Source: Gemmatimonadota bacterium (GTDB lineage Bacteria; Gemmatimonadota; Gemmatimonadetes; Gemmatimonadales; Gemmatimonadaceae). Taken from it: a stretch of DNA of 64,000 nt. Location of the stretch: the NCBI GenBank assembly GCA_003134685.1, contig PLCA01000003.1:631537-695536 (forward strand), in the 5' to 3' direction. Below, one piece after another: positions 1 through 64,000 of this stretch; position 1 is the stretch's first letter, and the number at the start of each line of letters is the position of its first letter. The position numbers and the translations under genes are program-made. The notes below the pieces were generated by a model. The model did not search any database. It saw only the letters and a program-made list of their open reading frames with translations, and was not told the origin of the DNA.

Positions 1-2
1 CC

Positions 3-653
3 GCTGGAGAACGTCTCTCGTACGACGTGAGTTTTGGGCGGCTGCATGTAGGACACGGGACGATGCTGCTCGCCGGCACCGACACAATACGTGGCCACAC
101 CGCCTGGCGCGCCATTTTTACGATTTCGGGTGGAACGTTCTTCTTCCGCGTCCGCGATAGCACTGTGAGCTGGTTCGATACCGCGAGTCTATCCTCCCTC
201 CGCTTTGTGCAGCACATCAATGAAGGACGGTATCACGCAGACAGGGATTACGCGATCTACCCCGAGCGGGCCACCTACGTGCGCCTCGGCAGGCCGGAGG
301 CTCCATCCGTGCACGAGCCGCTCGACGACGCTTCGTTTCTCTACTTCCTGCGAAGCGTTCCCCTCGAGGTCGGCCGCACCTACACGTTCAATCGTTATTT
401 CCAGCCCGAGGGAAATCCCATCACCATTCACGTGCTCCGGCGAGAGAAGGTGACGGTTCCGGCAGGCACTTTCAACGCGATCGTCGTGCAGCCGCAGTTC
501 AAGACACCCGGAATCTTCTCGGAGAAAGGACACGCGGAAGTGTGGCTCGCCGACGACAGCACCCACATGATGATCCAGCTGAAATCGGGCCTCTCCTTCG
601 GCTCCCTGAATCTCTATCTCACCCGCTATTCGCCCGGCGATCGCTCACGGTAG
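3..653 (+). CDS. DUF3108 family protein, 5'-truncated by window edge
   Basis: The reading frame is open from the first bases of the window, so the start lies outside. The first visible residues (GERLSYDVSFG) are the typical opening of mature DUF3108 proteins, so mainly the signal peptide is probably missing. The body is a mixed beta protein ending with 'VWLADDSTHMMIQLKS', also usual for this family. DUF3108 proteins are secreted or periplasmic and often sit near envelope genes; no enzymatic activity is established. Its last 9 bp overlap the convergent UbiA-type gene. A GTG at 27 is the first possible start inside the window, but it would cut off the conserved opening. Family call is from residue pattern only. 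Confidence 0.7.
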   Translation, partial: AGERLSYDVSFGRLHVGHGTMLLAGTDTIRGHTAWRAIFTISGGTFFFRVRDSTVSWFDTASLSSLRFVQHINEGRYHADRDYAIYPERATYVRLGRPEAPSVHEPLDDASFLYFLRSVPLEVGRTYTFNRYFQPEGNPITIHVLRREKVTVPAGTFNAIVVQPQFKTPGIFSEKGHAEVWLADDSTHMMIQLKSGLSFGSLNLYLTRYSPGDRSR

Positions 654-1649
654 CACACCGCGGGAGATGGCGCGCCTCACCGCAGCGTTGGGTGCCTTGG
701 GCATCGTGGGTACGAAGATCCGATTCACCCACGGAAGGTCAACGAACAACAGCGTCACTACGAGTACAGTGCACGCCACCACCGCAGCCATCAGCGCCGG
801 TTCCCGATACAGCCCCTCCGGCCGCTGCGCCGCGCTATCCGGCCGGAATCCGACGGCGAGGTAGATCGCCATCACGAGCGCTATCAACGGGAACGACACG
901 ATAAGCTCGATGCGATAGCGCATCGCGAACGCGCCGAAAAAGAGCATCGCGGCCGACGCGTAAAACACGATCGAGATCAGCAGGTGCTGCTCAGCGATCC
1001 CCGCAAACGAGCGGCGGTATGCAATCGCTCGGCTACGATCACCAATGTGGCGGTACTCGGCGAAGCGCTTGATGGCCATGAAGTAGCAGCCAACCATCCA
1101 GTAGCTCACCAGAAGTGAAACTGGTGCGAGCCCGCCGGGGCTCACTATGTACCAGCCCATGAGCATTCTGAGCGGATTGTTCACCGCTTCCGAGAGGACA
1201 TCCACGTACGGAACATCCTTGCTGCGGATCGGAGGAACGTTGTAGACGCAGCCCATCGCCCAGAGTGCGGCGAGCGACGCGCCGAGCCCGAATGAGAGTA
1301 ACGCGCCCAGTCCAATTCCGACTACCGCGAGAACCGCCCACTCGAGGTACGCCAGCCGAATATTGACCCGCCCTGACGGTACCGCACGCCGAGACTTCTC
1401 GGGATGATGCCGATCGAACGGAGCGTCCATGACCTCATTGAGGACGTAATTGCTCGATGCGACAAGGCAAACGGCAACGAGCCCGAGGACGAGCCGCATG
1501 AGAAAGGCTTCGACGGCCGAGGCGTTGGTAGCCAAGGGAGCAAAGCCCAGGGCAACGACAACGCCGGGCAGCACGAACACATTCTTGAACCAGTGATCCA
1601 CACGCGCGATCTCTAAAAGACCGCGGATTGTCGACTCGCTATGCGGCAT
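645..1649 (-). CDS. UbiA-family prenyltransferase, decaprenyl-phosphate phosphoribosyltransferase-like
   Basis: An integral membrane protein of 334 residues with many hydrophobic segments. The first UbiA motif is present as NEVMDAPFD followed by RHHPEKSRRAVPSG (residues about 70-95). An N-terminal 'DHWFKNVFVLP' and a later 'IKRFAEYR' resemble mycobacterial Rv3806c, which joins PRPP to decaprenyl phosphate in the first step of decaprenylphosphoryl-arabinose synthesis. UbiA enzymes otherwise make quinone, heme or chlorophyll precursors, but the neighbours (HAD phosphatase, ArnT-like transferase, PAP2 phosphatase) favour lipid-linked sugar chemistry. The start overlaps the end of the HAD gene by 11 bp, implying one transcript. 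The UbiA fold is secure; the phosphoribosyl substrate is inference. Confidence 0.8.
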   Translation of the reverse strand: MPHSESTIRGLLEIARVDHWFKNVFVLPGVVVALGFAPLATNASAVEAFLMRLVLGLVAVCLVASSNYVLNEVMDAPFDRHHPEKSRRAVPSGRVNIRLAYLEWAVLAVVGIGLGALLSFGLGASLAALWAMGCVYNVPPIRSKDVPYVDVLSEAVNNPLRMLMGWYIVSPGGLAPVSLLVSYWMVGCYFMAIKRFAEYRHIGDRSRAIAYRRSFAGIAEQHLLISIVFYASAAMLFFGAFAMRYRIELIVSFPLIALVMAIYLAVGFRPDSAAQRPEGLYREPALMAAVVACTVLVVTLLFVDLPWVNRIFVPTMPKAPNAAVRRAISRGVLP

Positions 1650-2394
1650 CGTTGGCGACGAGGCGCCTCAGCTCGGTGTAGTCGCGCACGCCAGTCCACC
1701 CGGAGCCGCGTGCTCCCGCGCGACCGATGATGTAACAGCGCACTCCAGCGGCACTGGCCGCGCCAGCGTCGAGGTCGGGCCGGTCACCGACATACACTGC
1801 GTGTTCCGCTGGTGTATCGAGACGTGCGAGCACTGTTCGAAGTCCCGCCGGATCGGGTTTGAGTCTCCCGACATCAGAGTCCTGCGCGCACACGACCACA
1901 TCGAAAAGAGCCGAGAGACCCATCGCGGTCAGTTTAGCGGTCGCCGGATAATCGGACCATGCACCGATGAGGATCCCGGTACTACGGAGTTCTTTCAGAT
2001 ATTCCATTACGCCAGGCCAACGCGTCGCCAACATCAGATCCAAAGGAGATCGTTCTATCCATTTTTCGATTGTGCGCCTCACCGCGGCCACCGGATATCC
2101 CGCGCGATCTGCCGTGAGCATCAGTTGCCGTTCTTCAAGCATCGCGGCTGGTCCAGTCGAGCCGTCAACGCGGAGCCCATCGCCTCGGAGCTGATCACGC
2201 CGCAGCTGTTCGTGCGCACCGCGGTATGACCACAGAATCCGGAATGTCGCAACCGCGTCACGGGGATGGAGTACGTGCGCGCGCACAAGACGGAACAGCA
2301 TCGCGCGCCGCAGAGCAGACTGGCGATAGAGCGTTCCATCGACGTCGAAAATAACGGCGGCAACGCTCGCGCTATCGCGGCGGGATAACTGCAT
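1639..2394 (-). CDS. HAD-superfamily phosphatase
   Basis: A 251-residue HAD hydrolase. Motif I is VIFDVDGTLY near the N-terminus, the motif II region is 'GAWSDYP', motif III Lys is in 'GRLKPDP' and motif IV is YVGDRPDLDAG. The frame is open further upstream, but that extension is low-complexity antisense of the next gene. The ATG at 2394 (MQLSRRD) leaves only a short lead to motif I and is chosen. It overlaps the GT-C gene upstream by 23 bp and the UbiA gene downstream by 11 bp. A phosphatase beside a phosphoribosyltransferase-like enzyme could remove the 5-phosphate of a polyprenyl-phosphoribose intermediate, but generic phosphoglycolate-type activity cannot be excluded. Confidence 0.8.
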   Translation of the reverse strand: MQLSRRDSASVAAVIFDVDGTLYRQSALRRAMLFRLVRAHVLHPRDAVATFRILWSYRGAHEQLRRDQLRGDGLRVDGSTGPAAMLEERQLMLTADRAGYPVAAVRRTIEKWIERSPLDLMLATRWPGVMEYLKELRSTGILIGAWSDYPATAKLTAMGLSALFDVVVCAQDSDVGRLKPDPAGLRTVLARLDTPAEHAVYVGDRPDLDAGAASAAGVRCYIIGRAGARGSGWTGVRDYTELRRLVANDAA

Positions 2395-4078
2395 TGCGCA
2401 ACAAAGGGTACACGGCGGGCTCGCGTCGGAAAAAGACAAAGCCATCTCGGTCGCCGAAGACTTGAAGTCCGCGCCGGCCGCGCCAGCGATCCGCCTTATC
2501 GATCTTGGTGACGAAGTATGCTGGCCTGTCAATCGGGCCGGATAGCAGCCATTCCTCGAAATGGTCAGGTGCGACTCGAGCTGCACGTGCCGAGTGCTCG
2601 GGTGGTACCCGCGCGTAAAACAGGTGGGCGTAGCTCTTGAAGCCGAGTGGGGCGACATAACACTGGCACCCGCGGAGAGACTCGTAGAACGCGATCGGAG
2701 TCGCTTGCGTATATCGCTCGATCTTGGGCGCAATCCTCGCGAGCGCGAGCGGGACTATGATCGCCGTCGCAACGAACAAGATGCCGGCGAATCGCTTTGT
2801 ATCCTTCCGCCCACCCCAAAGTGTCGCGAGTGCAAACGCGATCGCGGCGAAATACGTTCCGCCGACGATGAGATCCACGGGAGACCACCCGACCCGAACC
2901 GCGAGTGTCGCGCGTACCAGTGGGTCGCTCACCACGCGCGACAGGTCCAGCCGATTGTGCGCGATCATGAGCCCGACGACGGGTAGCGCCAGAAACACAG
3001 CGGTCCAGGCGAGCCCGATCCCGCGGGCAGCGATACTCCAGTAGCGCGGCCACCATGTCTTTTCAACATCGGTGAGCGCCTGCGCCGCGAGAAAGGTGAT
3101 GGGAAAGTATGCAAGCGACGAGTAATGGACGATCTTCGTCTGCACGAGGGAGAACACCACCAACACCACGATCAGCAGCGAGATCATCCAGAGTCGAAAG
3201 TCACGCTGTTCCGGCGAGTCGCCTATGCGCTTGCCCAACGCCGAGACCGCAAACACGGAGGCGGGAAAGCATCCGAGCGCGAGCACCAGGAAGTGGAAAT
3301 ACCATGGGCCAGTGTGCCCGGCCACGCCCGTGCGGAGGAGCTCGAGTTGACGCGCGACGAAGGCACCAATGAAGCCGCCGGTGCTCGCGCCCGATCCCTG
3401 TTGCGAGGCGAGAATGTACCACGGTGCCGCAACGAGGCCTGCCGCAGTTACCCAGATCAACACGGGAACGATAGGCACGGCGTAGCGTCTCCGGGCCGCC
3501 CAGACCCCCAACCACGCGAGACCAGGAAGCAACAGCCCGACAGGGCCTTTAGTCAGTACTGCCAACCCAATGCTCACGCCCGCAACAACGAGCAGCACCC
3601 ATTCACCGCCGCTGTAAGACACCCGCGTGATACGAGTATTGGCGTCTGCCGCTCTCAAACCTTCGTCTGTCTGCCGACTGCTCTGAAACGCGAAGAGCGC
3701 GACAATTCCCGCAAAGATCAGGAGATTGAAGAGCGGGTCGATGATCCCGGAGCGGAAGTACAGGTTGGGCAGCATCGAGCCGCCAAACGCGAGTGCCCAC
3801 CACAAGGCGAAGCGGCGATCAAAAAGCTGCCGCCCTACTATATAGATGCCGACCAGCGTGATGATCCCCACCAAGGCATTAGGGAGCCGCGCAGCGAATT
3901 CCCCCACGCCGAACACCCGCATCGACAACGCCTGAACCCACATGAAAAGCGGCGGCTTCTCGGCGAACGGCTGGAATCCGATCTGCACCCGTCGATAGTC
4001 ACCCGTGACGAGCATCTCGCGCGCACCCTCGGCGAAATTGATTTCGTCCCAATCAAAAAGATGCAGTCGTCCCAGCAA
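2372..4078 (-). CDS. ArnT/GT39-like membrane glycosyltransferase (GT-C fold)
   Basis: A large polytopic membrane protein with the GT-C signature near its N-terminus: 'FDWDEINFAEGAREM' carries the Asp-Glu pair found in ArnT/PMT-type enzymes, followed by 'EKPPLFMWVQAL'. Such enzymes take a sugar from a polyprenyl-phosphate donor and add it to lipid A, protein or glycan on the periplasmic side. The listed start is a TTG. The frame stays open upstream to about 4171 and encodes a hydrophobic stretch (ALIAAIAAFSFIPLLG) that looks like the usual first membrane helix, but contains no ATG, GTG or TTG, so the true start is unresolved. It follows the PAP2 gene and overlaps the HAD gene by 23 bp. Confidence 0.8.
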   Translation of the reverse strand: MLGRLHLFDWDEINFAEGAREMLVTGDYRRVQIGFQPFAEKPPLFMWVQALSMRVFGVGEFAARLPNALVGIITLVGIYIVGRQLFDRRFALWWALAFGGSMLPNLYFRSGIIDPLFNLLIFAGIVALFAFQSSRQTDEGLRAADANTRITRVSYSGGEWVLLVVAGVSIGLAVLTKGPVGLLLPGLAWLGVWAARRRYAVPIVPVLIWVTAAGLVAAPWYILASQQGSGASTGGFIGAFVARQLELLRTGVAGHTGPWYFHFLVLALGCFPASVFAVSALGKRIGDSPEQRDFRLWMISLLIVVLVVFSLVQTKIVHYSSLAYFPITFLAAQALTDVEKTWWPRYWSIAARGIGLAWTAVFLALPVVGLMIAHNRLDLSRVVSDPLVRATLAVRVGWSPVDLIVGGTYFAAIAFALATLWGGRKDTKRFAGILFVATAIIVPLALARIAPKIERYTQATPIAFYESLRGCQCYVAPLGFKSYAHLFYARVPPEHSARAARVAPDHFEEWLLSGPIDRPAYFVTKIDKADRWRGRRGLQVFGDRDGFVFFRREPAVYPLLRNAVIPPR

Positions 4079-4142
4079 GGGGATGAAGCTGAACGCTGCG
4101 ATGGCGGCGATCAGCGCGCCGTCCCGCAGCGCAGAGGATCGG

Positions 4143-5042
4143 TTACGGTCCAGGAGAGTGGCTACCCAGCTCTAGCGGTATAGACCACGTTAGGGCTGCA
4201 CCGTGACCCGCGACGGGCACGACTGTCGTCGAGCGCAGCATGTCGACTAGCGCAGTAGGAAGGCCGCCGGTCTGTATGTCCGATTGCCGGGCCTTCGGGT
4301 GCGATCGAGCGACTACTGTGAGGCCGCTCCAGGTTCCAATTGCTGCTGCAAGGGGAAGGTCGCTCGCCCAATGGACGTTTTGGTACATGCGGGCAAGCCC
4401 GACGAGCCCCGCGCCTCCGTACGCGATAGGACCGATGATGCGAGCCAATCCCGGATGCCATTGGTCGGCTTCGCTCGTGAGCGCCGCAGCCATCGCGAAG
4501 CTCGCAGCGGCATGCCCAGACGGGAACGACACGAATGGTCCGTTCCCATCATGAAAGCCGCGGCCGAACTGAAAGTTCTCCGGGTTACTATCGTTCACGG
4601 ACGGAAGCGCTCGCCCGGAGATCCCTTTACCCAGACCAGTAATGCTGGCTGCAAGGAGAACGGCTTCCGTCATGTGAAGCGCAGCACCTGCCAGCCGAGG
4701 CATTCGTGTGATGCGGCCGGCGGCAAAAAGACCGGCGCCAATGACAAATGGACCCGGCCCGCCGAGGAACGAGAGATCGCGCGCGGTGTGTTGCAGATCG
4801 TCGTTTCGTTGGAAGCGCTTCTCCTGCAGTTCTCTTGCAGTCCGGCCGTCAAGAGGTGCTATGGCCACGGTTGCCAACGCGGCTAGAGCGCCGGCCACGG
4901 CGTCACCTTTCGTCAGCCATGGACGGGTCGTAACCGCGCTATCCTTTTGAGAATCCTGCGCGCCAAGACAGGGCAAGAAACTTCCGGCGGAGAGTACCGG
5001 GCTGGCGGCAAGGAGCGCGCGCACAAGCGAGCGGAAATTCAC
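4143..5042 (-). CDS. PAP2-family phosphatase with signal peptide
   Basis: The 299-residue product begins with a signal-like segment (MNFRSLVRALLAASPVLSAG). It carries PAP2 motifs: a degenerate first motif 'KGISGRALP', the central SFPSGHAAASF, and 'ARMYQNVHWASD' with the catalytic His and Asp. PAP2 enzymes dephosphorylate lipid phosphates in the membrane or periplasm. In mycobacteria a PAP2 protein (Rv3807c) is encoded next to the phosphoribosyltransferase Rv3806c and is assigned to the decaprenyl-phosphoribose phosphatase step, and a UbiA gene of that type lies two genes downstream here. Undecaprenyl-pyrophosphate recycling is an equally possible role. Confidence 0.85.
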   Translation of the reverse strand: MNFRSLVRALLAASPVLSAGSFLPCLGAQDSQKDSAVTTRPWLTKGDAVAGALAALATVAIAPLDGRTARELQEKRFQRNDDLQHTARDLSFLGGPGPFVIGAGLFAAGRITRMPRLAGAALHMTEAVLLAASITGLGKGISGRALPSVNDSNPENFQFGRGFHDGNGPFVSFPSGHAAASFAMAAALTSEADQWHPGLARIIGPIAYGGAGLVGLARMYQNVHWASDLPLAAAIGTWSGLTVVARSHPKARQSDIQTGGLPTALVDMLRSTTVVPVAGHGAALTWSIPLELGSHSPGP

Positions 5043-5204
5043 TTCGGAATACGCAGCGCCAGGCGATTCATGCGATGGAGTAGAATGTGAGGTGGGTCCT
5101 CCAATCTAAGACCCCATAGCCGGCGCTTCAATGCGCGGCTTGACACCACACGCGGAGCGGGGATAGAACAGCAGGACCTCTCCTTCCCTCAATTAGGTCC
5201 GCCA

Positions 5205-5849
5205 GTGATCTTCGCCGATGCGCCGCTATCAACCCGGTGCTTCCTCTCGTTGCGCTCGATCCTGACTCCGTACGCCCGCGTGGCATCCGCCCTCCCAGCG
5301 CAGGGACGCGTGCTCGACCTCGGAACGGGGCACGGACTCCTGGCATTCGCGCTATCCCTCGGCTCCCATCAGCGCGAGATCATCGGCGTCGACCACGATC
5401 CTGATCGCGTTCGAGTTGCCGAAGCGGCCGCACTCAGAATTCCAGTCACGTCCAGGCCAAAATTCCAGGTCGGCGACCTCAGAGAGAAGCTCGTGTCGTT
5501 CGCATCCGGGTCCCTCGCCGGCATCGCGATGATGGACATCCTCCACTATTTCGATCCCGCAACCCAGCAATTCCTCGTTGGCGAGGCGGCCCGGGTCCTC
5601 GCCCCAGGCGGGATTCTCGCCGTACGCGAGATTGATTCGGACGACGGAATCAAAGCGGCCGCGAATCGGCTCTACGAGCACCTCGCGACAGGCGTCGGTT
5701 TTACCCGATCAGCCGGCCCAAAGCTGAGCTTCAGAGGTGCACGCGGGTGGACCAGTCTGCTCGAGAGCGCCAGCTTTACAGTGCGCTCGGAGCGCTGCGG
5801 CCCTTACTTCTTTGCCGACGTTCTGTTCGTCGCCCAACGGAGGGTGTAA
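5205..5849 (+). CDS. Class I SAM-dependent methyltransferase
   Basis: A 214-residue protein starting at GTG 5205. Motif I is GRVLDLGTGHGLLA (residues about 34-47), followed by 'IIGVDHDPDRV' with the acidic residue that binds the ribose of SAM. 'MMDILHYFDP' and 'AARVLAPGGILAVRE' match motifs II-III of Rossmann-fold methyltransferases. The substrate is not readable from sequence. It runs toward the GT2 and deacetylase genes 75 bp downstream and may share their transcript, suggesting a modification of lipid or sugar intermediates. Confidence 0.8.
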   Translation: MIFADAPLSTRCFLSLRSILTPYARVASALPAQGRVLDLGTGHGLLAFALSLGSHQREIIGVDHDPDRVRVAEAAALRIPVTSRPKFQVGDLREKLVSFASGSLAGIAMMDILHYFDPATQQFLVGEAARVLAPGGILAVREIDSDDGIKAAANRLYEHLATGVGFTRSAGPKLSFRGARGWTSLLESASFTVRSERCGPYFFADVLFVAQRRV

Positions 5850-5923
5850 TGTTGCTGTAAGCGCCTCGGATTATCCTCCGGGCCTCAGCCTTGCCCTAAT
5901 AAAAAGGTCTAATACGCATAACT

Positions 5924-6724
5924 ATGGCTTTTGTTGAAACTGAAGTTCCCGCCCGTTTCCACCGGAGGCTACCAAAACCGGCCACGCCGCTCTTGTCCAT
6001 CGTCATCCCGACCTGGAACGGTGGGCGCCAGCTTTCGGCGACTCTCGACCATATGCGCGAGTTTCGCGAGCGCCTGGAGTTCAAAACGGAGATCGTCATC
6101 GTCGACGACTGCAGCGGGCACTCGACCGCGCGCATCGCGGGCGACTTCGCGAACCACAACGAGCTGGCGGTCGTCCTGAGGAACCAAGTAAACCAGGGCA
6201 AGGGACACGCGGTCGCGCGGGGTATGCTTCACGCGAGCGGAGCCTATCGGATTTTCGTCGATTCCGACCTGGCGTACCCGAGCTCCCAAATCACCAAGCT
6301 CTTGCATGTGCTCGAAGCAGGAAACGATGTCGCGATCGCGTGTCGTGTGCTGCCCGAATCACGCTACGTGATGAGCCCGACGTTTTTCCATTATCTCTAC
6401 ACGCGACACCTGATGAGTCGTCTGTTCAACCGGTTGACGCAGCAGGTTCTCCTGCCTGGCATCCTGGACACACAGGCTGGGCTCAAAGGATTCACTGCAC
6501 AGGCCGCACAGACAGTCTTTTCACGCCAGACGCTGTGCGGTTTTGGTTTCGACCTCGAGTGTCTCTTCATTGCGCGCCTGCACGGTCTGAAGATCGAGCA
6601 AGTTCCGGTGGACTTTTACTACAGCGACGAGCCGAGCACTATTTCGTTCGCCAGGCATGGGGCCCGGATGTTGATGGATCTCGTTCGCGTCCGCCGAAAT
6701 GGTGCGCGTGGGATATACGCCTAG
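5924..6724 (+). CDS. GT2 polyprenyl-phosphate sugar synthase (ALG5/DPM-like)
   Basis: A soluble GT-A glycosyltransferase of 266 residues. It has LLSIVIPTWNGG, 'EIVIVDDCS', 'NQGKGHAVARGM', the DxD motif in 'FVDSDLAYP', 'DTQAGLKGF' and 'GFGFDLECLFIA', the order seen in dolichyl-phosphate beta-glucosyl/mannosyl synthases. It would move a nucleotide-sugar residue onto polyprenyl phosphate at the inner face of the membrane. Such a lipid-linked sugar is the donor used by GT-C enzymes like those at 2372-4078 and 7524-8711. It overlaps the following deacetylase gene by 26 bp. The sugar is not predictable. Confidence 0.85.
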   Translation: MAFVETEVPARFHRRLPKPATPLLSIVIPTWNGGRQLSATLDHMREFRERLEFKTEIVIVDDCSGHSTARIAGDFANHNELAVVLRNQVNQGKGHAVARGMLHASGAYRIFVDSDLAYPSSQITKLLHVLEAGNDVAIACRVLPESRYVMSPTFFHYLYTRHLMSRLFNRLTQQVLLPGILDTQAGLKGFTAQAAQTVFSRQTLCGFGFDLECLFIARLHGLKIEQVPVDFYYSDEPSTISFARHGARMLMDLVRVRRNGARGIYA

Positions 6725-7589
6725 CTCGGCTCGGCTCATCATCAACGCCGACGACTTCGGAATCTCGCGCGGCGTAAACATCGGAATAATCGAGGCGGCG
6801 GAAGCGGGGGCGGTTACCTCCGCATCTATGGTCGTCAATCTGCCTGCCTTCGCGGACGCTATCGACCGTGCGCGCTCGTGCCCCGCCCTCTCCCTCGGCC
6901 TTCATCTGAATTTCACCGTCGGCCGCCCTCTCACGGTCTCGCCGTCGCTGACACAACGCGATACCGGCGAGTTCTACGCGTTGCCGGTGTTGGTCGCGCG
7001 GGCTTCTCTCGGACTTCTTGATCAATGGGACATAGCTCGCGAGTGCCTGGCGCAGATCGATCGCATGTCCGATGCGGGCTTCCCACCGACGCACCTGGAC
7101 AGCCATCGACACGTCCACGCGCACCCGGCAATCTCATCGGCGGTCATCACAGCCGCTGCTTCCAGGGGAGTTTTTCAGGTGCGCGTCCCCACTGAGCCGC
7201 TGTGGGTAAATGCCCGCGACTGGCGGGCCACTCTCAAGAAAGCGGGCCTTTTGGCTTGCGCTCGTCTGTCAGGCCGAACCAGCGCCAATGATCGTGCGAT
7301 TCATTTCGTCGGCCTTTCATTGCAGGGAGGAAGATCGTTCGCGAAGCGACTGTTCGCGCTGATTCCACGATTGCCGGCGGGAACGACCGAGCTGATGACA
7401 CACCCGGGTTACGCTGACGATTCACTCGCGGAGCAAGACAGCTACACGCTGGAGCGAGAGACCGAGCTGGAGGTGCTGTGCTCCCGCGAATTTCGAGAGC
7501 TGCTCGCTCGCTGCGGCGTGACGCTAACCAGCTTCGCCGATGGGCCGTCGATCGTTCCGCACGAGGACCAGCTCGCCCAGCATCACTAG
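6699..7589 (+). CDS. ChbG/HpnK (YdjC) family carbohydrate deacetylase
   Basis: A 296-residue YdjC-fold protein. The metal-binding Asp pair is in RLIINADDFGIS and the His ligands are in 'GLHLNFTVG' and 'HLDSHRHVHAHP'. The family removes N-acetyl groups from chitooligosaccharides (ChbG) or from glucosamine-bearing hopanoid intermediates (HpnK). Here it is translationally coupled to a polyprenyl-phosphate sugar synthase (26 bp overlap), so an N-acetylated lipid-linked sugar is a plausible substrate. No other hopanoid gene is seen nearby. Its 3' end overlaps the convergent GT87-like gene by 66 bp. Confidence 0.85.
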   Translation: MVRVGYTPSSARLIINADDFGISRGVNIGIIEAAEAGAVTSASMVVNLPAFADAIDRARSCPALSLGLHLNFTVGRPLTVSPSLTQRDTGEFYALPVLVARASLGLLDQWDIARECLAQIDRMSDAGFPPTHLDSHRHVHAHPAISSAVITAAASRGVFQVRVPTEPLWVNARDWRATLKKAGLLACARLSGRTSANDRAIHFVGLSLQGGRSFAKRLFALIPRLPAGTTELMTHPGYADDSLAEQDSYTLERETELEVLCSREFRELLARCGVTLTSFADGPSIVPHEDQLAQHH

Positions 7590-8711
7590 CCACAGGATGG
7601 TGAGCGGAATGGAAAATCGTGTTGGCGAGGCGAGGATGTGCTTGATGGCGTCCGGCACCAGCTCCGAGCCAGTCAGGGCAACCAGGAAATAGACAATCGC
7701 GAATAGCGCGGTTCGCCACGCCGCGCGTGGGGAGGGGCACGCGAGGTACCAGATCACCATTCCGGACAGCGCGATCACCGCGGACTGACGCTCCGCGCGA
7801 TGGTTGAACACGACGCAGAATACCATCACGAAGCCGAGGAACTGCAACCGTAGCTTCCTGTCGTTCCAATCGCGCATTCGCAGGATCAGCACCCCGAGAA
7901 GGATTGCACATGCGATCAACTGCACGGGCCACGCCGGCCAGGTGATGCCGATGTCGCGGAAAAGCTCCATCGCGCTCGACCCTACTAGAGCAGCTTCGCC
8001 GCGCTCAAGAGCGCTCCAGGATCTGTATTGCGCGGCAAGCGCGTCTGGTGAGATGACCACCAGCGGAAGCGCTACCAGAATTGCCGTGGTTAGGACCGTG
8101 ATCAGAATCGCCCGCACTCGATCCCGGCGAGGCAGCGCGAAGGTGAGCGCCGCCAGTGGGAATATCTTGGTCACCGTACCGAGCGCGATCGCGACCGCGC
8201 CGCGCCACAGCCAGCCGCGCTCGTAGGCCACGAAGGCGACGATGATGATCGCCACAACGAGGGCGTTGCTCTGAGATGACTGCATCGAGCGGAGTGTCGG
8301 AACAGACACGAGCGCCTGTGCGACGGCCCACTGCTCCCGAGGCAGAAGCAGCCTCAGCGCAAAGAAGATCGCGAGCGCATTGACGACGTTCCAGGAAAAG
8401 AGGCCGGCAACGAGCGGAAGCACCGCGAAAGGAGCAAACAGCAGCGCGAACGAGGGGGAATACTTGAAGTAGTCGCGCGCCTGCTCCAGTCGCAGCACGT
8501 ACAGATCGTTGTTCGCGATCAGATTCCAGAACGAGGCGCGGAAAATCGCAAAGTCGTTCGCGAAGCCGAACACGCCGCGCTGGATGGTGACGATGAGTGC
8601 CGCGGTGACGTAGATCAGCAGGAGCAGTCGCTGATCGAGGATCAATTTCGTGAGTTTTGTCTTCACATCCTTGAAAGCCAGAGGGAGCTTGGCGACGATT
8701 GCAAATACCAA
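7524..8711 (-). CDS. GT87/DUF2029-like polytopic membrane glycosyltransferase
   Basis: The 395-residue protein is very hydrophobic with around ten membrane segments. It has 'FANDFAIFRASFWNL' after the first helix and 'YFKYSPSFALLFAPFAVLP', the pattern of DUF2029/GT87 polyprenyl-phosphate-mannose-dependent transferases, and a later 'GTVTKIFPLAAL'. These enzymes use lipid-linked sugars on the outer face of the membrane. Together with the ALG5-like synthase on the opposite strand it suggests donor and acceptor steps of one pathway. Family assignment is by motif pattern; the acceptor is unknown. Confidence 0.7.
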   Translation of the reverse strand: MVFAIVAKLPLAFKDVKTKLTKLILDQRLLLLIYVTAALIVTIQRGVFGFANDFAIFRASFWNLIANNDLYVLRLEQARDYFKYSPSFALLFAPFAVLPLVAGLFSWNVVNALAIFFALRLLLPREQWAVAQALVSVPTLRSMQSSQSNALVVAIIIVAFVAYERGWLWRGAVAIALGTVTKIFPLAALTFALPRRDRVRAILITVLTTAILVALPLVVISPDALAAQYRSWSALERGEAALVGSSAMELFRDIGITWPAWPVQLIACAILLGVLILRMRDWNDRKLRLQFLGFVMVFCVVFNHRAERQSAVIALSGMVIWYLACPSPRAAWRTALFAIVYFLVALTGSELVPDAIKHILASPTRFSIPLTILWLVMLGELVLVRNDRRPIGEAG

Positions 8712-8741
8712 ATACTATAATGTGACGGCCAGTTTGTTGGC

Positions 8742-8761
8742 GCGAGGTGATCTCACCTCGC
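8742..8761. promoter_or_regulatory. 20-bp palindrome, possible operator
   Basis: The sequence reads GCGAGGTGA-TC-TCACCTCGC, two perfect 9-bp arms around a 2-nt centre. It lies between the divergent GT87-like gene and the acetyltransferase gene, 30 bp upstream of the former. No T-run follows on either strand, so it is not a standard terminator. A dimeric repressor site is the simplest reading, but no regulator gene is adjacent. Confidence 0.4.
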
Positions 8762-8882
8762 CATGATGGAATTGGTGAAAGACGGAATGAGGTGGCTCAC
8801 CCTTGTTTTCTCTTGATACTGACCCTTTTTTTCTCCTAATCCCTACAGACGGAGTCAGAGGCGGGGCGCAGCTTTCTGCTCC

Positions 8883-9470
8883 ATGATGCCGACACAACAA
8901 CGGAGTTACATGCGTTTCACGCGTTCCGAGTCGACCGTCATTCGATCGGTTTCCGCGCTCGAGCTCGTGGCCCTGCTTCCGGAGCTCACTGAGCTTTTCA
9001 GGGAAACGGTGAACAGCGGCTCACCACTCGGATTTCTTGCGCCGATCACGCATGCGGCAGCGCGGGACTACTGGATCTCGCTGATTCGTGAGCTGGAGGC
9101 CGGGTCGCGGATACTGTTGGTGGCGTCCGGCGACAATATCGTGGTCGGCTCCGGCCAGCTCGAGCTTTCTCAACGGCCCAACTCACCGCATCGGGCGGAG
9201 CTGCAGAAGTTGTTCGTGGACAGGGCGTCGAGGGGCCAGGGCATCGGCAGATCGCTCGTGCGCGCGCTTCACGATGCCGCCCGGGAAAATGGCCGGACCC
9301 TGATCCGCCTCAGCACGCGGCACGGAGAGCCCGCCGAAGCGTTCTACAAATCTCTCGGGTACAAAGAGGTGGGAGTGATTCCGGGGTGGACGATCGATCG
9401 GACGGGTGAGCGGTACGATCACGTGGAGCTATATCAGGAGCTTGCGCGCGACACCGGCGATCAGGGATAA
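8883..9470 (+). CDS. GNAT-family N-acetyltransferase
   Basis: A 195-residue acetyltransferase. The acetyl-CoA binding motif A is ELQKLFVDRASRGQGIGRSL (Q/RxxGxG/A) and motif B is 'AEAFYKSLGYKEVG'. The N-terminal sensor part gives no substrate clue. A second ATG at 8910 (MRFTRSE) is an alternative start. It is monocistronic between divergent and convergent neighbours. Confidence 0.85.
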   Translation: MMPTQQRSYMRFTRSESTVIRSVSALELVALLPELTELFRETVNSGSPLGFLAPITHAAARDYWISLIRELEAGSRILLVASGDNIVVGSGQLELSQRPNSPHRAELQKLFVDRASRGQGIGRSLVRALHDAARENGRTLIRLSTRHGEPAEAFYKSLGYKEVGVIPGWTIDRTGERYDHVELYQELARDTGDQG

Positions 9471-9554
9471 GAATGGGCTACGCTATTGCGCGCGCCAATT
9501 CTTTCCGTGTCGCTCCGGAAGCAAAGCTGGCTCGAACCAGTCGAAAACCAGTCT

Positions 9555-10804
9555 TCAATTCAACTCGCGCACAACGCCCGCCCCGTCACCCGACCGTTGC
9601 GGCCCCCGAATCATCAGTGCATGGATGTCCCCCTCGTCGAGCAGCTTCTTGCGATCCGCCAGATCCTTGAACCGCGCGAACAGCAGGGTCAGCTCGTCGT
9701 CAGTCAGCTCGTAGCCGAGGGCCTCCGTTTTCGCCCGCAGCGCATGACGTCCGGAGTGCTTGCCGAGCACGAGGCCGACGCCATCCCATCCCACCGTCTC
9801 GGCGCTCATGATCTCGTAGGTGAGACGGTTCTTGAGCACGCCGTCCTGGTGGATGCCGGCCTCATGGGCAAACGCGTTGGCGCCGACGATCGCCTTGTTT
9901 GGTGGAACATCGATGCCTGTGCACGCCGAAACGAGACGCGAGCTGCGCGCGAGCTCGCGCGTTTCGATATTCGTGTGAAGCTCGAAGAATGAGCGGCGCG
10001 TGTGCAACGCCATCACGAACTCCTCCAGTGCAGCGTTTCCGGCGCGCTCACCGATGCCGTTGATGGTGCACTCCACCTGACGCGCTCCGGCACGCGCCGC
10101 GGCGAGCGAATTGGCCACCGCCAGGCCGAGATCGTCGTGGCAGTGGGCTGACACCGTCGCGCGCTCAATGCCCGGGACGTTCGCGCGAACCCCTGCTACC
10201 AGGGCGCCGTATTCGTCTGGAGTGGAGTAGCCCACCGTGTCCGGCACGTTGAGCGTCGTCGCTCCGCAGTCGAGGGCGGCGCCGAGAACCTCGTACAGGA
10301 ACGGAGGGTCGGTGCGCGCCGAATCCTCCGCGGAGAACTCGACCTGGGCGCCGAGCGAGCAGGCATGAGAGACCGCCGTCGCCACCGCCGCGACAACCTG
10401 CGCTCGCGTCATCCCCAACTTGTGTTTCATGTGAAGGTCGGATGTGGCGAGGAAGATATGTATCCGGGCGTTGGCCGCCGGCTCCACTGCCGTCCAGCAG
10501 AGATCGATGTCGCGCTCATTGGCGCGCGCCAGTCCACAGATGTCGGGACCGTAGACTCCACCGACTTCGCGAGCAATCTGGTTCACGGCGGTCCAGTCGC
10601 CTTCCGATGCCGCCGGAAATCCCGCCTCGATCACATCGACCCTGAGGCGCGCGAGCTGATGTGCAACCGACAGCTTCTCCTCGAGCGTCATCGTGCATCC
10701 GGGAGCTTGCTCACCGTCGCGGAGGGTGGTGTCGAAAATCCGGACGCGACCGTCGTCGCGCGATTGACCGGCGTCCCCTCCTTCGGTCCCTGCCGGCACC
10801 GGCG

Positions 10805-10808
<4 letters not shown>
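9555..10808 (-). CDS. leuA: 2-isopropylmalate synthase lacking the leucine regulatory domain
   Basis: Condenses acetyl-CoA with 2-oxoisovalerate, the first committed step of leucine synthesis. The HMGL-like TIM barrel is intact: '[16 protein letters not shown]' (about residues 24-39), '[15 protein letters not shown]' with metal-binding His residues, '[14 protein letters not shown]', and the linker motif '[10 protein letters not shown]'. The protein stops at residue 417 shortly after 'DEGDIHALM', whereas typical LeuA continues for another ~100 residues with the leucine-binding dimer domain. The gap to the next gene is only 84 bp, so no detached domain follows. It overlaps ilvC by 4 bp and is last in the ilv operon. 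Related condensing enzymes such as citramalate synthase are possible but less likely here. Confidence 0.85.
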
Positions 10809-11827
<1,019 letters not shown>

Positions 11828-11834
11828 GATTTCC

Positions 11835-12377
11835 TCAGGAGATTCCGTCGGCCTGCGACCACCAGACGCGGGTGGCGTCCTCCGATACCGCGTTCACGCG
11901 TGGGGTCGGACCTCCAAGCGCCATCGCCAGGCTTCCCGATCTCATCGTCTCACACGCGCCGATCGCCATCACCCGCGCGATCATCTCGCCGAGTCGATCT
12001 GGTGTGTCCGTCATCTCGACGACGACGGTCTGCGGAGAGCTTCCGACGATTCTCGCGCCGAAGACATCCGCCACCGTTTTGATCTCGTCGCGTCTAGGCT
12101 CGGGCGCGTGAATCTTCACCAACGCCGTTTCACGCACTACATACTCTGCATTCGTCACGTCTGTCACCTCCAGTACCTCGATTAAGCGGTTGAGTTGTTT
12201 GATCGTCTGCTCGACGGATTCAGTGTCGACGAGCACCGTCGCGCGCTTTACACCCGGTGTCTCGCTATCGCCGACAGCGATGCTGTGGAGACCAAGTCCG
12301 CGTCCGCGCAGCAGGCCGAGCACGCGGTTGAGCGCGCCGGGTCGATCTTCGACGAGCGCGATCAGCGTGTGCCTCAT
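11835..12377 (-). CDS. ilvN: Acetolactate synthase small (regulatory) subunit
   Basis: A 180-residue regulatory subunit. The N-terminal ACT domain ([20 protein letters not shown]) is followed by the family's C-terminal domain. It binds valine to give feedback control of IlvB. The frame is open far upstream, but that stretch is antisense of ilvB; the ATG at 12377 starts directly on the ACT domain and overlaps the ilvB stop by 4 bp (ATGA), which supports translational coupling. Confidence 0.95.
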
Positions 12378-14083
12378 GCGGGCGCTTCGCGTGTAATCAT
12401 CTCGCCGATGCTCAGCCCGGGCGGCACGAGCGGGAATACATTCGCCTCCCGCTCCACTCTGAAGTCGAGCACCACCGATCCGTCGTGGTCCCAGGCAGCG
12501 CGTATGGCCTCCTCCGCATCCTCGATGCGGTCGACCGTGAACCCACGCAGCCCATACGCCTCGGCCAGTCCCGCGAAGCTCGGACCCGTCAGAGGAGTGC
12601 CGCTGTAGCGTCGTCCTTCGAAGAGCTGCTGCCACTGCCTGACCATGCCCAGGTAGCCGTTGTTCACGATCGCCACCTTCACGTTCTTGATTCCCTCCTG
12701 GCCGATCGTCGCCAGCTCCTGATTCGTCATCTGGAATCCGCCGTCGCCGACAATTGCCCAAATGGTCTCGTCGGGATGCGCGATCGCCGCTCCCATCGCG
12801 GCGGGCACGGCAAAACCCATGGTCCCCGCGCCGCCGCTTGTGATGTGCGTGCGCGGACGCCGCCATTCGATGAGCTGCGCGGCCCACATCTGGTGCTGAC
12901 CGACATCGGTGATGACGCGGTATCCGCCACGCTTGTTCAGCGCCGCATTCAGCGCCGCGTACACGTCGTGAGGCATCAGCTCCGTCGTGTCGGGGCGACG
13001 CAGGTACGGCTGGCGGTGCTGGTGAGTGGCCTGCGTCTCCCTGATGTTGCGGAGCCAGATGGCGGCGTCGCGTGGCGGGATCAGCTCGATCAGCGCGCGC
13101 AGAGCAGCGCGCGCATCGCCGATGATCGCTACGGCGACCTTTACGTTCTTGCCGATCTCCGACGGATCGATGTCGATGTGGATGACGCTTGCGCGCGGAG
13201 CAAACGTGCTTGCCTTGCCCGTGACGCGGTCGTCGAAGCGCGCGCCGATGCAGAGGAGGACATCGCAATCCTGGATCGCGCGGTTCACGTGAACCCAGCC
13301 GTGCATCCCGGGCATCCCGATACTGAGCGGATGATCCTCGGGAAAGGCGCCGATGCCGTGCAGCGTCGTCACGACAGGGATGCCCGTGCGTTCAGCGAGC
13401 GTGCGCAGCTCGGCAACCGCGTCGGAAATGATGACGCCCTGCCCCGCCAGAATGAGCGGCTTGCTCGCGCCCGCCAGAATGCGCGCCGCTTCACGGATCG
13501 CACGCGGGTCGAGACCGACTGGAGCGCTGAATCCCGGGACGTTGAGCGTCACGTTCCAATCCGGCACCAGGCGCGCCTGTTGCGCGTCCTTCGTGACGTC
13601 GATCAGCACCGGCCCGGGTCGGCCCGTCCGCGCGATGTGAAACGCCTCGCGAAACACACTCGGCAGATCTTCCGCGCGACTCACCCGATAGTTGTGCTTG
13701 GTGATGGGCAGCGTGATGCCGGTGATGTCGGTCTCCTGAAAAGCATCTTTCCCCAGCACAGCGCTCGACACCTGACCGGTGATCGCGACGAGAGGAGTGC
13801 TGTCCATCCACGCATTGGCGATCGGAGTCACCAGGTTCGTGGCACCGGGTCCGCTCGTGGCGACACAGACGCCGGGTTTCCCGGTGGAGCGCGCGTAACC
13901 CTCGGCCGCGTGGCCCGCGCCCTGTTCGTGGCGGCAGAGGACGTGACGAAGCCGATCGCGATACTCCCACATCGCGTGATAGAAGGGCATGATCGCCCCG
14001 CCGGGGATGCCGAACATGACCTCGACATCCTCGCGCATGAGTGCTTCGCACATCACCTGTGCTCCGGTGCGCTCGTCTGTCAT
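12374..14083 (-). CDS. ilvB: Acetolactate synthase large (catalytic) subunit
   Basis: ThDP- and FAD-dependent enzyme joining pyruvate to pyruvate or 2-oxobutyrate. The ATG at 14083 gives 569 residues beginning [11 protein letters not shown]; upstream in-frame sequence belongs to ilvD. Visible motifs are '[15 protein letters not shown]', the catalytic Glu in '[16 protein letters not shown]', and the ThDP motif '[19 protein letters not shown]' with the following Asn pair. It overlaps ilvD and ilvN by 4 bp each, so stoichiometric expression is likely. Confidence 0.95.
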
Positions 14084-15876
14084 GTGCTCACACCCGCGTT
14101 GGGCCTGTAGGTTTCGCGCGGCGAGTGGGTGATTGCCTCGACCGCGCCGGACCATGACTCGCTCATCACCTCGACATCCTTGCCCGCCTGTGGCCACTCG
14201 AGCACCGCGCCACGCCCCGCGTTCGTCACCATCGCCGCGTAACGGGACAGCCATCCCCGCGTGTAGCGAGGCTCGGGAGCGGTCCATTGCCGGCGGCGCG
14301 CGCGCAACTCCGCCACGGTGAGGTCGACATCCAGCCGGCGCTCCGGCAGATCGATAGAGACTATGTCACCATCACGTATAAGTCCGATGGGACCGGCCTC
14401 GGCGGACTCGGGCGAGACGTGACCGATGCACAGCCCGCGAGTGCCGCCCGAGAATCTTCCGTCGGTGATCAGCGCCACCTCGGAGCCGATTGGCATCCCC
14501 TTGAGCATGCTCGTGAGCGACAGCATCTCGCGCATCCCGGGGCCGCCACGCGGACCTTCGCCGCGGACCACCACGACCTCGCCGGAACGGATGGTGTTGA
14601 GGCGCACCGCCGCGATCGCCGACTCTTCATCCTCGAAGACGCGCGCCGGACCGCGAAAGGTGAGCTCGTGGTGTTCGACGGCGCCGATTTTGATCACGGC
14701 GCCGCCGGGAGCGAGATTGCCGAACAGAACGCAGAGCGAGCCGCGAGCGGAATGCGGCTCAGTGATGGGCCGGATGCACTGCTGATCGAGATTCTGGACG
14801 CCCTCGATATTTTTCGCGACTGTCTTGCCAGTGACGGTGAGCGCGTCGAGAAAAAGCGTTCCGGGCTTCTGCGCCAGTTCTTTAAGCAGTGCGGGGACGC
14901 CACCAGCGGCGTCGACATCCTGAATGTGCCACTGCCGATTCCCGTCCCACGCCGGCGACACCTTCGCGAGATGTGGCACGCGCTCGGCGACATCATTGAA
15001 CCGCGCCAATGGATATTCGATCCCCGCTTCGTGCGCGACGGCGATGACGTGGAGCAGAGTGTTAGTCGACCCGCCCATCGCGACGTCGAGTGCCACCGCG
15101 TTATCGATTGCGTCGGCGGTGACGATGTCACGGAAGCGGATGCCGAGACGGAGGAGCTCCAGTAACTGGCGCGCGGCGGCGCGGGCGAGCTCGTGCCGCC
15201 TGGGGGAAACCGCGAGGATTGTCCCGTTGCCGGGCAGCGCAATGCCGAGCGCTTCGCAGAGGCAGTTCATCGAGTTAGCGGTGAACATGCCGCTACAGCT
15301 TCCGCAGGTCGGACAGCCCGCGATCTCCAGCTCCTCGAGACGTGCGTCGTCGATCGCGCCCGACGCGCGCGCGCCGACGGCCTCGAATACGGAGATCAGA
15401 TCGACCTTCTGGCCACCGCGGTCCACGCCGGCGGCCATCGGTCCGCCGGAGATGAAGATGGTGGGGATGTTCGCGCGCGCGGCGCCCATCAACATCCCCG
15501 GCACAATCTTGTCGCAGTTGGGGATGCAGATCATCGCGTCGAAGCAGTGCGCCTGCACCATCGTCTCGACCGAATCGGCGATCAGCTCGCGCGAGGGCAG
15601 CGAGTACCGCATTCCCTCGTGCCCCATCGCGATGCCATCGTCTACTCCGATGGTGTTGAACTCGAATGGAATTCCGCCCGCGGCGCGCACGGCCTCCTTC
15701 ACCACGCGGCCGAACTCCTGGAGGTGCACGTGCCCGGGGATGATATCGACGTAGGAGTTGCACACCGCGACGAACGGCTTGTCGAAATCAGCGCGGTCGC
15801 GAATCTGACCCGTGGCACGCAGCAGACTGCGGTGCGGCGCGCGCTCGAATCCCTTCTTGATGGTGTCTGAGCGCAT
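14080..15876 (-). CDS. ilvD: Dihydroxy-acid dehydratase
   Basis: Fe-S enzyme that dehydrates dihydroxyisovalerate and dihydroxymethylvalerate. Cluster cysteines lie in '[15 protein letters not shown]' and '[18 protein letters not shown]', with '[10 protein letters not shown]' and '[19 protein letters not shown]' further on. The length of 598 residues is slightly above the usual ~560 because of a C-terminal tail after '[11 protein letters not shown]'. It is the first structural gene of the ilv operon, starting 40 bp after the attenuator terminator. Confidence 0.95.
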
Positions 15877-15915
15877 TACGGTTTTCCCATAGTCGGCGGT
15901 TGCATGAGAGACATG

Positions 15916-15961
15916 AAAAAGCGAAGGGCCTCTTCCCGTGAATTGGGGAGAGGCCCTTCGC
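15916..15961 (-). terminator. ilv operon attenuator terminator
   Basis: On the minus strand a 12-bp perfect stem (GCGAAGGGCCTC with GAGGCCCTTCGC, extended inward by CCC/GGG pairs) is followed directly by TTTTTC. It lies between the leader peptide and ilvD, so it would stop transcription before the operon. Its two arms share sequence with the preceding hairpin at 15972-15997, which allows alternative pairing. Confidence 0.85.
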
Positions 15962-15971
15962 TACCACCGAG

Positions 15972-15997
15972 CGCCTCTCCCGTTGCGGGAAGAGGCG
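15972..15997 (-). promoter_or_regulatory. Alternative hairpin of the ilv attenuator
   Basis: On the minus strand CGCCTCTTCCCG and CGGGAGAGGCG form a stem (one bulged base) around a 3-nt loop, right after the leader peptide stop. The first arm is perfectly complementary over 11 nt to the 3' arm of the terminator, and the second arm over 9 nt to its 5' arm. The segment GGGAAGAG at 16030-16037 inside the peptide gene can also pair with the first arm. These mutually exclusive pairings are what an attenuator needs; which state is the antiterminator is not settled. Confidence 0.75.
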
Positions 15998-16007
15998 TTT
16001 GTCTGCG

Positions 16008-16109
16008 TTACATCGCTGCTAGACCAGTTCTCTTCCCAAAGCCGATAAGCCCTACCCCAATAAGGAGGAGGGACAGAATAAGGCTGAGAAGGAGCTGGCT
16101 GCGGATCAT
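16008..16109 (-). CDS. ilvL: ilv leader peptide
   Basis: A 33-codon reading frame from ATG to TAA between the ilv promoter and attenuator. Residues 6-22 read LLLSLILSLLLIGVGLI; in total 10 Leu, 4 Ile and 1 Val, nearly half of the peptide. The arrangement (regulated amino acids, stop codon, competing hairpins, terminator, first structural gene) is that of the enterobacterial ilvL leader, though the sequence is not obviously related. No strong ribosome binding site is seen. The frame is open upstream to the predicted transcription start but without a start codon. Confidence 0.85.
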   Translation of the reverse strand: MIRSQLLLSLILSLLLIGVGLIGFGKRTGLAAM

Positions 16110-16155
16110 GATCTTGGTAATGGCGTTTGTGCGAATGTGAAATCGATCTCGGGGC

Positions 16156-16185
16156 AGCATAACTCAGGTTCGACAAGTCTGTCAA
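16156..16185 (-). promoter_or_regulatory. Sigma70-type promoter of the ilv operon
   Basis: On the minus strand TTGACA (16185-16180) is separated by 18 bp from TATGCT (16161-16156). Transcription would start near 16149, about 40 nt before the leader peptide ATG. It is the only good match upstream of the leader. Confidence 0.7.
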
Positions 16186-16468
16186 GTGCGGGGTTCGGGT
16201 CCTCCACCCACCGATCGAAGTGTTTCCTTGCGCTTTGTCTGTGCCATGAATCAACCGAGGCCTGTCCCGACGCAGTGAAGCGGGTAGCAGGCAGCGTTGA
16301 GCGGGCGGCGGGCGGCAGCGCCTTTTCAGCATCAGGAACAGAACCGGGGTGTTTGCAGACTGACCGAAGAAGAGTGCACATTTTGCACTATCCTTGGCAG
16401 TTTGACCCATGAACCCAAACGATTTTTGCGGATTGTCTCGCCTTTTGTGCATTTTTTGCAATATTCTC
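16186..16468. other. Intergenic stretch without recognised content
   Basis: Between the divergent promoters of the ilv operon and the PII-amt unit. Open frames here have no ribosome binding sites and no recognisable domains. The end near 16437-16470 is T-rich on the plus strand, just before the -35 of the next promoter. Confidence 0.5.
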
Positions 16469-16497
16469 TTGACAGCCGGACAGGCTTCGAATATCCT
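16469..16497 (+). promoter_or_regulatory. Sigma70-type promoter upstream of the PII-amt leader
   Basis: TTGACA at 16469-16474, a 17-bp spacer and TATCCT at 16492-16497 make a near-consensus promoter. Transcription would start near 16504, about 330 nt before the PII gene, leaving a long leader that contains a terminator. Confidence 0.7.
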
Positions 16498-16557
16498 TTC
16501 CCGCGTTCGGGTTGTTCATTGTTCTTCGCAACCATTTGCTCGGTCACCACCCAAGTC

Positions 16558-16650
16558 ATGCTCTCCGTTCCCCGCGTCTCTCTTTCTAATCCGGGAAATA
16601 ATCGCCCGCTCCCACAGATCCTGTGGGACGCGATCGAACGTTTCGGGTAG
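16558..16650 (+). CDS. Possible 30-residue leader peptide of the PII-amt unit
   Basis: ATG to TAG frame between the promoter and the terminator. The product contains 'SLSNPGNNRPLPQILWD' and is not dominated by one amino acid. Its last codons (16631-16640, CGATCGAACG) can pair with the 5' side and loop of the terminator at 16694-16704, the same layout as in the aromatic leaders of this window. There is no clear ribosome binding site, so this is tentative. Confidence 0.3.
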   Translation: MLSVPRVSLSNPGNNRPLPQILWDAIERFG

Positions 16651-16687
16651 AGCCGCCACAAGCTAGAACCAGAGCTCATTTCCATTC

Positions 16688-16729
16688 CCCTCGCGTTTCG
16701 ATCGATGAACGCGGGGGTTTTTGTTTTTA
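16688..16729 (+). terminator. Rho-independent terminator in the PII-amt leader
   Basis: A 10-bp stem (CCCTCGCGTT with AACGCGGGGG, one U-G pair) around a 10-nt loop is followed by TTTTTGTTTTT. It lies downstream of the promoter and 45-100 nt upstream of the coding genes, so it can act as an attenuator rather than ending an upstream gene (none is present on this strand). Confidence 0.75.
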
Positions 16730-16773
16730 GGGATCGCGGGACCAACTCTCACCTGTCACGCTGGAGGAGAACT

Positions 16774-16836
16774 GTGAAGGTGTTCATGAAAAGCGCAGCG
16801 CTCGCAGTCATCTACCCGGTCGAGAACAACCGATGA
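16774..16836 (+). CDS. 20-residue upstream ORF coupled to the PII gene
   Basis: GTG start preceded by GGAGGAG with 4-nt spacing, the best ribosome binding site in this leader. The frame encodes VKVFMKSAALAVIYPVENNR and its TGA overlaps the ATG of the PII gene (ATGA). The PII gene has no independent Shine-Dalgarno sequence at its own start, so its translation probably depends on ribosomes finishing this small frame. No homology is recognised. Confidence 0.55.
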   Translation: MKVFMKSAALAVIYPVENNR

Positions 16837-17228
16837 AACTCATCAGCTGCGTTATCCGGCCCGACCGCCTCCCCGCCGTCAAGGAAGCGCTGTTCCGCGC
16901 CGGCGTCACGGGCATCACCATCACGCGCGCGAGCGGTCACGGTGGGGAGAAGGACACTGTGACGGTGAGGCGAGGCACGAAGCTTCTCCTGCAGTTTCAC
17001 GAAAAGGTCAAGATCGAGATGGCCTGCTCGGAGCCGTTCGTCGAGGCGACCATCAATGCGATCATCGGGTCCGCCCGCACTGGCATGGTGGGCGACGGGA
17101 AGATCTTCGTCCAGCCGCTCGATCGCGTCGTTCGCATTCGGACCGGAGAGCGAGACAACGCCGCGCTGACGCCTGTGACCGTCGACGAAGTCCAGAAGCA
17201 CTCGTTGGAGCTTGCAGTAAAAAACTAA
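16833..17228 (+). CDS. PII-family signal protein with divergent T-loop
   Basis: A 131-residue PII protein aligning with E. coli GlnB without gaps for about 110 residues. The C-terminal ATP-binding parts are conserved: 'ARTGMVGDGKIFV' and 'VVRIRTGERD'. The T-loop is unusual: position 51, the uridylylated Tyr in GlnB, is Leu; position 46 is Arg instead of Tyr; and position 39, the Gln that contacts 2-oxoglutarate, is Glu. The residues beyond 112 form an extra tail. It is encoded just before amt, the classic GlnK-AmtB pairing, so it probably gates the ammonium channel, but control by uridylylation is unlikely. Confidence 0.85.
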   Translation: MKLISCVIRPDRLPAVKEALFRAGVTGITITRASGHGGEKDTVTVRRGTKLLLQFHEKVKIEMACSEPFVEATINAIIGSARTGMVGDGKIFVQPLDRVVRIRTGERDNAALTPVTVDEVQKHSLELAVKN

Positions 17229-17304
17229 GCAGCTGTCGAAAGCCCTAATCACGAACTCACCCCGAGTTCTGAGTCGATCCCTTTTGCGTGGAGGAGAAGC
17301 CGTT

Positions 17305-18831
17305 ATGACCAAGTTGCAAACTGTCGGCGCACGGTTGCGAACGAACTGGCAGGACCCCCTGATTCGGCGCCACGTCGTGCTGCTCTTCCTCGGAAAGGCC
17401 ATCGGGCTCGGCATCGTGTTGACGCTCATCACGCGGTGGTTCCTGCCCGCAATGCTCGGAGCCCAGGCGGCGCCGGCGGCTCCCGCTCTCGATCCTATGG
17501 CGGTGGTAAACGCGATCAACACCGTGTGGACGCTGGTGGCCGCGTTCCTCGTGTTCTGCATGCAGGTCGGCTTCGTATTGCTCGAGGCCGGGTTCGCGCG
17601 CTCGCGCGAGTCGGTCAACATCCTCGTCGAGGGCATCGCCGACACTTGCATTTGTGGTGTCACGTTCTGGCTCTGGGGCTTCGCCTTCATGTTCGAGCCA
17701 GGAAACGGGTTTATCGGCCTGCACGGCTTTGCCCTTCAGGGTCTGGCGCCGACGTATGGCACCACCGGTGTCGCGCTGCTCGCGTTCTGGGTTTTCCAGT
17801 TCGCCTTCGCCGACACCTGCTCCACCATCACCTCCGGCGCGATGATCGGCCGTTGCGGCTTCGTCGGCGATCTGCTCTACAGCATTGGTGTGACCGGATT
17901 CATTTACCCGATCATTGGTCACTGGGCTTGGGGTCCGGACGGATGGCTCGCGACAATGGGGCCCATCCCGTTCCATGATTTCGCCGGGTCCACGGTCGTT
18001 CACACGATTGGTGGGGTGATCTCACTGGCTGGGGCAATCGCGCTCGGTCCGCGCCTGGGCCGAGTGTTCAAGCGGGACGGTGGCGGTCCGATGCCGGCGC
18101 ACGATCTCATCATCGGAGCGGCGGGTGGCTTGATCCTGTGGTTCGGCTGGTACGGCTTCAACCCCGGTAGCACGCTCTCCGCCCTCGACACCGGAGGCAT
18201 TGGGCGAGTGTCCTTCAACACGACGCTCGCTGCCTGCTCGGCCGGACTGACCTCTCTGATCTATTCGTATATACGCACGAAGAAGTGGGATCTGGCGCTC
18301 ACGACCAACGGATTCCTGGCCGGCTTGGTGGCGATCACCTGTCCATGCTATTGGGTCGACCCGGTCGGCGCCTTCTTCATCGGCATCGGCGGAGGTCTCG
18401 TCGTAGTCTGGGGAATCGATGCGCTCGAATACCTCCGCATCGACGATCCGATCGGCGCAGTCCCGGTGCATATGGTGGGCGGCATCTGGGGCACGCTGTC
18501 ACTCGGACTCTTCGCGGCCGGCAAGTACGGCGCGCCAACCCCGACGGGCCAGGATGTCAGTACGGTGGTGACTGGGCTGTTCTATGGCGGCGGGCTCGGC
18601 ACCCTAAAGGCGCAATTCATCGGCAGCGCCGTTATCACAGCGGCCACGTTCGCCGCCGCGATGGCGTTGATGTACGCCGTCAAAGCGACCGGCACGCTGC
18701 GGGTATCGCCTGAGGGAGAGCTCGAGGGGCTGGACCTTCACGAACACGGTTCATCGGCCTACCCCGAGTACATGATCAGCGGCTCCGAGAGCGTGATTCT
18801 CACCATGTCGTCAAAGGACGAAGCAGCCTAG
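17305..18831 (+). CDS. amt: Ammonium transporter (Amt/Mep/Rh family)
   Basis: Polytopic inner-membrane ammonium channel of 508 residues. The ATG at 17305 follows GGAGGAG by 8 nt. A hydrophobic N-terminal segment precedes the Amt domain, which begins 'NTVWTLVAAFLVFCMQVGF'. Signatures include 'EAGFARSRESVNIL', 'FQFAFADTCSTITSGAMIGR', 'FAGSTVVHTIGGVISLAGA' with the first pore His, and 'AVPVHMVGGIWGTLSLGLF' with the second pore His. It follows the PII gene by 76 bp. Confidence 0.95.
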   Translation: MTKLQTVGARLRTNWQDPLIRRHVVLLFLGKAIGLGIVLTLITRWFLPAMLGAQAAPAAPALDPMAVVNAINTVWTLVAAFLVFCMQVGFVLLEAGFARSRESVNILVEGIADTCICGVTFWLWGFAFMFEPGNGFIGLHGFALQGLAPTYGTTGVALLAFWVFQFAFADTCSTITSGAMIGRCGFVGDLLYSIGVTGFIYPIIGHWAWGPDGWLATMGPIPFHDFAGSTVVHTIGGVISLAGAIALGPRLGRVFKRDGGGPMPAHDLIIGAAGGLILWFGWYGFNPGSTLSALDTGGIGRVSFNTTLAACSAGLTSLIYSYIRTKKWDLALTTNGFLAGLVAITCPCYWVDPVGAFFIGIGGGLVVVWGIDALEYLRIDDPIGAVPVHMVGGIWGTLSLGLFAAGKYGAPTPTGQDVSTVVTGLFYGGGLGTLKAQFIGSAVITAATFAAAMALMYAVKATGTLRVSPEGELEGLDLHEHGSSAYPEYMISGSESVILTMSSKDEAA

Positions 18832-18979
18832 GTCGGGATGTAATTGTGGGCCAGCCGCTCGTCGGGGTCTTGGAGGACGGAAGGATCTCAGCGGGCGACT
18901 GGCCGCAACTACCAGCTAAACGTTTTCGAATGCCAACGGATTTCCGCTGTACCGTGCCACCCACCCTAAGGAGGTCGAG

Positions 18980-20239
18980 ATGTTGCAGCGAATATTTGGA
19001 GTCGCTCGCGTGAAGGTCCCACCGTCGAGAGCCGGCCCATCGGGCTGGACCCTCCTGGGGGGAGCGATGCTCGCGCTGTCTGTTGCAACCATCGGTCAGG
19101 AGGCGAAGGCGCAAGCCGCCCAGTTAGTTGCCACTGCTCCTTCGCGCGCCGATTCCGGCAAGGCGCCTGCAGACAACAAAGACTCCACCGCCAAGGCTGC
19201 CGCGGCACTTCCCAAATGGTTCGACGACCTCGCGGTCAACGCCTTCGTCTCCAGCGCCTACGAGTACAACGGCAACCGTCCCACGAACGGCGCGAGCAGC
19301 TACCGCGTCTTCGACTTCAACGACAACTCCTTCAACCTCGACGTCGCCGAGCTGGTGGTGCAGATCGCGGCCTCCAAGCCGAACGACGCCGGCTTTCGCG
19401 TTGATTTTGACGCGGGCAACTCGATCCCGCAAATCACGAAGACACAGGACCAGACCGCCGCGCAGTTCGACCTGAAGCAGGCGTTCGCGAGCTATATCGC
19501 GCCACTCGGTTCCGGCCTGCGCTTCGATGTTGGGAAGTTCGTCACGCACCTGGGCTACGAGGTAATCGAGGGATACGACGGCTACAACGACAACTACAGC
19601 CGGTCGATCCTCTTCGGCTACGCCATTCCATTCACGCACACGGGAGTCAAGGCGAGCTACGCCTTCTCGAGCAAGGTCGCCGGGATGGTCGAGGTGGTGA
19701 ATGGGTGGGACCTCCTGCGCGACAATAACCGCTCGAAGTCTGTCGGAGCCCAGCTCACCCTGACACCGGTCGCGCCGCTCCAAGTGCTGCTTAACTGGAT
19801 CGGGGGGCCGGAGCTCGCGAACAACAACCACTCGAACCGCAACGTGTTCGACCTGGTGGCCATCTTCAAGCCAACCAGCACGCTGACGCTCGGCGCGAAC
19901 GGCGACTACGGGAAGGAGAACGGCACGAGCCTTGTGAATCCCGGATCCGACGCGACGTGGAAGGGCATCGCCGGCTACGCCACGCTCGCGCTGACGAACA
20001 AGTTCTCCGTCGCGCTACGCGGCGAGACGTTTCACGACGAGGATGGTGTGCGACTTGGAACGGGCACCAGGGCGACGCTGTCGGAAGGGACGTTCACGCC
20101 AACATTCAAGTTCACCGATCACGTCCTGCTCCGGGGAGAGGCGCGCTACGACAAGGCGAACCAACCGATCCTTACCAAGCGGGGCACGCTCGCCGACACG
20201 CAAACCACCGTCGCGGGTAACGTCATATTCGTGTACTGA
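18980..20239 (+). CDS. Outer-membrane beta-barrel porin (BBP2/OmpL-like)
   Basis: A 419-residue protein with an N-terminal signal region (hydrophobic part about residues 22-45, ending 'KAQAAQ'), an Ala/Lys-rich linker, then a barrel of alternating strands from 'VNAFVSSAYEYNGN'. 'FNLDVAELVVQIAASKPN' and 'FRVDFDAG' are typical of the putative beta-barrel porin-2 family. It ends in 'NVIFVY', an aromatic C-terminus suited to the BAM machinery. A ribosome site (AAGGAGG) lies 10 nt before the ATG. Position after amt suggests a role in uptake of small nitrogen compounds, which is inference. Confidence 0.75.
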   Translation: MLQRIFGVARVKVPPSRAGPSGWTLLGGAMLALSVATIGQEAKAQAAQLVATAPSRADSGKAPADNKDSTAKAAAALPKWFDDLAVNAFVSSAYEYNGNRPTNGASSYRVFDFNDNSFNLDVAELVVQIAASKPNDAGFRVDFDAGNSIPQITKTQDQTAAQFDLKQAFASYIAPLGSGLRFDVGKFVTHLGYEVIEGYDGYNDNYSRSILFGYAIPFTHTGVKASYAFSSKVAGMVEVVNGWDLLRDNNRSKSVGAQLTLTPVAPLQVLLNWIGGPELANNNHSNRNVFDLVAIFKPTSTLTLGANGDYGKENGTSLVNPGSDATWKGIAGYATLALTNKFSVALRGETFHDEDGVRLGTGTRATLSEGTFTPTFKFTDHVLLRGEARYDKANQPILTKRGTLADTQTTVAGNVIFVY

Positions 20240-20245
20240 CAACTC

Positions 20246-20611
20246 AACTGAATGGGATCCGAGATCTTAACTGCAACTGAACGGGATCCGAGATCTTAAC
20301 TGCAAACTGAACGGGATCCGAGATCTGACAACTGCAAACTGAACGGGATCCGAGATCTGAGAGGCATAGATCTCAGGGGCTAGTCACCGCGCTCCGACCG
20401 TATCCGGCGCGTATCCTGGTACAACCGACCGCCTCTACCAATACGCCACTGAGATACGTCGAAAGCGCAGTTACTAAACTCTGGTATCTGCGCTTCTCAG
20501 ATCTCGGATCCCGTTCAGTTTATGTCATTGACGGAAGCACGAACGTCTGCAGTTTCCAGATCTCGGCTCCCGTTCAGTTTGCAGTTTCCAGATCTCGGAT
20601 CCCGTTCAGTT
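20246..20611. repeat. Array of 22-bp repeats in direct and inverted orientation
   Basis: The core GAACGGGATCCGAGATCT (preceded by AACT or similar) occurs four times on the plus strand at 20246-20267, 20275-20296, 20305-20326 and 20337-20358, with 29-32 bp periodicity, and three times inverted at 20499-20520, 20558-20579 and 20590-20611. Individual copies differ by one base. The two groups enclose about 140 bp without a gene. It fills the space between the convergent porin and leuB genes and could form a large cruciform or a bidirectional terminator-like structure. A related copy is inside gltB. Confidence 0.85.
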
Positions 20612-20629
20612 TTCAGTTCTGTTACTTCA

Positions 20630-21754
20630 CTACGCCGACACTGCGTTGGCGAGTGCCGCCGCGATCGCGCGGCCTACCTCTACGGTCGAGTACGAGCGTG
20701 CTCCGGCCGGCGCAATGTCGGTGGTAACAAAGCCCTCATCGATTGTCGCGGCGACGGCTTGCTCGACCGCGCGAGCCTCCTGCTCCAGACCGAATGAATG
20801 TCTGAGCATCAGCGCCACGCTGAGAATGGTGCCTATGGGATTCGCGATCCCGCGGCCGGCGATGTCTGGAGCGGAGCCGTGGATCGGCTCGTATAGTCCG
20901 CGCCGCACGCGCGGACGCTCCCCATCTTGCGCCGCATTGTCGTCGCCCAGCGAAGCCGACGGAAGCACGCCCAACGACCCGGCCAGCATCGATGCCTCGT
21001 CGGTGAGGATGTCGCCGAACATGTTCTCCGTGACGATCACATCGAAGCTCCGCGGATCTCTCAGTAGCTGCATCGCGCAGGCGTCCACCAGCAGATGGTC
21101 GAGCGCCACATCAGGAAACTCCTCGCGCAACACGCGAGTGACGGTCGATCTCCAGAGCCGCGAAGTCTCGAGCACGTTCGCCTTGTCCACGGATGTCAGC
21201 TTGCGCCGCCGGGTACGCGCGAGCTGCGCCGCTACCCGCGTCACGCGCTCGATCTCGACAGTTGTGTAGACGCACTCGTCGACCGCCCGCTCGCCGCCGG
21301 GCACTTGTTCGCGACGCTTGTCACCAAAATAGATGCCGCCCGTGAGCTCGCGCACGACTACGAAGTCCACCCCTTCCAATCGTTCGGCGCGTAGGGGCGA
21401 TGCAGCCGCGAGGGATGGATGCACGGTCACCGGTCGCAGGTTGGCGTACACCTGCAGCTCCCGCCGCAGCCCGAGTAGACCCTGCTCGGGCCGCTGACGT
21501 GCGTCGGGATTATCCCAGCGCGGGCCACCGACCGCGCCGAGCAGAACGGCATCCGCGGCTCGGCAAAGCTCGAGTGTTTCAGGCGGTAGAGGAGTTCCTC
21601 GCGCATCGAGCGCGCAGCCACCGATCAATCCCTCGCGAAATTCGATCGCATGATCCCACCGCTCGGCCACCGCGCGGATCACGCGGACGCCTTCGGCCAC
21701 TACCTCCGGGCCGATCCCGTCGCCCGGCAGCAGCGCAATCGTCAGCGCGTGCAC
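20630..21754 (-). CDS. leuB: 3-isopropylmalate dehydrogenase
   Basis: NAD-dependent oxidative decarboxylation in leucine synthesis. With the GTG start at 21754 the protein has 374 residues beginning [18 protein letters not shown], as usual for IPMDH. Other signatures are '[16 protein letters not shown]', '[16 protein letters not shown]', '[18 protein letters not shown]' and '[19 protein letters not shown]'. In-frame sequence further upstream is antisense-like and rejected. It overlaps leuD by 13 bp and ends the his-leu superoperon beside the repeat array. Confidence 0.92.
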
Positions 21755-22347
21755 ACGTGGGCGGTATGCGTCGACTCGTAAGCGGCGATCGCGGCGTCCT
21801 GTTCGAGGAGGAACCCGAGCTCGTCGACGCCGTTCAGCAGACAATGTCGGGCGAACGGATCCACGGCGAAAGCGTGCGCCGTTCCATCCGGCAGTGTCGC
21901 GGTTTGCGACTCGAGATCAATTGTCACCGGCGCGCGCGGTGATTCCGCGAGCTGCTCCAGCAGCGTGGCGTGCGCGGACGTCGAAAGAGCGACGGGAAGC
22001 AGCCCCGTCTTGAGTGCGTTGTTCCGGAAAATATCGGCGAAGCCGGTGCTGATGACGGCTCGAAAACCGAAATCGAGCAGCGCCCAGGGCGCGTGCTCGC
22101 GGGATGAGCCGCAGCCGAAGTTGTCTCCGGCGACGAGGATCGCCGCACCTACCGCGTCGGGAGAATTGAGCGGGAAGTCGGGGCGCGGCTGCCCCTGCTC
22201 GTCCAGGCGCCAGTCGGCGAACAGATGCGCGCCCAGTCCGCGGCGCTCAATCGTCTTCAGAAAGCGCGCCGGAATGATCTGGTCGGTATCGACGTTCGCA
22301 GCGTGCAGCACCACGCACGATGACGTGAGCGAGGTAAGTGGCTTCAT
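21742..22347 (-). CDS. leuD: 3-isopropylmalate dehydratase small subunit
   Basis: The swivelling subunit of isopropylmalate isomerase. '[16 protein letters not shown]' and the signature '[16 protein letters not shown]' are present. The ATG at 22347 (MKPLTSL) gives 201 residues and lies 10 bp after the leuC stop. It works as a heterodimer with LeuC. Confidence 0.93.
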
Positions 22348-22357
22348 GGAATCGTCG

Positions 22358-23773
22358 TCACGAAAGGGTCCGCACATCGGCGATGGCGCCGGCCACTGCC
22401 GTCGCAGCCGCGGTGAGCGGGCTGGCGAGAAATGTCCTGCCTCCCTTGCCCTGACGCCCCTCGAAATTGCGATTGCTCGTGCTCACGGCGCTCTGGCCGG
22501 GCGCGAGCTGATCTCCGTTCATTGCTATACACATCGAGCAGCCTGCTTCCCGCCATTCCGCGCCCGCGTCCAGGAAAACGCGATCCAGCCCCTCGGCTTC
22601 AGCTTCGCGTTTGACGTTGCGTGAGCCGGGAACGACGAGCATCCGTACGCCAGCCGCGACGCGCCGTCCCCGCATCACCGCCGCCGCCTCTCGTAGGTCG
22701 GAGATTCGGGAATTGGTGCAGCTTCCCACGAACACGACATCGACCGCATGTCCAAGAAGAGACTGTCCCGGCTCGAGCGCCATGTAGCGAAGGGCCTTGT
22801 CGAGATCGACGCGCTCAGGAGCGCTGGCCGCCTCGCTGGGATTGGGGACATGCCCATCGATCGGGATCGCCATCGACGGGTTGGTACCAAAGGTGATCAT
22901 CGGTGCGAGGCTCGCGGCCTCGAGGCGAACAGAGCGATCGTAGGATGCGCCTTCGTCGCTCGCGAGCTGATTCCAGCGGGCAAGCGCCGCGCCCCAGTCC
23001 GCGCCGGCGGGAGCGAACGGACGGCCAGCGATGTACTCGAACGTAGTCTCGTCGGGCGCGATGAGACCGGCGCGGGCGCCCGCCTCGATGGACATGTTGC
23101 AAATCGTCATTCGCTCTTCCATGCCGAGCGAGCGAATGGCAGAGCCGCTGTACTCCAAAACGTTGCCGGTGGCGCCACCGATGCCGATCTTCGCGATCAC
23201 GGCGAGGATTATGTCCTTTGCTGTAACGCCGCGAGGAAGCACTCCGTCAATGCGAAGCTCCATGTTGCGCGGCTTGCGCTGCAGCAACGTCTGAGTAGCC
23301 AGAACATAGCCCACCTCCGACGTGCCGATCCCAAATGCCAGCGCCCCGAACGCTCCGTGGGTACTCGTGTGGCTGTCGCCGCACACTATGGTCATGCCCG
23401 GTTGCGTGAGACCCTGTTCGGGACCAATCACGTGGACGATTCCCTGGCGGGTATCATCCAGGCCGAAGAGTTCTATTCCGAATTCCTCGCAATTGGTCTC
23501 GAGCTGCGCGAGCTGTGCCGAGGCCTGAACGTCCAGGACCTGGAGACGACCTGCCGAGCGGGGCGTGGTCGGCGTCGAGTGATCCATCGTCGCCAACGTA
23601 AGATCCGGACGTCTGACCCGGACACCGCGATTGCGCAGCTCGGCGAACGCCTGTGGCGATGTCACCTCGTGCACGAGGTGGAGGTCGACATAGAGGACGG
23701 CCGGGGTGCTCTCGGTCTCGGGGCGAACGAGGTGAGCATCCCAGATTTTGTCGACCAGGGTTTTCGGAGTCAT
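22358..23773 (-). CDS. leuC: 3-isopropylmalate dehydratase large subunit
   Basis: Aconitase-type catalytic subunit with a [4Fe-4S] cluster. The ATG at 23773 gives 471 residues beginning [16 protein letters not shown]. Cluster cysteines lie in '[17 protein letters not shown]' and '[16 protein letters not shown]'. '[20 protein letters not shown]' is also diagnostic. It is 121 bp downstream of hisIE, the only sizeable gap in the his-leu block; no convincing internal promoter or terminator is seen there. Confidence 0.95.
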
Positions 23774-23894
23774 CGGGCTTTTGTGATCATGATTTCTTTG
23801 ATCGCTTCTCTCAATTATTCGTACTCGGTCAGGATTACGCCATGCCTTCCCAGAAAACAGCGCTGCTGTCCGCTCCCCAACGGCGATGTTTCCC

Positions 23895-24554
23895 TCACTT
23901 TTTGAGGGACCTCTCGAGCAGGACTCGCGCGACGTCATCGAGCGAGCTTCCGACTGCCTCCAGCGCCACTCCCGCGTGGTAGATCAGATCCGCCGCCTCT
24001 TCGGTGGAACGAGCGGCGTCCCCGTCGGCGCACGCTGTAACGAGCTCGGCGCTTTCTTCCCCGATTTTCTTGAGACGTAGATTGCGGTCGACGAGCAGCT
24101 CGCGGGTATAGCTTGGCGACTTTTTTCCATTTTCGCGCAATCGCTGCTCGACGTCAGTCCCGGATTCCTCTTTCATCGTCGCATGCCGGAGCGCAATCGT
24201 CGCCGCGAGGGCCGACCAGACATTCGGTGCAACGCTCTCATCGAAACACGAAACAGCGCCGGTGTGACACGCGGGTCCGGCCGAGATCACGCGGGCGAGT
24301 ACCGTGTCGCCGTCACAATCGAGGGTGAGGGACACGACTCTCTGCACGTTGCCGCTGGTCGCGCCCTTGCGCCACAGGCCGCGAGTGCGGGACCGGTAAT
24401 GCATCTCGCCGGTCTCAACGGTGCACTCGAGCGCTACGCGGTCTGCGTTCGCCACCATCAGCACGCTGCCGGTCACCGCGTCCTGCGCCACGACTACGAC
24501 GGTCCCGCTGTCCTTGTCGAAACGCACTGCGTCGAGATTCAAGCGGGCGCTCAT
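23895..24554 (-). CDS. hisIE: Bifunctional phosphoribosyl-AMP cyclohydrolase / phosphoribosyl-ATP pyrophosphatase
   Basis: A fusion of 219 residues for histidine steps 2 and 3. The HisI part (1 to ~115) has '[19 protein letters not shown]' and the zinc/Mg motif '[20 protein letters not shown]'. The HisE part (~128-219) has '[20 protein letters not shown]' and '[14 protein letters not shown]'. The ATG at 24554 overlaps the hisN stop by 4 bp; upstream in-frame sequence is antisense-like. Confidence 0.93.
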
Positions 24555-25351
24555 GAAGCAGTTCGTGCTGGAGCGATTGCAACCGCAGGCGCAAGAACAT
24601 CTCGCACTATTGCCCCAAGCTTCGCGTTGGTTGCTATCGCGTCGCCACCAAAGGCGGTTGCCCTCCCCCGCCAGTCGGTGAACACACCCCCCGCCTCGTT
24701 GATGATCGGCATCAGCGCCGCGCCGTCCCAATCGGCGATCACATCGTCGACCATGATCTCGGCACGCCCGGTGGCGACGAGCAGGTAGCCGTAGCAATCC
24801 CCCCACGTCCGCATTGTGCGCGCGCCATCCTGCAGCCGCATCCAGCGCTCGCGCCTCGCCGCGTCGCGAATGAACCGCGCGTCCGTTGTGACCAATCGCG
24901 CCTTGCCCAGTTCCGCAACCGTGGACACGCCCGCGCGTGCGCCGTTCCACCAGCATCCCTCGCCGGGAGCCGCAACGATGATCTCGTCCAGTGAGGGGAA
25001 ATACGCGGCCCCGGCGATCACGCTGTCTGCCTCGGCTACCGCGACGAGCGTTCCCCAGAGCGGCACCGTCTGGAGAAACGTGTACGTCCCGTCAATCGGA
25101 TCGAGGATCCATCGCCGCGCCGCACCCGAGCGGACCGGCGCCAGCTCCTCGCCGATAATGCCGTCGTCCGGGAATCGCTGCTCGATCCATTGGCGTGCCG
25201 CTCGCTCTGCGTTGATGTCGGCGATTGTCACCGGTGATCCGTCGTTCTTCGTGCGTGTCTCCGGACTGCGGCCGTAGTGCCGCTTCGCGATATCACCGGC
25301 AATGCGAGCAACCTCCGCGACCGCGCCCATGTAAATCCCGATGTCAGTCAC
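24551..25351 (-). CDS. hisN: IMPase-family histidinol-phosphatase
   Basis: A 266-residue inositol-monophosphatase-fold enzyme. Metal-binding motifs are 'DGIIGEE', '[13 protein letters not shown]' and, near the C-terminus, '[20 protein letters not shown]'. In this operon, tightly overlapped with hisF and hisIE (4 bp each), it supplies the histinol-phosphate phosphatase step that HisB does not carry here, as in actinobacteria and plants. Confidence 0.9.
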
Positions 25352-26109
25352 GCAGCCGTCCTCACCGGAATGCTGGCCGCTTGCAGTGCCGATTTCAGGC
25401 TGCGGATATCCGTCGTAGCATCGTGCAGAATTCCGGCGAGCAGCGCCGCGTCGGCGCCGCCCCGGACAAAGGCGTCTACAACGTCGCGAGCGGAACCCGC
25501 ACCGCCCGATGCGACGACTGGCACTGTAACCGCCGCCGCTACCGCCGACAGCAATTCGATGTCGTAGCCGGAGCGAGCTCCGTCACGATCGATGCTTGTC
25601 AGAAGAATCTCGCCGGCCCCCAGCTCCGCGCACCGTTTCGCCCATTCAATTGCGTCCAGTCCCGTAGGCTGCCTCCCCCCATCTACGTAGACTTCCCAGC
25701 TCTCGCCCCTTCTCAGAGCGTCGATGCTCGCGACCACGCACTGCGATCCGAATCGGCTCGCCGCGTGCGTCAACAGGTTAGGGTGCCGAACGGCGGCGGA
25801 GTTGACCGCCGTCTTGTCCGCCCCGGCGCGCAATGCATTCGCGATATCGTCGACCGTTCGCATCCCCCCTCCGACCGTCAGCGGGATGAACAGCCGCTCG
25901 GCGGTGCGTCGAACGAGATCCAGCAACGTGCCTCTCCCTTCACCGGTGGCGGCGATGTCGAGGTAGACGATCTCATCCGCACCCTGCGCCTCGTAGCGCT
26001 CGGCAAGCACAACCGGATCGCCGGCGTCGCGAAGATTCACGAAGCCCGTTCCCTTGACGACGCGGCCGTCCATCACATCGAGACACGCGATGATTCTATT
26101 CGTCAGCAT
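25348..26109 (-). CDS. hisF: Imidazole glycerol phosphate synthase, cyclase subunit
   Basis: TIM-barrel partner of HisH, 253 residues. Starts at ATG 26109 ([20 protein letters not shown]), preceded by an in-frame GTG. It has the paired catalytic Asp residues in 'ACLDV' and '[19 protein letters not shown]', and phosphate sites '[11 protein letters not shown]' and '[16 protein letters not shown]'. Overlaps hisB by 14 bp. Confidence 0.95.
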
Positions 26110-26644
26110 CACTCACACTCAGCGAAATCGATCCTTTCGTGCTGACCGTTTTTCCGGTATCCACGAGCGCGTCGCGAAGCGCCAGCCCGAGCGCCTTGAA
26201 CGCGGCCTCCACGATGTGATGCCGGTCGTTCCCGCGCAGCACGATGACGTGGATCGTCGCGCGCGCCTCGTTGCTGAACGATCGCATCCAGTGATCGTAG
26301 AGCCCGCTGGGCAGTGGCCCCTCGTAATAGGGCCGCCCCCCGATGTCGACCGACACCTGGACGAGAGCGTCGTCCATCGGCACCACACGATTACCGTATC
26401 GCGCCGCTCCCGACGGAATGATCTCCCTGAACGCGTGGCCAAGCGTCAGCGCGACGTCCTCTACCAGGTGGTGCGTGAGATCGCTGCGCGCCTGAACGTC
26501 GAGAGTCAGTCCGGAGTAGCGGGCAAAGGCGTTGAGCATATGATCGAGAAAACGGTTTCCCGTTTTGCTGCTGCTCATTCCACCTCCGGCCCGCAGCTCC
26601 ACGCGGATGGAAGTTTCGCTCGTCTCTCTCTTCGCGACGCTCAT
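26096..26644 (-). CDS. hisB: Imidazoleglycerol-phosphate dehydratase
   Basis: Monofunctional dehydratase of 182 residues. Manganese-binding His motifs: '[18 protein letters not shown]', '[14 protein letters not shown]' and '[20 protein letters not shown]'. It lacks the N-terminal HAD phosphatase domain of enterobacterial HisB, consistent with a separate hisN. Overlaps hisA by 4 bp. Confidence 0.95.
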
Positions 26645-27351
26645 TCAGGGAATTCCTCGATGATTGTTTTCGGATCCAGCGCGCCCGTATAGAGCGCCAT
26701 TCCGACGACTGCCGCGCTAACACCCAGCTCGGCCAGCGCGCGGAGGTCATCAGCGCCACGCACTCCGCCGGATGCCTGAAGCGGCGCCTTCGACCGAAGG
26801 GCGAGTTCCTGCATAAGGGTCACATCGGGACCTTCCATGCGACCTTCTCTCTCAACAGCTGTGACGAGAATCGCGGCGAGGGGGAGCAGGCTCAGCTCGT
26901 CGATGAAGTCGATTACGTTCTGCGAGCCTGTTTCCGACCAGCCGCGTGTCACGAGCCGGCGCTCTCTCGCATCCGCGGCGACGATGATCCTGTTCGGGTA
27001 GCGGGACACCGCGTCTTCGAGCCACGCGCGATCTTCGATCGCGCGTGTGCCGAGCACGACTTCGGATGCGCCGGCATCGAGTAATTCCGCGATCGTCTCG
27101 AGATCACGCACTCCGCCACCACACTGCACGTTCGCACACGCGCCGAGTATTGCGGTCACGATCTCCCAATTCGATCCACGCCCCGTTGCGGCGTCGAGGT
27201 CGACCAGATGAATGCGGCCAAATCCCAGACGCGCCCACCTTTCCGCGACAGCCAACGGATTCGGGATACGGACGCGCTCGTCGGCATACGACCCTCCGAC
27301 TAGCTGCACGCAGGCGCTGTCGCGCAGATCGATCGCGGGAATCACCTGCAT
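26641..27351 (-). CDS. hisA: ProFAR isomerase
   Basis: TIM-barrel isomerase of the histidine pathway. The ATG at 27351 gives 236 residues beginning MQVIPAIDLRDSACVQLVGG, with 'VQCGGGVRDLETIAELLDAG' and 'LQASGGVRGADDLRAL'. In-frame sequence upstream is the hisH shadow and is excluded. Overlaps hisH by 10 bp. Confidence 0.95.
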   Translation of the reverse strand: MQVIPAIDLRDSACVQLVGGSYADERVRIPNPLAVAERWARLGFGRIHLVDLDAATGRGSNWEIVTAILGACANVQCGGGVRDLETIAELLDAGASEVVLGTRAIEDRAWLEDAVSRYPNRIIVAADARERRLVTRGWSETGSQNVIDFIDELSLLPLAAILVTAVEREGRMEGPDVTLMQELALRSKAPLQASGGVRGADDLRALAELGVSAAVVGMALYTGALDPKTIIEEFPE

Positions 27352-27950
27352 TCGATCAGATCCTCGATCACCGCGTTGACGAAAGCGCGTCCCGCGAACG
27401 AGCTCTTCTCCGGGTGGAACTGGACGCCGACGGTATTCGCGCTGCGAACCATCGAGGCGAATCTGGCATCCTGGTGCGTCGTCCAGGCGAGGATCGGCGA
27501 TTCGTCCTCGGGCTCGCAGATATAGGCGTTCGCGAAGTACGCAGACCCGAGGCTGGCTCTGTTCTGTCCGTTTCCACTTTCGCGCCATTCGATGTCGTTC
27601 CAGCCCATGTGCGGCACCTTCGGCGTGCGGAGGCGCGTGACCTTGCCCGGGATGAGCCCAACGCCCCTCCCTGGCGACTCTTCACTCGCATCGAAGAGGA
27701 GCTGCATGCCGAGGCAGATGCCAAGACACGGAAGGCCATCCGAGAGCGCGGCGCGGAGATCGGCCTGCCCACCATGCATGGCGCTGGCGGCCGCGCCAAA
27801 AGCTCCGACGCCGGGAAGTACGAGGCAATCGGCTTGCATCGCCACGCGCAGATCGGTCTCGACCGTGACATTTCGTCCATCCGCCGCGATCGCCTTCGCC
27901 AGCGAGTGAAGGTTGCCGGCGCCGTAGTCGAAGATCACGAGGCGCGTCAT
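27342..27950 (-). CDS. hisH: Imidazole glycerol phosphate synthase, glutaminase subunit
   Basis: Class I amidotransferase of 202 residues supplying ammonia to HisF. The nucleophile is in 'PCLGICLGMQLLFD' and the His-Glu pair in 'GVQFHPEKSSFAGR'. Start overlaps hisC by 4 bp. Confidence 0.95.
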   Translation of the reverse strand: MTRLVIFDYGAGNLHSLAKAIAADGRNVTVETDLRVAMQADCLVLPGVGAFGAAASAMHGGQADLRAALSDGLPCLGICLGMQLLFDASEESPGRGVGLIPGKVTRLRTPKVPHMGWNDIEWRESGNGQNRASLGSAYFANAYICEPEDESPILAWTTHQDARFASMVRSANTVGVQFHPEKSSFAGRAFVNAVIEDLIECR

Positions 27951-29083
27951 GTCGCCTCTCGTGAGGTGGTCGCGAGTTGACTCATGCCGACGCTACCCAG
28001 CGCATCGAGACAGCGCTGCATCAGTTCCCATGGTCCGATCGCGATCCGGATCGCGTCACCGATGCCGGTTAGGCCCGGCAATGCACGAACGCGGATTCCC
28101 GCGCGCTCGAGCCGGCTGGCGGTCGCAGCGCAATCGTCGACCGGCACGAGCACGAAATTGGCCGACGACTCCAGTGACGCGAAGCCACGCTTGGCCAACT
28201 CCGCGCGGAAGTCCGACCGGTTGGCGACAACTTCGTCTACGCGTTCGTCCACCCAGGCCCGGTCACTGTCCAAAGCCGCGATCGCCGCGCGCTCCCCCAT
28301 TGCATTGACCTTGTACGGGCCGCGCGCCTTCAATACTTCGGCGATCAGTTCCGGCGACCCGATGCCAAAACCCACTCGCAGCCCGGCGAGTCCAAATGCC
28401 TTGGACATCGTTCGCGTGACGAGGACCGGGCGACCGCTCGACGCAAGATCGGTGAAGCTTTCGCCACCGAACTCTGCGTACGCCTGATCGATGATCACGA
28501 GGCCCCGCGCGTTCTCTACGATTTGCTCGACCGTTCTGCGGGGCAGCGCTCCGCCCGTTGGATTGTTGGGCGAGCAAAGGTAAATGATGCGTGCGCCCGT
28601 CTCGAGCATCGCATCGACATCGACATCGAACGAGCGAGTGAGCGGGATCGCAACGGGACAGAGCCCGTTCGTCCGCGCGAAGACAGGGATCATGCTGAAC
28701 GAAGGCTCGGGCAGACACACCACCTCGCCCGGCTCGGCGAAGGCTCGGATGGCGGAATCGAGCACGTCGTCTGAGCCGCAGCCGCACGCAATCATGTCGG
28801 CGGACACGCCCACATAATCAGCGAGCGCCGCCGCAAGCGCCGGCTCGTACGCAACCGGATATCGCGTAACGTCCTCGTCTCGGACCGCCGCAAGCGTGCG
28901 CAACGGCGCGGGTGGCGCTCCCCACAAGTTCGTGTTGTCGCTGAGGTCGACGCTGCACCGGCCGCGCGGCGTAGAGTAAAGCGCGATCCCGCGATAACTC
29001 TCGCGCGCCAATGCGGCGACGGAGTCGGCTCCGCGATTGTCGGCGGCGGACCCAGCTGCGCGATTGTCGTTGGCCGTCAGCAT
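27947..29083 (-). CDS. hisC: Histidinol-phosphate aminotransferase
   Basis: PLP-dependent class I/II aminotransferase of 378 residues. Visible motifs: 'LSDNTNLWGAPP', 'RYPVAYEPALAAALADYVGV', 'LCSPNNPTGG', 'IIDQAYAEF' and the PLP lysine in 'TRTMSKAFGLAGLRVGFGIG'. An N-terminal Ala/Asp-rich extension of about 30 residues precedes the conserved start. It overlaps hisD by 7 bp and hisH by 4 bp. Confidence 0.93.
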   Translation of the reverse strand: MLTANDNRAAGSAADNRGADSVAALARESYRGIALYSTPRGRCSVDLSDNTNLWGAPPAPLRTLAAVRDEDVTRYPVAYEPALAAALADYVGVSADMIACGCGSDDVLDSAIRAFAEPGEVVCLPEPSFSMIPVFARTNGLCPVAIPLTRSFDVDVDAMLETGARIIYLCSPNNPTGGALPRRTVEQIVENARGLVIIDQAYAEFGGESFTDLASSGRPVLVTRTMSKAFGLAGLRVGFGIGSPELIAEVLKARGPYKVNAMGERAAIAALDSDRAWVDERVDEVVANRSDFRAELAKRGFASLESSANFVLVPVDDCAATASRLERAGIRVRALPGLTGIGDAIRIAIGPWELMQRCLDALGSVGMSQLATTSREAT

Positions 29084-30393
29084 GGAGCGGTCCAGCCGAG
29101 CGCGGCGGCAGCGTGCGAGGGCAGACCCTCAGCATTGGCGAGAACGGCGGCGTCCGCTGCGAGACGCTGGGCAGCCGCTCGAGTCACTTTCTGGTACGAC
29201 GTCCAGCGAACGAAGTCGAGCAGCCCGAGTCCGGAGTAACTGCGCGCCAGCCCGCCGGTTGGCAGAACGTGATTGCCGCCGGTTATGTAGTCACCGAACA
29301 CGACCGACGACTGCTCGCCGACGAACACACAGCCCGCGTTCCGGATGTCGGGTAGCAGGCGCTCCGCATCGTCGAGCGCCAACATTAGGTGCTCGGGGGC
29401 AAAATCGGCCGCGAACTCGACTGCCTCGGCGATTGAATCGGCTCGGAGCAGGGCACCCCTCTGCTCCAGCGCACCGCGAGCGACTTCAGCGCGTGGCGCG
29501 TCCGGCAGGCTTTGCTCGATGGCGCTACCGATCGACAATGCTGTCTCGTCATCGAGACAAACGACGACAACGCAAGCGTCCACATCGTGCTCCGCCTGCG
29601 CGACGACTTCGCGGGCGATTGCGCGGGCGTCGCAGCCTGCATCGCAAATCACCAACAGCTCGCTCGGCCCCGCCGGAGAGTCGATCCCCACATCCCTGCT
29701 GACCTGAAGCTTCGCCTCGGCTACGTATGCGTTTCCCGGCCCGACGATTCTGTCGACGCGCGGAACGCTCTCGGTGCCGTACGCCATTGCCGCGATCGCG
29801 CCGGCACCACCCAGGGAGAACACCCGATTCACTCCTGCGATTTCGCACGCGGCAAGCACGACCGCCGCCGGGTACCCGTCTCTTTGCGGCGGAGAGCAGA
29901 GAATGATTTCGGAAACACCGGCGGCGCGCGCGGGAATTCCCGCCATCAGGACGCTGCTCGCGTACGCGGCGCGCCCGCCCGGCGAGTAGATCCCCACTCG
30001 CCGCAATGGATCGGGCCGCCGGCCGACCGTCACACCCGGCTCGGTCTCGACTTCCACCGTCTGTGGCGGAGCCGCGGAGTGAACCGTCTCGATGTTGCGC
30101 GCCGCACGTTCGAGCGCGGATCGGAGCCGCGGATCAATCTGCGCGAGCGCACCTCGTCGAACGCCGCTTGGTACCTCGAGGGCCGTGAGCGCCACTTCGT
30201 CGTACCTGCGCGCCATCTCGCGCAGTGCACGGTCGCCATCCACACGCACGCGGCGCACTATCTCCTCAGTCGTCTCGCGCACGAGCCAGTTCGTCACGCC
30301 CGTTCTGCGCAGGACGGAAGCGCGCTCGTCCGCGGATAACGCGATTAAAGCGCCCGTGTATCTCCAGCCCGTTTTCTGGATCGTCTGGATCAC
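29077..30393 (-). CDS. hisD: Histidinol dehydrogenase
   Basis: Zinc- and NAD-dependent enzyme for the last two steps of histidine synthesis, 438 residues from a GTG start. Signatures are 'VGIYSPGGRAAYASSVLMAG', 'VDRIVGPGNAYVAEAKLQV', 'GIDSPAGPSELLVICD' and 'NAGCVFVGEQSSVVFGDYIT' with the catalytic 'APEHL' (FAPEHLML). Overlaps hisG by 4 bp. Confidence 0.95.
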   Translation of the reverse strand: MIQTIQKTGWRYTGALIALSADERASVLRRTGVTNWLVRETTEEIVRRVRVDGDRALREMARRYDEVALTALEVPSGVRRGALAQIDPRLRSALERAARNIETVHSAAPPQTVEVETEPGVTVGRRPDPLRRVGIYSPGGRAAYASSVLMAGIPARAAGVSEIILCSPPQRDGYPAAVVLAACEIAGVNRVFSLGGAGAIAAMAYGTESVPRVDRIVGPGNAYVAEAKLQVSRDVGIDSPAGPSELLVICDAGCDARAIAREVVAQAEHDVDACVVVVCLDDETALSIGSAIEQSLPDAPRAEVARGALEQRGALLRADSIAEAVEFAADFAPEHLMLALDDAERLLPDIRNAGCVFVGEQSSVVFGDYITGGNHVLPTGGLARSYSGLGLLDFVRWTSYQKVTRAAAQRLAADAAVLANAEGLPSHAAAALGWTAPC

Positions 30394-31253
30394 GGCATCA
30401 GGCGCTCCACCCGCGTGACGAGAATCCCACTGGCATCGAGTGCCTTGAGCGCGCCCATCGTTTTGTAGACGGTCGCCGCATCGACTACTGCGTGCACCGC
30501 GACACGGTCACCACCGTTCAGGATGTCGATCACGGTCGGACCGTTGATGCCGGGAATGATCTGCTTGACGGCGTCGAGCGACCGGCGGGGTACGTTCGCC
30601 ATCAGGTACCTCTTGCCGCGCGCTCTCACGACCGAATCGAGCGCCAAGATGAGCGAGTCGAGCGCCTCGTTTTTGGCCCGCTCGAAAACGGTGTCGCATC
30701 TCGTGACGAGCTGTGCACGTGAGGTGAGGAGCGTGCCGATCTCGCGCAGGCCGTTGACCCTGAGCGTCGAGCCAGTCGACGTGATATCGACAATGATCTC
30801 GGCGATGCCGAGGAGCGGCGCGATCTCTGCCGCGCCCGATATGGGCACGATTTCGACACCCTGGCTGCGCGCCTGAAAGAACTCCCGCGTGATGTTCGGG
30901 AAGGAAGTCGCGACACGGGTGCCGACTGCGATGTCGTCGACTGTCCTGAGGGCGCTGTCCTCGCGCGCGGCTGCGATCAGGCGGCATTCTCCGAAGCCGA
31001 GATCCAGTCGCCGCTCGACCGGCCGTCCCGATTCACAGACGAGATCCCAGCCGGTGACCCCGACATCGGCCACGCCGTCGGCAACAAACTCCGGTATGTC
31101 CTGCGCGCGGACGAATAGCGCTTCGAATTCTCCGCCGAGCGATGCGGAGAGCGCGCGATCGCCCTTCGTGAGTACCGGGAGTCCGGCATCTCCGAAGAGC
31201 TCGCGCGTATCGTCGGCGAGGCGTCCCTTGTTTGGCAGTGCGATCTTGAGCAT
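30390..31253 (-). CDS. hisG: ATP phosphoribosyltransferase, long (HisG-L) form
   Basis: First enzyme of the histidine pathway, 287 residues. Catalytic part has 'LKIALPNKGRLADDTRELFG' and 'GVTGWDLVCESG'. The C-terminal ~75 residues ('GINGPTVIDILNGGDRVAVH' onward) form the ACT-like allosteric domain, so this is the self-regulated long form that does not need HisZ. It is the first gene of the superoperon, 240 bp after the start of the his leader peptide. Confidence 0.95.
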   Translation of the reverse strand: MLKIALPNKGRLADDTRELFGDAGLPVLTKGDRALSASLGGEFEALFVRAQDIPEFVADGVADVGVTGWDLVCESGRPVERRLDLGFGECRLIAAAREDSALRTVDDIAVGTRVATSFPNITREFFQARSQGVEIVPISGAAEIAPLLGIAEIIVDITSTGSTLRVNGLREIGTLLTSRAQLVTRCDTVFERAKNEALDSLILALDSVVRARGKRYLMANVPRRSLDAVKQIIPGINGPTVIDILNGGDRVAVHAVVDAATVYKTMGALKALDASGILVTRVERLMP

Positions 31254-31272
31254 GAGATGATTGGCGGAAAGG

Positions 31273-31352
31273 AAAAAGCCCGTCAGTAGATGAGTTGTCT
31301 AAAACGAAAAAGCCCGTCAGTAGATGAGTGGTCTAAAACGAAAAAGCCCGTC
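31273..31352. repeat. 34-bp tandem repeat carrying extra terminator 3' arms
   Basis: Two full 34-bp units at 31273-31306 and 31307-31340 differ at one base; the first 12 bp recur at 31341-31352, where they form the 3' arm and T-run of the his terminator. On the his transcript each unit reads GACGGGCTTTTTCG, a copy of the terminator's 3' arm plus U-tract. The single 5' arm could pair with any of three 3' arms. Origin by local duplication of the terminator half is the simplest reading. Confidence 0.8.
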
Positions 31353-31369
31353 CAGGAATGGGACGGGCT
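31341..31369 (-). terminator. his operon attenuator terminator
   Basis: Minus-strand stem AGCCCGTCC / GGACGGGCT (9 bp, 7-nt loop) followed by TTTTTCG. It lies between the His-rich leader peptide and hisG. Two more copies of the 3' arm and U-tract follow at once in the tandem repeat. Confidence 0.85.
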
Positions 31370-31403
31370 GCGGAAGCTCTGTTAGTGGAGTCTGACTAGT
31401 CGA

Positions 31404-31493
31404 CTATAGTCTGACGTGCACGCGCAAGAGCGCCCCGCGGCCCGTGAGGCCGTGGTGGCTGTGCGCATGGCGAAGTGAAGTGAACGTGGTCAT
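31404..31493 (-). CDS. hisL: his leader peptide
   Basis: A 29-codon frame (ATG to TAG) upstream of hisG. Residues 8-15 read RHAHSHHG and another His follows at 26, giving five His in 29 residues. Codons 17-18 (ACG GGC, 31440-31445) are complementary to GCCCGT of the terminator 5' arm, so a ribosome stalled on the His codons would leave this segment free to block the terminator. The start codon lies 7 nt after a -10-like TAGGAT, so the mRNA is probably leaderless. Confidence 0.85.
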   Translation of the reverse strand: MTTFTSLRHAHSHHGLTGRGALLRVHVRL

Positions 31494-31500
31494 TGATTCA

Positions 31501-31529
31501 ATCCTAAACGCATCACGCGGGGAGCGCAA
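31501..31529 (-). promoter_or_regulatory. his operon promoter
   Basis: Minus strand TTGCGC (31529-31524), 17-bp spacer, TAGGAT (31506-31501). The -10 ends 7 nt before the leader peptide ATG. The -35 matches only in TTG, but spacing and position repeat those of the aro and phe leader promoters. Confidence 0.5.
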
Positions 31530-31563
31530 CGGGGGCTGGGTTGGCGAGGCGATCATTTTGATC

Positions 31564-31592
31564 TTTACTTTTCCCGATTCGGGTTCTAGCTT
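31564..31592 (+). promoter_or_regulatory. aro (DAHP synthase) leader promoter
   Basis: TTTACT (31564-31569), 17-bp spacer, TAGCTT (31587-31592), then 7 nt (GCCCCAC) to the leader ATG. The phe leader at 61805 has the same TTTACT, spacer length and -10 to start-codon distance. It is divergent from the his promoter about 35 bp away. Confidence 0.55.
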
Positions 31593-31599
31593 GCCCCAC

Positions 31600-31683
31600 A
31601 TGTCCAGCTTCTGGTTTAGCGCGAACTATTACTACGTCTTCTTCGGTTACGACCGACGGGGGCCCGAGTCGCGCGTGCGGTAA
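31600..31683 (+). CDS. Aromatic leader peptide of the DAHP synthase gene
   Basis: A 27-codon frame (ATG to TAA). It begins MSSFWF and has YYYVFFGY at residues 10-17: nine aromatic residues in total (four Phe, four Tyr, one Trp). The following codons 20-22 (GGGGGCCC at 31658-31665) copy the terminator's 3' arm and can pair with its 5' arm. Stalling at Phe/Tyr codons upstream would expose this segment and prevent termination. It is paralogous to the leader at 61841. Confidence 0.88.
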   Translation: MSSFWFSANYYYVFFGYDRRGPESRVR

Positions 31684-31715
31684 AGTTCCAGGTTCGACAA
31701 CGCAGACAGACTACG

Positions 31716-31745
31716 GGCCTCCGCAATCGCGGGGGCCTTTTTGTT
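31716..31745 (+). terminator. aro attenuator terminator
   Basis: Stem GGCCTCCGC / GCGGGGGCC (9 bp with one U-G pair, loop AATC) followed by TTTTTGTTTC. It lies between the aromatic leader peptide and the DAHP synthase start, 55 bp before the ATG. Confidence 0.85.
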
Positions 31746-31800
31746 TCAGGGGGTCCCGAGCGGAGCAAATCCACTTCTCAATCTTCACGCAGGGGCAGTC

Positions 31801-32700
31801 ATGGCAGGATCCGAATCGACTCACGCGAAGACCACAAGACCTCATGGGCACGACAGCTTTCCCTCGAAGGATCTGTCGCGCCCGTATCGTCTCGCTGCCC
31901 ATGCCTCGGGTGCACGAGCGACTCGGCCGGTGCGCGTGAGCGACAGCGTCATGATCGGCGGCGCCGCAATAACGGTGATCGCCGGACCCTGCTCTGTCGA
32001 AAGCGCAGAGATGATCGCGAACGTGGCCACACGCGTGAAGAGCCTGGGCGCGGTGATGTTGCGAGGGGGTGCGTTCAAGCCGCGGACCTCCCCCTACTCC
32101 TTCAGCGGATTGGGGCCGGCGGCGCTCGGCTTTCTTCATGCGGCGGGCGCGGAGAGTGCTCTTCCGGTTGTGACGGAGGTCATGGACACGCGCCAGGTCG
32201 AGCTCGTCGCTCGCACCGCCGACATGCTTCAGATCGGCGCCCGCAACATGCAGAATTTCTCGCTGCTGGAGGAAGTCGGCAGGTGCGGGCGGCCCGTTCT
32301 GCTCAAGCGCGGGTTGTCGGCGACGATTACGGAGCTCCTTCTGGCGGCCGAGCACGTGATGGCCGCGGGAAACAGCGACATCGTCTTGTGCGAGCGCGGA
32401 ATTCGCACCTTCGAGACCTCGACGCGCAGCACGCTCGACGTTTCAGCGATTCCGGTGCTGAAAGAGGAGACGCACCTGCCCGTGATCGTGGATCCCAGCC
32501 ATGCGGGAGGGCTGGCGCGGCTCGTCATACCGCTCGCGCTCGCCAGCATTGCCGCCGGAGCGGACGGCATCATGGTGGAGGTCCATCCGGATCCTGAGGC
32601 CGCGCTCTCCGACGGCGCTCAATCCCTGACTCTCGAGATGTTCGGCGAATTGATGCGCGCGGCTGCACCGGTAGCGCGCGCGGTAGGACGCACGCTCTGA
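31801..32700 (+). CDS. aroF: 3-deoxy-7-phosphoheptulonate (DAHP) synthase, AroF/type I-beta
   Basis: Condenses PEP and erythrose-4-phosphate at the entry of aromatic amino-acid synthesis. The 299-residue protein has a ~45-residue N-terminal extension, then the barrel: '[18 protein letters not shown]', '[19 protein letters not shown]', '[13 protein letters not shown]', '[10 protein letters not shown]', 'CERGIRTFE' and '[11 protein letters not shown]', the set found in I-beta/KDOPS-like DAHP synthases. The ATG at 31801 follows GGGGCAGTC, the same sequence as before the prephenate dehydratase start. No separate regulatory domain is seen; control is probably by the attenuator. Confidence 0.93.
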
Positions 32701-32712
32701 GGCGCTATGACT

Positions 32713-34554
32713 TCAGTTAGGTTTTTTCTCCGCCGCGACCCATGCGCGGATTCGGGTGTCGAGGACGTCGAGCGGAAGCGCCCCCTGACTTAGGATTTGA
32801 TCGTGGAAAGCGCGAATGTCGAACTTTGGTCCTAGCTCTTGCTCCGCGTATTTCCGGAGTGCCTTGATTTCCAGCTCTCCGCTCTTGTACGCCAAGGCCT
32901 GCGCAGGCATCACGATGTAGCGATCGACTTCCTGCGTGATGTCCTGATCTGTCTTGGCGCTGTTTGTCCTGAAGTAATCGATCGCCTGCTGGCGCGACCA
33001 GCCGAAAGAATGAATTCCAGTGTCGATTACTAGCCGAATCGCTCGCCATACCTCGTAGGTGAGCTGTCCGAACTTGGAATATGGATCCTTGTAGAGTCCC
33101 AGCTCGGGGCCGAGGCTCTCCGAGTATAGAGCCCATCCCTCGACATACGCTGTGTATCCGCCGTACAGCCGGAATTCGGGGATCCCCTCGAGCTCCTCCT
33201 GGATTGCTATCTGAAGATGATGACCTGGTACTGCTTCGTGCGCGGTGAGGACTTCCATCTCCCACATCGGCCGGGTGTCGAGCTTGTAGGTGTTGACGAA
33301 GAACTCGCCGGCTCGGTGGGCCCCAGGGGAGCCGCCCTGATAGTAGGCCGTAGTTTGCGAGGGCGCCGCGTAGGACGGAATCGTCGTGACTCCATAAGTA
33401 AGGCGCGGCAGCTTGCCAAAGAGTTTTGGCAGCTCGGGATCGATCCGCTTGGTAATGTCACGATACGCCCGGACGAGAGCGGCCGAATCCGTGTAGAAAA
33501 ACCTCGGGTCGGTGCGGAGCATGTTGGTGAAGGCAGGGAAATCACCCTTGAACCCGGTAGACCGAATGAGGCTGTCCATTTGAGCGCGGATGCGCTTCAC
33601 CTCTGCCAGACCAAGATCGTGGATTTGCTGCGGAGTGCGTGTAGTGGTCGTTTGAACTTTGATGTTGTACGCGTACCAAGCTGTTCCGTCGGGCAAAGCA
33701 CTCATTCCTATGGTCTCTCGCGAGCGCGGGAGGTATGTATTGGTGAGATAGCTCTGCAGGCGCTGGAATGCCGGTCGGTCCTGCTCGTTGTAAGCGTGCA
33801 CTGCATCGGCGCGAAGACGCGTTCTGTCGCTCTCAGCGATCCCGACGGGGAATTGAGTGAAGGGAGCGAGCAGCGCACTCTTCATAGGATCTTCGGGCAC
33901 CAGATTCGTCATCTGCGCGGGAACATCGCGCAGCGTGATTCGCGGCGGAGTTATGCCGCGCTTGATGCCGCTGTCGAGCAAAGCAATCGTCTGGTCGACT
34001 ACGACCGGCAGCGCGCGCAATCGGGCGATGATGTCGGTGTAATCCTTGACCGTTGCCGCCGACATAGCGTTAATGGTTGAGGCGGAGTACTGCGGTCCGT
34101 CGCGTTGCGTGACCTGGAGGAGATCACCCGGGAATCGCGTTCCCTCAATCGTTTCCTGGACACCCCTCTTGAAGATGTCGTAGCTCAGTTGGTCCGGGGC
34201 GTTCAATCGGGCCCGGTCGATTGCGCCGACGACCTTGAGCTCGCTGTTCACCGCTGCCCGCCGCCGGTTGATTGCGGCAACCGAGAGATCGGTCCAGCGG
34301 TCGTTCTGTCCTGGATAGCCGACGTACGTCGCGCCTTCGGGGTAGGAGACGTTGGAATACTCCCAATCGAGATCGAACAACCGGTGCAGCCTCGCGCTAT
34401 CACTCGGTGCGGTCGCCGTGGCGAGCGCGGTGAAGCGCTGCGAAAAATCCGGTCCAGCCGGTCGCTGGGCGCTGAGCCTACCGGGGCTCAGGATGAGGAT
34501 CGAAAGGGAGAGGGAAGCTGCGCAGCTTTGCAGTCGGAATCTCATGGTCGTCAC
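32713..34554 (-). CDS. DUF885 family secreted metallohydrolase-like protein
   Basis: A 613-residue DUF885 protein with an N-terminal signal peptide (hydrophobic residues about 10-28, then 'RLSAQRP'). The family's metal-binding signature is present as TAHEAVPGHHLQIAIQEE, followed by 'YVEGWALYSESLGPELG' and 'RLVIDTGIHSFGWSRQQA'. DUF885 proteins resemble M32-type carboxypeptidases and are abundant in several soil phyla, mostly without assigned substrate. It is monocistronic, divergent from gltBD and convergent with aroF. Confidence 0.85.
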   Translation of the reverse strand: MTTMRFRLQSCAASLSLSILILSPGRLSAQRPAGPDFSQRFTALATATAPSDSARLHRLFDLDWEYSNVSYPEGATYVGYPGQNDRWTDLSVAAINRRRAAVNSELKVVGAIDRARLNAPDQLSYDIFKRGVQETIEGTRFPGDLLQVTQRDGPQYSASTINAMSAATVKDYTDIIARLRALPVVVDQTIALLDSGIKRGITPPRITLRDVPAQMTNLVPEDPMKSALLAPFTQFPVGIAESDRTRLRADAVHAYNEQDRPAFQRLQSYLTNTYLPRSRETIGMSALPDGTAWYAYNIKVQTTTTRTPQQIHDLGLAEVKRIRAQMDSLIRSTGFKGDFPAFTNMLRTDPRFFYTDSAALVRAYRDITKRIDPELPKLFGKLPRLTYGVTTIPSYAAPSQTTAYYQGGSPGAHRAGEFFVNTYKLDTRPMWEMEVLTAHEAVPGHHLQIAIQEELEGIPEFRLYGGYTAYVEGWALYSESLGPELGLYKDPYSKFGQLTYEVWRAIRLVIDTGIHSFGWSRQQAIDYFRTNSAKTDQDITQEVDRYIVMPAQALAYKSGELEIKALRKYAEQELGPKFDIRAFHDQILSQGALPLDVLDTRIRAWVAAEKKPN

Positions 34555-34637
34555 CGGTGGGAAGGCAGATCAAGGTGCCCTGCGGAAAGCCTTGTTCCGC
34601 TAGAAATGCTTCTCGCTCGCTCGACGGTCAAGACCAG

Positions 34638-34688
34638 CCCGCAATCAGCTGGCCCGCCGATTGCCATTGGCAGGTAATCTTCCGTTTG
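34638..34688 (+). promoter_or_regulatory. Upstream element with sigma54-like core (copy A)
   Basis: TGGCCC-N5-TTGC at 34650-34664 matches the -24/-12 pattern of sigma54 promoters with one mismatch and points toward gltB, 315 bp away. About 50 bp around it align with 43709-43759, suggesting a shared element and not only a promoter. Whether it is functional is unknown. Confidence 0.3.
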
Positions 34689-34894
34689 CATAATTATACT
34701 CTTGACCTGGATGCGCTCAGCGGACTAACTTGCTCTCAAGCACCAGTCACCAAACACGCTCGAGATCTCACTTGATCAAATCGCCCGCTAATTATCGAAT
34801 TCTCCTTCATCCCGCCTCGAATCGACTTGGGGCAATGGAGAGACTTTGCGCGGGCAACAACACGGACTCATAGCAGGTTGCTGGAATAACGCGC

Positions 34895-34935
34895 AAAAGG
34901 CCTCTCCCGAAAATCGGCAGAGGCCTTTTTTTTGT
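34895..34935 (+). terminator. Rho-independent terminator in the gltB leader
   Basis: An 11-bp perfect stem (AAAAGGCCTCT / AGAGGCCTTTT) with a 13-nt loop and a run of eight or more T. It lies 44 bp before gltB with no gene on this strand upstream, so it belongs to the gltB leader. A 12-codon frame from ATG 34835 ends before it but is not amino-acid biased in a telling way. The rest of the 34555-34894 interval shows no gene. Confidence 0.75.
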
Positions 34936-34978
34936 GTAACCGCGGCACCCACGGGAGCAAACGCTCCGGGGATAGACG

Positions 34979-39620
<4,642 letters not shown>

Positions 39621-39628
<8 letters not shown>

Positions 39629-41093
39629 TCCGAAAGGGTTTCTCACGCTTCGCCGAGCGACGGCGGAGCGCCAGACGGTGGAAGAGCGTGTGCGCCACTG
39701 GGGTGAGTTTTATCGTCCCGTTCCGGACGAGGCGGTGCGCACTCAGGCCGCGCGCTGCATGGATTGTGGAGTGCCGTTCTGTCAGGGCGACAGCGGCTGT
39801 CCCGTGCACAACATCATCCCCGAATGGAACGGCCTCGTTCAGCACGGGGAATGGCGCGAGGCGCTCGAGTCGCTGCATGCGACGAACAATTTCCCGGAGC
39901 TCACGGGCCGGCTCTGTCCCGCACCCTGCGAGTCGGCGTGCGTGCTTGGTCTCGTGAACGAGCCCGTCGCCATCAGGCACATCGAGCAGACGATCGCGGA
40001 TCGTGGCTTCTCGGAGGGCTGGGTGGTGCCGCGTCCGCCGCGGAGAGTGACGGGGTTCAGCGTCGCGATCATCGGCTCCGGGCCGGCGGGCCTTGCTGCC
40101 GCCCAGCAGCTTCGCCGCAGTGGACACACTGTCGTGGTGTTCGAGAAAAACGAGCGGGTGGGCGGACTGCTTCGCTACGGAATACCTGAGTTCAAGCTGG
40201 AGAAGTCTGTGCTCGATCTCCGTCTCGGCCAGCTCGAGGCGGAGGGAGTCCAATTTCGCAGCGGGATCGACGTCGGCGAGGACATCACAGTCGAAGAGTT
40301 ACGCGCGGAATTCGATGCCGTCTGCGTGGCTACTGGAGCGGGCGCGGCGCGCGATCTCGACGTGCCTGGCCGCGAGCTAGAGGGAGTCCACCTCGCGATG
40401 GACTTTCTCACCGCGCAGAACCGCAGGCTGTTTGGTGATCCAGTTCCCGGAACGACGAGCGACGCCGGCCAGAATGCGATGCTCGCGCACGATGTCACCG
40501 ACGCGCGCGACAAGCGAGTCGTGATCATCGGCGGCGGCGACACCGGCTCCGATTGCGCGGGTACGTGCGTTCGTCAGGGAGCGCGGAGCGTCAGGCAGTT
40601 CGAGCTGCTCCCGCAGCCGCCAGTTGGTCGCGCCGCGAGCACACCATGGCCGCTCTGGCCAATGCAGCTGCGCACCTCGCACGCGCATGAAGAGGGTTGC
40701 GATCGCGACTGGAGCGTCGCCACCACCGCGTTCTCCGGCGAGGACGGGAAAGTCCATCGGATTCACGCCGCGCGTCTCGAGAGGCAGCTATTCGCCGACG
40801 GGCACACCGACTACGCGCGGTTGCCCGGGACCGATTTCGAGCTGGAGGCGGATCTGGTATTGCTGGCGATGGGATTCACTGGCCCAATACGGAGCAGGTT
40901 GCTGGTGGATCTCGCCGTCGAGCTCGACGGTCGAGGCAATATTGCAACCGATGGCGCGCACCGCACGAGCGTACCGGGAGTTTTCGCCGCCGGCGATGCG
41001 CACCGTGGAGCATCACTCATCGTGTGGGCGATTCGCGAGGGCCGAGACGCCGCGGAGAGTATCGATCGCTGGTTGCGCGGCGAAAAAACCTAG
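39621..41093 (+). CDS. gltD: Glutamate synthase small (beta) subunit
   Basis: NADPH-binding flavoprotein that feeds electrons to GltB, 490 residues from GTG 39621. N-terminal Fe-S cysteines are in '[19 protein letters not shown]' and '[18 protein letters not shown]'. The FAD site is '[17 protein letters not shown]' and the NADPH site '[17 protein letters not shown]'; the C-terminal '[20 protein letters not shown]' is typical. Overlaps gltB by 8 bp. Confidence 0.96.
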
Positions 41094-41112
41094 ACCTCGC
41101 CTTTCAGATCGC

Positions 41113-43494
41113 TCATTGCTTCAACGCGAGTCGAGGTGGAGGCGCCTTGATCGGCCACGGCGTCGTCACAGGGCAGAGTCCCGCGCCGAAACGGTGGATG
41201 ACCGCAAGGAAGCGCGGCTCGTCGTGCAGCAAATCATATGGAGGATCGCAACCGATCGGAGTTTGGCCGAGACCGGACTGCGTCATGCGCTCGAAGACAT
41301 CGAGCGCTTTCACCCGGTCCCCCACCGCCAGATTCGCAAGCAGAAGGTCGGTGCCATGAGCATCTGAGCTGCGAGTCAGGTCGTGATAGAGCTTAGTCAC
41401 CTCGGCCCATCGCCCGCTTGCTGCGTAGCTGAAGATCAGGTATCCGCGCGCTCCAGGTTGGCCGGGCTCGCGAGCGTAGTTCCGCTCCAACACCAGGGCA
41501 CCCTTTTCCGGCTGACGCGCGAATACGTAATCGAGCCCCAGGACTTTTTGGGCGATCGCCAATGTCGAGTCGAGCTCGATAGCACGCAGACTCCCGGCAA
41601 TCGCTTCCGGAAACCGCCGGTTTTCGTACAGCGCATGGGCAACTTCGGAGGCGATGATCGGTGACAAGGGATCGAGCGCTGCCGCGCGTTGCTCCTCTGA
41701 AAGAGCCTCTTTCGCCCGGCCCAGCATCAGGAGATTGTCCCCATACCATTGATGCGTCGTCGCATCCTCCGGCTGGAGCTTCAAAGCGTGTTGATACTCG
41801 GGATCTGCTTCTTTGAGGCGCGTCGCATACGATAGTGCGTTGGCGAGGGCGAGGTGCGCATCTCCCAGAGAAGAATCCAGAGCCACAGCTATTTCGGCGT
41901 TCTTCAAGGCCAGAAACCCCGTTGAATCCAGCGGCACCCGGGCGAAGTTCCCCAGGATGCTGTATGCCATGCTCAGCCCAGCTCGAGCACGTGCGAACTT
42001 TGGATCATTCGCCGCTGCCTCAGTGAAGTACGTGATCGCGCGCCTGAGGCCCGATTCCCCTCTCTTGGCGAAGAAGTACCTGCCCTTGAGGTAGAGCTCG
42101 TAGGCCGCCTCACTGTCGGTGCCTCTGCTGGTACTCGCCGCGTCCGCGGCGGCCTTGACGCCGAGCGCGGGAGTGAGCGCTCCGACTATCGCTTTGGTGA
42201 AATCATCCTGTACCTGAAAGACGTCGCTGGCAGTGCTCTCGAAGGTGTCGGACCACATCACCCGGCCGTCCTTTGCGCTTGTCAGCTGCGCAATTACTCG
42301 CAGACGGTGTCCCGAGCGGCGAACGCTGCCTTCGACGACAGCGGCAACGTTCAGCGCATTGCCGATTTCCTGAGCGGATAAGCTCTTGCCCTTGAATGCG
42401 TAGGATGAACTCCGGCCCGCAACTGTGAGTCGCGGAAGACGGGAGAGCGCGTGAGCCAGCTCATCGGACATTCCATCGGAGAAGTATTCGTCCTGGGCAT
42501 TCCCGCCGGTGTTGGCGAATGGAATCACCGCGACAGCGCTGATTGTCCCATTGGCCGCGGGTGAGGAGACGTCCGCACCATTACTGCCCGAATGGCGGCG
42601 GGACTCATAGGCGTAAATGGCGCCAGCTACCAGCAGGCTTCCGAGAATTGCCGCTGGTATGATCAGCCGCTTTGTTCGACGGGGAATACCAGCAGCTCGC
42701 ATCGACGCGGTGTCCGTTTCTCCACTCGGCGTCACAGCTGTCTCGAGCGCACCGAGCATCTCTGCCGCTGATTGTGGACGATCGGCGGGGCGCTTCTCGA
42801 GCGCGCGCATAATGAGCGACGAAAGCGCCGGCGGCACCGACGGCCGCCTTTTGTCGATGGGCTCTGGCCTGTCAATCGCGTGCGCGGCGAGCATAGCCTG
42901 CGCAGAACGACCGCTGAAAACCAGCTGCCCCGTCAACATCTCGTACGCCATCGCGCCGACACTATAGATATCGGTCCGGTAATCTGTGCTTGGATCGGCC
43001 GTCGCTTGTTCCGGCGACATATAAGCGGGCGTGCCAAGTGTAACACCCACTGACGTAAGCGAAGAGCCGGGGTTCGTCGAGGCGCTCAACGCCTTGGCCA
43101 GGCCGAAGTCCGCGACCACGGCATGGTTGCCGGTAAGAAGAACGTTGTCCGGCTTGATGTCGCGGTGAACGACTCCGTGCTCGTGCGCGTAAGACAGCGC
43201 GCTCAACACCTCGCGAAGAATCTGCGCCGCTTCACGAACTGGCAACTCACCGGAGCGCGCGAGTCTCGCGCGCAACGACTCGCCCTCGATGAACGGCATT
43301 GTATAGTAAGGGAGTCCGTCGCTGACCGCCGCACCCAATACCGGTACTATGTGCGGATGCTGCAGCTTCGCGGCGAGTTGTATCTCGCGGCGGAATCGGT
43401 CGATGTTGACCGCGGCCGCAAGCTCGGGAAGCAATACCTTGACCACGACTTTGCGCCCGAGCGAGATCTCTTCTGCGACGAAAACGCGCGACAT
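41113..43494 (-). CDS. Ser/Thr protein kinase with TM segment, TolB-like domain and TPRs
   Basis: Numbered from the ATG at 43494, the kinase has the invariant Lys19 (RKVVVKVL), HRDIKPDN at 110-117 and DFG at 129-131, then a membrane helix about 277-296, a TolB/FlgO-like domain (~317-450, 'AVIPFANTGGNAQDEYFSDG') and TPR-like helices to the end. That ATG lies inside the glycine-rich loop: upstream in-frame codons encode NYTIERELGGGGMSRV, so the real N-terminus is upstream. The frame is open to 43596 without ATG, GTG or TTG. Probably a membrane receptor-type kinase; the target is unknown. Confidence 0.88.
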   Translation of the reverse strand: MSRVFVAEEISLGRKVVVKVLLPELAAAVNIDRFRREIQLAAKLQHPHIVPVLGAAVSDGLPYYTMPFIEGESLRARLARSGELPVREAAQILREVLSALSYAHEHGVVHRDIKPDNVLLTGNHAVVADFGLAKALSASTNPGSSLTSVGVTLGTPAYMSPEQATADPSTDYRTDIYSVGAMAYEMLTGQLVFSGRSAQAMLAAHAIDRPEPIDKRRPSVPPALSSLIMRALEKRPADRPQSAAEMLGALETAVTPSGETDTASMRAAGIPRRTKRLIIPAAILGSLLVAGAIYAYESRRHSGSNGADVSSPAANGTISAVAVIPFANTGGNAQDEYFSDGMSDELAHALSRLPRLTVAGRSSSYAFKGKSLSAQEIGNALNVAAVVEGSVRRSGHRLRVIAQLTSAKDGRVMWSDTFESTASDVFQVQDDFTKAIVGALTPALGVKAAADAASTSRGTDSEAAYELYLKGRYFFAKRGESGLRRAITYFTEAAANDPKFARARAGLSMAYSILGNFARVPLDSTGFLALKNAEIAVALDSSLGDAHLALANALSYATRLKEADPEYQHALKLQPEDATTHQWYGDNLLMLGRAKEALSEEQRAAALDPLSPIIASEVAHALYENRRFPEAIAGSLRAIELDSTLAIAQKVLGLDYVFARQPEKGALVLERNYAREPGQPGARGYLIFSYAASGRWAEVTKLYHDLTRSSDAHGTDLLLANLAVGDRVKALDVFERMTQSGLGQTPIGCDPPYDLLHDEPRFLAVIHRFGAGLCPVTTPWPIKAPPPRLALKQ

Positions 43495-43708
43495 CCCACC
43501 GCCGCCGAGCTCACGCTCAATGGTGTAATTGTCGCCGAGTGCGCGTTGGAGCTGCTCCCTTAGATCGGGCGAGAGGATTCCTCTTATGGAGAGGGTCTAA
43601 TGTAGGGCTACTCTCTCCCACGTCCAACATTTGCCTCTTTGTGGCGGTCCATCGGGAGTCTTCTTCTAGTTGGGCGGCCCTGGATATTTATCGAGCCAGG
43701 CAAAGTAT

Positions 43709-43759
43709 CCCGCGGCCATCAACTGGCACGCTGATAGCCCCTGGCAAGTAGTCCTCAGT
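43709..43759 (+). promoter_or_regulatory. Upstream element with sigma54-like core (copy B)
   Basis: TGGCAC-N5-TAGC at 43724-43738, 41 bp before the PD40 gene. It resembles copy A at 34638-34688 over about 50 bp, including GGCAAGTAGTC versus GGCAGGTAATC after the core. It may be a promoter or a small dispersed repeat. Confidence 0.3.
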
Positions 43760-43779
43760 TGTAGTTTTTTCAATCGACA

Positions 43780-44673
43780 ATGTCTCGACTCCTTTCCGCC
43801 GCCCTTTGCTCGGCCCTCGCTTTGAGCGCGGGCGCGCAGACGACCGCTCCGCCAATCGTGAACGGCGGCTTCCCCCTCGTTTCGCCGAGTGCTTCCCAGA
43901 TCCTTTTCGAGTCGAATCGGACCGGAACAACGCAGCTCTGGATCATCTCTGACGACGGCACCGGCGAGAGGCAGCTCACCACCCGAGACAGTGTCGCGGG
44001 CGGACAGTGGGCACCAGATGGCAAATCGATCTTCTACACCGTATTGATTCGGGATACGAGCCAGCTGTACGAGCTCTGGCCGGACAGCTCACCCTCGCGC
44101 GACCGCATGATCGGAACGTTCCCCGGCCGCGGGCCACAAGTGTCGCCGGCGCGAACCAGAGTCGTTTACGACGTCGGACCCTGGACCGCATCCCACCTCG
44201 TGCTCACCGACGGGCAGGGCCGCTCGCCCCGACAAGTGACTGACGACTCTCTGACGGTTTGGCGCGGCGTGTGGTCCCCGAACGGTCGCCGGCTGGCGTA
44301 CACGGTGAGCAAGAAAACCGGTATGAGTGTGTGGGTCATGAACGAGGACGGATCGAACCCACACCAGGTGACACACCTGACGCCCGAGGAAGGACGGGCA
44401 CAAATGCCGGCGTGGCATCCCGATAGTCATCAGCTGGCATTTCAGGCCAACGCGATTTCACCCAAAGGCAAATCCACTCTGTGGCTCGTCAACCTGCAAA
44501 CTACCGGCGCCCGGGAGATCGCTCCCCACACTGAAGCCTTTCTCGATGAGACGCCGAGCTGGTTTTCGGATGGAAAGCGAGTCGCATTCCAAAGCAATCG
44601 GAGCGGCAGGATGGAGATATGGATCGTGAATGCAGATGGATCGCAGTTGCGGCAGCTGACCGGCCGGCGTTGA
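43780..44673 (+). CDS. PD40/TolB-like beta-propeller protein, secreted
   Basis: The 297-residue protein starts with a signal peptide (MSRLLSAALCSALALSAGAQ) and consists of WD40-like PD40 repeats, for example 'ILFESNRTGTTQLWIISDDG', 'GQWAPDGKSIFYTV', 'VWSPNGRRLAYTVSK' and 'AFQSNRSGRMEIWIVNADGS'. Such propellers occur in TolB and in periplasmic sensor or peptidase modules. It lacks a catalytic domain. It is divergent from the kinase gene and may form a unit with the small membrane protein that follows. Confidence 0.8.
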   Translation: MSRLLSAALCSALALSAGAQTTAPPIVNGGFPLVSPSASQILFESNRTGTTQLWIISDDGTGERQLTTRDSVAGGQWAPDGKSIFYTVLIRDTSQLYELWPDSSPSRDRMIGTFPGRGPQVSPARTRVVYDVGPWTASHLVLTDGQGRSPRQVTDDSLTVWRGVWSPNGRRLAYTVSKKTGMSVWVMNEDGSNPHQVTHLTPEEGRAQMPAWHPDSHQLAFQANAISPKGKSTLWLVNLQTTGAREIAPHTEAFLDETPSWFSDGKRVAFQSNRSGRMEIWIVNADGSQLRQLTGRR

Positions 44674-44677
44674 CGCG

Positions 44678-44905
44678 TTGAGTATCCTCAGCACGTTTGG
44701 CCTGTTTGCCGTGACCGCCATGCTCTTATGTTACGCGCTCGAGGCCAGGAGCCACTGGTTCATTCTCGGCTTCGCCATCGCCTGCTGTCTCGGTTCGGTA
44801 TACGGCTTCCTTCAGGGTGCCTGGCCTTTCGGATTGGTCGAAGGAATCTGGGCAGTTGTGGCGCTCAGGCGCTGGCTCGGAGTCGCTCGCCCTCGCACTG
44901 TTTGA
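44678..44905 (+). CDS. Small two- or three-helix membrane protein
   Basis: A 75-residue hydrophobic protein from a TTG start 5 bp after the PD40 gene. 'FGLFAVTAMLLCYALE' and 'GFAIACCLGSVYGFLQGAWPF' are membrane segments, followed by 'EGIWAVVALRRWLG'. The pattern resembles small uncharacterised membrane proteins seen widely in bacteria; no function is known. The non-ATG start is inferred from the lack of alternatives. Confidence 0.55.
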   Translation: MSILSTFGLFAVTAMLLCYALEARSHWFILGFAIACCLGSVYGFLQGAWPFGLVEGIWAVVALRRWLGVARPRTV

Positions 44906-44940
44906 CGCGGTAAATATTCTCTTTCCAAAGAGAGGTCTGA

Positions 44941-46221
44941 ATGGAGCGGAGAGAGTTCGTTCAGCGGGGCGCAACCGTCGCCGGTGCCGCCGCATTCCTC
45001 GGCTTCAATCCCACCGAGGCTGATACGGAGCAGCTTTCCGAGAAGCGACGCGAGATCGCTCCGGAGCTGGCCCGACTTAAGTCACGCGCACCGGACGCGC
45101 CCGCTCCGATCACCGAGACCGAGCGAGTGGCACGCCGTGAGAAAGCCCAACGCCTCATGAAGGAGCTTGGCTACTCCGCGATGCTGATCGAGCCCGGAGC
45201 GAACATGACGTACTTCTCGGGAATCGATTGGGGGCGAAGCGAGCGCCTCTTCGCGTTGATCCTGCCGCAGACGGGCAAGGGTATCGTCATCTCGCCCGCG
45301 TTCGAAGAACAGCGCGCCGCGAACCAGGTGGATGGAAGGTTCGAGATTCGCGTGTGGCAGGAGAACGAAAGTCCCGAGGCGCTCATCGCCGGCGTGCTTA
45401 AGGGATGGGGTTTTGCGACGGGCAAGCTCGCCGTCGACGGGAGCGCGCGTACGTTCGTGTTCAACGAGCTGGCGCTGGCCGTCCCCGCAATGCAGCTGGG
45501 GACCGCGGAGCCGATCACGAATGCGTGCCGAGGGGTGAAGACCGCGCACGAGATCGAGATCATGCGATTTGCGAATCATATCACACTCGATGCGTACCGC
45601 GCCGCACACAAAACGCTGCGCGCGGGGATGACGCAGACGGAGCTTGCCAAGAACGTGTCTGATGCGTTCTCGAAGCTCGGCTACCCCGGTGGCGCGCTCG
45701 TGCTGTTCGGTGAGTCGTCCGCGTACCCGCACGGTCTGCCGAAGCCGCGCTCGCTCGAAGAAAACCAGGTGGTCCTGATCGATGGCGGCACCACCGTGCA
45801 CGGTTACCAGTCCGACATTACACGCACCGTCGTTTTCGGCCGGCCCGCTCCTGAGGCCCAGAAGGTATTCGACATCGTGCACGAAGCGCAGAGGCAAGCG
45901 CTCGCTTTCGCGGGGCCAGGCAAGAAGTGCGGAGACGTGGATGGCACCGCACGGAAGGTGATTGCCGATGCCGGCTACGGGCCAGACTATCGAACCTTCA
46001 CCCATCGCCTCGGGCACGGGATCGGACTGGAAGGCCACGAGTGGCCATACCTCGTTCGCGGGAGCCAGATCGTGATTCAGCCGGGGATGACGTTCTCGGA
46101 CGAGCCCGGGATTTACCAGTACGGCAAGTTCGGAATTCGGCTCGAGGATATTATGGCGATCACGGAGAGCGGAGCGGAGATGATGACGCCGCCGCAGACT
46201 TCCCTCTCGCCCATGTCGTGA
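44941..46221 (+). CDS. M24 family (Xaa-Pro) aminopeptidase
   Basis: A 426-residue pita-bread metallopeptidase. The N-terminus MERREFVQRGATVAGAAAFL looks like a Tat-type signal, so export is likely. After a creatinase-like N-domain, the metal ligands appear in order: Asp in 'VVLIDGGTTVHG', Asp in 'QSDITRTVVFG', His in 'THRLGHGIGLEGHEWP', Glu in 'FSDEPGIYQYG' and Glu in 'IRLEDIMAI'. It would remove N-terminal residues before proline. The last codon overlaps the next gene's GTG. Confidence 0.87.
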   Translation: MERREFVQRGATVAGAAAFLGFNPTEADTEQLSEKRREIAPELARLKSRAPDAPAPITETERVARREKAQRLMKELGYSAMLIEPGANMTYFSGIDWGRSERLFALILPQTGKGIVISPAFEEQRAANQVDGRFEIRVWQENESPEALIAGVLKGWGFATGKLAVDGSARTFVFNELALAVPAMQLGTAEPITNACRGVKTAHEIEIMRFANHITLDAYRAAHKTLRAGMTQTELAKNVSDAFSKLGYPGGALVLFGESSAYPHGLPKPRSLEENQVVLIDGGTTVHGYQSDITRTVVFGRPAPEAQKVFDIVHEAQRQALAFAGPGKKCGDVDGTARKVIADAGYGPDYRTFTHRLGHGIGLEGHEWPYLVRGSQIVIQPGMTFSDEPGIYQYGKFGIRLEDIMAITESGAEMMTPPQTSLSPMS

Positions 46222-46790
46222 GCACGCAGGTAATCTTCCTGTTCGGCCGCCCGGGCGTCGGCAAGCTCACCATTGGCGAGCTGATCGCGGCCGACACCGG
46301 CTACCGCCTTCTCCACAACCACGCGGTGGTGGATCTCGTGACCTCGCTCTTCTCCTTCGGATCGCCGCCCTTCGTCGCGCTCCGGGAAAAGCTGTGGCTC
46401 GACACGGTCGACGCCTGCATCACCGCGAAGCAATCCGGCGTGATCATGACGTTCGCCCCGGAGTCGACTGTCACTGACGAATTCATCCCGACGCTCAAGA
46501 AGCGCGTCACCGCCCGCCGCGGCGCTCTCCGCTTCATCGAGCTGCGCTGCGACGACGCCCAGCTCGAGACCAGGCTCACCGCCGAATCGCGCGGGAAATT
46601 CGGCAAGCTCCGCGATCTCAAGCTGTTTCGGAAGCTCGATGAGTCAGGGGCGTTTGACCGACCAAAGATGCCGACCGCTGAGCTGGTCGTGGATACCGCC
46701 GACCGCGAGCCGCTCGAATCGGCACGATTGATCGCGAGCCATTTGCGTCAGACCGGGGTCAACCCCGGAGGCCGGCGGAAAAGCTCGTAA
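46218..46790 (+). CDS. P-loop nucleotide kinase-like protein (AAA_33)
   Basis: A 190-residue protein whose GTG start overlaps the peptidase stop (GTGA). The Walker A motif is VIFLFGRPGVGKLTIGEL near the N-terminus, followed by 'HNHAVVDLVTSLF' and a lid-like region with 'LETRLTAESRGKFGKL'. Similar to zeta-toxin/AAA_33 and small-molecule kinases; the substrate cannot be deduced. No antitoxin-like gene is adjacent. Confidence 0.7.
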   Translation: MSTQVIFLFGRPGVGKLTIGELIAADTGYRLLHNHAVVDLVTSLFSFGSPPFVALREKLWLDTVDACITAKQSGVIMTFAPESTVTDEFIPTLKKRVTARRGALRFIELRCDDAQLETRLTAESRGKFGKLRDLKLFRKLDESGAFDRPKMPTAELVVDTADREPLESARLIASHLRQTGVNPGGRRKSS

Positions 46791-46920
46791 CGCGTAACCA
46801 TCCGTATCATTTGGAATCCACTGGTCGCCACGTCCGGATTTCCGTACGTTGGGCACTATCAGAGAGACTGCTGCCGGTCTCTTCGTGATCAGCTGCCTAA
46901 CTCATTCTGGGGATTCCTCT

Positions 46921-49900
46921 ATGAAGTGGCGCGCTCTCTCACGATCACCGCGAACCCGTCTTCTCCTCGCGGCCCTTTTCTTCGCTCCAGCTCTCCTTCA
47001 CGCACAGGCTCAGGCCACGACCGGCGTCGTACGAGGCGTTGCCACCGACTCGAGCGGCAAGCCCGTCCCCGCCTTTGTCACGGTCCGAAATACCGAGACG
47101 AATTTCACGCGCACTGTAAAAGCCAGCGACGCCGGCGTGTTCGTGACAACACTGCTCCCGCTCGGCAACTACATCGTGTCGGCGAGAGCCGTCGGCTACT
47201 CTCCCGTCACGAAGTCGAACATCGCCGTCACGCTCGGCCAGACGATTGATCTCCCGCTCGTCCTGGCGCGAACCGCGACGCAGCTCGCGGGCGTCACCGT
47301 CGTCGCCCAGGTCCCGACAGTCGATGCCACGCTCTCGGCAGAAGCGACGCGCCTACCGGCCGAGGTCGTGAGCGCCCTCCCGAACAACGGGCGCAACTAC
47401 CTCAACCTCGCGCTTCTCACGCCGAACGTTGCGATCACGCAGGGCCCGGACGGTGACGTTCTCAGTGTCGGCGGACAGCGCGGCATTCATAACAACGTCT
47501 CGGTGGACGGGGCCGACTTCAACAATCCATTCTTCGGCGAGCAGCGCGGAGGCCAGCGGCCACCGTTCACCTTCAATCTCGATGCGGTGCGCGAGATGGT
47601 GGTCGTCGCACAAGGGGCGAACGCAGAGTTCGGAAGATCGAGCGGCGGATTCGTCAACGTCATAACGAAGAGCGGCACCAACGACATGCACGGCACGCTG
47701 CACTATTTCGGGAAGGATGGTGTGCTGTCCTCGGACGCGTCGCACGCGAACCTCACGCTCAAGCCCGATTTCCGGCAGAACCAGTTCGGCATGACGCTCG
47801 GCGGCCCGATCGTAAAGGACAAGTTCTTCTACTTCGTCGCCTATGATCAGCAGGTCTACTCGGAAGTGAAGCAGAAGACCCGCCCCTCGAGCCTGGCCCT
47901 GGATTCTCTCAAGACTTATCTCGGCACGGCGTTCGGTGGGGCGCTGGCGCAGGATTTCGGGCCCATCAGTCGCACCAACGATGCGCAGGTCGCGCTCGTC
48001 AAGCTCGATTGGCGCATCAACGACACCCACAACGCCTCGCTCAAGTACAACTACACAAATTCGAAACAGGACAACGGCACCTTCGACGTCGACACGTGGG
48101 GGGCCAGCTCCAACGCGACCGAGAAGGATTTCTCGAATGCGGTAAACGGCAGCCTCGTATCGCACCTGACCAACACCATCGACAACGAGTTCCGGTTCCA
48201 GTTCGCGCGCGAGGACAGGCCGCGCTCCTACACGGGGCCGCAGATACCGGGACAGGGCCGGCCGTTCTCCGACACGGGGATGGACTTCGCGTCCGGCTTC
48301 CGCATCGGCGAGCCGTTCTTCATTCCGGTGAAATCGTACGACACCCGCGTGCAGGCGCTCGACAACGTCTCGTGGGTGCGGGGAAACCACATCTACAAGA
48401 CCGGCTTCGAGTACAACCGGACGGCCGAGCACCAGACATTCATCGGGTTCGGGAACGGGCGATTCATCTTCAACTCCGTGACGAGCTTCGAGAACTACGT
48501 GCAATTCGGAAACAACTATGTGGAGTGCAGCAACGCGGCGGGCGTACAGGTGAGCACTTCGCTGACGGGCGCTTGCCCGGCGAACACTACGATCTCCGGG
48601 CCTGTGCAGCTCTATCTGCAGCAGGCAGGCGTGAATGGCCTGTCGCTTGAGGCTTCGGGGACACAGGTGATTCCGCAGCAGGATTTCGCGGTGTTCATTC
48701 AGGACAACTGGAAGGCGACGCCGAACGTCACCGTGAATTACGGCGTCAGGTGGGAGGGACAGAAGGAGCCCGATCCGATCACCCCGCCGTCGGCGGTTTT
48801 CTTCAGCGGTTTCATCGGACAGTCGGTGACGAATGCGAATGGCACGTTCGCGTTCCCGTCGAACGGGAAGATTCCGTCCGACTACAAGATGTTCCAGCCT
48901 CGACTGGGAATCGCGTGGGATGCAAAGGGCGACGGAAAGCATGTCGTGCGCGCGGCGGCGGGACTCTACTACGCGCGCATTCCCGGACTCAACCTGGCCA
49001 GCGCGCGCAGCACCAACGGGTCAATCGGGCAGACGATCTTCCGGAACAGCGCGCTCACGGGAGTGCTCGGTCCCCCGCCACCTTACAACTCACTGCTACC
49101 GGCACCCGCGGGTGCTCCGTTCCGACCGGACATCTTCGTCTTCGACCAGAATTTCAAGAATCCACGGACGATGAGCGCTTCAATCGGCTACGATACGGAG
49201 ATACTCAATTCACTCGCGGCGTCGGTGTCGTACACCTACGCGGCGACCGACAATCTCACGCGCTTCGTCAATCGCAACGACGCAGCGTTCGGCTCGCCGT
49301 GGACCAGCGGACTCAACGGCACCGCTAACGGCGTCGGCGTTCTCACTACGGTCGAGAGCTCTGCCAAGTCGCGCTACCAGGGTGTGACGTTCAGCCTTGG
49401 GCGTCTGGCCGATCCGAATTTCCAGTACCAGGCGAACTATACGCTCGCGGTCGACAAGGCTGACGACGACAACGAGCGCGATCCATTCAGCTTCCGTTAC
49501 GCCAACGCCGCCCAGCTCGATCGCGAGTACAACTACAGCGACCGCGACCAGCGTCATCGTCTCAACCTGTGGGCGCTGTACCATTTCCCGTTCGACATCC
49601 ACGGCAACACCCGCTTCTCCTGGTACTCGGCCCAGCCGACGTCCGAGAAGTGCATCAACAACGCGCCGAGTGGACAGCGCGCGACGGCGCCGACGGATAG
49701 AATCTGCGCGAACGGGACAATCCTGCTCCGGAACACGATTCGCCGCGACAACGCTTTTGCGAGCTGGGACATCCGGTTGTCGAAGCCATTCCGCGTGAGA
49801 GGGCATGGGCAGCTCGAGGCACTGGTCGAGGTGTTCAACGTTTTGAATCGTGACAACTTCCGTGATCCGTCCTCGGCTTCGCTGCTCTTCAATTTTGATG

Positions 49901-49965
49901 GTACGATCCGGAATGGGCTCGGGGATCCGAGACAGATCCAGGTTGGGGTGAGATACGGCTTTTGA
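46921..49965 (+). CDS. TonB-dependent receptor with carboxypeptidase-regulatory domain (Oar-like)
   Basis: Outer-membrane protein of 1014 residues from ATG 46921 with a signal peptide (LLLAALFFAPALLHAQAQ). Residues ~35-120 form a CarboxypepD_reg domain ('GVVRGVATDSSGKPVPAFVT'), followed by the plug ('GQRGIHNNVSVDGADFNNPF', 'GRSSGGFVNVITKSGTNDMH') and a large barrel ending 'QIQVGVRYGF' with the terminal Phe. Oar-like receptors import large substrates or export factors using TonB energy. The ligand is unknown. Confidence 0.92.
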   Translation: MKWRALSRSPRTRLLLAALFFAPALLHAQAQATTGVVRGVATDSSGKPVPAFVTVRNTETNFTRTVKASDAGVFVTTLLPLGNYIVSARAVGYSPVTKSNIAVTLGQTIDLPLVLARTATQLAGVTVVAQVPTVDATLSAEATRLPAEVVSALPNNGRNYLNLALLTPNVAITQGPDGDVLSVGGQRGIHNNVSVDGADFNNPFFGEQRGGQRPPFTFNLDAVREMVVVAQGANAEFGRSSGGFVNVITKSGTNDMHGTLHYFGKDGVLSSDASHANLTLKPDFRQNQFGMTLGGPIVKDKFFYFVAYDQQVYSEVKQKTRPSSLALDSLKTYLGTAFGGALAQDFGPISRTNDAQVALVKLDWRINDTHNASLKYNYTNSKQDNGTFDVDTWGASSNATEKDFSNAVNGSLVSHLTNTIDNEFRFQFAREDRPRSYTGPQIPGQGRPFSDTGMDFASGFRIGEPFFIPVKSYDTRVQALDNVSWVRGNHIYKTGFEYNRTAEHQTFIGFGNGRFIFNSVTSFENYVQFGNNYVECSNAAGVQVSTSLTGACPANTTISGPVQLYLQQAGVNGLSLEASGTQVIPQQDFAVFIQDNWKATPNVTVNYGVRWEGQKEPDPITPPSAVFFSGFIGQSVTNANGTFAFPSNGKIPSDYKMFQPRLGIAWDAKGDGKHVVRAAAGLYYARIPGLNLASARSTNGSIGQTIFRNSALTGVLGPPPPYNSLLPAPAGAPFRPDIFVFDQNFKNPRTMSASIGYDTEILNSLAASVSYTYAATDNLTRFVNRNDAAFGSPWTSGLNGTANGVGVLTTVESSAKSRYQGVTFSLGRLADPNFQYQANYTLAVDKADDDNERDPFSFRYANAAQLDREYNYSDRDQRHRLNLWALYHFPFDIHGNTRFSWYSAQPTSEKCINNAPSGQRATAPTDRICANGTILLRNTIRRDNAFASWDIRLSKPFRVRGHGQLEALVEVFNVLNRDNFRDPSSASLLFNFDGTIRNGLGDPRQIQVGVRYGF

Positions 49966-49996
49966 TTTTCTCGGCGTAGGGATTCCTGCGCGGGAC

Positions 49997-50095
49997 CGAA
50001 CGGGACGAGCTTGCTCGTCCCGTTCGTGTCGAGAATACCGAGGCAGGGGGCTGGAGGCTTTACGGCTGTTTCGGCTTGGAGCTTTCATACTGGCG
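49997..50095 (+). repeat. Palindrome-bearing repeat, solitary copy
   Basis: Starts with a near-perfect hairpin (14-bp arms CGAACGGGACGAGC ... GCTCGTCCCGTTCG, loop TT), then GTCGAGAATACCGA, a GGCAGGGGGCTGGAGGCTTT-like block and CTTGGAGCTTTCATACTGGCG. It aligns along its whole length with 51041-51135. It follows the TonB receptor stop. No T-run follows the hairpin. Confidence 0.8.
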
Positions 50096-50151
50096 CTCCT
50101 CGCCGGACGTATCTTGAAGTAGCACTGCAGCAGGCTGGACCGGGAGGCAGG

Positions 50152-51027
50152 ATGATTCACACAGAAGAGGTCGCGGCACCCGACGCGGTTTCGCGCAAGC
50201 CGCGCGACGATGAGCTCGACGCCTACGGGGTTACCGATCGCGGAAAGGTCCGGGCCGAGAATCAGGATCACTTCCTCCTCGGCTCACTCCGCAAGCGCCT
50301 CGACATTCGACAGTCGAGTCTCGCACTCGACAAGATCCCGCTCGCGGAGGAGCGCGTCGCGTTCTTCATGATGGTCGCCGACGGAGTGGGCGGAGGACTG
50401 AAGGGCGAGCAGGCGAGCAGGATGGCTCTCGAGGTGGCGACCCGGTACATCGCCGAGGGTGCTCGTTGTTATTATCGGTTCGACGAGGAAGGTGTCGATC
50501 TCGGCCACTCGCTGGAGGAAGGAGCGAAGAGGTGCCACGACGCGCTTCAGGAGCGCGCCGCATCCGACCCGGAAGCGGCTGGAATGGCGACCACGCTCAC
50601 ATTATTCATCGGTGTTTGGCCGTGGGTCTACCTCCTTCAGGTCGGAGACTCCCGCTACTACCAGTACCGCGATGGCGCGCTGATTCAGATTTCGCGGGAC
50701 CAGACCGTCGCGCAGGAGCTGGCTGATCAGGGAATCATGCCGAGAGAGCTCGTGGAGAAGTCACCGTTGGCGAACGTTCTCTCCAGCTCGATCGGGGGAC
50801 AGCAGACGGCGCCCGTCGTCACCCGGATTCCGAATTCCTGGGGAACGATCCACCTCCTTTGCAGCGACGGGCTCACTCGGCACGTCGCGGACGAGAGAAT
50901 CGCGGAGCGACTGGGCGGGATGCGGTCAGCGCGGCAGGTTGCCGAGGAGCTTGTTCAGGATGCTCTGGACGCTGGCGGAACTGACAACATCACCGTGATC
51001 GTCGGGCGAGCGATCCCTAAAGATTGA
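50152..51027 (+). CDS. PP2C-type Ser/Thr protein phosphatase
   Basis: A 291-residue soluble PPM phosphatase. The ATG at 50152 follows GGGAGGCAGG. Motifs: 'TDRGKVRAENQDHFLL', the metal site 'FFMMVADGVGGGLKGEQAS', 'ATTLTLFIG', 'LLQVGDSRYYQYRDG', 'LLCSDGLTRHV' and 'AGGTDNITVIVGR'. It could reverse phosphorylation by the kinases in this window, which is inference. The frame upstream of the ATG reads through a repeat and is not used. Confidence 0.9.
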   Translation: MIHTEEVAAPDAVSRKPRDDELDAYGVTDRGKVRAENQDHFLLGSLRKRLDIRQSSLALDKIPLAEERVAFFMMVADGVGGGLKGEQASRMALEVATRYIAEGARCYYRFDEEGVDLGHSLEEGAKRCHDALQERAASDPEAAGMATTLTLFIGVWPWVYLLQVGDSRYYQYRDGALIQISRDQTVAQELADQGIMPRELVEKSPLANVLSSSIGGQQTAPVVTRIPNSWGTIHLLCSDGLTRHVADERIAERLGGMRSARQVAEELVQDALDAGGTDNITVIVGRAIPKD

Positions 51028-51512
51028 GTGTAGTTCCCGCGAACGGACGAGCGTAGCTCGTCCGTTCTGGTCGAGAATACCGAAGCAGGGAGCTGAAAGC
51101 TTTGCAGCCTTTCGCTGGGAGCTTTCATACCGGCGGTCTGAGGCTGCGCGGCGGCGAGATGTCCACGAAGTTTGTTCAGTAGGCCGTGGAGCATCTTTCT
51201 CACCTCGATGCATTCTCTCAGAAGAGATTCGGAATCACTTTGGGGTATTGCCCCGATGTCGCCGGCCATGATCAGGTGATACTCCAGCTCACAGCCGGAG
51301 TTGAGAGCGATACGCAGGAACCGCGCGAATTCCTTCTCGCTCTCCTGACGTCTACCCTCGACGATATTTGCCGGGATCGACATCGCAGCCCGAATTATCT
51401 GTCCGCGCAATGATTGATCTTGCGACCGGCGCATTCCTGTCGCGACGCGGTAGGAATGAAGCGCGAGAGCGTGCGCCTTCACCCAAACGTGCAATTTCTT
51501 GAAATCGCTCAC
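50955..51512 (-). CDS. Four-helix-bundle (23S rRNA-IVP type) protein
   Basis: Starts at GTG 51512 with SDFKKLHVWVKAHALALHSY, the typical opening of the four-helix-bundle family PF05635/TIGR02436; 'IIRAAMSIPANIVEGRRQES' and 'RFLRIALNSGCELEYHLIMA' confirm it. The family includes proteins of 23S rRNA intervening sequences and is related to the Avd accessory protein of diversity-generating retroelements, but no reverse transcriptase is near. The domain ends around residue 118; the remaining ~67 residues, including 'SERLQSFQLPASVFSTRTDE', are encoded by the flanking repeat and the antisense of the PP2C gene, so the C-terminus may be an insertion artefact. Confidence 0.85.
   Translation of the reverse strand: MSDFKKLHVWVKAHALALHSYRVATGMRRSQDQSLRGQIIRAAMSIPANIVEGRRQESEKEFARFLRIALNSGCELEYHLIMAGDIGAIPQSDSESLLRECIEVRKMLHGLLNKLRGHLAAAQPQTAGMKAPSERLQSFQLPASVFSTRTDELRSSVRGNYTQSLGIARPTITVMLSVPPASRAS
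51041..51135 (+). repeat. Palindrome-bearing repeat, left copy of the four-helix unit
   Basis: Hairpin with 12-bp arms (GAACGGACGAGC ... GCTCGTCCGTTC, loop GTA), then TCGAGAATACCGAAGCAGGG, GAGCTGAAAGCTTTGCAGC and GGGAGCTTTCATACCGGCG. Same order as at 49997-50095. It overlaps the 3' part of the four-helix-bundle gene. Confidence 0.8.
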
Positions 51513-51612
51513 ACGCCAAAGTGCGGCGGAAAGCTTCAGTGACCCGCACCGTTTCATTGCGACGGTCGTCTGTTCACTTTCACTCCACCGCGAATCCTTT
51601 GTGCCTACTGGA

Positions 51613-51676
51613 ATGCCACCGGAAGAGCTCCAAGCCGAGCGGCTGCAAAGCTTTCAGCTCCCTGCTTCTGTTCTGT
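51613..51676 (-). repeat. Repeat copy, right end of the four-helix unit (inverted, no hairpin)
   Basis: Read on the minus strand: CAGAAGCAGGGAGCTGAAAG, CTTTGCAGCCGCTCGGCTTG and GAGCTCTTCCGGTGG, matching the inner part of the copies at 49997 and 51041. The palindromic start is absent or diverged here. Confidence 0.75.
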
Positions 51677-51795
51677 GGACGCCTCCATGCGCGCATAACC
51701 TTCCCCGACCACAGTCTGGCTTGTGGTGCATGTTAAAGGTCCTGAATTGCCACAACGTGTTCCCGCGAAACGAGACAATTAAAAAAAAGAGATCC

Positions 51796-52161
51796 ATGGT
51801 GCACATCTCAATCGAAGGCGATCGCGTTCATTTAGACGTAGAGGGCCTCGACAAGCTCTGGTCGCTGCGAAGTCGACTCGACATTCCCCTCGCGCACATT
51901 CGCGCTGTTCAGATCGATCCTGAGGCGGCGCGCGGATGGTGGCACGGCCTGAGGCTCCTGGGATCAAATATTCCGGGCGTCCTCACGGTCGGCACTTTCT
52001 ATCAGCACGGCGAGGTTGTCTTTTACGACGTACACGATCCCGAGCGAACCATCGTGTTGGAGCTGGACCACGAGACTTATAAGCGGCTGATCGTGGAAGT
52101 CGAAGATCCGCAGGCTGCCCGGAAGATGATCGAGCAAGCGATCAAGCGCCGGCGCCCTTGA
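51796..52161 (+). CDS. Conserved hypothetical protein, PH-like small beta protein
   Basis: A 121-residue soluble protein from ATG 51796 ([20 protein letters not shown]). It contains '[18 protein letters not shown]', '[20 protein letters not shown]' and '[20 protein letters not shown]', an alternation of strands with a final helix that suggests a PH-type fold. No enzymatic motif is seen. It is convergent with phosphoglucomutase, overlapping by 20 bp. An A-run precedes the start; the frame continues upstream through the repeat, which is excluded. Confidence 0.65.
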
Positions 52162-53794
52162 AGGCACGCCCGATGATCTCCTGCGCCTCCGCCTGAATCC
52201 GTTTAAGATGGTCGGCGCCGAGGAAGCTCTCCGCGTACAACTTGTAAATATCCTCGGTCCCGGAGGGCCGGGCCGCGAACCACCCATTCTCCGCAACAAC
52301 CTTCAGCCCGCCAATCGCATTGGTGGTGCCCGGGACCGTCGTCATCATCGTAACGATCTTCTCCCCCGCGAGCTCCGAAACTTTTACGTCGCCGGCTGAA
52401 AGCTTCGCCAGAACTTTCTTCTGCTCCGCGGTCGCGGGCGCATCGATCCGCTCGTAAACGGGATCCCCAAACTCACGCGTGAGGTCCTGGTAAAGCTCGC
52501 CCGGATCCTTCCCGGTCACCGCCGTCATCTCCGCCGCGAGCAGTCCCATGATGATTCCATCCTTGTCCGTCGTCCACGCGCTGCCATCTCGGCGCAGGAA
52601 CGAAGCGCCCGCGCTCTCCTCACCCCCGAATCCGAGCGAGCCGTCCACCAGTCCGCCGACGAACCACTTGAACCCGACGGGCGTCTCCCTGAGCGTGCGG
52701 CCGAGTCGAGCGGTCACACGGTCGATCATGCTGCTGCTGACGACGGTTTTTCCGACTGCCGCCGTCGCCGGCCAATTGGGGCGATGTGTGAAGAGGTAAG
52801 AGATCGCCACCGCGAGGTAATGATTCGGGCTCAGCAGTCCCACGCTCTTCGCGACGATGCCGTGGCGATCGTGATCGGGATCGCACGCCCACGCGACGTC
52901 GAAACGATCCCTGAGCCCGATCAGCCGCTGCATCGCGTAGGGCGATGAGCAATCCATTCTGATCTTTCCGTCCCAATCCACCGTCATGAAGCGAAAGGTC
53001 GCGTCCACGACATCGCTTACAACGGTCAACGGAATCTTGTAGCGATCGGCGATCATTCCCCAGTAGCGGACGCCCGCGCCGCCGAGTGGGTCGACGCCGA
53101 GTGTGAGGTGGGCGCCGCGAATGGCGTCGAGATCGATGACCGCCGCCAGGTCGCCGATGTAGGCGTCCATGTAGTCGTGACGGTGCGTCGTCGCCGCGCT
53201 CTTGGCTCTGGCGAACGGAACCTGTCGCACGCCCTTGAGACCGTCGGCGAGAAACGCGTTCGCTTTATCCTGAACCCAGCCGGTGATCGCCGAGTCAGCC
53301 GGGCCACCGTTGGGCGGGTCGTACTTGAATCCTCCATCTTCCGGGGGATTGTGCGAGGGCGTGACCACAATGCCGTCGGCGAGCCCTTGGGTTCTGCCGC
53401 GGTTGTGCGCGAGGATCGCGTGCGAGACGACGGGCGTCGGAGTAAATCCTTCGCGATCGTCGATCATTACCTCGACGTCGTTCGCAGCGAGGACTTCGAG
53501 CGCGGAGGCCAACGCCGATTCCGAGAGCGCGTGGGTGTCGATCCCCATGAAGAGCGGACCATCGATTCCGTTCTGCTGGCGATAGAGGCATATGGCCTGG
53601 GTGATGGCGAGGATGTGCTCCTCGTTGAACGAGCTCTCGACGGATGTTCCGCGGTGGCCCGAAGTCCCAAACGCGACCCGCTGCGCGGCGACCGAGGCGT
53701 CGGGCTCGAGCGCGTAGTATGCCGTCATTAGTCGCGGAATGTTGGCGAGTATCGATTCTGGCGCCGGCTTCCCGGCCAACGGGCTGATTTTCAT
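52142..53794 (-). CDS. pgm: Phosphoglucomutase (alpha-D-glucose phosphate-specific)
   Basis: Interconverts glucose-1- and glucose-6-phosphate; 550 residues from ATG 53794 ([20 protein letters not shown]). '[12 protein letters not shown]' opens domain I, the phosphoserine loop is '[20 protein letters not shown]', the Mg loop '[12 protein letters not shown]', the sugar loop '[17 protein letters not shown]' and the phosphate loop '[17 protein letters not shown]'. The length and motifs match the E. coli Pgm type. Overlaps the DUF2252 gene by 4 bp, so they are cotranscribed. Confidence 0.95.
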
Positions 53795-55008
53795 TCTCGT
53801 TCCTCTTGCGCGCCGACGAACACCTTGTAGTCCCGCTCGACCTGTGCCGCATACGATCGGCCATAGTCGGTCAGCCGTCGCTGCCAACCGCTCGTGTCGG
53901 CGAACGCGATGAGACCGTCAACAGTTGCGGAGCCCTGACGTCCGCTGCTTCTAAGTTGCGCCCAGGCGGTGACGCGGCCCATTGTCTCGATCACGGAACT
54001 AAAACGGCGCGGATGACCTCTAGCGTCTTTCAGGGTCAGACGATCCTTGCTTGGCTGTAGCTCGCGCAGGACGTAGCCGCCACGCTCGATCTTCATCGCA
54101 TCGAGCAGCGCGGGCGCGATCGCCTGCATGCGTTGCTGAATGGCGACGATGCGATCGGGCTCGCTCTTCCACGCCGGTTGCCGCACCTTGTCGAATCTGG
54201 CAAGGCTCGACGATGGCGCCTGCTTGGCGTCGAGGATAGCGTTGCCGTCGCGACCGCCATCCCCTCGCACCAGCACGACATACCGGTCCAGGCCTAGACT
54301 TCCCACTCCGGCAACGCGACGGGCGACATCCAGAACCTTGAAGAAGCTGGGATCCGGCTGGGATTTCGCGAATTTGCCGAGCCAGCGCGTGACCTCTCTC
54401 CGCTGACCATCAGTAGCGGGCAGAGTATGCTGGCCATCGATCCGAAGTTGTCTCTTCCCCTTCTTCCAGCTCGTTCGCGACTCGATGAGCAGCGTTCGCT
54501 TGCGTCTCTTCACCCGGTCCAGAAGTGTCCGCACCATGCCGATCGCCGTGTCGCGCTCGATCCAGCGCGCCTTGCCACGGCCGAGCGCCTTCTGATATGC
54601 GCCCAGAAAGAGCCTCACGAGCTCGTTCGCGTCGGCGCCGGTAAAATTGAGCGCCGGGGCTGCGACATAGACGCTCGCCACCAAGCGGGACAATTCCCAG
54701 CTCGAGGGAGCAATAGCAGCTTCGTCGAAGTCGTTGAGGTCAAAGTAGGAGAGACCGTTGTTGCCCTGAAAGCTTCCGAAATTTTCCAGGTGCAAATCTC
54801 CGCATGCCCAAACCAGCGGACTGCCGGGTAGTGCGCTCCGTCGTACGCCAAGGTCCTCCCAGAATAGATGCGCCGTGCCCCGAAAAAATGAGAAGGGCGA
54901 TTTGCACATCGCTCGATATTTGAGCGCGAGTCGCTCCGGCTCACGGCCCGCGTTGAAGCGCTCGATGCGGGCGGTTACGTCGCGAGAAGAAAAGGCCGGT
55001 TCCCTCAT
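53791..55008 (-). CDS. DUF2252 family protein
   Basis: A 405-residue protein with family hallmarks '[20 protein letters not shown]', '[16 protein letters not shown]' and '[20 protein letters not shown]', which resemble the catalytic loop and metal-binding Asp of aminoglycoside-phosphotransferase/kinase-like folds. The biochemical role is not established. Coupling to pgm (4 bp overlap) hints at carbohydrate phosphate metabolism, which is inference. Confidence 0.85.
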
Positions 55009-55195
55009 TTGGTGGCGGCCAAATCTGGGGGCTGGGAGCGGTTGCCGCCAATGCCTCGTTCATTGGCTATGGCTCTAACTATGGTAGCGACTTATGTTTG
55101 CGGCCCCGTCATAGACGTCATGGTATTTCGTGCTGCAGTCCCGAGGCGAGTGCCCTCGGCCCGGATCAGAGCGGGCTGATGAGAGAGGAGACTGC

Positions 55196-57445
55196 GTGAC
55201 GACCCCGCTCCCTCCCCACGACCCGATCGGCCCTCTCCGGGCTGCTCTCGCCGGACGATACGAAATCGGGCGAGAGATCGGCCAGGGCGCGTTCGCCACA
55301 GTCTATCTCGCAAATGACGCCAGGCACGATCGCCAGGTGGCAATCAAGGTTCTGAACGCGGATCCAAGCTCCGATACGGGCGAATTGCGATTTGTCCGGG
55401 AAATCCGGATGCTGGCGCGTTTGCAACACCCGAATATCCTGCCCCTCCACGACTCGGGTCATGTAGAAGCGCTGCTCTATTACTTGATGCCCTACGTCAG
55501 CGGGGAGACCCTGCGGGCGAGGATGAGCCGGGAGCGCCAAGTGCCCATAGATGCGGCCATACGGATCTCTTGCGAAGCCGCGGATGCTTTGTCGTATGCG
55601 CACCGTGAGGGCATCATCCACCGCGACATCAAGCCCGAGAATATTCTGCTGTCCGGTGGACACGCGATCGTGGCAGACTTCGGCATCGCGCGCGCAATCG
55701 ACGTGGCCGGAGTGCAACATCTGACACGCACCGGCATGGGCGGACCCGGCACCCCTGCCTACATGAGTCCCGAGCAGTTGATGGGAGATCGTGAGCTCGA
55801 TGGCCGTACGGACATCTACAGCCTCGGTTCCGTTCTGTACGAGATGTTGACCGGGAAGCCGCCGTTCGCCGGAAAAGACGGGTTCGTCAAGCGATTCACC
55901 GAGCCCCCTCCGCGACCATCGAGCGTTCGGAAAGGCGTTCCTCCTTGGCTCGACGCAGTAGTGCTCAAAACACTGGCGCGGAATCCGGAGGAACGTTTTG
56001 GACGCGCGGAGGATCTCATTCGCGCGCTATCCGATGCCGCGGCGATCGATCCACGTCATTCGACTGGCGAGCCATCTATCGGTGTTCTGCCGTTCGCGAA
56101 CATGAGCGCGAGTCCCGACAACGAGTATTTCTCCGACGGAGTCACGGAGGAGATTCTCAATGCGCTTTCGCGAATTCCGACACTCAAAGTCGCGGCGCGC
56201 ACTTCCACTTTCGGTCTCAAGGGGAAGTCGCTGGGAATCACCGAGATTGGGCAGCTCCTCAATGTCAACACCATCCTCGAGGGAAGCGTGCGTCGAATGG
56301 GTCAGCGCGTGCGAATCAGCGCTCAACTCGTCAACGCGCATGACGGATACCACATCTGGTCGGAACAGTACGATCGAGAGATTGAGGACGTCTTTAAAAT
56401 CCAGGACGAGATCGCGCGAAGTATCGTCGACCAGCTGAAGGTCAAACTGACTGCCGCACAAAATGAAGCCCTCGGCAAGCGACACACGGAAAACGTCCAA
56501 GCATACGAGCTCTACCTGCGGGGCCGGCATTGCTGGTATCGGTGGAACGTGAAGGGAATGCTGGAAAAGGCAATTCATCATTACGAGCATGCGCTTGCCA
56601 AAGATCCTGATTACGCGCTCGCATATCACGGACTCGCCGACGCTTACAGCGTGCCGGGGCTCTGGGGATTCCTCCCCACTTCAGAGGTTCTTCCCAAGGC
56701 ACTCGCGGCCGCAACGCGCGCAGTAGAGTTGGCCCCCGAGCTGGCGGAATCGCGCACTTCGCTTGGCTTCGTTCAGCTCCTGAACTGGGATTGGGACGCG
56801 GCAGAATCTTCCCTTCTTCATGCAATTGATCTGAACCCCCGCTACGCGCTCGCCCACAGTTTTCATGCGTGGCTTCTCAGTACCCTCGATAGGCAGCGCG
56901 AAGCATCAGAGGCTGCCCATCTCGGACAGGAGCTCGATCCGTTCTCTCCCGCTACCAATGGAATAGCGGCGCTGGTGTCGTACCATGGACGACAGTACGA
57001 CCAGGCGATCAGCGAGTGCGAGCGAGCGCTTGAGCGGGATCGCACATCATTCCTGGGCTTGCTGGCCATGACTCTCTCATACGCCGCAAAGGGGATGTAC
57101 AGGGAAGCGATCAGTCACGCGGAGCGCGGCGTGTCAGTTTCGCCTGACGTCAATTTGCTGCGCGCCCTTCTCGCTGCCGTTTACGCGATGGCCGGCGAGG
57201 GCCAAGCTGCGGAAGGTGTACTCGCCGAATTGCTCGAGCGCTCGAAACAGGCATACGTCGGCCCGACCATGGTCTCATGGATTTATGCCAACCTCGAGAA
57301 CCCGGATGCTGCCTTTGAATGGCTGGGGAAAGCATGTTCATCGCGCGATTGTACGCTGGGTTTTGGAATCAGAGTACCACTATACGATCGGATCAGCGCT
57401 GATCCGCGGTTTCAGGAGCTCTTACGTTGTCTTGGATTAGGCTGA
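55196..57445 (+). CDS. Ser/Thr protein kinase with TolB-like domain and TPRs
   Basis: A 749-residue protein from GTG 55196, preceded by GAGAGGAG. The kinase is complete: glycine loop 'EIGQGAFATVYLA' (~27-39), Lys51 in 'VAIKVL', HRDIKPEN at 142-149 and DFG at 161-163. After residue ~290 comes a TolB/FlgO-like domain ('IGVLPFANMSASPDNEYFSDG') and TPR helices to the C-terminus. Unlike the kinase at 41113, no membrane helix separates the kinase and sensor parts. It overlaps the following lipoprotein gene by 19 bp. Confidence 0.92.
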   Translation: MTTPLPPHDPIGPLRAALAGRYEIGREIGQGAFATVYLANDARHDRQVAIKVLNADPSSDTGELRFVREIRMLARLQHPNILPLHDSGHVEALLYYLMPYVSGETLRARMSRERQVPIDAAIRISCEAADALSYAHREGIIHRDIKPENILLSGGHAIVADFGIARAIDVAGVQHLTRTGMGGPGTPAYMSPEQLMGDRELDGRTDIYSLGSVLYEMLTGKPPFAGKDGFVKRFTEPPPRPSSVRKGVPPWLDAVVLKTLARNPEERFGRAEDLIRALSDAAAIDPRHSTGEPSIGVLPFANMSASPDNEYFSDGVTEEILNALSRIPTLKVAARTSTFGLKGKSLGITEIGQLLNVNTILEGSVRRMGQRVRISAQLVNAHDGYHIWSEQYDREIEDVFKIQDEIARSIVDQLKVKLTAAQNEALGKRHTENVQAYELYLRGRHCWYRWNVKGMLEKAIHHYEHALAKDPDYALAYHGLADAYSVPGLWGFLPTSEVLPKALAAATRAVELAPELAESRTSLGFVQLLNWDWDAAESSLLHAIDLNPRYALAHSFHAWLLSTLDRQREASEAAHLGQELDPFSPATNGIAALVSYHGRQYDQAISECERALERDRTSFLGLLAMTLSYAAKGMYREAISHAERGVSVSPDVNLLRALLAAVYAMAGEGQAAEGVLAELLERSKQAYVGPTMVSWIYANLENPDAAFEWLGKACSSRDCTLGFGIRVPLYDRISADPRFQELLRCLGLG

Positions 57446-58584
57446 GGCTGACTTTTTATTGGCTCGCCTACAGGCAGACCGCACGCGCAGCAGAACCACT
57501 TGTGATCGCGTTGCTTCTGGCAGTCGGATGCCGCCCTCCGATCACCATCTACAACCAGGTTGAATCCCACCCCCAGGCGGTCGGATGTGCCCCTGACGCG
57601 TGCGGGGATCCAGAGCGCCTAATCAGCATTACATACCTGGGAGTCTCGGGCCTGTTGATCGAGCACCGGGGGCATGTGCTGTTGACAGCGCCCTTTTTCA
57701 GCAATCCATCGTTGGCGATGGTGATGCCTCGACTGACTCGATTGCTGCGCAGTTCACCGCGCATCTCGGCCGACACGCAAGCAATTGACAAAATGCTTCC
57801 TCGATCCGCGGATCGGGCGACGGCAATCCTCGTTGGCCATGGCCATTACGATCACTTAATGGACATACCATTCATCGCGACGAAGCGCGCCACCACTGCC
57901 AGGATCTACGGCGCACCTTCCGTTCGTCACATGCTGATGGGCGACTCGGCTCTACGGTCAAACGGCGGGCAGCGGGTCGTGGCCATTTCCGCGACAACAG
58001 CGGGAACGAGGGAGCGGCGTGGCGTGTGGTATTACACCGACGACAGCGCCTACCGTTTCATGGCCCTGATCGCCGGTCACGCGCCAACTTTCCACGGGTG
58101 GAGGCGAAGCTACACGTTTACGGTCGGCTCAGTTGGTGTCGATCTGGACAGCCTACCCCACACCGCCGCCGAATGGAAACTCGGCGAGCCGTATGCGTTC
58201 CTGATTGATGTGCTGGCTGCCGGCACCAGAGAGCCCGTCTTCAGAATCTATTTTCAGGACGCGCCGAGCGAACCACCGCTCGGATTTCCGCCCAGCGAGC
58301 TTCTCGCAGAACGCGCGGTTGACCTGGCGGTGCTGTGCGCGGCGACGTCGTCAAACGTTTCAAATACGCCCGACAGTCTCCTGGCCGTGCTCAGCCCGCG
58401 ACAGGTGATCGTCGCGCACTGGGAAGACTTTTTTCGGTCACAAACTCTGCCGACGCAACTGAATCCCGCTACAGATCTCCATGCGTTTCGCAAGAGTCTG
58501 GGGAAGTCGCTACCGAGATCAGCTGGTTGGGTGATGCCGCTGCCCCAGACGACCTTCCGATTTCGCGAAACAGGGGCAGAGTAA
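57427..58584 (+). CDS. Metallo-beta-lactamase-fold lipoprotein
   Basis: A 385-residue protein with an N-terminal hydrophobic segment ending in a lipobox (LLLAVGC), so probably a lipoprotein. The metal motif is 'ATAILVGHGHYDHLMDIPF' (HxHxDH), with 'ITYLGVSGLLIEHRGHVLL' at the domain start and 'RQVIVAHWEDFF' near the end, reminiscent of UlaG-like hydrolases. The substrate is unknown. Translationally coupled to the upstream kinase. Confidence 0.75.
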   Translation: MSWIRLRLTFYWLAYRQTARAAEPLVIALLLAVGCRPPITIYNQVESHPQAVGCAPDACGDPERLISITYLGVSGLLIEHRGHVLLTAPFFSNPSLAMVMPRLTRLLRSSPRISADTQAIDKMLPRSADRATAILVGHGHYDHLMDIPFIATKRATTARIYGAPSVRHMLMGDSALRSNGGQRVVAISATTAGTRERRGVWYYTDDSAYRFMALIAGHAPTFHGWRRSYTFTVGSVGVDLDSLPHTAAEWKLGEPYAFLIDVLAAGTREPVFRIYFQDAPSEPPLGFPPSELLAERAVDLAVLCAATSSNVSNTPDSLLAVLSPRQVIVAHWEDFFRSQTLPTQLNPATDLHAFRKSLGKSLPRSAGWVMPLPQTTFRFRETGAE

Positions 58585-58622
58585 AGACTGTTGCGGGTCT
58601 ACCGTTTGCGTAGCTATTCCGC

Positions 58623-59294
58623 ATGAACTTTCGCGTCCCGTTCCGCGAGCCCGTCAACGGCATGACTCACCTCGTCGGTGCAGTCCTCTCGGTCGTCGGA
58701 CTCGTGGTCCTCCTCGTCATCGCGGTCGACAACAGAAGCACTCGGCAGATCGTCGCGTTCTCCATTTTTGGCGCGAGCCTCGTATCGATGTACTGCACCA
58801 GCGCGTTTTATCACTCGCTCAAGGTCTCGCCGAGGGCTGTCGCGCACCTCCGGCGCATTGATCACATGATGATCTATATCCTCATCGCTGGATCGTACAC
58901 GCCCGTCTGTCTGGTGCTGCTGCGCGGCCGGCTCGGTATCGGGCTGCTCATCGCAGTCTGGTCGCTCGCCGCCATGGGGGTATTTCAGACCGTCGTCTGG
59001 ATGCACGCCCCACAGTGGCTCGCGACTGCGTTGTATATCGGGATGGGATGGATCGCGGTTTTCCTCGTGCGTCCCCTGCTCGCCGCAGCCCCGCCGGGAT
59101 TCCTCCTCTGGCTGCTCGCGGGCGGAATCATTTACACTCTGGGCGCCGTTGTGCACGCCACCAAATGGCCCCGCGCGACATCGGGCGCCACACCGCGGCT
59201 CTTTGGGTCCCACGAGATCTGGCACCTGTGCGTGATGGGCGGGAGCTTTGCTCACTACTGGGCAATGCTCGCGTACGTCGCCAAAGCGGCATAG
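58623..59294 (+). CDS. Hemolysin III / PAQR family membrane protein
   Basis: A 223-residue protein with seven predicted membrane helices. Family features: 'EPVNGMTHLVGAVLSVVGL', 'SMYCTSAFYHSLKVSPRA', 'RRIDHMMIYILIAGSYTP' and the terminal 'FGSHEIWHLCVMGGSFAHY' with the metal-binding His residues. Bacterial members (YqfA/Hly-III) are linked to membrane lipid homeostasis; true haemolysis is doubtful. Confidence 0.92.
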   Translation: MNFRVPFREPVNGMTHLVGAVLSVVGLVVLLVIAVDNRSTRQIVAFSIFGASLVSMYCTSAFYHSLKVSPRAVAHLRRIDHMMIYILIAGSYTPVCLVLLRGRLGIGLLIAVWSLAAMGVFQTVVWMHAPQWLATALYIGMGWIAVFLVRPLLAAAPPGFLLWLLAGGIIYTLGAVVHATKWPRATSGATPRLFGSHEIWHLCVMGGSFAHYWAMLAYVAKAA

Positions 59295-59303
59295 CCTAGG
59301 CCG

Positions 59304-59687
59304 ATGGTGCCCGCAGCACCCGGAGCGCGACGCGATAGAGTGAGCTGGGTCGCGCACCTCGCGCTCATTCTCGCCGTGGCAACTGTAACCGCGAACCTTG
59401 CCGGTCGCAGCGACAGCAGGCTGCTTCGGGTACTAAGCCTCGCCGTTATGGTCGCATTGGTCGTGCTCTTCATTGCGCAGACCTTCAGAGCTCAACGCGT
59501 CGGCGGACCGTTGGGCAAGGGGACCGCCTATGCTCTCTCTGCTGCTGGAGCACTATGTACGCTGCTCGCCCGATTGGCGTCGGCCCAATCGACTGCGATT
59601 GCGCTCACGATGTTTGGCGCGCTCTTTTACGTCGGGGGACTCGTGGGGTTCGTGATCCAGATTCGGCAACTTCGGGGCTCGCAGTAG
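59304..59687 (+). CDS. Hypothetical four-helix membrane protein
   Basis: A 127-residue protein with about four membrane segments, such as 'WVAHLALILAVATVTANLAG' and 'MFGALFYVGGLVGFVIQI'. No family recognised. It starts 9 bp after the hemolysin III gene and is probably cotranscribed. Confidence 0.55.
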   Translation: MVPAAPGARRDRVSWVAHLALILAVATVTANLAGRSDSRLLRVLSLAVMVALVVLFIAQTFRAQRVGGPLGKGTAYALSAAGALCTLLARLASAQSTAIALTMFGALFYVGGLVGFVIQIRQLRGSQ

Positions 59688-59739
59688 TCGTCCCATTCGC
59701 GTAGTCTTGAATGATCAACTCATTCGACAGGATCGCAGA

Positions 59740-60366
59740 ATGCTCCTCCGCAATATTCTGGCAGTCATTCTTCTCCCTCTCGCTGTCGCCTGTGGAAAGT
59801 CGAAGTCGGCCACCACGGATACCGCGGCAGTCATCACCAACGTCGGCCGCCCGAAGGACACCAGCGGCCCAGCCAACGCCGTGCCAATGATATTCAATCT
59901 CAGTTCCTCCGCGTTCGACCCGAATGCGGCGATGCCGACCAAGTACACCTGCGAAGGTGCCAGCATCTCGCCCCCGCTCGCGTGGTCGGGCGCGCCGGCG
60001 ACTGCGAAGAGCTACGCGCTCATCGTCGAGGATCCCGACGCACCAGATCCGGCCAAGCCGACGCGCGTCGTCTCGCACTGGGTGGCCTATAACATTCCCG
60101 CGAGCGCGACCAGCCTGCCCGAGAACGCGTCCAACAAGGGGATGCCAGCCGGCAGCGCGCAGGGAAGCAACGAGGGGAACAAATCGATTTACATGGGGCC
60201 GTGCCCGCCGATCGGACGCCACCGCTACTTCTTCAAGTTGTTCGCGCTCGACACGATGCTAAAAGGACTGAGCAATCCGAAGAAAGCGGATCTGGAGAAG
60301 GCGATCCAAGGTCACGTAGTCGGCAACGCTGTGTTGATCGGCACATACGAGAAGACGAAGAAATAG
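59740..60366 (+). CDS. YbhB/YbcL-type PEBP lipoprotein
   Basis: The ATG at 59740 (MLLRNILAVILLPLAVACGK) gives a lipoprotein signal with lipidated Cys18, preferred over an in-frame TTG at 59707. The 208-residue product has PEBP motifs 'PTKYTCEGASISPPLAWSG', 'SYALIVEDPDAPDP', 'SHWVAYNIPASA' and 'GPCPPIGRHRYFFKLFALD'. The family binds phospholipid-like or anionic ligands; the bacterial function is poorly known. Confidence 0.88.
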   Translation: MLLRNILAVILLPLAVACGKSKSATTDTAAVITNVGRPKDTSGPANAVPMIFNLSSSAFDPNAAMPTKYTCEGASISPPLAWSGAPATAKSYALIVEDPDAPDPAKPTRVVSHWVAYNIPASATSLPENASNKGMPAGSAQGSNEGNKSIYMGPCPPIGRHRYFFKLFALDTMLKGLSNPKKADLEKAIQGHVVGNAVLIGTYEKTKK

Positions 60367-60435
60367 CTGGCGCGACCGCTCAGCTGGTCGGAGCGGACCA
60401 GGAACAGTTCTCGAAGTCTCACCCGGCCAAGGTTG

Positions 60436-61746
60436 ATGCGCACTCGACGTGTTGCGTTTCTTTGTTTGCTGGCCACTCTGGGGGCCCTCGCGTTTTCTTC
60501 CGCGGGGGCGCAACAGCCGGCGCCCAACGACTCCGCGCCGCCGCCTATCAGGCTCCGCGTCTATCTCGATTGCGGCATGTGCGATGTCGATTTCATCCAC
60601 ACGGAAATCAACTTCGTCGACTACGTGCGCGACCGGCAGTACGCGCAGGTCCACATTCTCGTCACAGGTCAGCAAACTGGCGGCGGTGGCACCGAGTATA
60701 CGCTCCATTTCATCGGCCTGCACGAGTTGGCGAACCTCGCCGACACGCTCACCTACGTGGCACCGCCGAGCGCGAGTCCGGATGATGTGAGGCACGGATT
60801 GACGCGAACCATCAGGTTGAGCCTGGTCCGGTATTATGCGCACCTCGGCCAGGCCGGCCGTTTCGACGTTACCTACACCGCGCCCACCGGCACTGGTGAG
60901 GGCCCGAAAGGAGCAAGCAGAGACCCCTGGAATCTCTGGGTAGTCACAATATCCGCGAGCGGATACGGTAGCGGCGAGCAGTCGTACAACCAGGTCTCAC
61001 TCAACGGATCCGTCGGCGCCAACCGCACGACCGAGATGTGGAAGACCGTCCTCAGCGTGAACGGCAATTATGGTCAGAGCAGATTCATTCTCAGCGACAA
61101 CAGCAAGTTCAACAGCTACTCACACAGTTATGGCTTCAACGACCTGATCGTAAAAAGCCTCGGCAACCGGTGGTCAGCCGGCCAGCGCGCGTCGTGGATG
61201 GCGTCGACGTTCCTGAATCAGCAGCACGCGATCCGATTCGCACCCGCCGTCGAGTACAATTTCTTTCCCTATTCCCAGTCGACGAGGCGGATTCTCACGC
61301 TTCAGTACTCACCGGGCATCAATTTCTTCAGGTACCAGGACACTACGATCTTCGACAAGATCAGCGAAGTTCGCGGCGATCAGACGTTGACAGTGTCGCT
61401 CGGCTTGAAACAGCCCTGGGGATCAGTTAGCAGCTCGCTCGAAGGCGCGGCGTACATCGACGATTTCACCAAGAGGCATCTCATTTTCTTCAACAGCCTG
61501 GATCTGCACCTGTTCAAGGGATTCTCGTTCTATTCGTTTGCGTATGTGTCGTTTCTGCGGGACCAGCTTTATCTCCCGCGCGGTGACCTGAGCGATCAGG
61601 ACCGGCTGCTGCGCCTGCGCCAGCTCGAAACGTCGTACACCTACTCCGTCAACCTCGGTTTGAGCTACAGCTTCGGCTCGATCTTCAACAACATCGTAAA
61701 CCCGAGGTTCGGGGGCTCGAGCGGCGGAATCATCATCATGAACTAA
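60436..61746 (+). CDS. Unrecognised outer-membrane beta-barrel protein
   Basis: A 436-residue protein with a signal peptide (VAFLCLLATLGALAFSSAGA). The mature N-terminal domain contains 'VYLDCGMCDVDFIHTEINFV' with two Cys, and 'GGGGTEYTLHFIGLHELAN'. From residue ~165 the sequence alternates polar and hydrophobic residues as expected for a barrel ('SLNGSVGANRTTEMWKTVLS', 'TYSVNLGLSYSFGSIFNNI'). I do not recognise the family; a soluble Cys-containing domain joined to a barrel is inferred. An in-frame TTG lies one codon before the ATG. Confidence 0.6.
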   Translation: MRTRRVAFLCLLATLGALAFSSAGAQQPAPNDSAPPPIRLRVYLDCGMCDVDFIHTEINFVDYVRDRQYAQVHILVTGQQTGGGGTEYTLHFIGLHELANLADTLTYVAPPSASPDDVRHGLTRTIRLSLVRYYAHLGQAGRFDVTYTAPTGTGEGPKGASRDPWNLWVVTISASGYGSGEQSYNQVSLNGSVGANRTTEMWKTVLSVNGNYGQSRFILSDNSKFNSYSHSYGFNDLIVKSLGNRWSAGQRASWMASTFLNQQHAIRFAPAVEYNFFPYSQSTRRILTLQYSPGINFFRYQDTTIFDKISEVRGDQTLTVSLGLKQPWGSVSSSLEGAAYIDDFTKRHLIFFNSLDLHLFKGFSFYSFAYVSFLRDQLYLPRGDLSDQDRLLRLRQLETSYTYSVNLGLSYSFGSIFNNIVNPRFGGSSGGIIIMN

Positions 61747-61804
61747 CACCTCGGCGTCGAGCCTTTGTGCCGAGGGCCCGAACAACTTGCCCGCAATCAC
61801 GCTC

Positions 61805-61833
61805 TTTACTTTTGCGGAGCGCGAACCTATTCT
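61805..61833 (+). promoter_or_regulatory. phe leader promoter
   Basis: TTTACT (61805-61810), 17-bp spacer and TATTCT (61828-61833), then 7 nt (TGGCCCC) to the GTG of the leader peptide. Same geometry as the aro promoter at 31564-31592. Confidence 0.6.
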
Positions 61834-61840
61834 TGGCCCC

Positions 61841-61924
61841 GTGAGCACCTACTCTTTTGGCGCGCGCTATTATCTCGGCTTCTTCGGCTACAACCGATGG
61901 GGGCCCCGGTCGCGCGTGCAGTAG
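61841..61924 (+). CDS. Aromatic leader peptide of the prephenate dehydratase gene
   Basis: A 27-codon frame (GTG to TAG) with YYLGFFGY at residues 10-17; eight aromatic residues in all. Sixteen positions are identical to the aro leader peptide, including FFGY and GP-SRV. GGGGGCCCC at 61899-61907, just after the control codons, can pair with the terminator 5' arm. The start lies 7 nt after the -10, implying a leaderless mRNA. Confidence 0.87.
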   Translation: MSTYSFGARYYLGFFGYNRWGPRSRVQ

Positions 61925-61950
61925 AGTAGACGCAGCTTGCAAAGACTCCG

Positions 61951-61983
61951 GGCCTCCGCCAATCGCGGGGGCCTTCTCTTTTC
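61951..61983 (+). terminator. phe attenuator terminator
   Basis: Stem GGCCTCCGC / GCGGGGGCC (one U-G pair, 5-nt loop) followed by TTCTCTTTT, almost the same as the aro terminator. It lies 51 bp before the prephenate dehydratase ATG. Confidence 0.8.
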
Positions 61984-62033
61984 AGAGACCCCGACGAGCG
62001 GCAGCCCATTCATTGACCTCCATCGGGGCAGTC

Positions 62034-63038
62034 ATGCTGAAATCGCAGGAGTTGCACAGGAATGGTACGGAACCGCACGCGTCTGGTGAGCCTCACCCCC
62101 GGAGCCTGACGATGCGCGTCGCATTTCAGGGAGATCGGGGCGCCTACGCCGAGAACGCGATCGCGCAGATATGGCGGCACCCGGTCGAAGCGATACCGGT
62201 CCCGACATTCGCTGGCGCGGTGCGCGCGGTTCACGAAGGCAACGCCGACGCGTGCGTGATTCCGGTCGAGAACTCCTCGATTGGAAAGGTTGAGGCGGGG
62301 TGGTCTGCTCTCGCCGCGCATCCGGATCTGCGAATCGTCGGCGACACGCTCGTTGCCGTGCGTCACTGCCTGCTCGCTCCCAAAGGCGCGACGCTCGATG
62401 GATTGCGCACCGCTTCGAGTCATCCGGTTGCTCTCGTCCAGTGCAATCGCTTCTTCGAGACGCACCAGTGGATCAAGCCCGGCCAGTCGTTCGACACGGG
62501 CGGGGCCGCGCGCGAGGTCGCGGAGAGTGGAGATCTCTCGCGCGCCGCGATCGCGAGTCGCGCCGCCGCTCAGCGCTACGGGCTGTGTGTGCTGGAGGAG
62601 GGGATTCAGGATCGGCGCGACAATCACACCCGATTCGTCGCTGTCGTGTCGCAGCGCTCTCAACTTTGGCGACGCACGCACGCGATTCGCGGCGCCACTT
62701 CGGTGGACGAAGACGACCCAAAGCAAATCGCCGAGGCGACGCGCGAGCTGCTCGGACAAATCGTGGAGCGGAATTCTCTCGAGGTCGAGGAAATCGTCAG
62801 CGTGCTCTTCACGGTGACGCACGATTTGAGGTCGGCGTTCCCGGCGCTGGCTGCGCGCGAGATGGGCTGGGTAGGTGTGCCGCTCCTCTGCGCGAGTGAG
62901 ATTCCCGTCGAGGGATCGATGGAGCGATGTCTCAGGGCGCTGGTGCAGGTCGAGCCCCGCGCGCCTCGGCCACTCGACACGCACGTCTACCTGCGAAAGG
63001 CGATTGCGTTGAGGCCGGATGTGGCGGTCAGAGACTAA
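62034..63038 (+). CDS. pheA: Fused prephenate dehydratase and AroH-type chorismate mutase
   Basis: Makes phenylpyruvate from chorismate in two steps. Residues ~27-205 are the prephenate dehydratase domain: 'RVAFQGDRGAYAENAI', 'ACVIPVENSSIGKV' and the catalytic Thr in 'DNHTRFVAVV' (TRF 199-201). Instead of an ACT domain, residues ~217-334 match B. subtilis AroH: 'IRGATSV' (Arg219), 'CASE' (Cys286, Glu289), Arg301, and 'HVYLRKAIALRPD' (Tyr319, Arg327), covering the known active-site residues. ATG 62034 follows GGGGCAGTC as in aroF; ATG 62112 is an alternative. Without ACT, feedback by Phe is not expected from this protein. Confidence 0.88.
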   Translation: MLKSQELHRNGTEPHASGEPHPRSLTMRVAFQGDRGAYAENAIAQIWRHPVEAIPVPTFAGAVRAVHEGNADACVIPVENSSIGKVEAGWSALAAHPDLRIVGDTLVAVRHCLLAPKGATLDGLRTASSHPVALVQCNRFFETHQWIKPGQSFDTGGAAREVAESGDLSRAAIASRAAAQRYGLCVLEEGIQDRRDNHTRFVAVVSQRSQLWRRTHAIRGATSVDEDDPKQIAEATRELLGQIVERNSLEVEEIVSVLFTVTHDLRSAFPALAAREMGWVGVPLLCASEIPVEGSMERCLRALVQVEPRAPRPLDTHVYLRKAIALRPDVAVRD

Positions 63039-63092
63039 TCCGATGAGCTCCGTGCTGCGCGACCTGGGCGGTTGTTATGCGATCGTTCCTCC

Positions 63093-63299
63093 CTACCAGG
63101 ACTCAACTGGGAGGAACGCCGGCGCCGCCAGTCCGGCCTCGCCGGGCTTTCGGTCGACATACGATTTCGTCGATGGAGCCGGCTTGAGCGGCCGGGCCTG
63201 GGTCCTCGACGAACCGGCGCGATTGCAGCCGAGGGTCGTAAGAGTGGCGACGAATAGGATGAGTGTGCACGAGCGCATGGCGATGCTGAATCTCTTCAC
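63093..63299 (-). CDS. Putative small lipoprotein
   Basis: A 68-residue product from GTG 63299 with GGGAGAAGA upstream. 'RSCTLILFVATLTTLGCNRA' is a lipoprotein signal with lipobox TLGC, followed by a short polar tail. No homologue recognised. An overlapping plus-strand frame of 139 residues has no such signal and is considered the shadow. Confidence 0.45.
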   Translation of the reverse strand: MKRFSIAMRSCTLILFVATLTTLGCNRAGSSRTQARPLKPAPSTKSYVDRKPGEAGLAAPAFLPVESW

Positions 63300-63572
63300 T
63301 TCTTCTCCCGAGGCAGAGTTACCGGAAACACTACCCCTGCGCCGTCAGAGACCCGTCAGCTGGAGCGGCGACCATAGCACCCAGAAGAGTATCAACGTCA
63401 GAATCGTACATAAGGTCCCGTGGGATTGCCTTGCATGAAGGGGCGACATACGTTTCAAAAAGGCTCATATGCCCGCACGGGATTTAGTCGCCAGCCGTGC
63501 TTTCGCTTCCGATTCTCTCGGAAGGCACAGGCGCTACTGGCGACGCCAGTCAGCGCGACGCGAGGATCGAGA

Positions 63573-63899
63573 TTGTCGCAAACGCGATCGACCGCGGCCA
63601 CAACGCCGTCTCACATTCCGGATGAAACCGCGCGACTGTTCCAGGTCGCGCTGCATGACGTCGTCAGAAGCAGCGCCCTGTCGATGTCGGAGCTGCGCGA
63701 GTGCGTAAAAGCCTGCGTCAGCACCCTGCGAGATACGAACGTGGGCCCGGCGCAAATGATCATCAGCATGAAGGCCTGCGCCAAGGAAGGAACTCGGCGC
63801 TTTCCGCAGGCCCTCAATGAGCACGAATTGTCCAACGCCGACTTCCTGATGGATCAGATCATCAAGTGGTCGATCGTCGAGTACTATAGGGACGCGTAG
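63573..63899 (+). CDS. Hypothetical protein, start uncertain
   Basis: The well-formed part is about 80 residues: 'LFQVALHDVVRSSALSMSEL', 'CVSTLRDTNVGPAQMIISMK' and 'FLMDQIIKWSIVEYYRDA', predicted helical and soluble. The frame is open to 63420, but the upstream part is Arg-rich and low in coding character, so the TTG at 63573 is used provisionally. Its stop is one base before the next ATG, suggesting a two-gene unit. Confidence 0.5.
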   Translation: MSQTRSTAATTPSHIPDETARLFQVALHDVVRSSALSMSELRECVKACVSTLRDTNVGPAQMIISMKACAKEGTRRFPQALNEHELSNADFLMDQIIKWSIVEYYRDA

Positions 63900-63900
63900 G

Positions 63901-64000
63901 ATGTCACCCCACCAGGATCTCACGCCCAGCCCTCTGCCTGAAGAGCTGGATCGCGCTCTTAGAGGCGCCACCGACCGGACCCTTGTCGCCCTCACCGCGC
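63901..64000 (+). CDS. Hypothetical protein, 3'-truncated by window edge
   Basis: ATG at 63901 immediately after the preceding stop codon; the first 33 codons (MSPHQDLTPSPLPEELDRAL...) are open to the end of the window. Too short for a family assignment. Confidence 0.45.
   Translation, partial: MSPHQDLTPSPLPEELDRALRGATDRTLVALTA

What the first reader, a model, noticed from the sequence alone, without database searches (positions are those of the whole stretch)
31254..31529. His leader peptide and attenuator controlling a his-leu superoperon
A 29-codon peptide with RHAHSHHG precedes a perfect terminator and hisG. ACGGGC right after the His codons can pair with the terminator 5' arm. Because leuCDB follows hisIE without a clear terminator, histidine supply may also set leucine enzyme levels.
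Basis: partly seen in the sequence, partly recalled or inferred. Interest (0 to 1): 0.7.

Follow-up and report, generated by a model that had tools for sequence, protein, structure and literature searches.

The report
Histidine-sensing attenuator before hisG operon
A soil bacterium of the phylum Gemmatimonadota carries, in front of its histidine genes, a short histidine-rich reading frame and an RNA switch that very probably turn the genes on only when histidine runs low; the switch is shared by its whole group and by myxobacteria, but whether it also sets the leucine genes that happen to follow in this species is unproven.

Summary
A 29-codon frame (31493-31404, minus strand; MTTFTSLRHAHSHHGLTGRGALLRVHVRL) is followed by a perfect 9-bp intrinsic terminator (31369-31345) and hisG. 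90 of 92 hisG upstream regions from Gemmatimonadota, Myxococcota and Eisenbacteria carry such a His-rich frame (1 on the reverse strand, 0.4 after shuffling). The RNA arms are conserved too: the His codons and the frame's tail form a hairpin that holds the arm ACGGGYCG, which otherwise pairs with the terminator's 5' arm GGCCCGT. Ribosome-masking folds behave like E. coli hisL. The frame starts 5-10 nt after a conserved -10 box, so it is probably leaderless. It is not in Rfam and I found no report of it. It is a classical ribosome-mediated his attenuator in a new phylum, with the antiterminator arm inside the leader frame. The his-leu 'superoperon' is only partly supported: the adjacency is real but occurs only here and in one 96%-identical genome; a third close relative keeps just a leuC stub. 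The 121-nt gap is the only large gap in the gene run, and a missing terminator means nothing because hisIE lacks a strong one in all 49 relatives checked. leuA sits elsewhere behind its own Leu/Ile/Val leader.

The parts
31501..31529 (-). Promoter of the leader: TTGCGC-17-TAGGAT
   Evidence: best site upstream of the leader, 3.9 with a matrix from 75 relatives' his promoters (window and its near-identical loci left out); relatives have TTGACG-17/18-TAGNNT at the same place. The window's copy is a weaker match (7/12).
31404..31493 (-). His leader frame, MTTFTSLRHAHSHHGLTGRGALLRVHVRL*, probably leaderless (ATG 7 nt after the -10 box)
   Evidence: conserved His run followed by GPTGRG in about 90 loci.
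31462..31469 (-). Arm A, CATGCGCA (His-Ala-His codons), pairs with arm B
   Evidence: Minimum-energy fold; A:B complementarity mean z -2.0 over 90 leaders.
31446..31451 (-). Arm C, GGCCTC, right after the last His codon, pairs with D
   Evidence: 94% of cells paired, with a GC-to-AU double change and GC/GU variants.
31427..31445 (-). Arm D, ACGGGC-C-GCGGGG-C-GCTCT, antiterminator 5' strand, inside the leader frame
   Evidence: Pairs with 31380-31363 in the predicted pre-terminator fold; D:E z below -1 in 85 of 90 leaders.
31419..31427 (-). Arm B, TTGCGCGTG, tail of the leader frame
31361..31380 (-). Arm E, AGAGCTTCCGCAGCCCGTCC, shared by antiterminator and terminator
31345..31353 (-). Arm F, GGACGGGCT, followed by a T tract: intrinsic terminator
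   Evidence: 9 perfect pairs; E:F covariation.
31272..31344 (-). T tract and two further tandem copies of the F arm plus T tract (GACGGGCTTTTTC at 31318-31306 and 31284-31272), period 34
   Evidence: three copies also in L031, one copy in L002/L032 and L033.
30390..31253 (-). hisG, first gene of hisG-D-C-H-A-B-F-N-IE
   Evidence: NCBIfam TIGR00070 and TIGR03455 over cut-off.
23774..23894 (-). 121-nt hisIE-leuC gap: weak 5-bp hairpin, a 9/12 sigma-70-like match (23814-23786), no lineage-type promoter
20630..23773 (-). leuC, leuD, leuB: possible but unproven read-through targets
   Evidence: dN/dS 0.07-0.10 against L031, so under selection.

Best explanation
It is a ribosome-mediated transcription attenuator of the his operon. 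RNA polymerase starts a few bases upstream of the leader ATG and a ribosome loads at the 5' end (inferred). With enough charged His-tRNA the ribosome runs through the His codons and the tail of the frame. Behind it A:B and C:D form one long hairpin that sequesters D, E pairs with F, and transcription ends before hisG. With little charged His-tRNA the ribosome stalls on the His codons and covers A and, for stalls late in the run, C as well. D then pairs with E as soon as E is transcribed, F is left unpaired, and hisG-D-C-H-A-B-F-N-IE is transcribed. The sequence elements and their conservation are shown; the switch in living cells is inferred. Transcripts that pass the attenuator may run on through the 121-nt gap into leuCDB (possible, about even odds); this would be a recent, lineage-specific side effect rather than a conserved his-leu regulon.
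For: His-rich leader frame in 90 of 92 upstream regions against 1 and 0.4 in controls, and a His-rich frame before hisG even in family members whose HisG is only 32-34% identical. D:E complementarity stronger than shuffled in 85 of 90 leaders, mean z -2.1. C:D plus E:F: 96.5% of cells paired, 15 double-change cells against 2.8 in shuffles, 0/500. D:E 92% paired in register against at most 46% when slid. Ribosome masking: P(D:E) about 0.75 for stalls in most of the His run, 0 just downstream, 0.4 without a ribosome; E. coli hisL by the same method gives 0.36-0.71 on its His codons and 0.14 without a ribosome. Conserved promoter placed 5-10 nt before the leader ATG.
Against: No expression data. 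With the ribosome at the stop codon, equilibrium folding still gives P(D:E) of about 0.6 in the window, so termination must rely on kinetics. The covariation test for D:E alone is only marginal against shuffles (43/500 on the covariation score), because the core hardly varies. The window's promoter is a weaker match than most relatives'. C and D lie in codons, so peptide constraint cannot be fully separated from RNA constraint.
Confidence: 0.92

Rival explanations
1. The attenuator governs his only; leuCDB is transcribed from its own promoter in the 121-nt gap and histidine supply does not matter for leucine enzymes.
For: The gap is the only one over about 10 nt in twelve genes that otherwise overlap or abut. 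A generic sigma-70 match TTGAGA-17-CATGAT (9/12) ends 12 nt before the leuC ATG, and the last 60 nt of the gap hardly differ among three genomes while the first 60 carry most changes. leuA is regulated elsewhere.
Against: The lineage-specific promoter matrix scores the gap at chance level (0.9 against about 14 for typical his promoters). Promoter-like matches in the whole region equal the shuffled expectation.
Confidence: 0.45
2. A true his-leu superoperon: the his attenuator sets leuCDB levels as an evolved link between the two pathways.
For: Co-directional adjacency, only a weak 5-bp hairpin in the gap (-4.9 kcal/mol in the two near relatives), intact leu genes under purifying selection.
Against: Present only in the window and L031; L032 keeps a leuC stub of about 46 nt and its genome lacks leuA as well; L033, L034 and the other loci have other genes after hisIE. 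In family members leuCDB normally follows a leuA-type gene.
Confidence: 0.3
3. The His-rich frame is incidental and the terminator simply ends an antisense or upstream transcript.
For: Many mechanical frames in this G+C-rich window are spurious, and the neighbouring gene is divergent, so a short unrelated transcript could exist.
Against: Deep conservation of His codons, arms and promoter on this strand.
Confidence: 0.02
4. A His T-box or a protein-controlled attenuator rather than a ribosome-controlled one.
For: T-boxes and the repressor HisR control his genes in other phyla (PMC9413887).
Against: No Rfam match at gathering threshold in the window, and in eight related loci only an unrelated TPP riboswitch; no T-box even at E up to 5; the conserved His codons would have no role.
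Confidence: 0.02

Closest known systems
hisL attenuator of Escherichia coli and Salmonella (Rfam RF00514 His_leader)
   Same: Run of His codons in a short leader frame, alternative antiterminator and terminator, same position before hisG, similar response in the same masking calculation.
   Different: No Rfam match. In E. coli the frame ends in the loop before arm B and far before the antiterminator arm, and has a normal 5' leader; here the frame runs through A, C, D and B, the stop lies beyond the switch hairpin, and the frame is probably leaderless.
Leaderless leader-peptide attenuators: Sinorhizobium meliloti trpL (PMC7298713) and Streptomyces lividans trpL, leuL, ilvL (PMC8079986)
   Same: Leader frame begins at or next to the transcription start and senses an amino acid.
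   Different: Other amino acids and other phyla; arm sequences were not compared.
His leader attenuators proposed in Firmicutes: his operon of the Bacillus cereus group and others (PMC9413887), hisS/hisZ leaders (PMC2965389)
   Same: Predicted His leader peptides with terminator and antiterminator outside Proteobacteria.
   Different: Firmicutes, described there as confined to certain taxa; no ACGGGYCG/GGCCCGT core was reported in the passages read.

Membership tests
Ribosome-mediated amino acid attenuator (hisL-like in mechanism) | Leader frame with clustered codons for the regulated amino acid | tested here: met
Ribosome-mediated amino acid attenuator (hisL-like in mechanism) | Intrinsic terminator between leader frame and first structural gene | tested here: met
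   found in all 90 leaders analysed
Ribosome-mediated amino acid attenuator (hisL-like in mechanism) | Antiterminator that shares the terminator 5' arm and is favoured by a ribosome stalled on the regulatory codons | tested here: met
   By prediction only:
Ribosome-mediated amino acid attenuator (hisL-like in mechanism) | Transcription read-through rises when charged His-tRNA is scarce | not testable with these tools
   Needs an experiment
Rfam RF00514 His_leader | Match to the covariance model | tested here: not met
   No match in the window or in eight related loci at gathering score, nor among matches up to E 5 at the locus
T-box riboswitch | Match to the T-box model | tested here: not met
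his-leu superoperon | Co-directional adjacency without a strong terminator | tested here: met
   uninformative because relatives also lack terminators after hisIE
his-leu superoperon | No independent promoter before leuC | tested here: inconclusive
his-leu superoperon | Arrangement conserved in relatives | tested here: not met
   Only L031; L032 has a stub; 49 of 50 fetched loci with sequence beyond hisIE have no leu gene there

The most novel reading that the evidence does not exclude
Gemmatimonadota and neighbours use one attenuator chassis: a leaderless leader frame whose own tail encodes both the protecting hairpin and the antiterminator arm (ACGGGYC pairing with GGCCCGT), with interchangeable sensor codons (His before hisG; Tyr/Phe before DAHP synthase and a phenylalanine hydroxylase-like gene). 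In this genus the His version was rewired by gene movement to drive leuCDB as well.
Probability: 0.3. Interest if true: 0.6.

Novelty: new member of a known kind. Interest (0 to 1): 0.42.

Why it matters
It extends histidine attenuation, described mainly from Proteobacteria and some Firmicutes, to Gemmatimonadota, Myxococcota and Eisenbacteria, with a model that can be used to annotate them. It shows a layout in which the leader frame covers the whole switch hairpin, and a switch core that seems to be shared with aromatic leaders. It also warns against reading gene adjacency as regulation: the leu genes behind his are a recent, unstable arrangement.

Tried and rejected
Promoter in the his-leu gap by lineage matrix: chance level. 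Terminator after hisIE as a test of read-through: useless because a strong one is absent in all relatives. MAFFT columns for A:B: spacing varies, so A:B was tested by duplex energies instead. Two of the weaker model hits that were fetched (L194, L196) have no leader and are spurious. Literature on leader peptides in Gemmatimonadota or on a myxobacterial his leader: nothing found in the held library; subscription papers such as Lopatovskaya et al. 2010 (cited in PMC4833913) could not be read, so an earlier description cannot be excluded.

Full report
What is there. The window lies on a contig of a Gemmatimonadaceae genome (G000:C5:631537-695536; the nearest named relatives are Gemmatimonadetes MAGs). 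On the minus strand a frame of 29 codons, MTTFTSLRHAHSHHGLTGRGALLRVHVRL, runs from 31493 to 31404. A perfect 9-bp stem with a T tract follows at 31369-31345, and hisG starts at 31253. The genes hisG-D-C-H-A-B-F-N-IE overlap or abut; leuC, leuD, leuB follow 121 nt after hisIE.

Is it more than chance? Among 92 distinct hisG upstream regions from Gemmatimonadota, Myxococcota and Eisenbacteria, 90 have a short frame with at least four His in eight codons. The reverse strand gives 1, shuffles 0.4, and random 330-nt stretches 31 of 2000. The two exceptions (L015 with masked bases, L103 on a truncated contig) show the motif by eye. The sequences are related, so these are not 90 independent events. 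Three family members with a very different HisG (32-34% identity) also have such frames: MLRTTARHHHVHHGFQARGGMRAV, MRIRDRHHRHHHHPETGGRLVV and MQIAGRHHVHHHHPSRDGLMAFSG.

The RNA arms. The leaders share this layout: His codons, GGCCC-N3-GGGYCG, CGCGTG, stop, 23-43 nt, GGCCCGTCC-loop-GGACGGGCC, T tract. Arm D (ACGGGYCG, within the codons of GPTGRG) is complementary to arm E, the terminator 5' arm: 85 of 90 leaders beat shuffles by more than one standard deviation, mean z -2.1. Pair counting on 53 leaders gives 96.5% paired cells and 15 double-change cells for C:D plus E:F against 2.8 in shuffles, 0 of 500 reaching it. D:E is 92% paired in register and at most 46% when slid, though its covariation score is only marginal against shuffles (43 of 500) because the core hardly varies. 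A:B, the His codons against the tail of the frame, has mean z -2.0. In the window the full fold gives the A:B plus C:D hairpin next to the terminator; when F is not yet made the best fold is D:E, three blocks of pairs between 31445-31427 and 31380-31363.

Mechanism. When ribosome footprints are masked, P(D:E) before F is made averages about 0.75 for stalls in most of the His run, falls to 0 when the ribosome sits just downstream, and is 0.4 without a ribosome. E. coli hisL treated the same way gives 0.36-0.71 on its His codons and 0.14 without a ribosome, so the calculation recovers a known case. Equilibrium folding of the complete leader favours the terminator in every state, so the decision must be kinetic; timing between ribosome and polymerase is the accepted basis of such switches (PMC1183508). 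The conserved promoter TTGACG-17/18-TAGNNT ends 5-10 nt before the leader ATG in most loci, so the frame is probably leaderless; leaderless attenuator peptides are known from S. meliloti and Streptomyces. What differs from hisL is the layout: the frame runs through all arms of the protecting hairpin, D included, and stops about 34 nt before E, whereas in E. coli hisL the frame stops before arm B.

The leu part. Of 50 fetched loci with hisIE and more than 1.2 kb beyond it only L031 has leuCDB there. L032, 97% identical to the window over the his operon, keeps the gap and about the first 46 nt of leuC and then an unrelated gene. The genome with the same locus (G037) has no clear LeuC and no LeuA-type protein, which fits loss of leucine synthesis (it is 93% complete). 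L033 and L034, more distant, have other genes. In other family members leuCDB directly follows a leuA-type gene. In the window leuA is the last gene of an ilvD...ilvC-leuA run at 15876-9555, behind a leader MIRSQLLLSLILSLLLIGVGLIGFGKRTGLAAM and a strong hairpin. Thus the entry step to leucine has a branched-chain leader, whatever happens to leuCDB. The missing terminator is not evidence for read-through: none of 49 loci has a hairpin terminator stronger than -10 kcal/mol within 150 nt after hisIE. The gap has no lineage-type promoter but a generic 9/12 match close to leuC. Read-through is plausible, not shown; I give about even odds that it contributes, and 0.3 that it is a meaningful regulatory link.

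Tandem arms. The F arm with its T tract is present three times at a 34-nt period (31352-31272) in the window and in L031, once in L002/L032 and L033. Extra copies could give RNA polymerase a second and third chance to terminate, or be neutral; nothing here decides.

Known or new. No Rfam family matches, and the held literature has no report for Gemmatimonadota or for a myxobacterial his leader. A covariance model (R1) found the element in 65 of 150 genomes of the phylum at E of 0.001 or better. Weaker second hits were mixed. Of seven fetched, five carry Tyr/Phe-rich leaders with a similar ACGGG/CCCGT core: four before DAHP synthase (L190, L191, L193, L195; L191 judged by eye from the start of the gene) and one before a phenylalanine hydroxylase-like gene (L192). 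The other two (L194, L196) are spurious. D:E beat shuffles clearly in three of these five (z -2.0 to -2.4), weakly in L191 (-1.3) and not in L192 (-0.2). This suggests a shared chassis with exchangeable sensor codons, but it was not tested systematically.

Verdict. A real, conserved His attenuator, ordinary in principle and new for its phylum as far as I could find; the superoperon claim is downgraded to a lineage-specific possibility.

Noticed in passing
window 31564-31745 (+): Divergent aromatic attenuator: promoter TTTACT-17-TAGCTT (13.8 with the his matrix), probably leaderless frame 31600-31683 MSSFWFSANYYYVFFGYDRRGPESRVR, hairpin 31715-31738, then DAHP synthase. D:E complementarity z -4.7. 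The two attenuators stand back to back.
   Followed up: partly
window 15911-16185 (-): Third attenuator: TTGACA-18-TATGCT, leader 16109-16008 MIRSQLLLSLILSLLLIGVGLIGFGKRTGLAAM, strong hairpin and T tract before ilvD; the run continues to ilvC and leuA.
   Followed up: partly
window 31272-31352 (-): Terminator 3' arm plus T tract triplicated in tandem (34-nt period), shared with L031 only.
   Followed up: partly
window 9555-10808 (-): LeuA of 417 aa matches only positions up to about 383 of the 494- to 516-position models, so it lacks the C-terminal domain that usually mediates leucine feedback.
   Followed up: no
window 20240-20620: Several copies in both orientations of AACTGAACGGGATCCGAGATCT between the convergent ends of leuB and the plus-strand gene 18980-20239.
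   Followed up: no
L192 (G099:C18:322300-323900): Tyr-containing leader MPRTAAGLTTAYASYYAPPDTGRGPRRVRA and terminator before a phenylalanine 4-hydroxylase-like gene, named from its sequence by eye.
   Followed up: no
Gemmatimonadaceae, 118 genomes: Only 22 of 118 genomes have a clear LeuC; the rest give aconitase-type matches or none, so leucine synthesis looks patchy in the family.
   Followed up: no
L032 7700-8900: leuC stub of about 46 nt followed by an unrelated frame of about 236 aa, apparently the scar of a leuCDB deletion.
   Followed up: yes

Follow-up and report, generated by a model that had tools for sequence, protein, structure and literature searches.

PF05635 four-helix-bundle genes between inverted heptamer arrays suggest an overlooked family of very small mobile-element-like units in bacteria

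The stretch of DNA analysed here, referred to as the window, comprises 64,000 nucleotides from the genome of a soil bacterium of the Gemmatimonadota (contig PLCA01000003.1). A minus-strand gene at 50955-51512 matches the profiles of the four-helix-bundle family PF05635/TIGR02436, with E 4.5e-30 and 104.5 bits for Pfam PF05635 (curated cut-off 33.8) and E 6.2e-31 and 106.8 bits for TIGR02436 (curated cut-off 24). Its likely start codon is the GTG at 51512 (homologues start with M/V-SDFKKL; an alternative ATG lies at 51557), and the PF05635 domain covers 51183-51497. The gene is accompanied by two opposed copies of a repeat, a left arm at 51070-51126 on the plus strand (copy 2; a degenerate 7-nt periodic array, AGGGAGCTGAAAGCTTTGCAGC...) and a right arm at 51622-51680 on the minus strand (copy 3). 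Both arms measure 45-50 nt, are 84-88% complementary and are spaced by about 500 nt. The unit proper, 51070-51680, consists of left arm, minus-strand gene and right arm and encloses no other gene, in agreement with the preliminary description of this locus. It is flanked by a PP2C-type Ser/Thr phosphatase gene (50152-51027, plus strand, identified by profile search), which lies outside the unit, and by another protein gene. As had also been noticed, the repeat encodes the tail of the protein: the open reading frame continues through the left arm to a stop codon at 50955, and half of the related units (34 of 68) have their stop codon inside the right arm. Since its IR score of 66 exceeds about 99.5% of 2000 random placements in the window, the inverted repeat goes beyond chance; the window's highest scores belong to this unit and to another element of its class at 20246-20618.

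A third repeat copy with a hairpin stands alone at 49997-50110 (plus strand), between a TonB-dependent receptor gene (46849-49965) and the PP2C gene. A G+C-rich hairpin at 51036-51068 (plus strand) adjoins the left arm directly past the PP2C gene and is common to both plus-strand copies (49997-50110 and 51036-51140), each of which is found just past a plus-strand gene, that for TonB or PP2C; in these points, too, the first reading of the locus was accurate. This hairpin is absent from other copies of the window repeat, and elsewhere in the 864 kb (of 3.63 Mb) used for copy counts in the own genome it was found only at 50000, plus one chance-like match. The two G+C-rich hairpins are not general components of the repeat family. 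The repeats had, furthermore, been described as palindrome-bearing. Within the window arm, AGC recurs roughly every 7 nt, and because the arm is such a degenerate heptamer array, its palindrome is largely a by-product of the 7-nt repetition. A long RNA stem is predicted (z -14.6); an Rfam search of the window gave no match to a known RNA family. A clean empty site for the unit was sought in a relative, the MAG G117, where the junction boundaries turned out to be unclean. In this MAG (loci L151, 2380-2448, and L135), one contig carries the window unit, and at the apparently empty end of another the PP2C gene is immediately followed by the next gene, which suggests strain polymorphism for the unit; the G117 gap corresponding to the solo copy at 49997-50110 is shorter and without the copy.

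According to its AlphaFold model, the window protein is a four-helix bundle (pLDDT 93.7) matching 2GSC (Xcc0516), 2RLD (BT_0352) and, more distantly, Avd (4DWL). The solved PF05635 relatives are pentamers, and Xcc0516 is encoded by Xanthomonas. The family is widespread, with two solved structures, and no function is known for it. Residues W18, Q46, R49, S53, N57, I58, E60, G61, S80 and E83 are the same in all 26 sequences compared from different phyla and may be regarded as a candidate recognition or active site. At one locus (L076, 1504-1848), the antisense strand of the PF05635 gene also matches the profile, with 65 bits.

The arrangement found in the window is by no means an isolated case. 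In the genome (3.63 Mb), an inverted repeat about 45-80 nt long and of 80-90% identity closely surrounds the ORF of each of the seven PF05635 genes, one of which is frameshifted; the genome-wide search for such genes between inverted copies, suggested at the outset, thus supported the enclosed unit. Among the Gemmatimonadaceae, PF05635 is present in 95 of 118 genomes with up to 14 matches per genome. An IR score of at least 30 was obtained for 74 of 79 PF05635 matches of this family, two of the five exceptions being cut by contig ends; this set includes a few loci fetched twice and one frameshifted gene giving two matches, so that independent genes are slightly fewer. Gemmatimonadaceae units have a median length of 590 bp (IQR 562-619). 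In a cross-phylum set, which includes Bacteroidota, Pseudomonadota, Bacillota, Cyanobacteriota, Planctomycetota, Chloroflexota, Acidobacteriota and others, inverted repeats surround 60 of 80 PF05635 genes versus 5 of 428 control placements displaced within these loci, a clear inverted repeat being absent at about a quarter of the loci. The one strong control hit (Chloroploca, L227) turned out to be a cluster of the AGGTGTC heptamers that the unit of this locus also has. Moreover, 33 of 38 PF05635 genes on viral contigs and seven of eight on cyanobacterial plasmids lie within inverted repeats; phage carriage was rejected, as annotated phages gave no match to the one PF05635 protein used as query. 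Units of this kind, with a PF05635 gene inside inverted repeats, recur in many phyla at sites unrelated to each other.

Individual loci display further peculiarities. A planctomycete unit (L240, 2218-3111) has very long arms of about 247 nt with GGACGGT-type heptamers. On plasmid pANA02 of Anabaena sp. 90, a type I-D CRISPR locus has a unit (L469, 1268-1959) inserted between its cas6 and cas4 genes. Genomes of Wenyingzhuangia and Flavobacterium (G131, G133) contain 9-12 PF05635 matches, several of which are broken by stops, suggesting copy turnover.

Inspection of the arms reveals tandem heptamers and occasionally octamers. Quantitatively, 43 of 52 arms are inverted tandem arrays with a period of 7-8 nt as compared to 1 of 145 controls, the best period being 7 in 42 and 8 in nine of the 52 arms. 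Mean autocorrelation amounts to 0.68 at shift 7 and 0.64 at shift 14 (controls 0.26), with a weaker periodic signal in the arms of Gemmatimonadaceae (0.55 vs 0.27 in controls). Heptamer-array arms occur at plasmid loci of Calothrix, Nostoc, Anabaena and Trichormus, and the cyanobacterial plasmid units make use of AGGGTGT, AGGGAGT, AACAGGG and CAGAAGT arrays. The arm sequence is wholly different between units of one genome as well as between species, while the period of 7 and the gene stay constant. Additional arrays of a locus's own type were found nearby at 9 of 52 loci, compared to 10 of 312 with swapped types. In Candidatus Chloroploca (L227, 3957-4594), a large gene that has a methyltransferase-like GNPPW motif harbours dense AGGTGTC arrays, apparently in frame; a PF05635 unit built on this heptamer lies about 1 kb away.

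Arms of the same types are also dispersed as elements without any ORF. Genome-wide BLAST with one window arm gave about 28 matches, several of them inverted pairs about 40-125 nt apart. For the arms of units L001 and L005, eight and six ORF-less inverted pairs, respectively, were counted in the 864 kb, mostly about 170-190 bp each and with a shared core; a random 66-mer control yielded about 1.2 hits in the same 864 kb, i.e. essentially only itself. One member of the L005 family is present in the window at 20239-20618 (no strand assigned; core 20341-20516), accompanied by tandem solo copies of 29-32 nt. The stem is kept within the ORF-less family, but double changes occur in just 4 of 41 pairs and the arms of a given copy did not show compensatory coupling; a covarying structured RNA was rejected for this family on these grounds. 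In the incomplete MAG G037, PF05635 gave no hits, yet many arm copies are retained.

Empty and occupied sites could be compared best in the genus Brucella (with Ochrobactrum), where the unit of Brucella tritici was followed across 35 genomes. The PF05635 gene is present in 13 of these, single-copy and always at the same locus, and 20 genomes have a sharp empty site with about 14 nt between the neighbouring stop and start codons at most junctions read. In one more non-carrier (G156), short pieces of a single contig span the site, and the status of G162, whose contig breaks at the array of the site, is uncertain. No clear target duplication and no constant terminal motif were detected between empty and occupied Brucella sites, the flanks of which have diverged; likewise, neither a transposition intermediate nor a target duplication nor a recent jump was seen in the loci compared. 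One protein subtype (G142, G157, G161) is combined with arms of the GGGCAGTA type and the remaining carriers mainly with GGGGAGTA or AGGGAGTA. Hits to the octamer patterns, which overlap and thus exceed the number of separate arrays, total 30-80 in carriers and 0 (n=14), 1-4 (n=6) or 9 (n=1) in non-carriers, the reversed-pattern control giving about zero hits. This difference is significant in a Mann-Whitney test without phylogenetic correction (p 3e-7). In locus trees, the non-carriers G135, G153 and G167 are nested among carriers, which implies losses or recombination; because loss, independent gain and recombination look alike in these trees, the correlation of gene and arrays stays phylogenetically uncorrected.

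At least 12 of the 13 carriers possess an ORF-less array pair where most non-carriers have a plain terminator (L395-L411, at the site of L378 3560-3790; the terminator is convergent in non-carriers), and the arrays may take over termination at this site; carrier G142 is without the pair, and at this site the non-carriers G160 and G151 possess arrays and G154 and G166 decayed ones. A dN/dS of about 0.05 over 48 pairs, at a dS near saturation, shows purifying selection on the Brucella PF05635 protein. The gene itself seems to have been passed on vertically or exchanged in place. As it is single-copy and syntenic while the ORF-less arrays are dispersed, the protein may act for the repeats instead of mobilising itself. 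Hence, the minimal mobile unit originally proposed stands in part: the recurrent unit of about 590 bp, its sharp empty sites and its ORF-less relatives agree with it, whereas in Brucella the gene unit stays at one syntenic place and it is the ORF-less arrays that are dispersed. Repeat copies away from the gene, which the preliminary description regarded as an argument against such a unit, indeed exist, but do not refute it because these ORF-less copies track the gene.

Taken by themselves, the observed anatomy and generality of the unit, its empty versus occupied sites, the matching ORF-less families, the co-occurrence of gene and repeat and purifying selection tie a four-helix protein, which is not a known transposase, to hairpin-forming arrays; array binding and a causal role in spread would follow by analogy. 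In the reading that we consider probable, the unit represents a small module resembling mobile elements, a REP/RAYT-like system of gene plus repeat with kinship to the intervening sequences (IVS) of 23S rRNA. A four-helix PF05635 gene lies between two inverted 7-8 nt arrays able to fold into a long hairpin, and ORF-less derivatives sharing these arms make up the dispersed family. The PF05635 protein would recognise its own array or hairpin, either as DNA or as transcribed RNA stem, and this recognition might enable host enzymes to copy or maintain hairpin units in further intergenic regions, comparable to the link between RAYT proteins and REPINs.

Several known systems share parts of this arrangement. 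The RAYT gene is positioned between two inverted REPs, with repeat number tracking the gene (PMC2817692), and inverted REP pairs form REPINs (PMC3116915). Here, too, inverted repeats flank the gene, inverted pairs of the same repeat are dispersed, and in Brucella repeat number tracks the presence of a single-copy gene (phylogeny uncorrected). In contrast, the protein is an unrelated four-helix bundle, this genome is without Y1 transposase, and the arrays are 7-8 nt tandem repeats instead of REPs of 20-40 nt. The 23S rRNA IVS with S23/IVP ORFs of Leptospira and Coxiella, for which mobility was suspected earlier, belong to the same protein family, are short and have inverted termini forming a stem; the preliminary description aptly made this connection, as the Coxiella IVS has tandem heptamers adjoining the S23 ORF (PMC4990558). 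The window unit likewise holds an S23/IVP ORF within stem-forming inverted termini. Unlike IVS, however, it is not located in a 23S rRNA gene, nor was any rRNA gene found at 20 other loci; the units described here are free-standing between protein genes, have longer arms and possess ORF-less families. Heptanucleotide arrays, finally, are known as STRR of cyanobacteria, GGGAATC of Xanthomonas (70-75 inverted heptamer pairs per genome) and GGGGAYT of Nostoc, and were reported as generally unassociated with mobile elements, no link to PF05635 being drawn (PMC4692102). Like the units here, they are G-rich heptamers in intergenic position, the likeness for Xanthomonas being based on the published description, and the arms on cyanobacterial plasmids are tandem intergenic heptanucleotide arrays as in STRR. 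Viral contigs searched for GGGAATC had no PF05635 nearby.

An alternative without any mobility would be autoregulation, with PF05635 as a host nucleic-acid-binding protein acting in transcript stability, termination or the nucleoid, the arrays as its operators or terminators and the dispersed arrays as slippage-expanded regulon sites. The single-copy, syntenic Brucella gene under purifying selection and the intergenic position of the arrays, at one site in place of the terminator hairpin of non-carriers, would fit this. Against it, one genome holds seven units at unrelated sites and relatives have up to 14 matches, there are broken copies and sharp empty sites, and ORF-less units share arms and core sequence, i.e. 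more than repeats; altogether, this makes autoregulation unlikely. The layout of inverted repeat, ORF and inverted repeat and the ORF-less pairs of about 180 bp also resemble MITEs, which a DDE transposase might move in trans with PF05635 as cargo. Yet arms differ wholly between units and species while period 7 and gene are kept, the Brucella site showed neither a constant terminal motif nor a clear target duplication, and a cargo gene is not expected in so many phyla, rendering such a conventional transposon passenger very improbable.

As for the enzyme in trans on which the unit was initially thought to depend, the candidates considered fell away. The transposase search, covering the Y1 (HUH) family, found no PF01797 in the genome, and a Y1 partner was rejected. 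Reverse transcriptase would be the partner of an RNA-level element, by analogy to Avd and the reverse transcriptase of diversity-generating retroelements (DGR). In its favour are the match in fold to Avd and the DGR RNP (4DWL, 8UB7; TM about 0.73-0.75), the long RNA stem and the excision of IVS RNA by RNase III in Coxiella (PMC4990558). Sequence identity to Avd is, however, just 12-13%, and this genome contains neither RVT_1 nor a DGR partner. RVT_1 occurs in just 17 of 118 Gemmatimonadaceae genomes and is absent from most of the PF05635-rich ones, among them G000, G006, G016 and G019; reverse transcriptase was thus rejected as a general need in trans, and an element of this kind appears highly improbable.

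Returning to the module of gene and repeat, a broader and more tentative proposal is that PF05635 proteins could be the trans-acting factors of pan-bacterial hairpin elements made of inverted 7-8 nt arrays. This would unite cyanobacterial and Xanthomonas heptamers with 23S rRNA IVS, spreading without a recognised transposase or reverse transcriptase. Earlier literature describes S23 ORFs in IVS, IVP genes at cas loci and within rRNA insertions of CPR, as well as heptamer arrays; no description of free-standing PF05635 genes within inverted heptamer arrays was found in the open-access literature, a scope that makes this weak evidence of novelty.

Heptamer arrays such as STRR and GGGAATC have been catalogued since about 1990, to our knowledge with no origin given. 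The tie between PF05635 and arrays now provides both the protein and the heptamer arrays with a testable role, and the unit between cas6 and cas4 in Anabaena sp. 90 could explain IVP genes in cas loci. Overall, the PF05635 units with their arrays suggest that a family of very small mobile-element-like units has been overlooked. If the protein truly spreads the arrays, bacteria would possess two unrelated solutions of the RAYT/REPIN type.

Follow-up and report, generated by a model that had tools for sequence, protein, structure and literature searches.

A prephenate dehydratase-AroH chorismate mutase fusion gene behind a probable leader-peptide attenuator in a soil bacterium of the Gemmatimonadota

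In a soil bacterium of the phylum Gemmatimonadota, a single gene encodes a prephenate dehydratase (PDT, the product of pheA) followed by an AroH-class chorismate mutase, and is preceded by the parts of a probable attenuator that has a paralog in the same window (the whole stretch of 64,000 nucleotides that we analyzed; Table 1). The fusion gene is one uninterrupted frame of 334 codons with no internal stop. It likely starts at 62034, where the sequence context GGGGCAGTCATG is identical to that at the paralogous DAHP synthase gene; position 62112 is a possible alternative start, because in G008, one of the relatives, an indel of 1 nt places the ATG equivalent to 62034 out of frame.

Table 1. 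Features of the fusion locus and of the paralogous locus (positions in the window)
Feature	Position	Strand	Basis
Sigma-70-like promoter, TTTACT-N17-TATTCT	61805..61833	+	Conserved-block boundary
Leader peptide ORF, 27 codons, GTG start, MSTYSFGARYYLGFFGYNRWGPRSRVQ	61841..61924	+	Aromatic residues 8/27 (Y.F..YY..FF.Y..W)
Antiterminator strand (segment 2), end of leader ORF	61898..61909	+	Pairs with 61948-61958 in 8/8 species
Segment 3, common to antiterminator and terminator	61948..61958	+	Alternative pairings
Intrinsic terminator, 10-bp GC-rich stem, U-rich tail TCTCTTTT	61950..61982	+	3' arm competes for segment 3
pheA-aroH fusion gene, 334 aa (prephenate dehydratase + AroH chorismate mutase)	62034..63038	+	Single ORF, Pfam/NCBIfam, orthologs
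PDT domain, aa 29-206; ENS, DTGGAA, and TRF motifs	62118..62651	+	PF00800; solved relatives 2qmx, 6vh5
Inter-domain linker, ~9 aa, aa 207-215 (QRSQLWRRT region)	62652..62678	+	Conserved in genus
AroH-class chorismate mutase domain, aa 216-330	62679..63023	+	PF07736, TIGR01796, alignment to 1com/1ode/1xho
Promoter-like element of paralogous attenuator	31564..31592	+	Same promoter start as fusion attenuator
Paralogous leader ORF, MSSFWFSANYYYVFFGYDRRGPESRVR	31600..31683	+	Most aromatic-rich short ORF of window
Paralogous terminator, with antiterminator CGGGGGCCCG x CGGGCCTCCG upstream	31715..31748	+	Nearly identical terminator
DAHP synthase, 299 aa, without ferredoxin-like regulatory domain	31801..32700	+	PF00793, 272 bits; no PF18152

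Two domain collections and a set of solved structures divide the protein in the same way. The Pfam scan matched PF00800 with 161 bits against a cut-off of 25.2 (E = 3e-47; profile positions 1-178 of 181) and, at near full length, PF07736 (CM_1) with 139 bits against a cut-off of 27 (E = 1e-40); the NCBIfam model TIGR01796 (CM_mono_aroH) scored 128 bits, where the cut-off is 82, and the PDT models of that collection matched residues 26-216 only. The N-terminal part aligns with the prephenate dehydratase structures 2qmx and 6vh5, and the C-terminal part with the AroH structures 1xho, 1ode, and 1com. The TRF motif of PDT is present as NHTRF at residues 197-201. In the mutase domain, Arg219, Arg275, Cys286, Glu289, Arg301, Tyr319, and Arg327 are identical to the aligned residues of 1com, at positions known to form the active site of Bacillus subtilis AroH; the active-site cysteine (Cys286) is a serine in Thermus thermophilus, and the catalytic residues checked are invariant across seven species of the genus. 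No ACT domain was detected in the fusion at E values up to 1 by the Pfam scan, which does detect the ACT domain in the PDT of another Gemmatimonadota genome (G047), and PF01817, the signature of an N-terminal AroQ domain, was absent from the same scan, the mutase being the C-terminal PF07736 domain. The original prediction of a PDT joined to AroH without ACT was thus borne out by Pfam, NCBIfam, and the structure alignments, as was its claim of a retained AroH active site, with all seven aligned positions identical to 1com. A single-chain AlphaFold model, made from a shallow alignment, reached a pLDDT of 39 and is unusable for the arrangement of the domains or the oligomer.

The unit ahead of the fusion gene, from promoter to terminator (61805-61982), is conserved in eight species. 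When their upstream DNA is aligned, the boundary is sharp: the gene upstream varies, and conservation starts at the promoter and reaches the start codon. In the counterpart leaders, a stretch of Tyr/Phe codons with Phe-Phe after it is preserved in every species except G008, and both the antiterminator and the terminator pairing can form in all eight. One antiterminator pair is A-U in place of G-U in two of the eight species, and support from covariation is thin because most helix positions are invariant. The leader RNA is predicted to fold more stably than its shuffles (z = -4.7), and no T-box or other family reached threshold in an Rfam scan upstream of the fusion. By its anatomy, this element is probably a classical leader-peptide attenuator that reads Phe and Tyr codons. 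The GTG of the leader stands seven bases after the promoter element, close to the predicted transcription start. Both leader ORFs of the window (61841 and 31600) begin about 7 bases past the predicted -10 element, a position that suggests leaderless or nearly leaderless mRNAs. In G008, a MAG that is 54% complete, small deletions in the leader (L033, about 3775-3860) have removed the Phe-Phe codons, and the stop codon and terminator are kept; it may be that this leader is in decay or that it responds to a different amino acid.

A homologous attenuator (31564-31748), with a GC-rich antiterminator, lies 30 kb from the fusion and is followed by the same GGGGCAGTCATG context and a gene for DAHP synthase, the first enzyme of the pathway. 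This attenuated copy is without the regulatory domain PF18152, which the other DAHP synthase of the host genome has. Of the window's 230 short ORFs of comparable length, the leader of DAHP synthase has the highest aromatic fraction (0.33) and that of the fusion the second highest (0.30), followed by 0.16 for the next ORF. The terminator pattern matches at two sites in the host genome, both of them in these attenuators, and at two in G014, and the leader type of the window's DAHP synthase precedes the same gene in G014 and G017. In G364, a genome of another family, a single Phe-rich leader with a terminator is followed by DAHP synthase and then by PDT-AroH. The overall pattern suggests an ancestral attenuated operon that was split, with each part retaining one copy of the switch.

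Full-length fusions occur in six more MAGs of the same genus (G014, G016, G002, G008, G010, and G017) at 72-95% identity, and the linker between the domains is conserved. The named records with an orthologous fusion, located with scan patterns specific to the genus, are Gemmatimonadaceae or Gemmatimonadales MAGs from separate projects. Elsewhere in the genus, Ns span the fusion junction in G005, and G011 has no more than a fragment of AroH, which lies at the edge of a contig. The raw ratio of nonsynonymous to synonymous single changes is 0.31 for PDT and 0.28 for linker plus AroH, indicating that purifying selection acts on both domains. Profile searches over about 410 distinct genomes (295 from the class set, 395 from the phylum set) returned full-length fusions outside the genus only in G378 and G364, from two genera of another family. 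In both, the linker has some 25-30 residues, longer than the window's ~9, and a DAHP synthase gene ends in the DNA immediately upstream. A match was seen in 75 plasmid records, none of which covered 80% of the fusion, and we found no report of the combination of PF00800 with PF07736 in the open-access literature. Within Gemmatimonadota the architecture is rare, and in that scope the claim that it is unusual holds.

In the genome to which the window belongs, which is 98% complete, the fusion protein is the one PDT, and the one AroQ-class mutase forms part of a fusion with prephenate dehydrogenase (TyrA). A search of this genome for a stand-alone AroQ found none. With AroQ-TyrA as the sole further chorismate mutase detected, the Phe and Tyr branches each have a mutase of their own, and the two differ in fold. 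Four genomes of the same genus that are 94-98% complete (G001, G012, G013, and G015) yielded no PF00800 protein. The PDT step is therefore patchy in the genus, and these organisms may be Phe auxotrophs or may rely on a different dehydratase.

Leaders of this kind are not confined to the fusion. Phe-rich leaders with terminators stand ahead of PDT genes in G047, G258, G057, and G033, and a control on random stretches gave leader-terminator combinations in 1.2%, an overestimate because the pool itself contained attenuators. Tyr-rich leaders with terminators stand ahead of DAHP synthase in G003, G007, and G013, all of the fusion's own genus, where the enzyme keeps its regulatory domain and an aroQ gene lies nearby; these are probably Tyr attenuators. 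Many Gemmatimonadota may control Phe synthesis by attenuation, and we found no paper in the open-access literature that combines this phylum with leader peptides and attenuation. The PDT behind the Phe-rich leader of G047 has an ACT domain, so loss of ACT is no precondition for attenuation. Control by attenuation, which the original prediction had tied to lost Phe feedback, is thus supported as such by a complete attenuator in eight species and by its DAHP synthase paralog, but not as a consequence of the missing ACT domain.

The arrangement of the unfused genes bears on how the fusion arose. Several genera have aroH directly downstream of an ACT-less PDT gene but in a different frame, and in several such pairs the frames overlap or nearly do so; in G003, which belongs to the fusion's own genus, the two genes share a frame, with a stop between them. 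ACT-less PDTs with no adjoining aroH also occur in the phylum. The unfused pair of ACT-less PDT and adjoining aroH is likely the precursor state, and the fusion most likely arose when the stop codon separating an ACT-less pheA from the aroH downstream was lost. Because ACT-less PDTs occur alone or beside a separate aroH, loss of ACT and fusion are separable steps. Thus, AroH does take the place of ACT in C-terminal order, as had been proposed, but a simple replacement does not fit the recurrence of ACT-less PDTs without fusion. The trees do not resolve the backbone or the deep relationships and so single out no direct precursor; G003, considered for that role, is not supported in it, since the trees do not group it with the fused clade. 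The best tree requires two fusion events, a constraint holding the fusions together gives p = 0.086, and linker length and gene context also point to two origins, which are favored over one, although a single origin is not rejected.

We consider it very probable that the gene encodes a bifunctional chorismate mutase-PDT of the Phe branch, without ACT, that belongs to a small Phe/Tyr attenuation regulon shared with DAHP synthase. From the domains, residues, conservation, leader, alternative RNA pairings, and paralog read in the DNA, we infer catalysis, RNA switching, and loss of feedback as follows. The AroH domain would convert chorismate to prephenate and the PDT domain prephenate to phenylpyruvate, both dedicated to the Phe branch, and the tyrosine branch would be served by the separate AroQ-TyrA fusion. 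With charged Phe tRNA (and probably also Tyr tRNA) plentiful, the leader would be completed, the ribosome would cover segment 2, and the terminator would form; with charged tRNA scarce, the ribosome would stall at the TAT TAT ... TTC TTC codons, segments 2 and 3 would pair, and transcription would read through into the fusion. The duplicated switch on a DAHP synthase without its regulatory domain would let pathway entry and the Phe branch be adjusted together. The usual allosteric inhibition of PDT by Phe should be absent because the fusion has no ACT domain. The AroH of T. thermophilus is reportedly inhibited by tyrosine (Helmstaedt et al. 2004), and some feedback may remain in the fusion because AroH enzymes can be inhibited in this way. 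AroH-class mutases are trimers with active sites at the subunit interfaces, and PDT dimerizes. Joined by ~9 residues, the two might build a defined higher-order assembly, a hexamer or a cage, in which prephenate is handed from one site to the other, and one duplicated attenuator might have replaced allosteric control at both entry and branch, an extension of the model that we regard as rather doubtful.

Other explanations can be given for the gene and for the hairpin ahead of it. Adjoining unfused pheA and aroH genes exist in relatives, same-genus G003 included, and a frameshift or misassembly could in principle have fused such a pair here, a doubt already raised with the original prediction. 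However, six MAGs from separate projects share the same full-length frame and conserved linker, both halves are under purifying selection, and PDT-AroH appears again in G364 and G378. Because of the six full-length MAGs and the selection on both domains, we conclude that the fusion is not an assembly error, an explanation to which we give almost no credence. It is also improbable, if less extremely so, that the AroH domain has lost catalysis and stands in for ACT in regulation or as a scaffold, binding, for example, Tyr or Phe at its old active site. ACT domains help PDTs to oligomerize, and AroH, which holds their C-terminal position, could do the same; the reported Tyr inhibition in T. thermophilus would fit a regulatory role as well. 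Against this, every catalytic residue examined is still in place and does not vary among seven species, and the only other mutase found belongs to the tyrosine branch.

The RNA element invites a similar question, because a terminator-like stem between two genes might merely terminate the upstream gene, with the aromatic ORF a remnant or a product of chance and the fusion otherwise controlled or constitutive. Simple scans found terminator-like sites about as often as in shuffles, which lends this reading some plausibility. Yet the gene upstream varies among species, whereas conservation extends from the promoter as far as the start codon; the leader is among the two most aromatic-rich short ORFs of the window, the other being its DAHP synthase paralog; all eight species can still form the alternative antiterminator; and PDT genes of other genera are also preceded by Phe-rich leaders. 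We hold a mere terminator to be unlikely, and prefer an attenuated, bifunctional enzyme of the Phe branch.

Such an enzyme has close functional parallels. The Escherichia coli P-protein PheA (AroQ-PDT-ACT) likewise carries mutase and PDT in one polypeptide for the Phe branch, stands behind a Phe leader-peptide attenuator, and shares its cell with a chorismate mutase-TyrA fusion for the Tyr branch; its mutase, however, is an N-terminal AroQ and it has ACT, whereas here an unrelated AroH fold is C-terminal and ACT is missing. The AroH proteins of B. subtilis and T. thermophilus share the family (PF07736, TIGR01796) and active-site residues of the fusion domain but are monofunctional trimers, whereas here AroH is the C-terminal domain of a predicted bifunctional enzyme. 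Stand-alone PDT-ACT proteins (2qmx, 7alz) have the same catalytic domain; the fusion has a mutase and no ACT. Compared with the enterobacterial pheL and tyr attenuators, the element is alike in its product-rich leader, 2:3 and 3:4 helices, and U-tract terminator, and differs in the lack of an Rfam match, in a start codon near the predicted transcription start, and in duplicated copies that serve DAHP synthase and the PDT-AroH gene. Exported CM-CDT and CDT-CM proteins, in which AroQ-gamma is fused to cyclohexadienyl dehydratase, are likewise rare fusions of these same two consecutive activities, one topology having a C-terminal mutase, but are not thought to be biosynthetic (PMC10520331); the present protein differs from them in combining AroH with PDT, in having no evident signal peptide, and in its biosynthetic context.

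The protein would thus be a known kind of enzyme, a bifunctional chorismate mutase-PDT, with another mutase fold and with control at the RNA level rather than through ACT. The layout of the E. coli P- and T-proteins, one mutase per branch, is reproduced here with an unrelated mutase fold, so that this looks like a convergent enzyme fusion, and the fusion step is open to study because unfused neighbor genes exist in relatives. Copies of one attenuator on DAHP synthase and PDT, both without their allosteric domains, suggest that, within one lineage, control of the Phe pathway can pass from protein allostery to attenuation at the RNA level.
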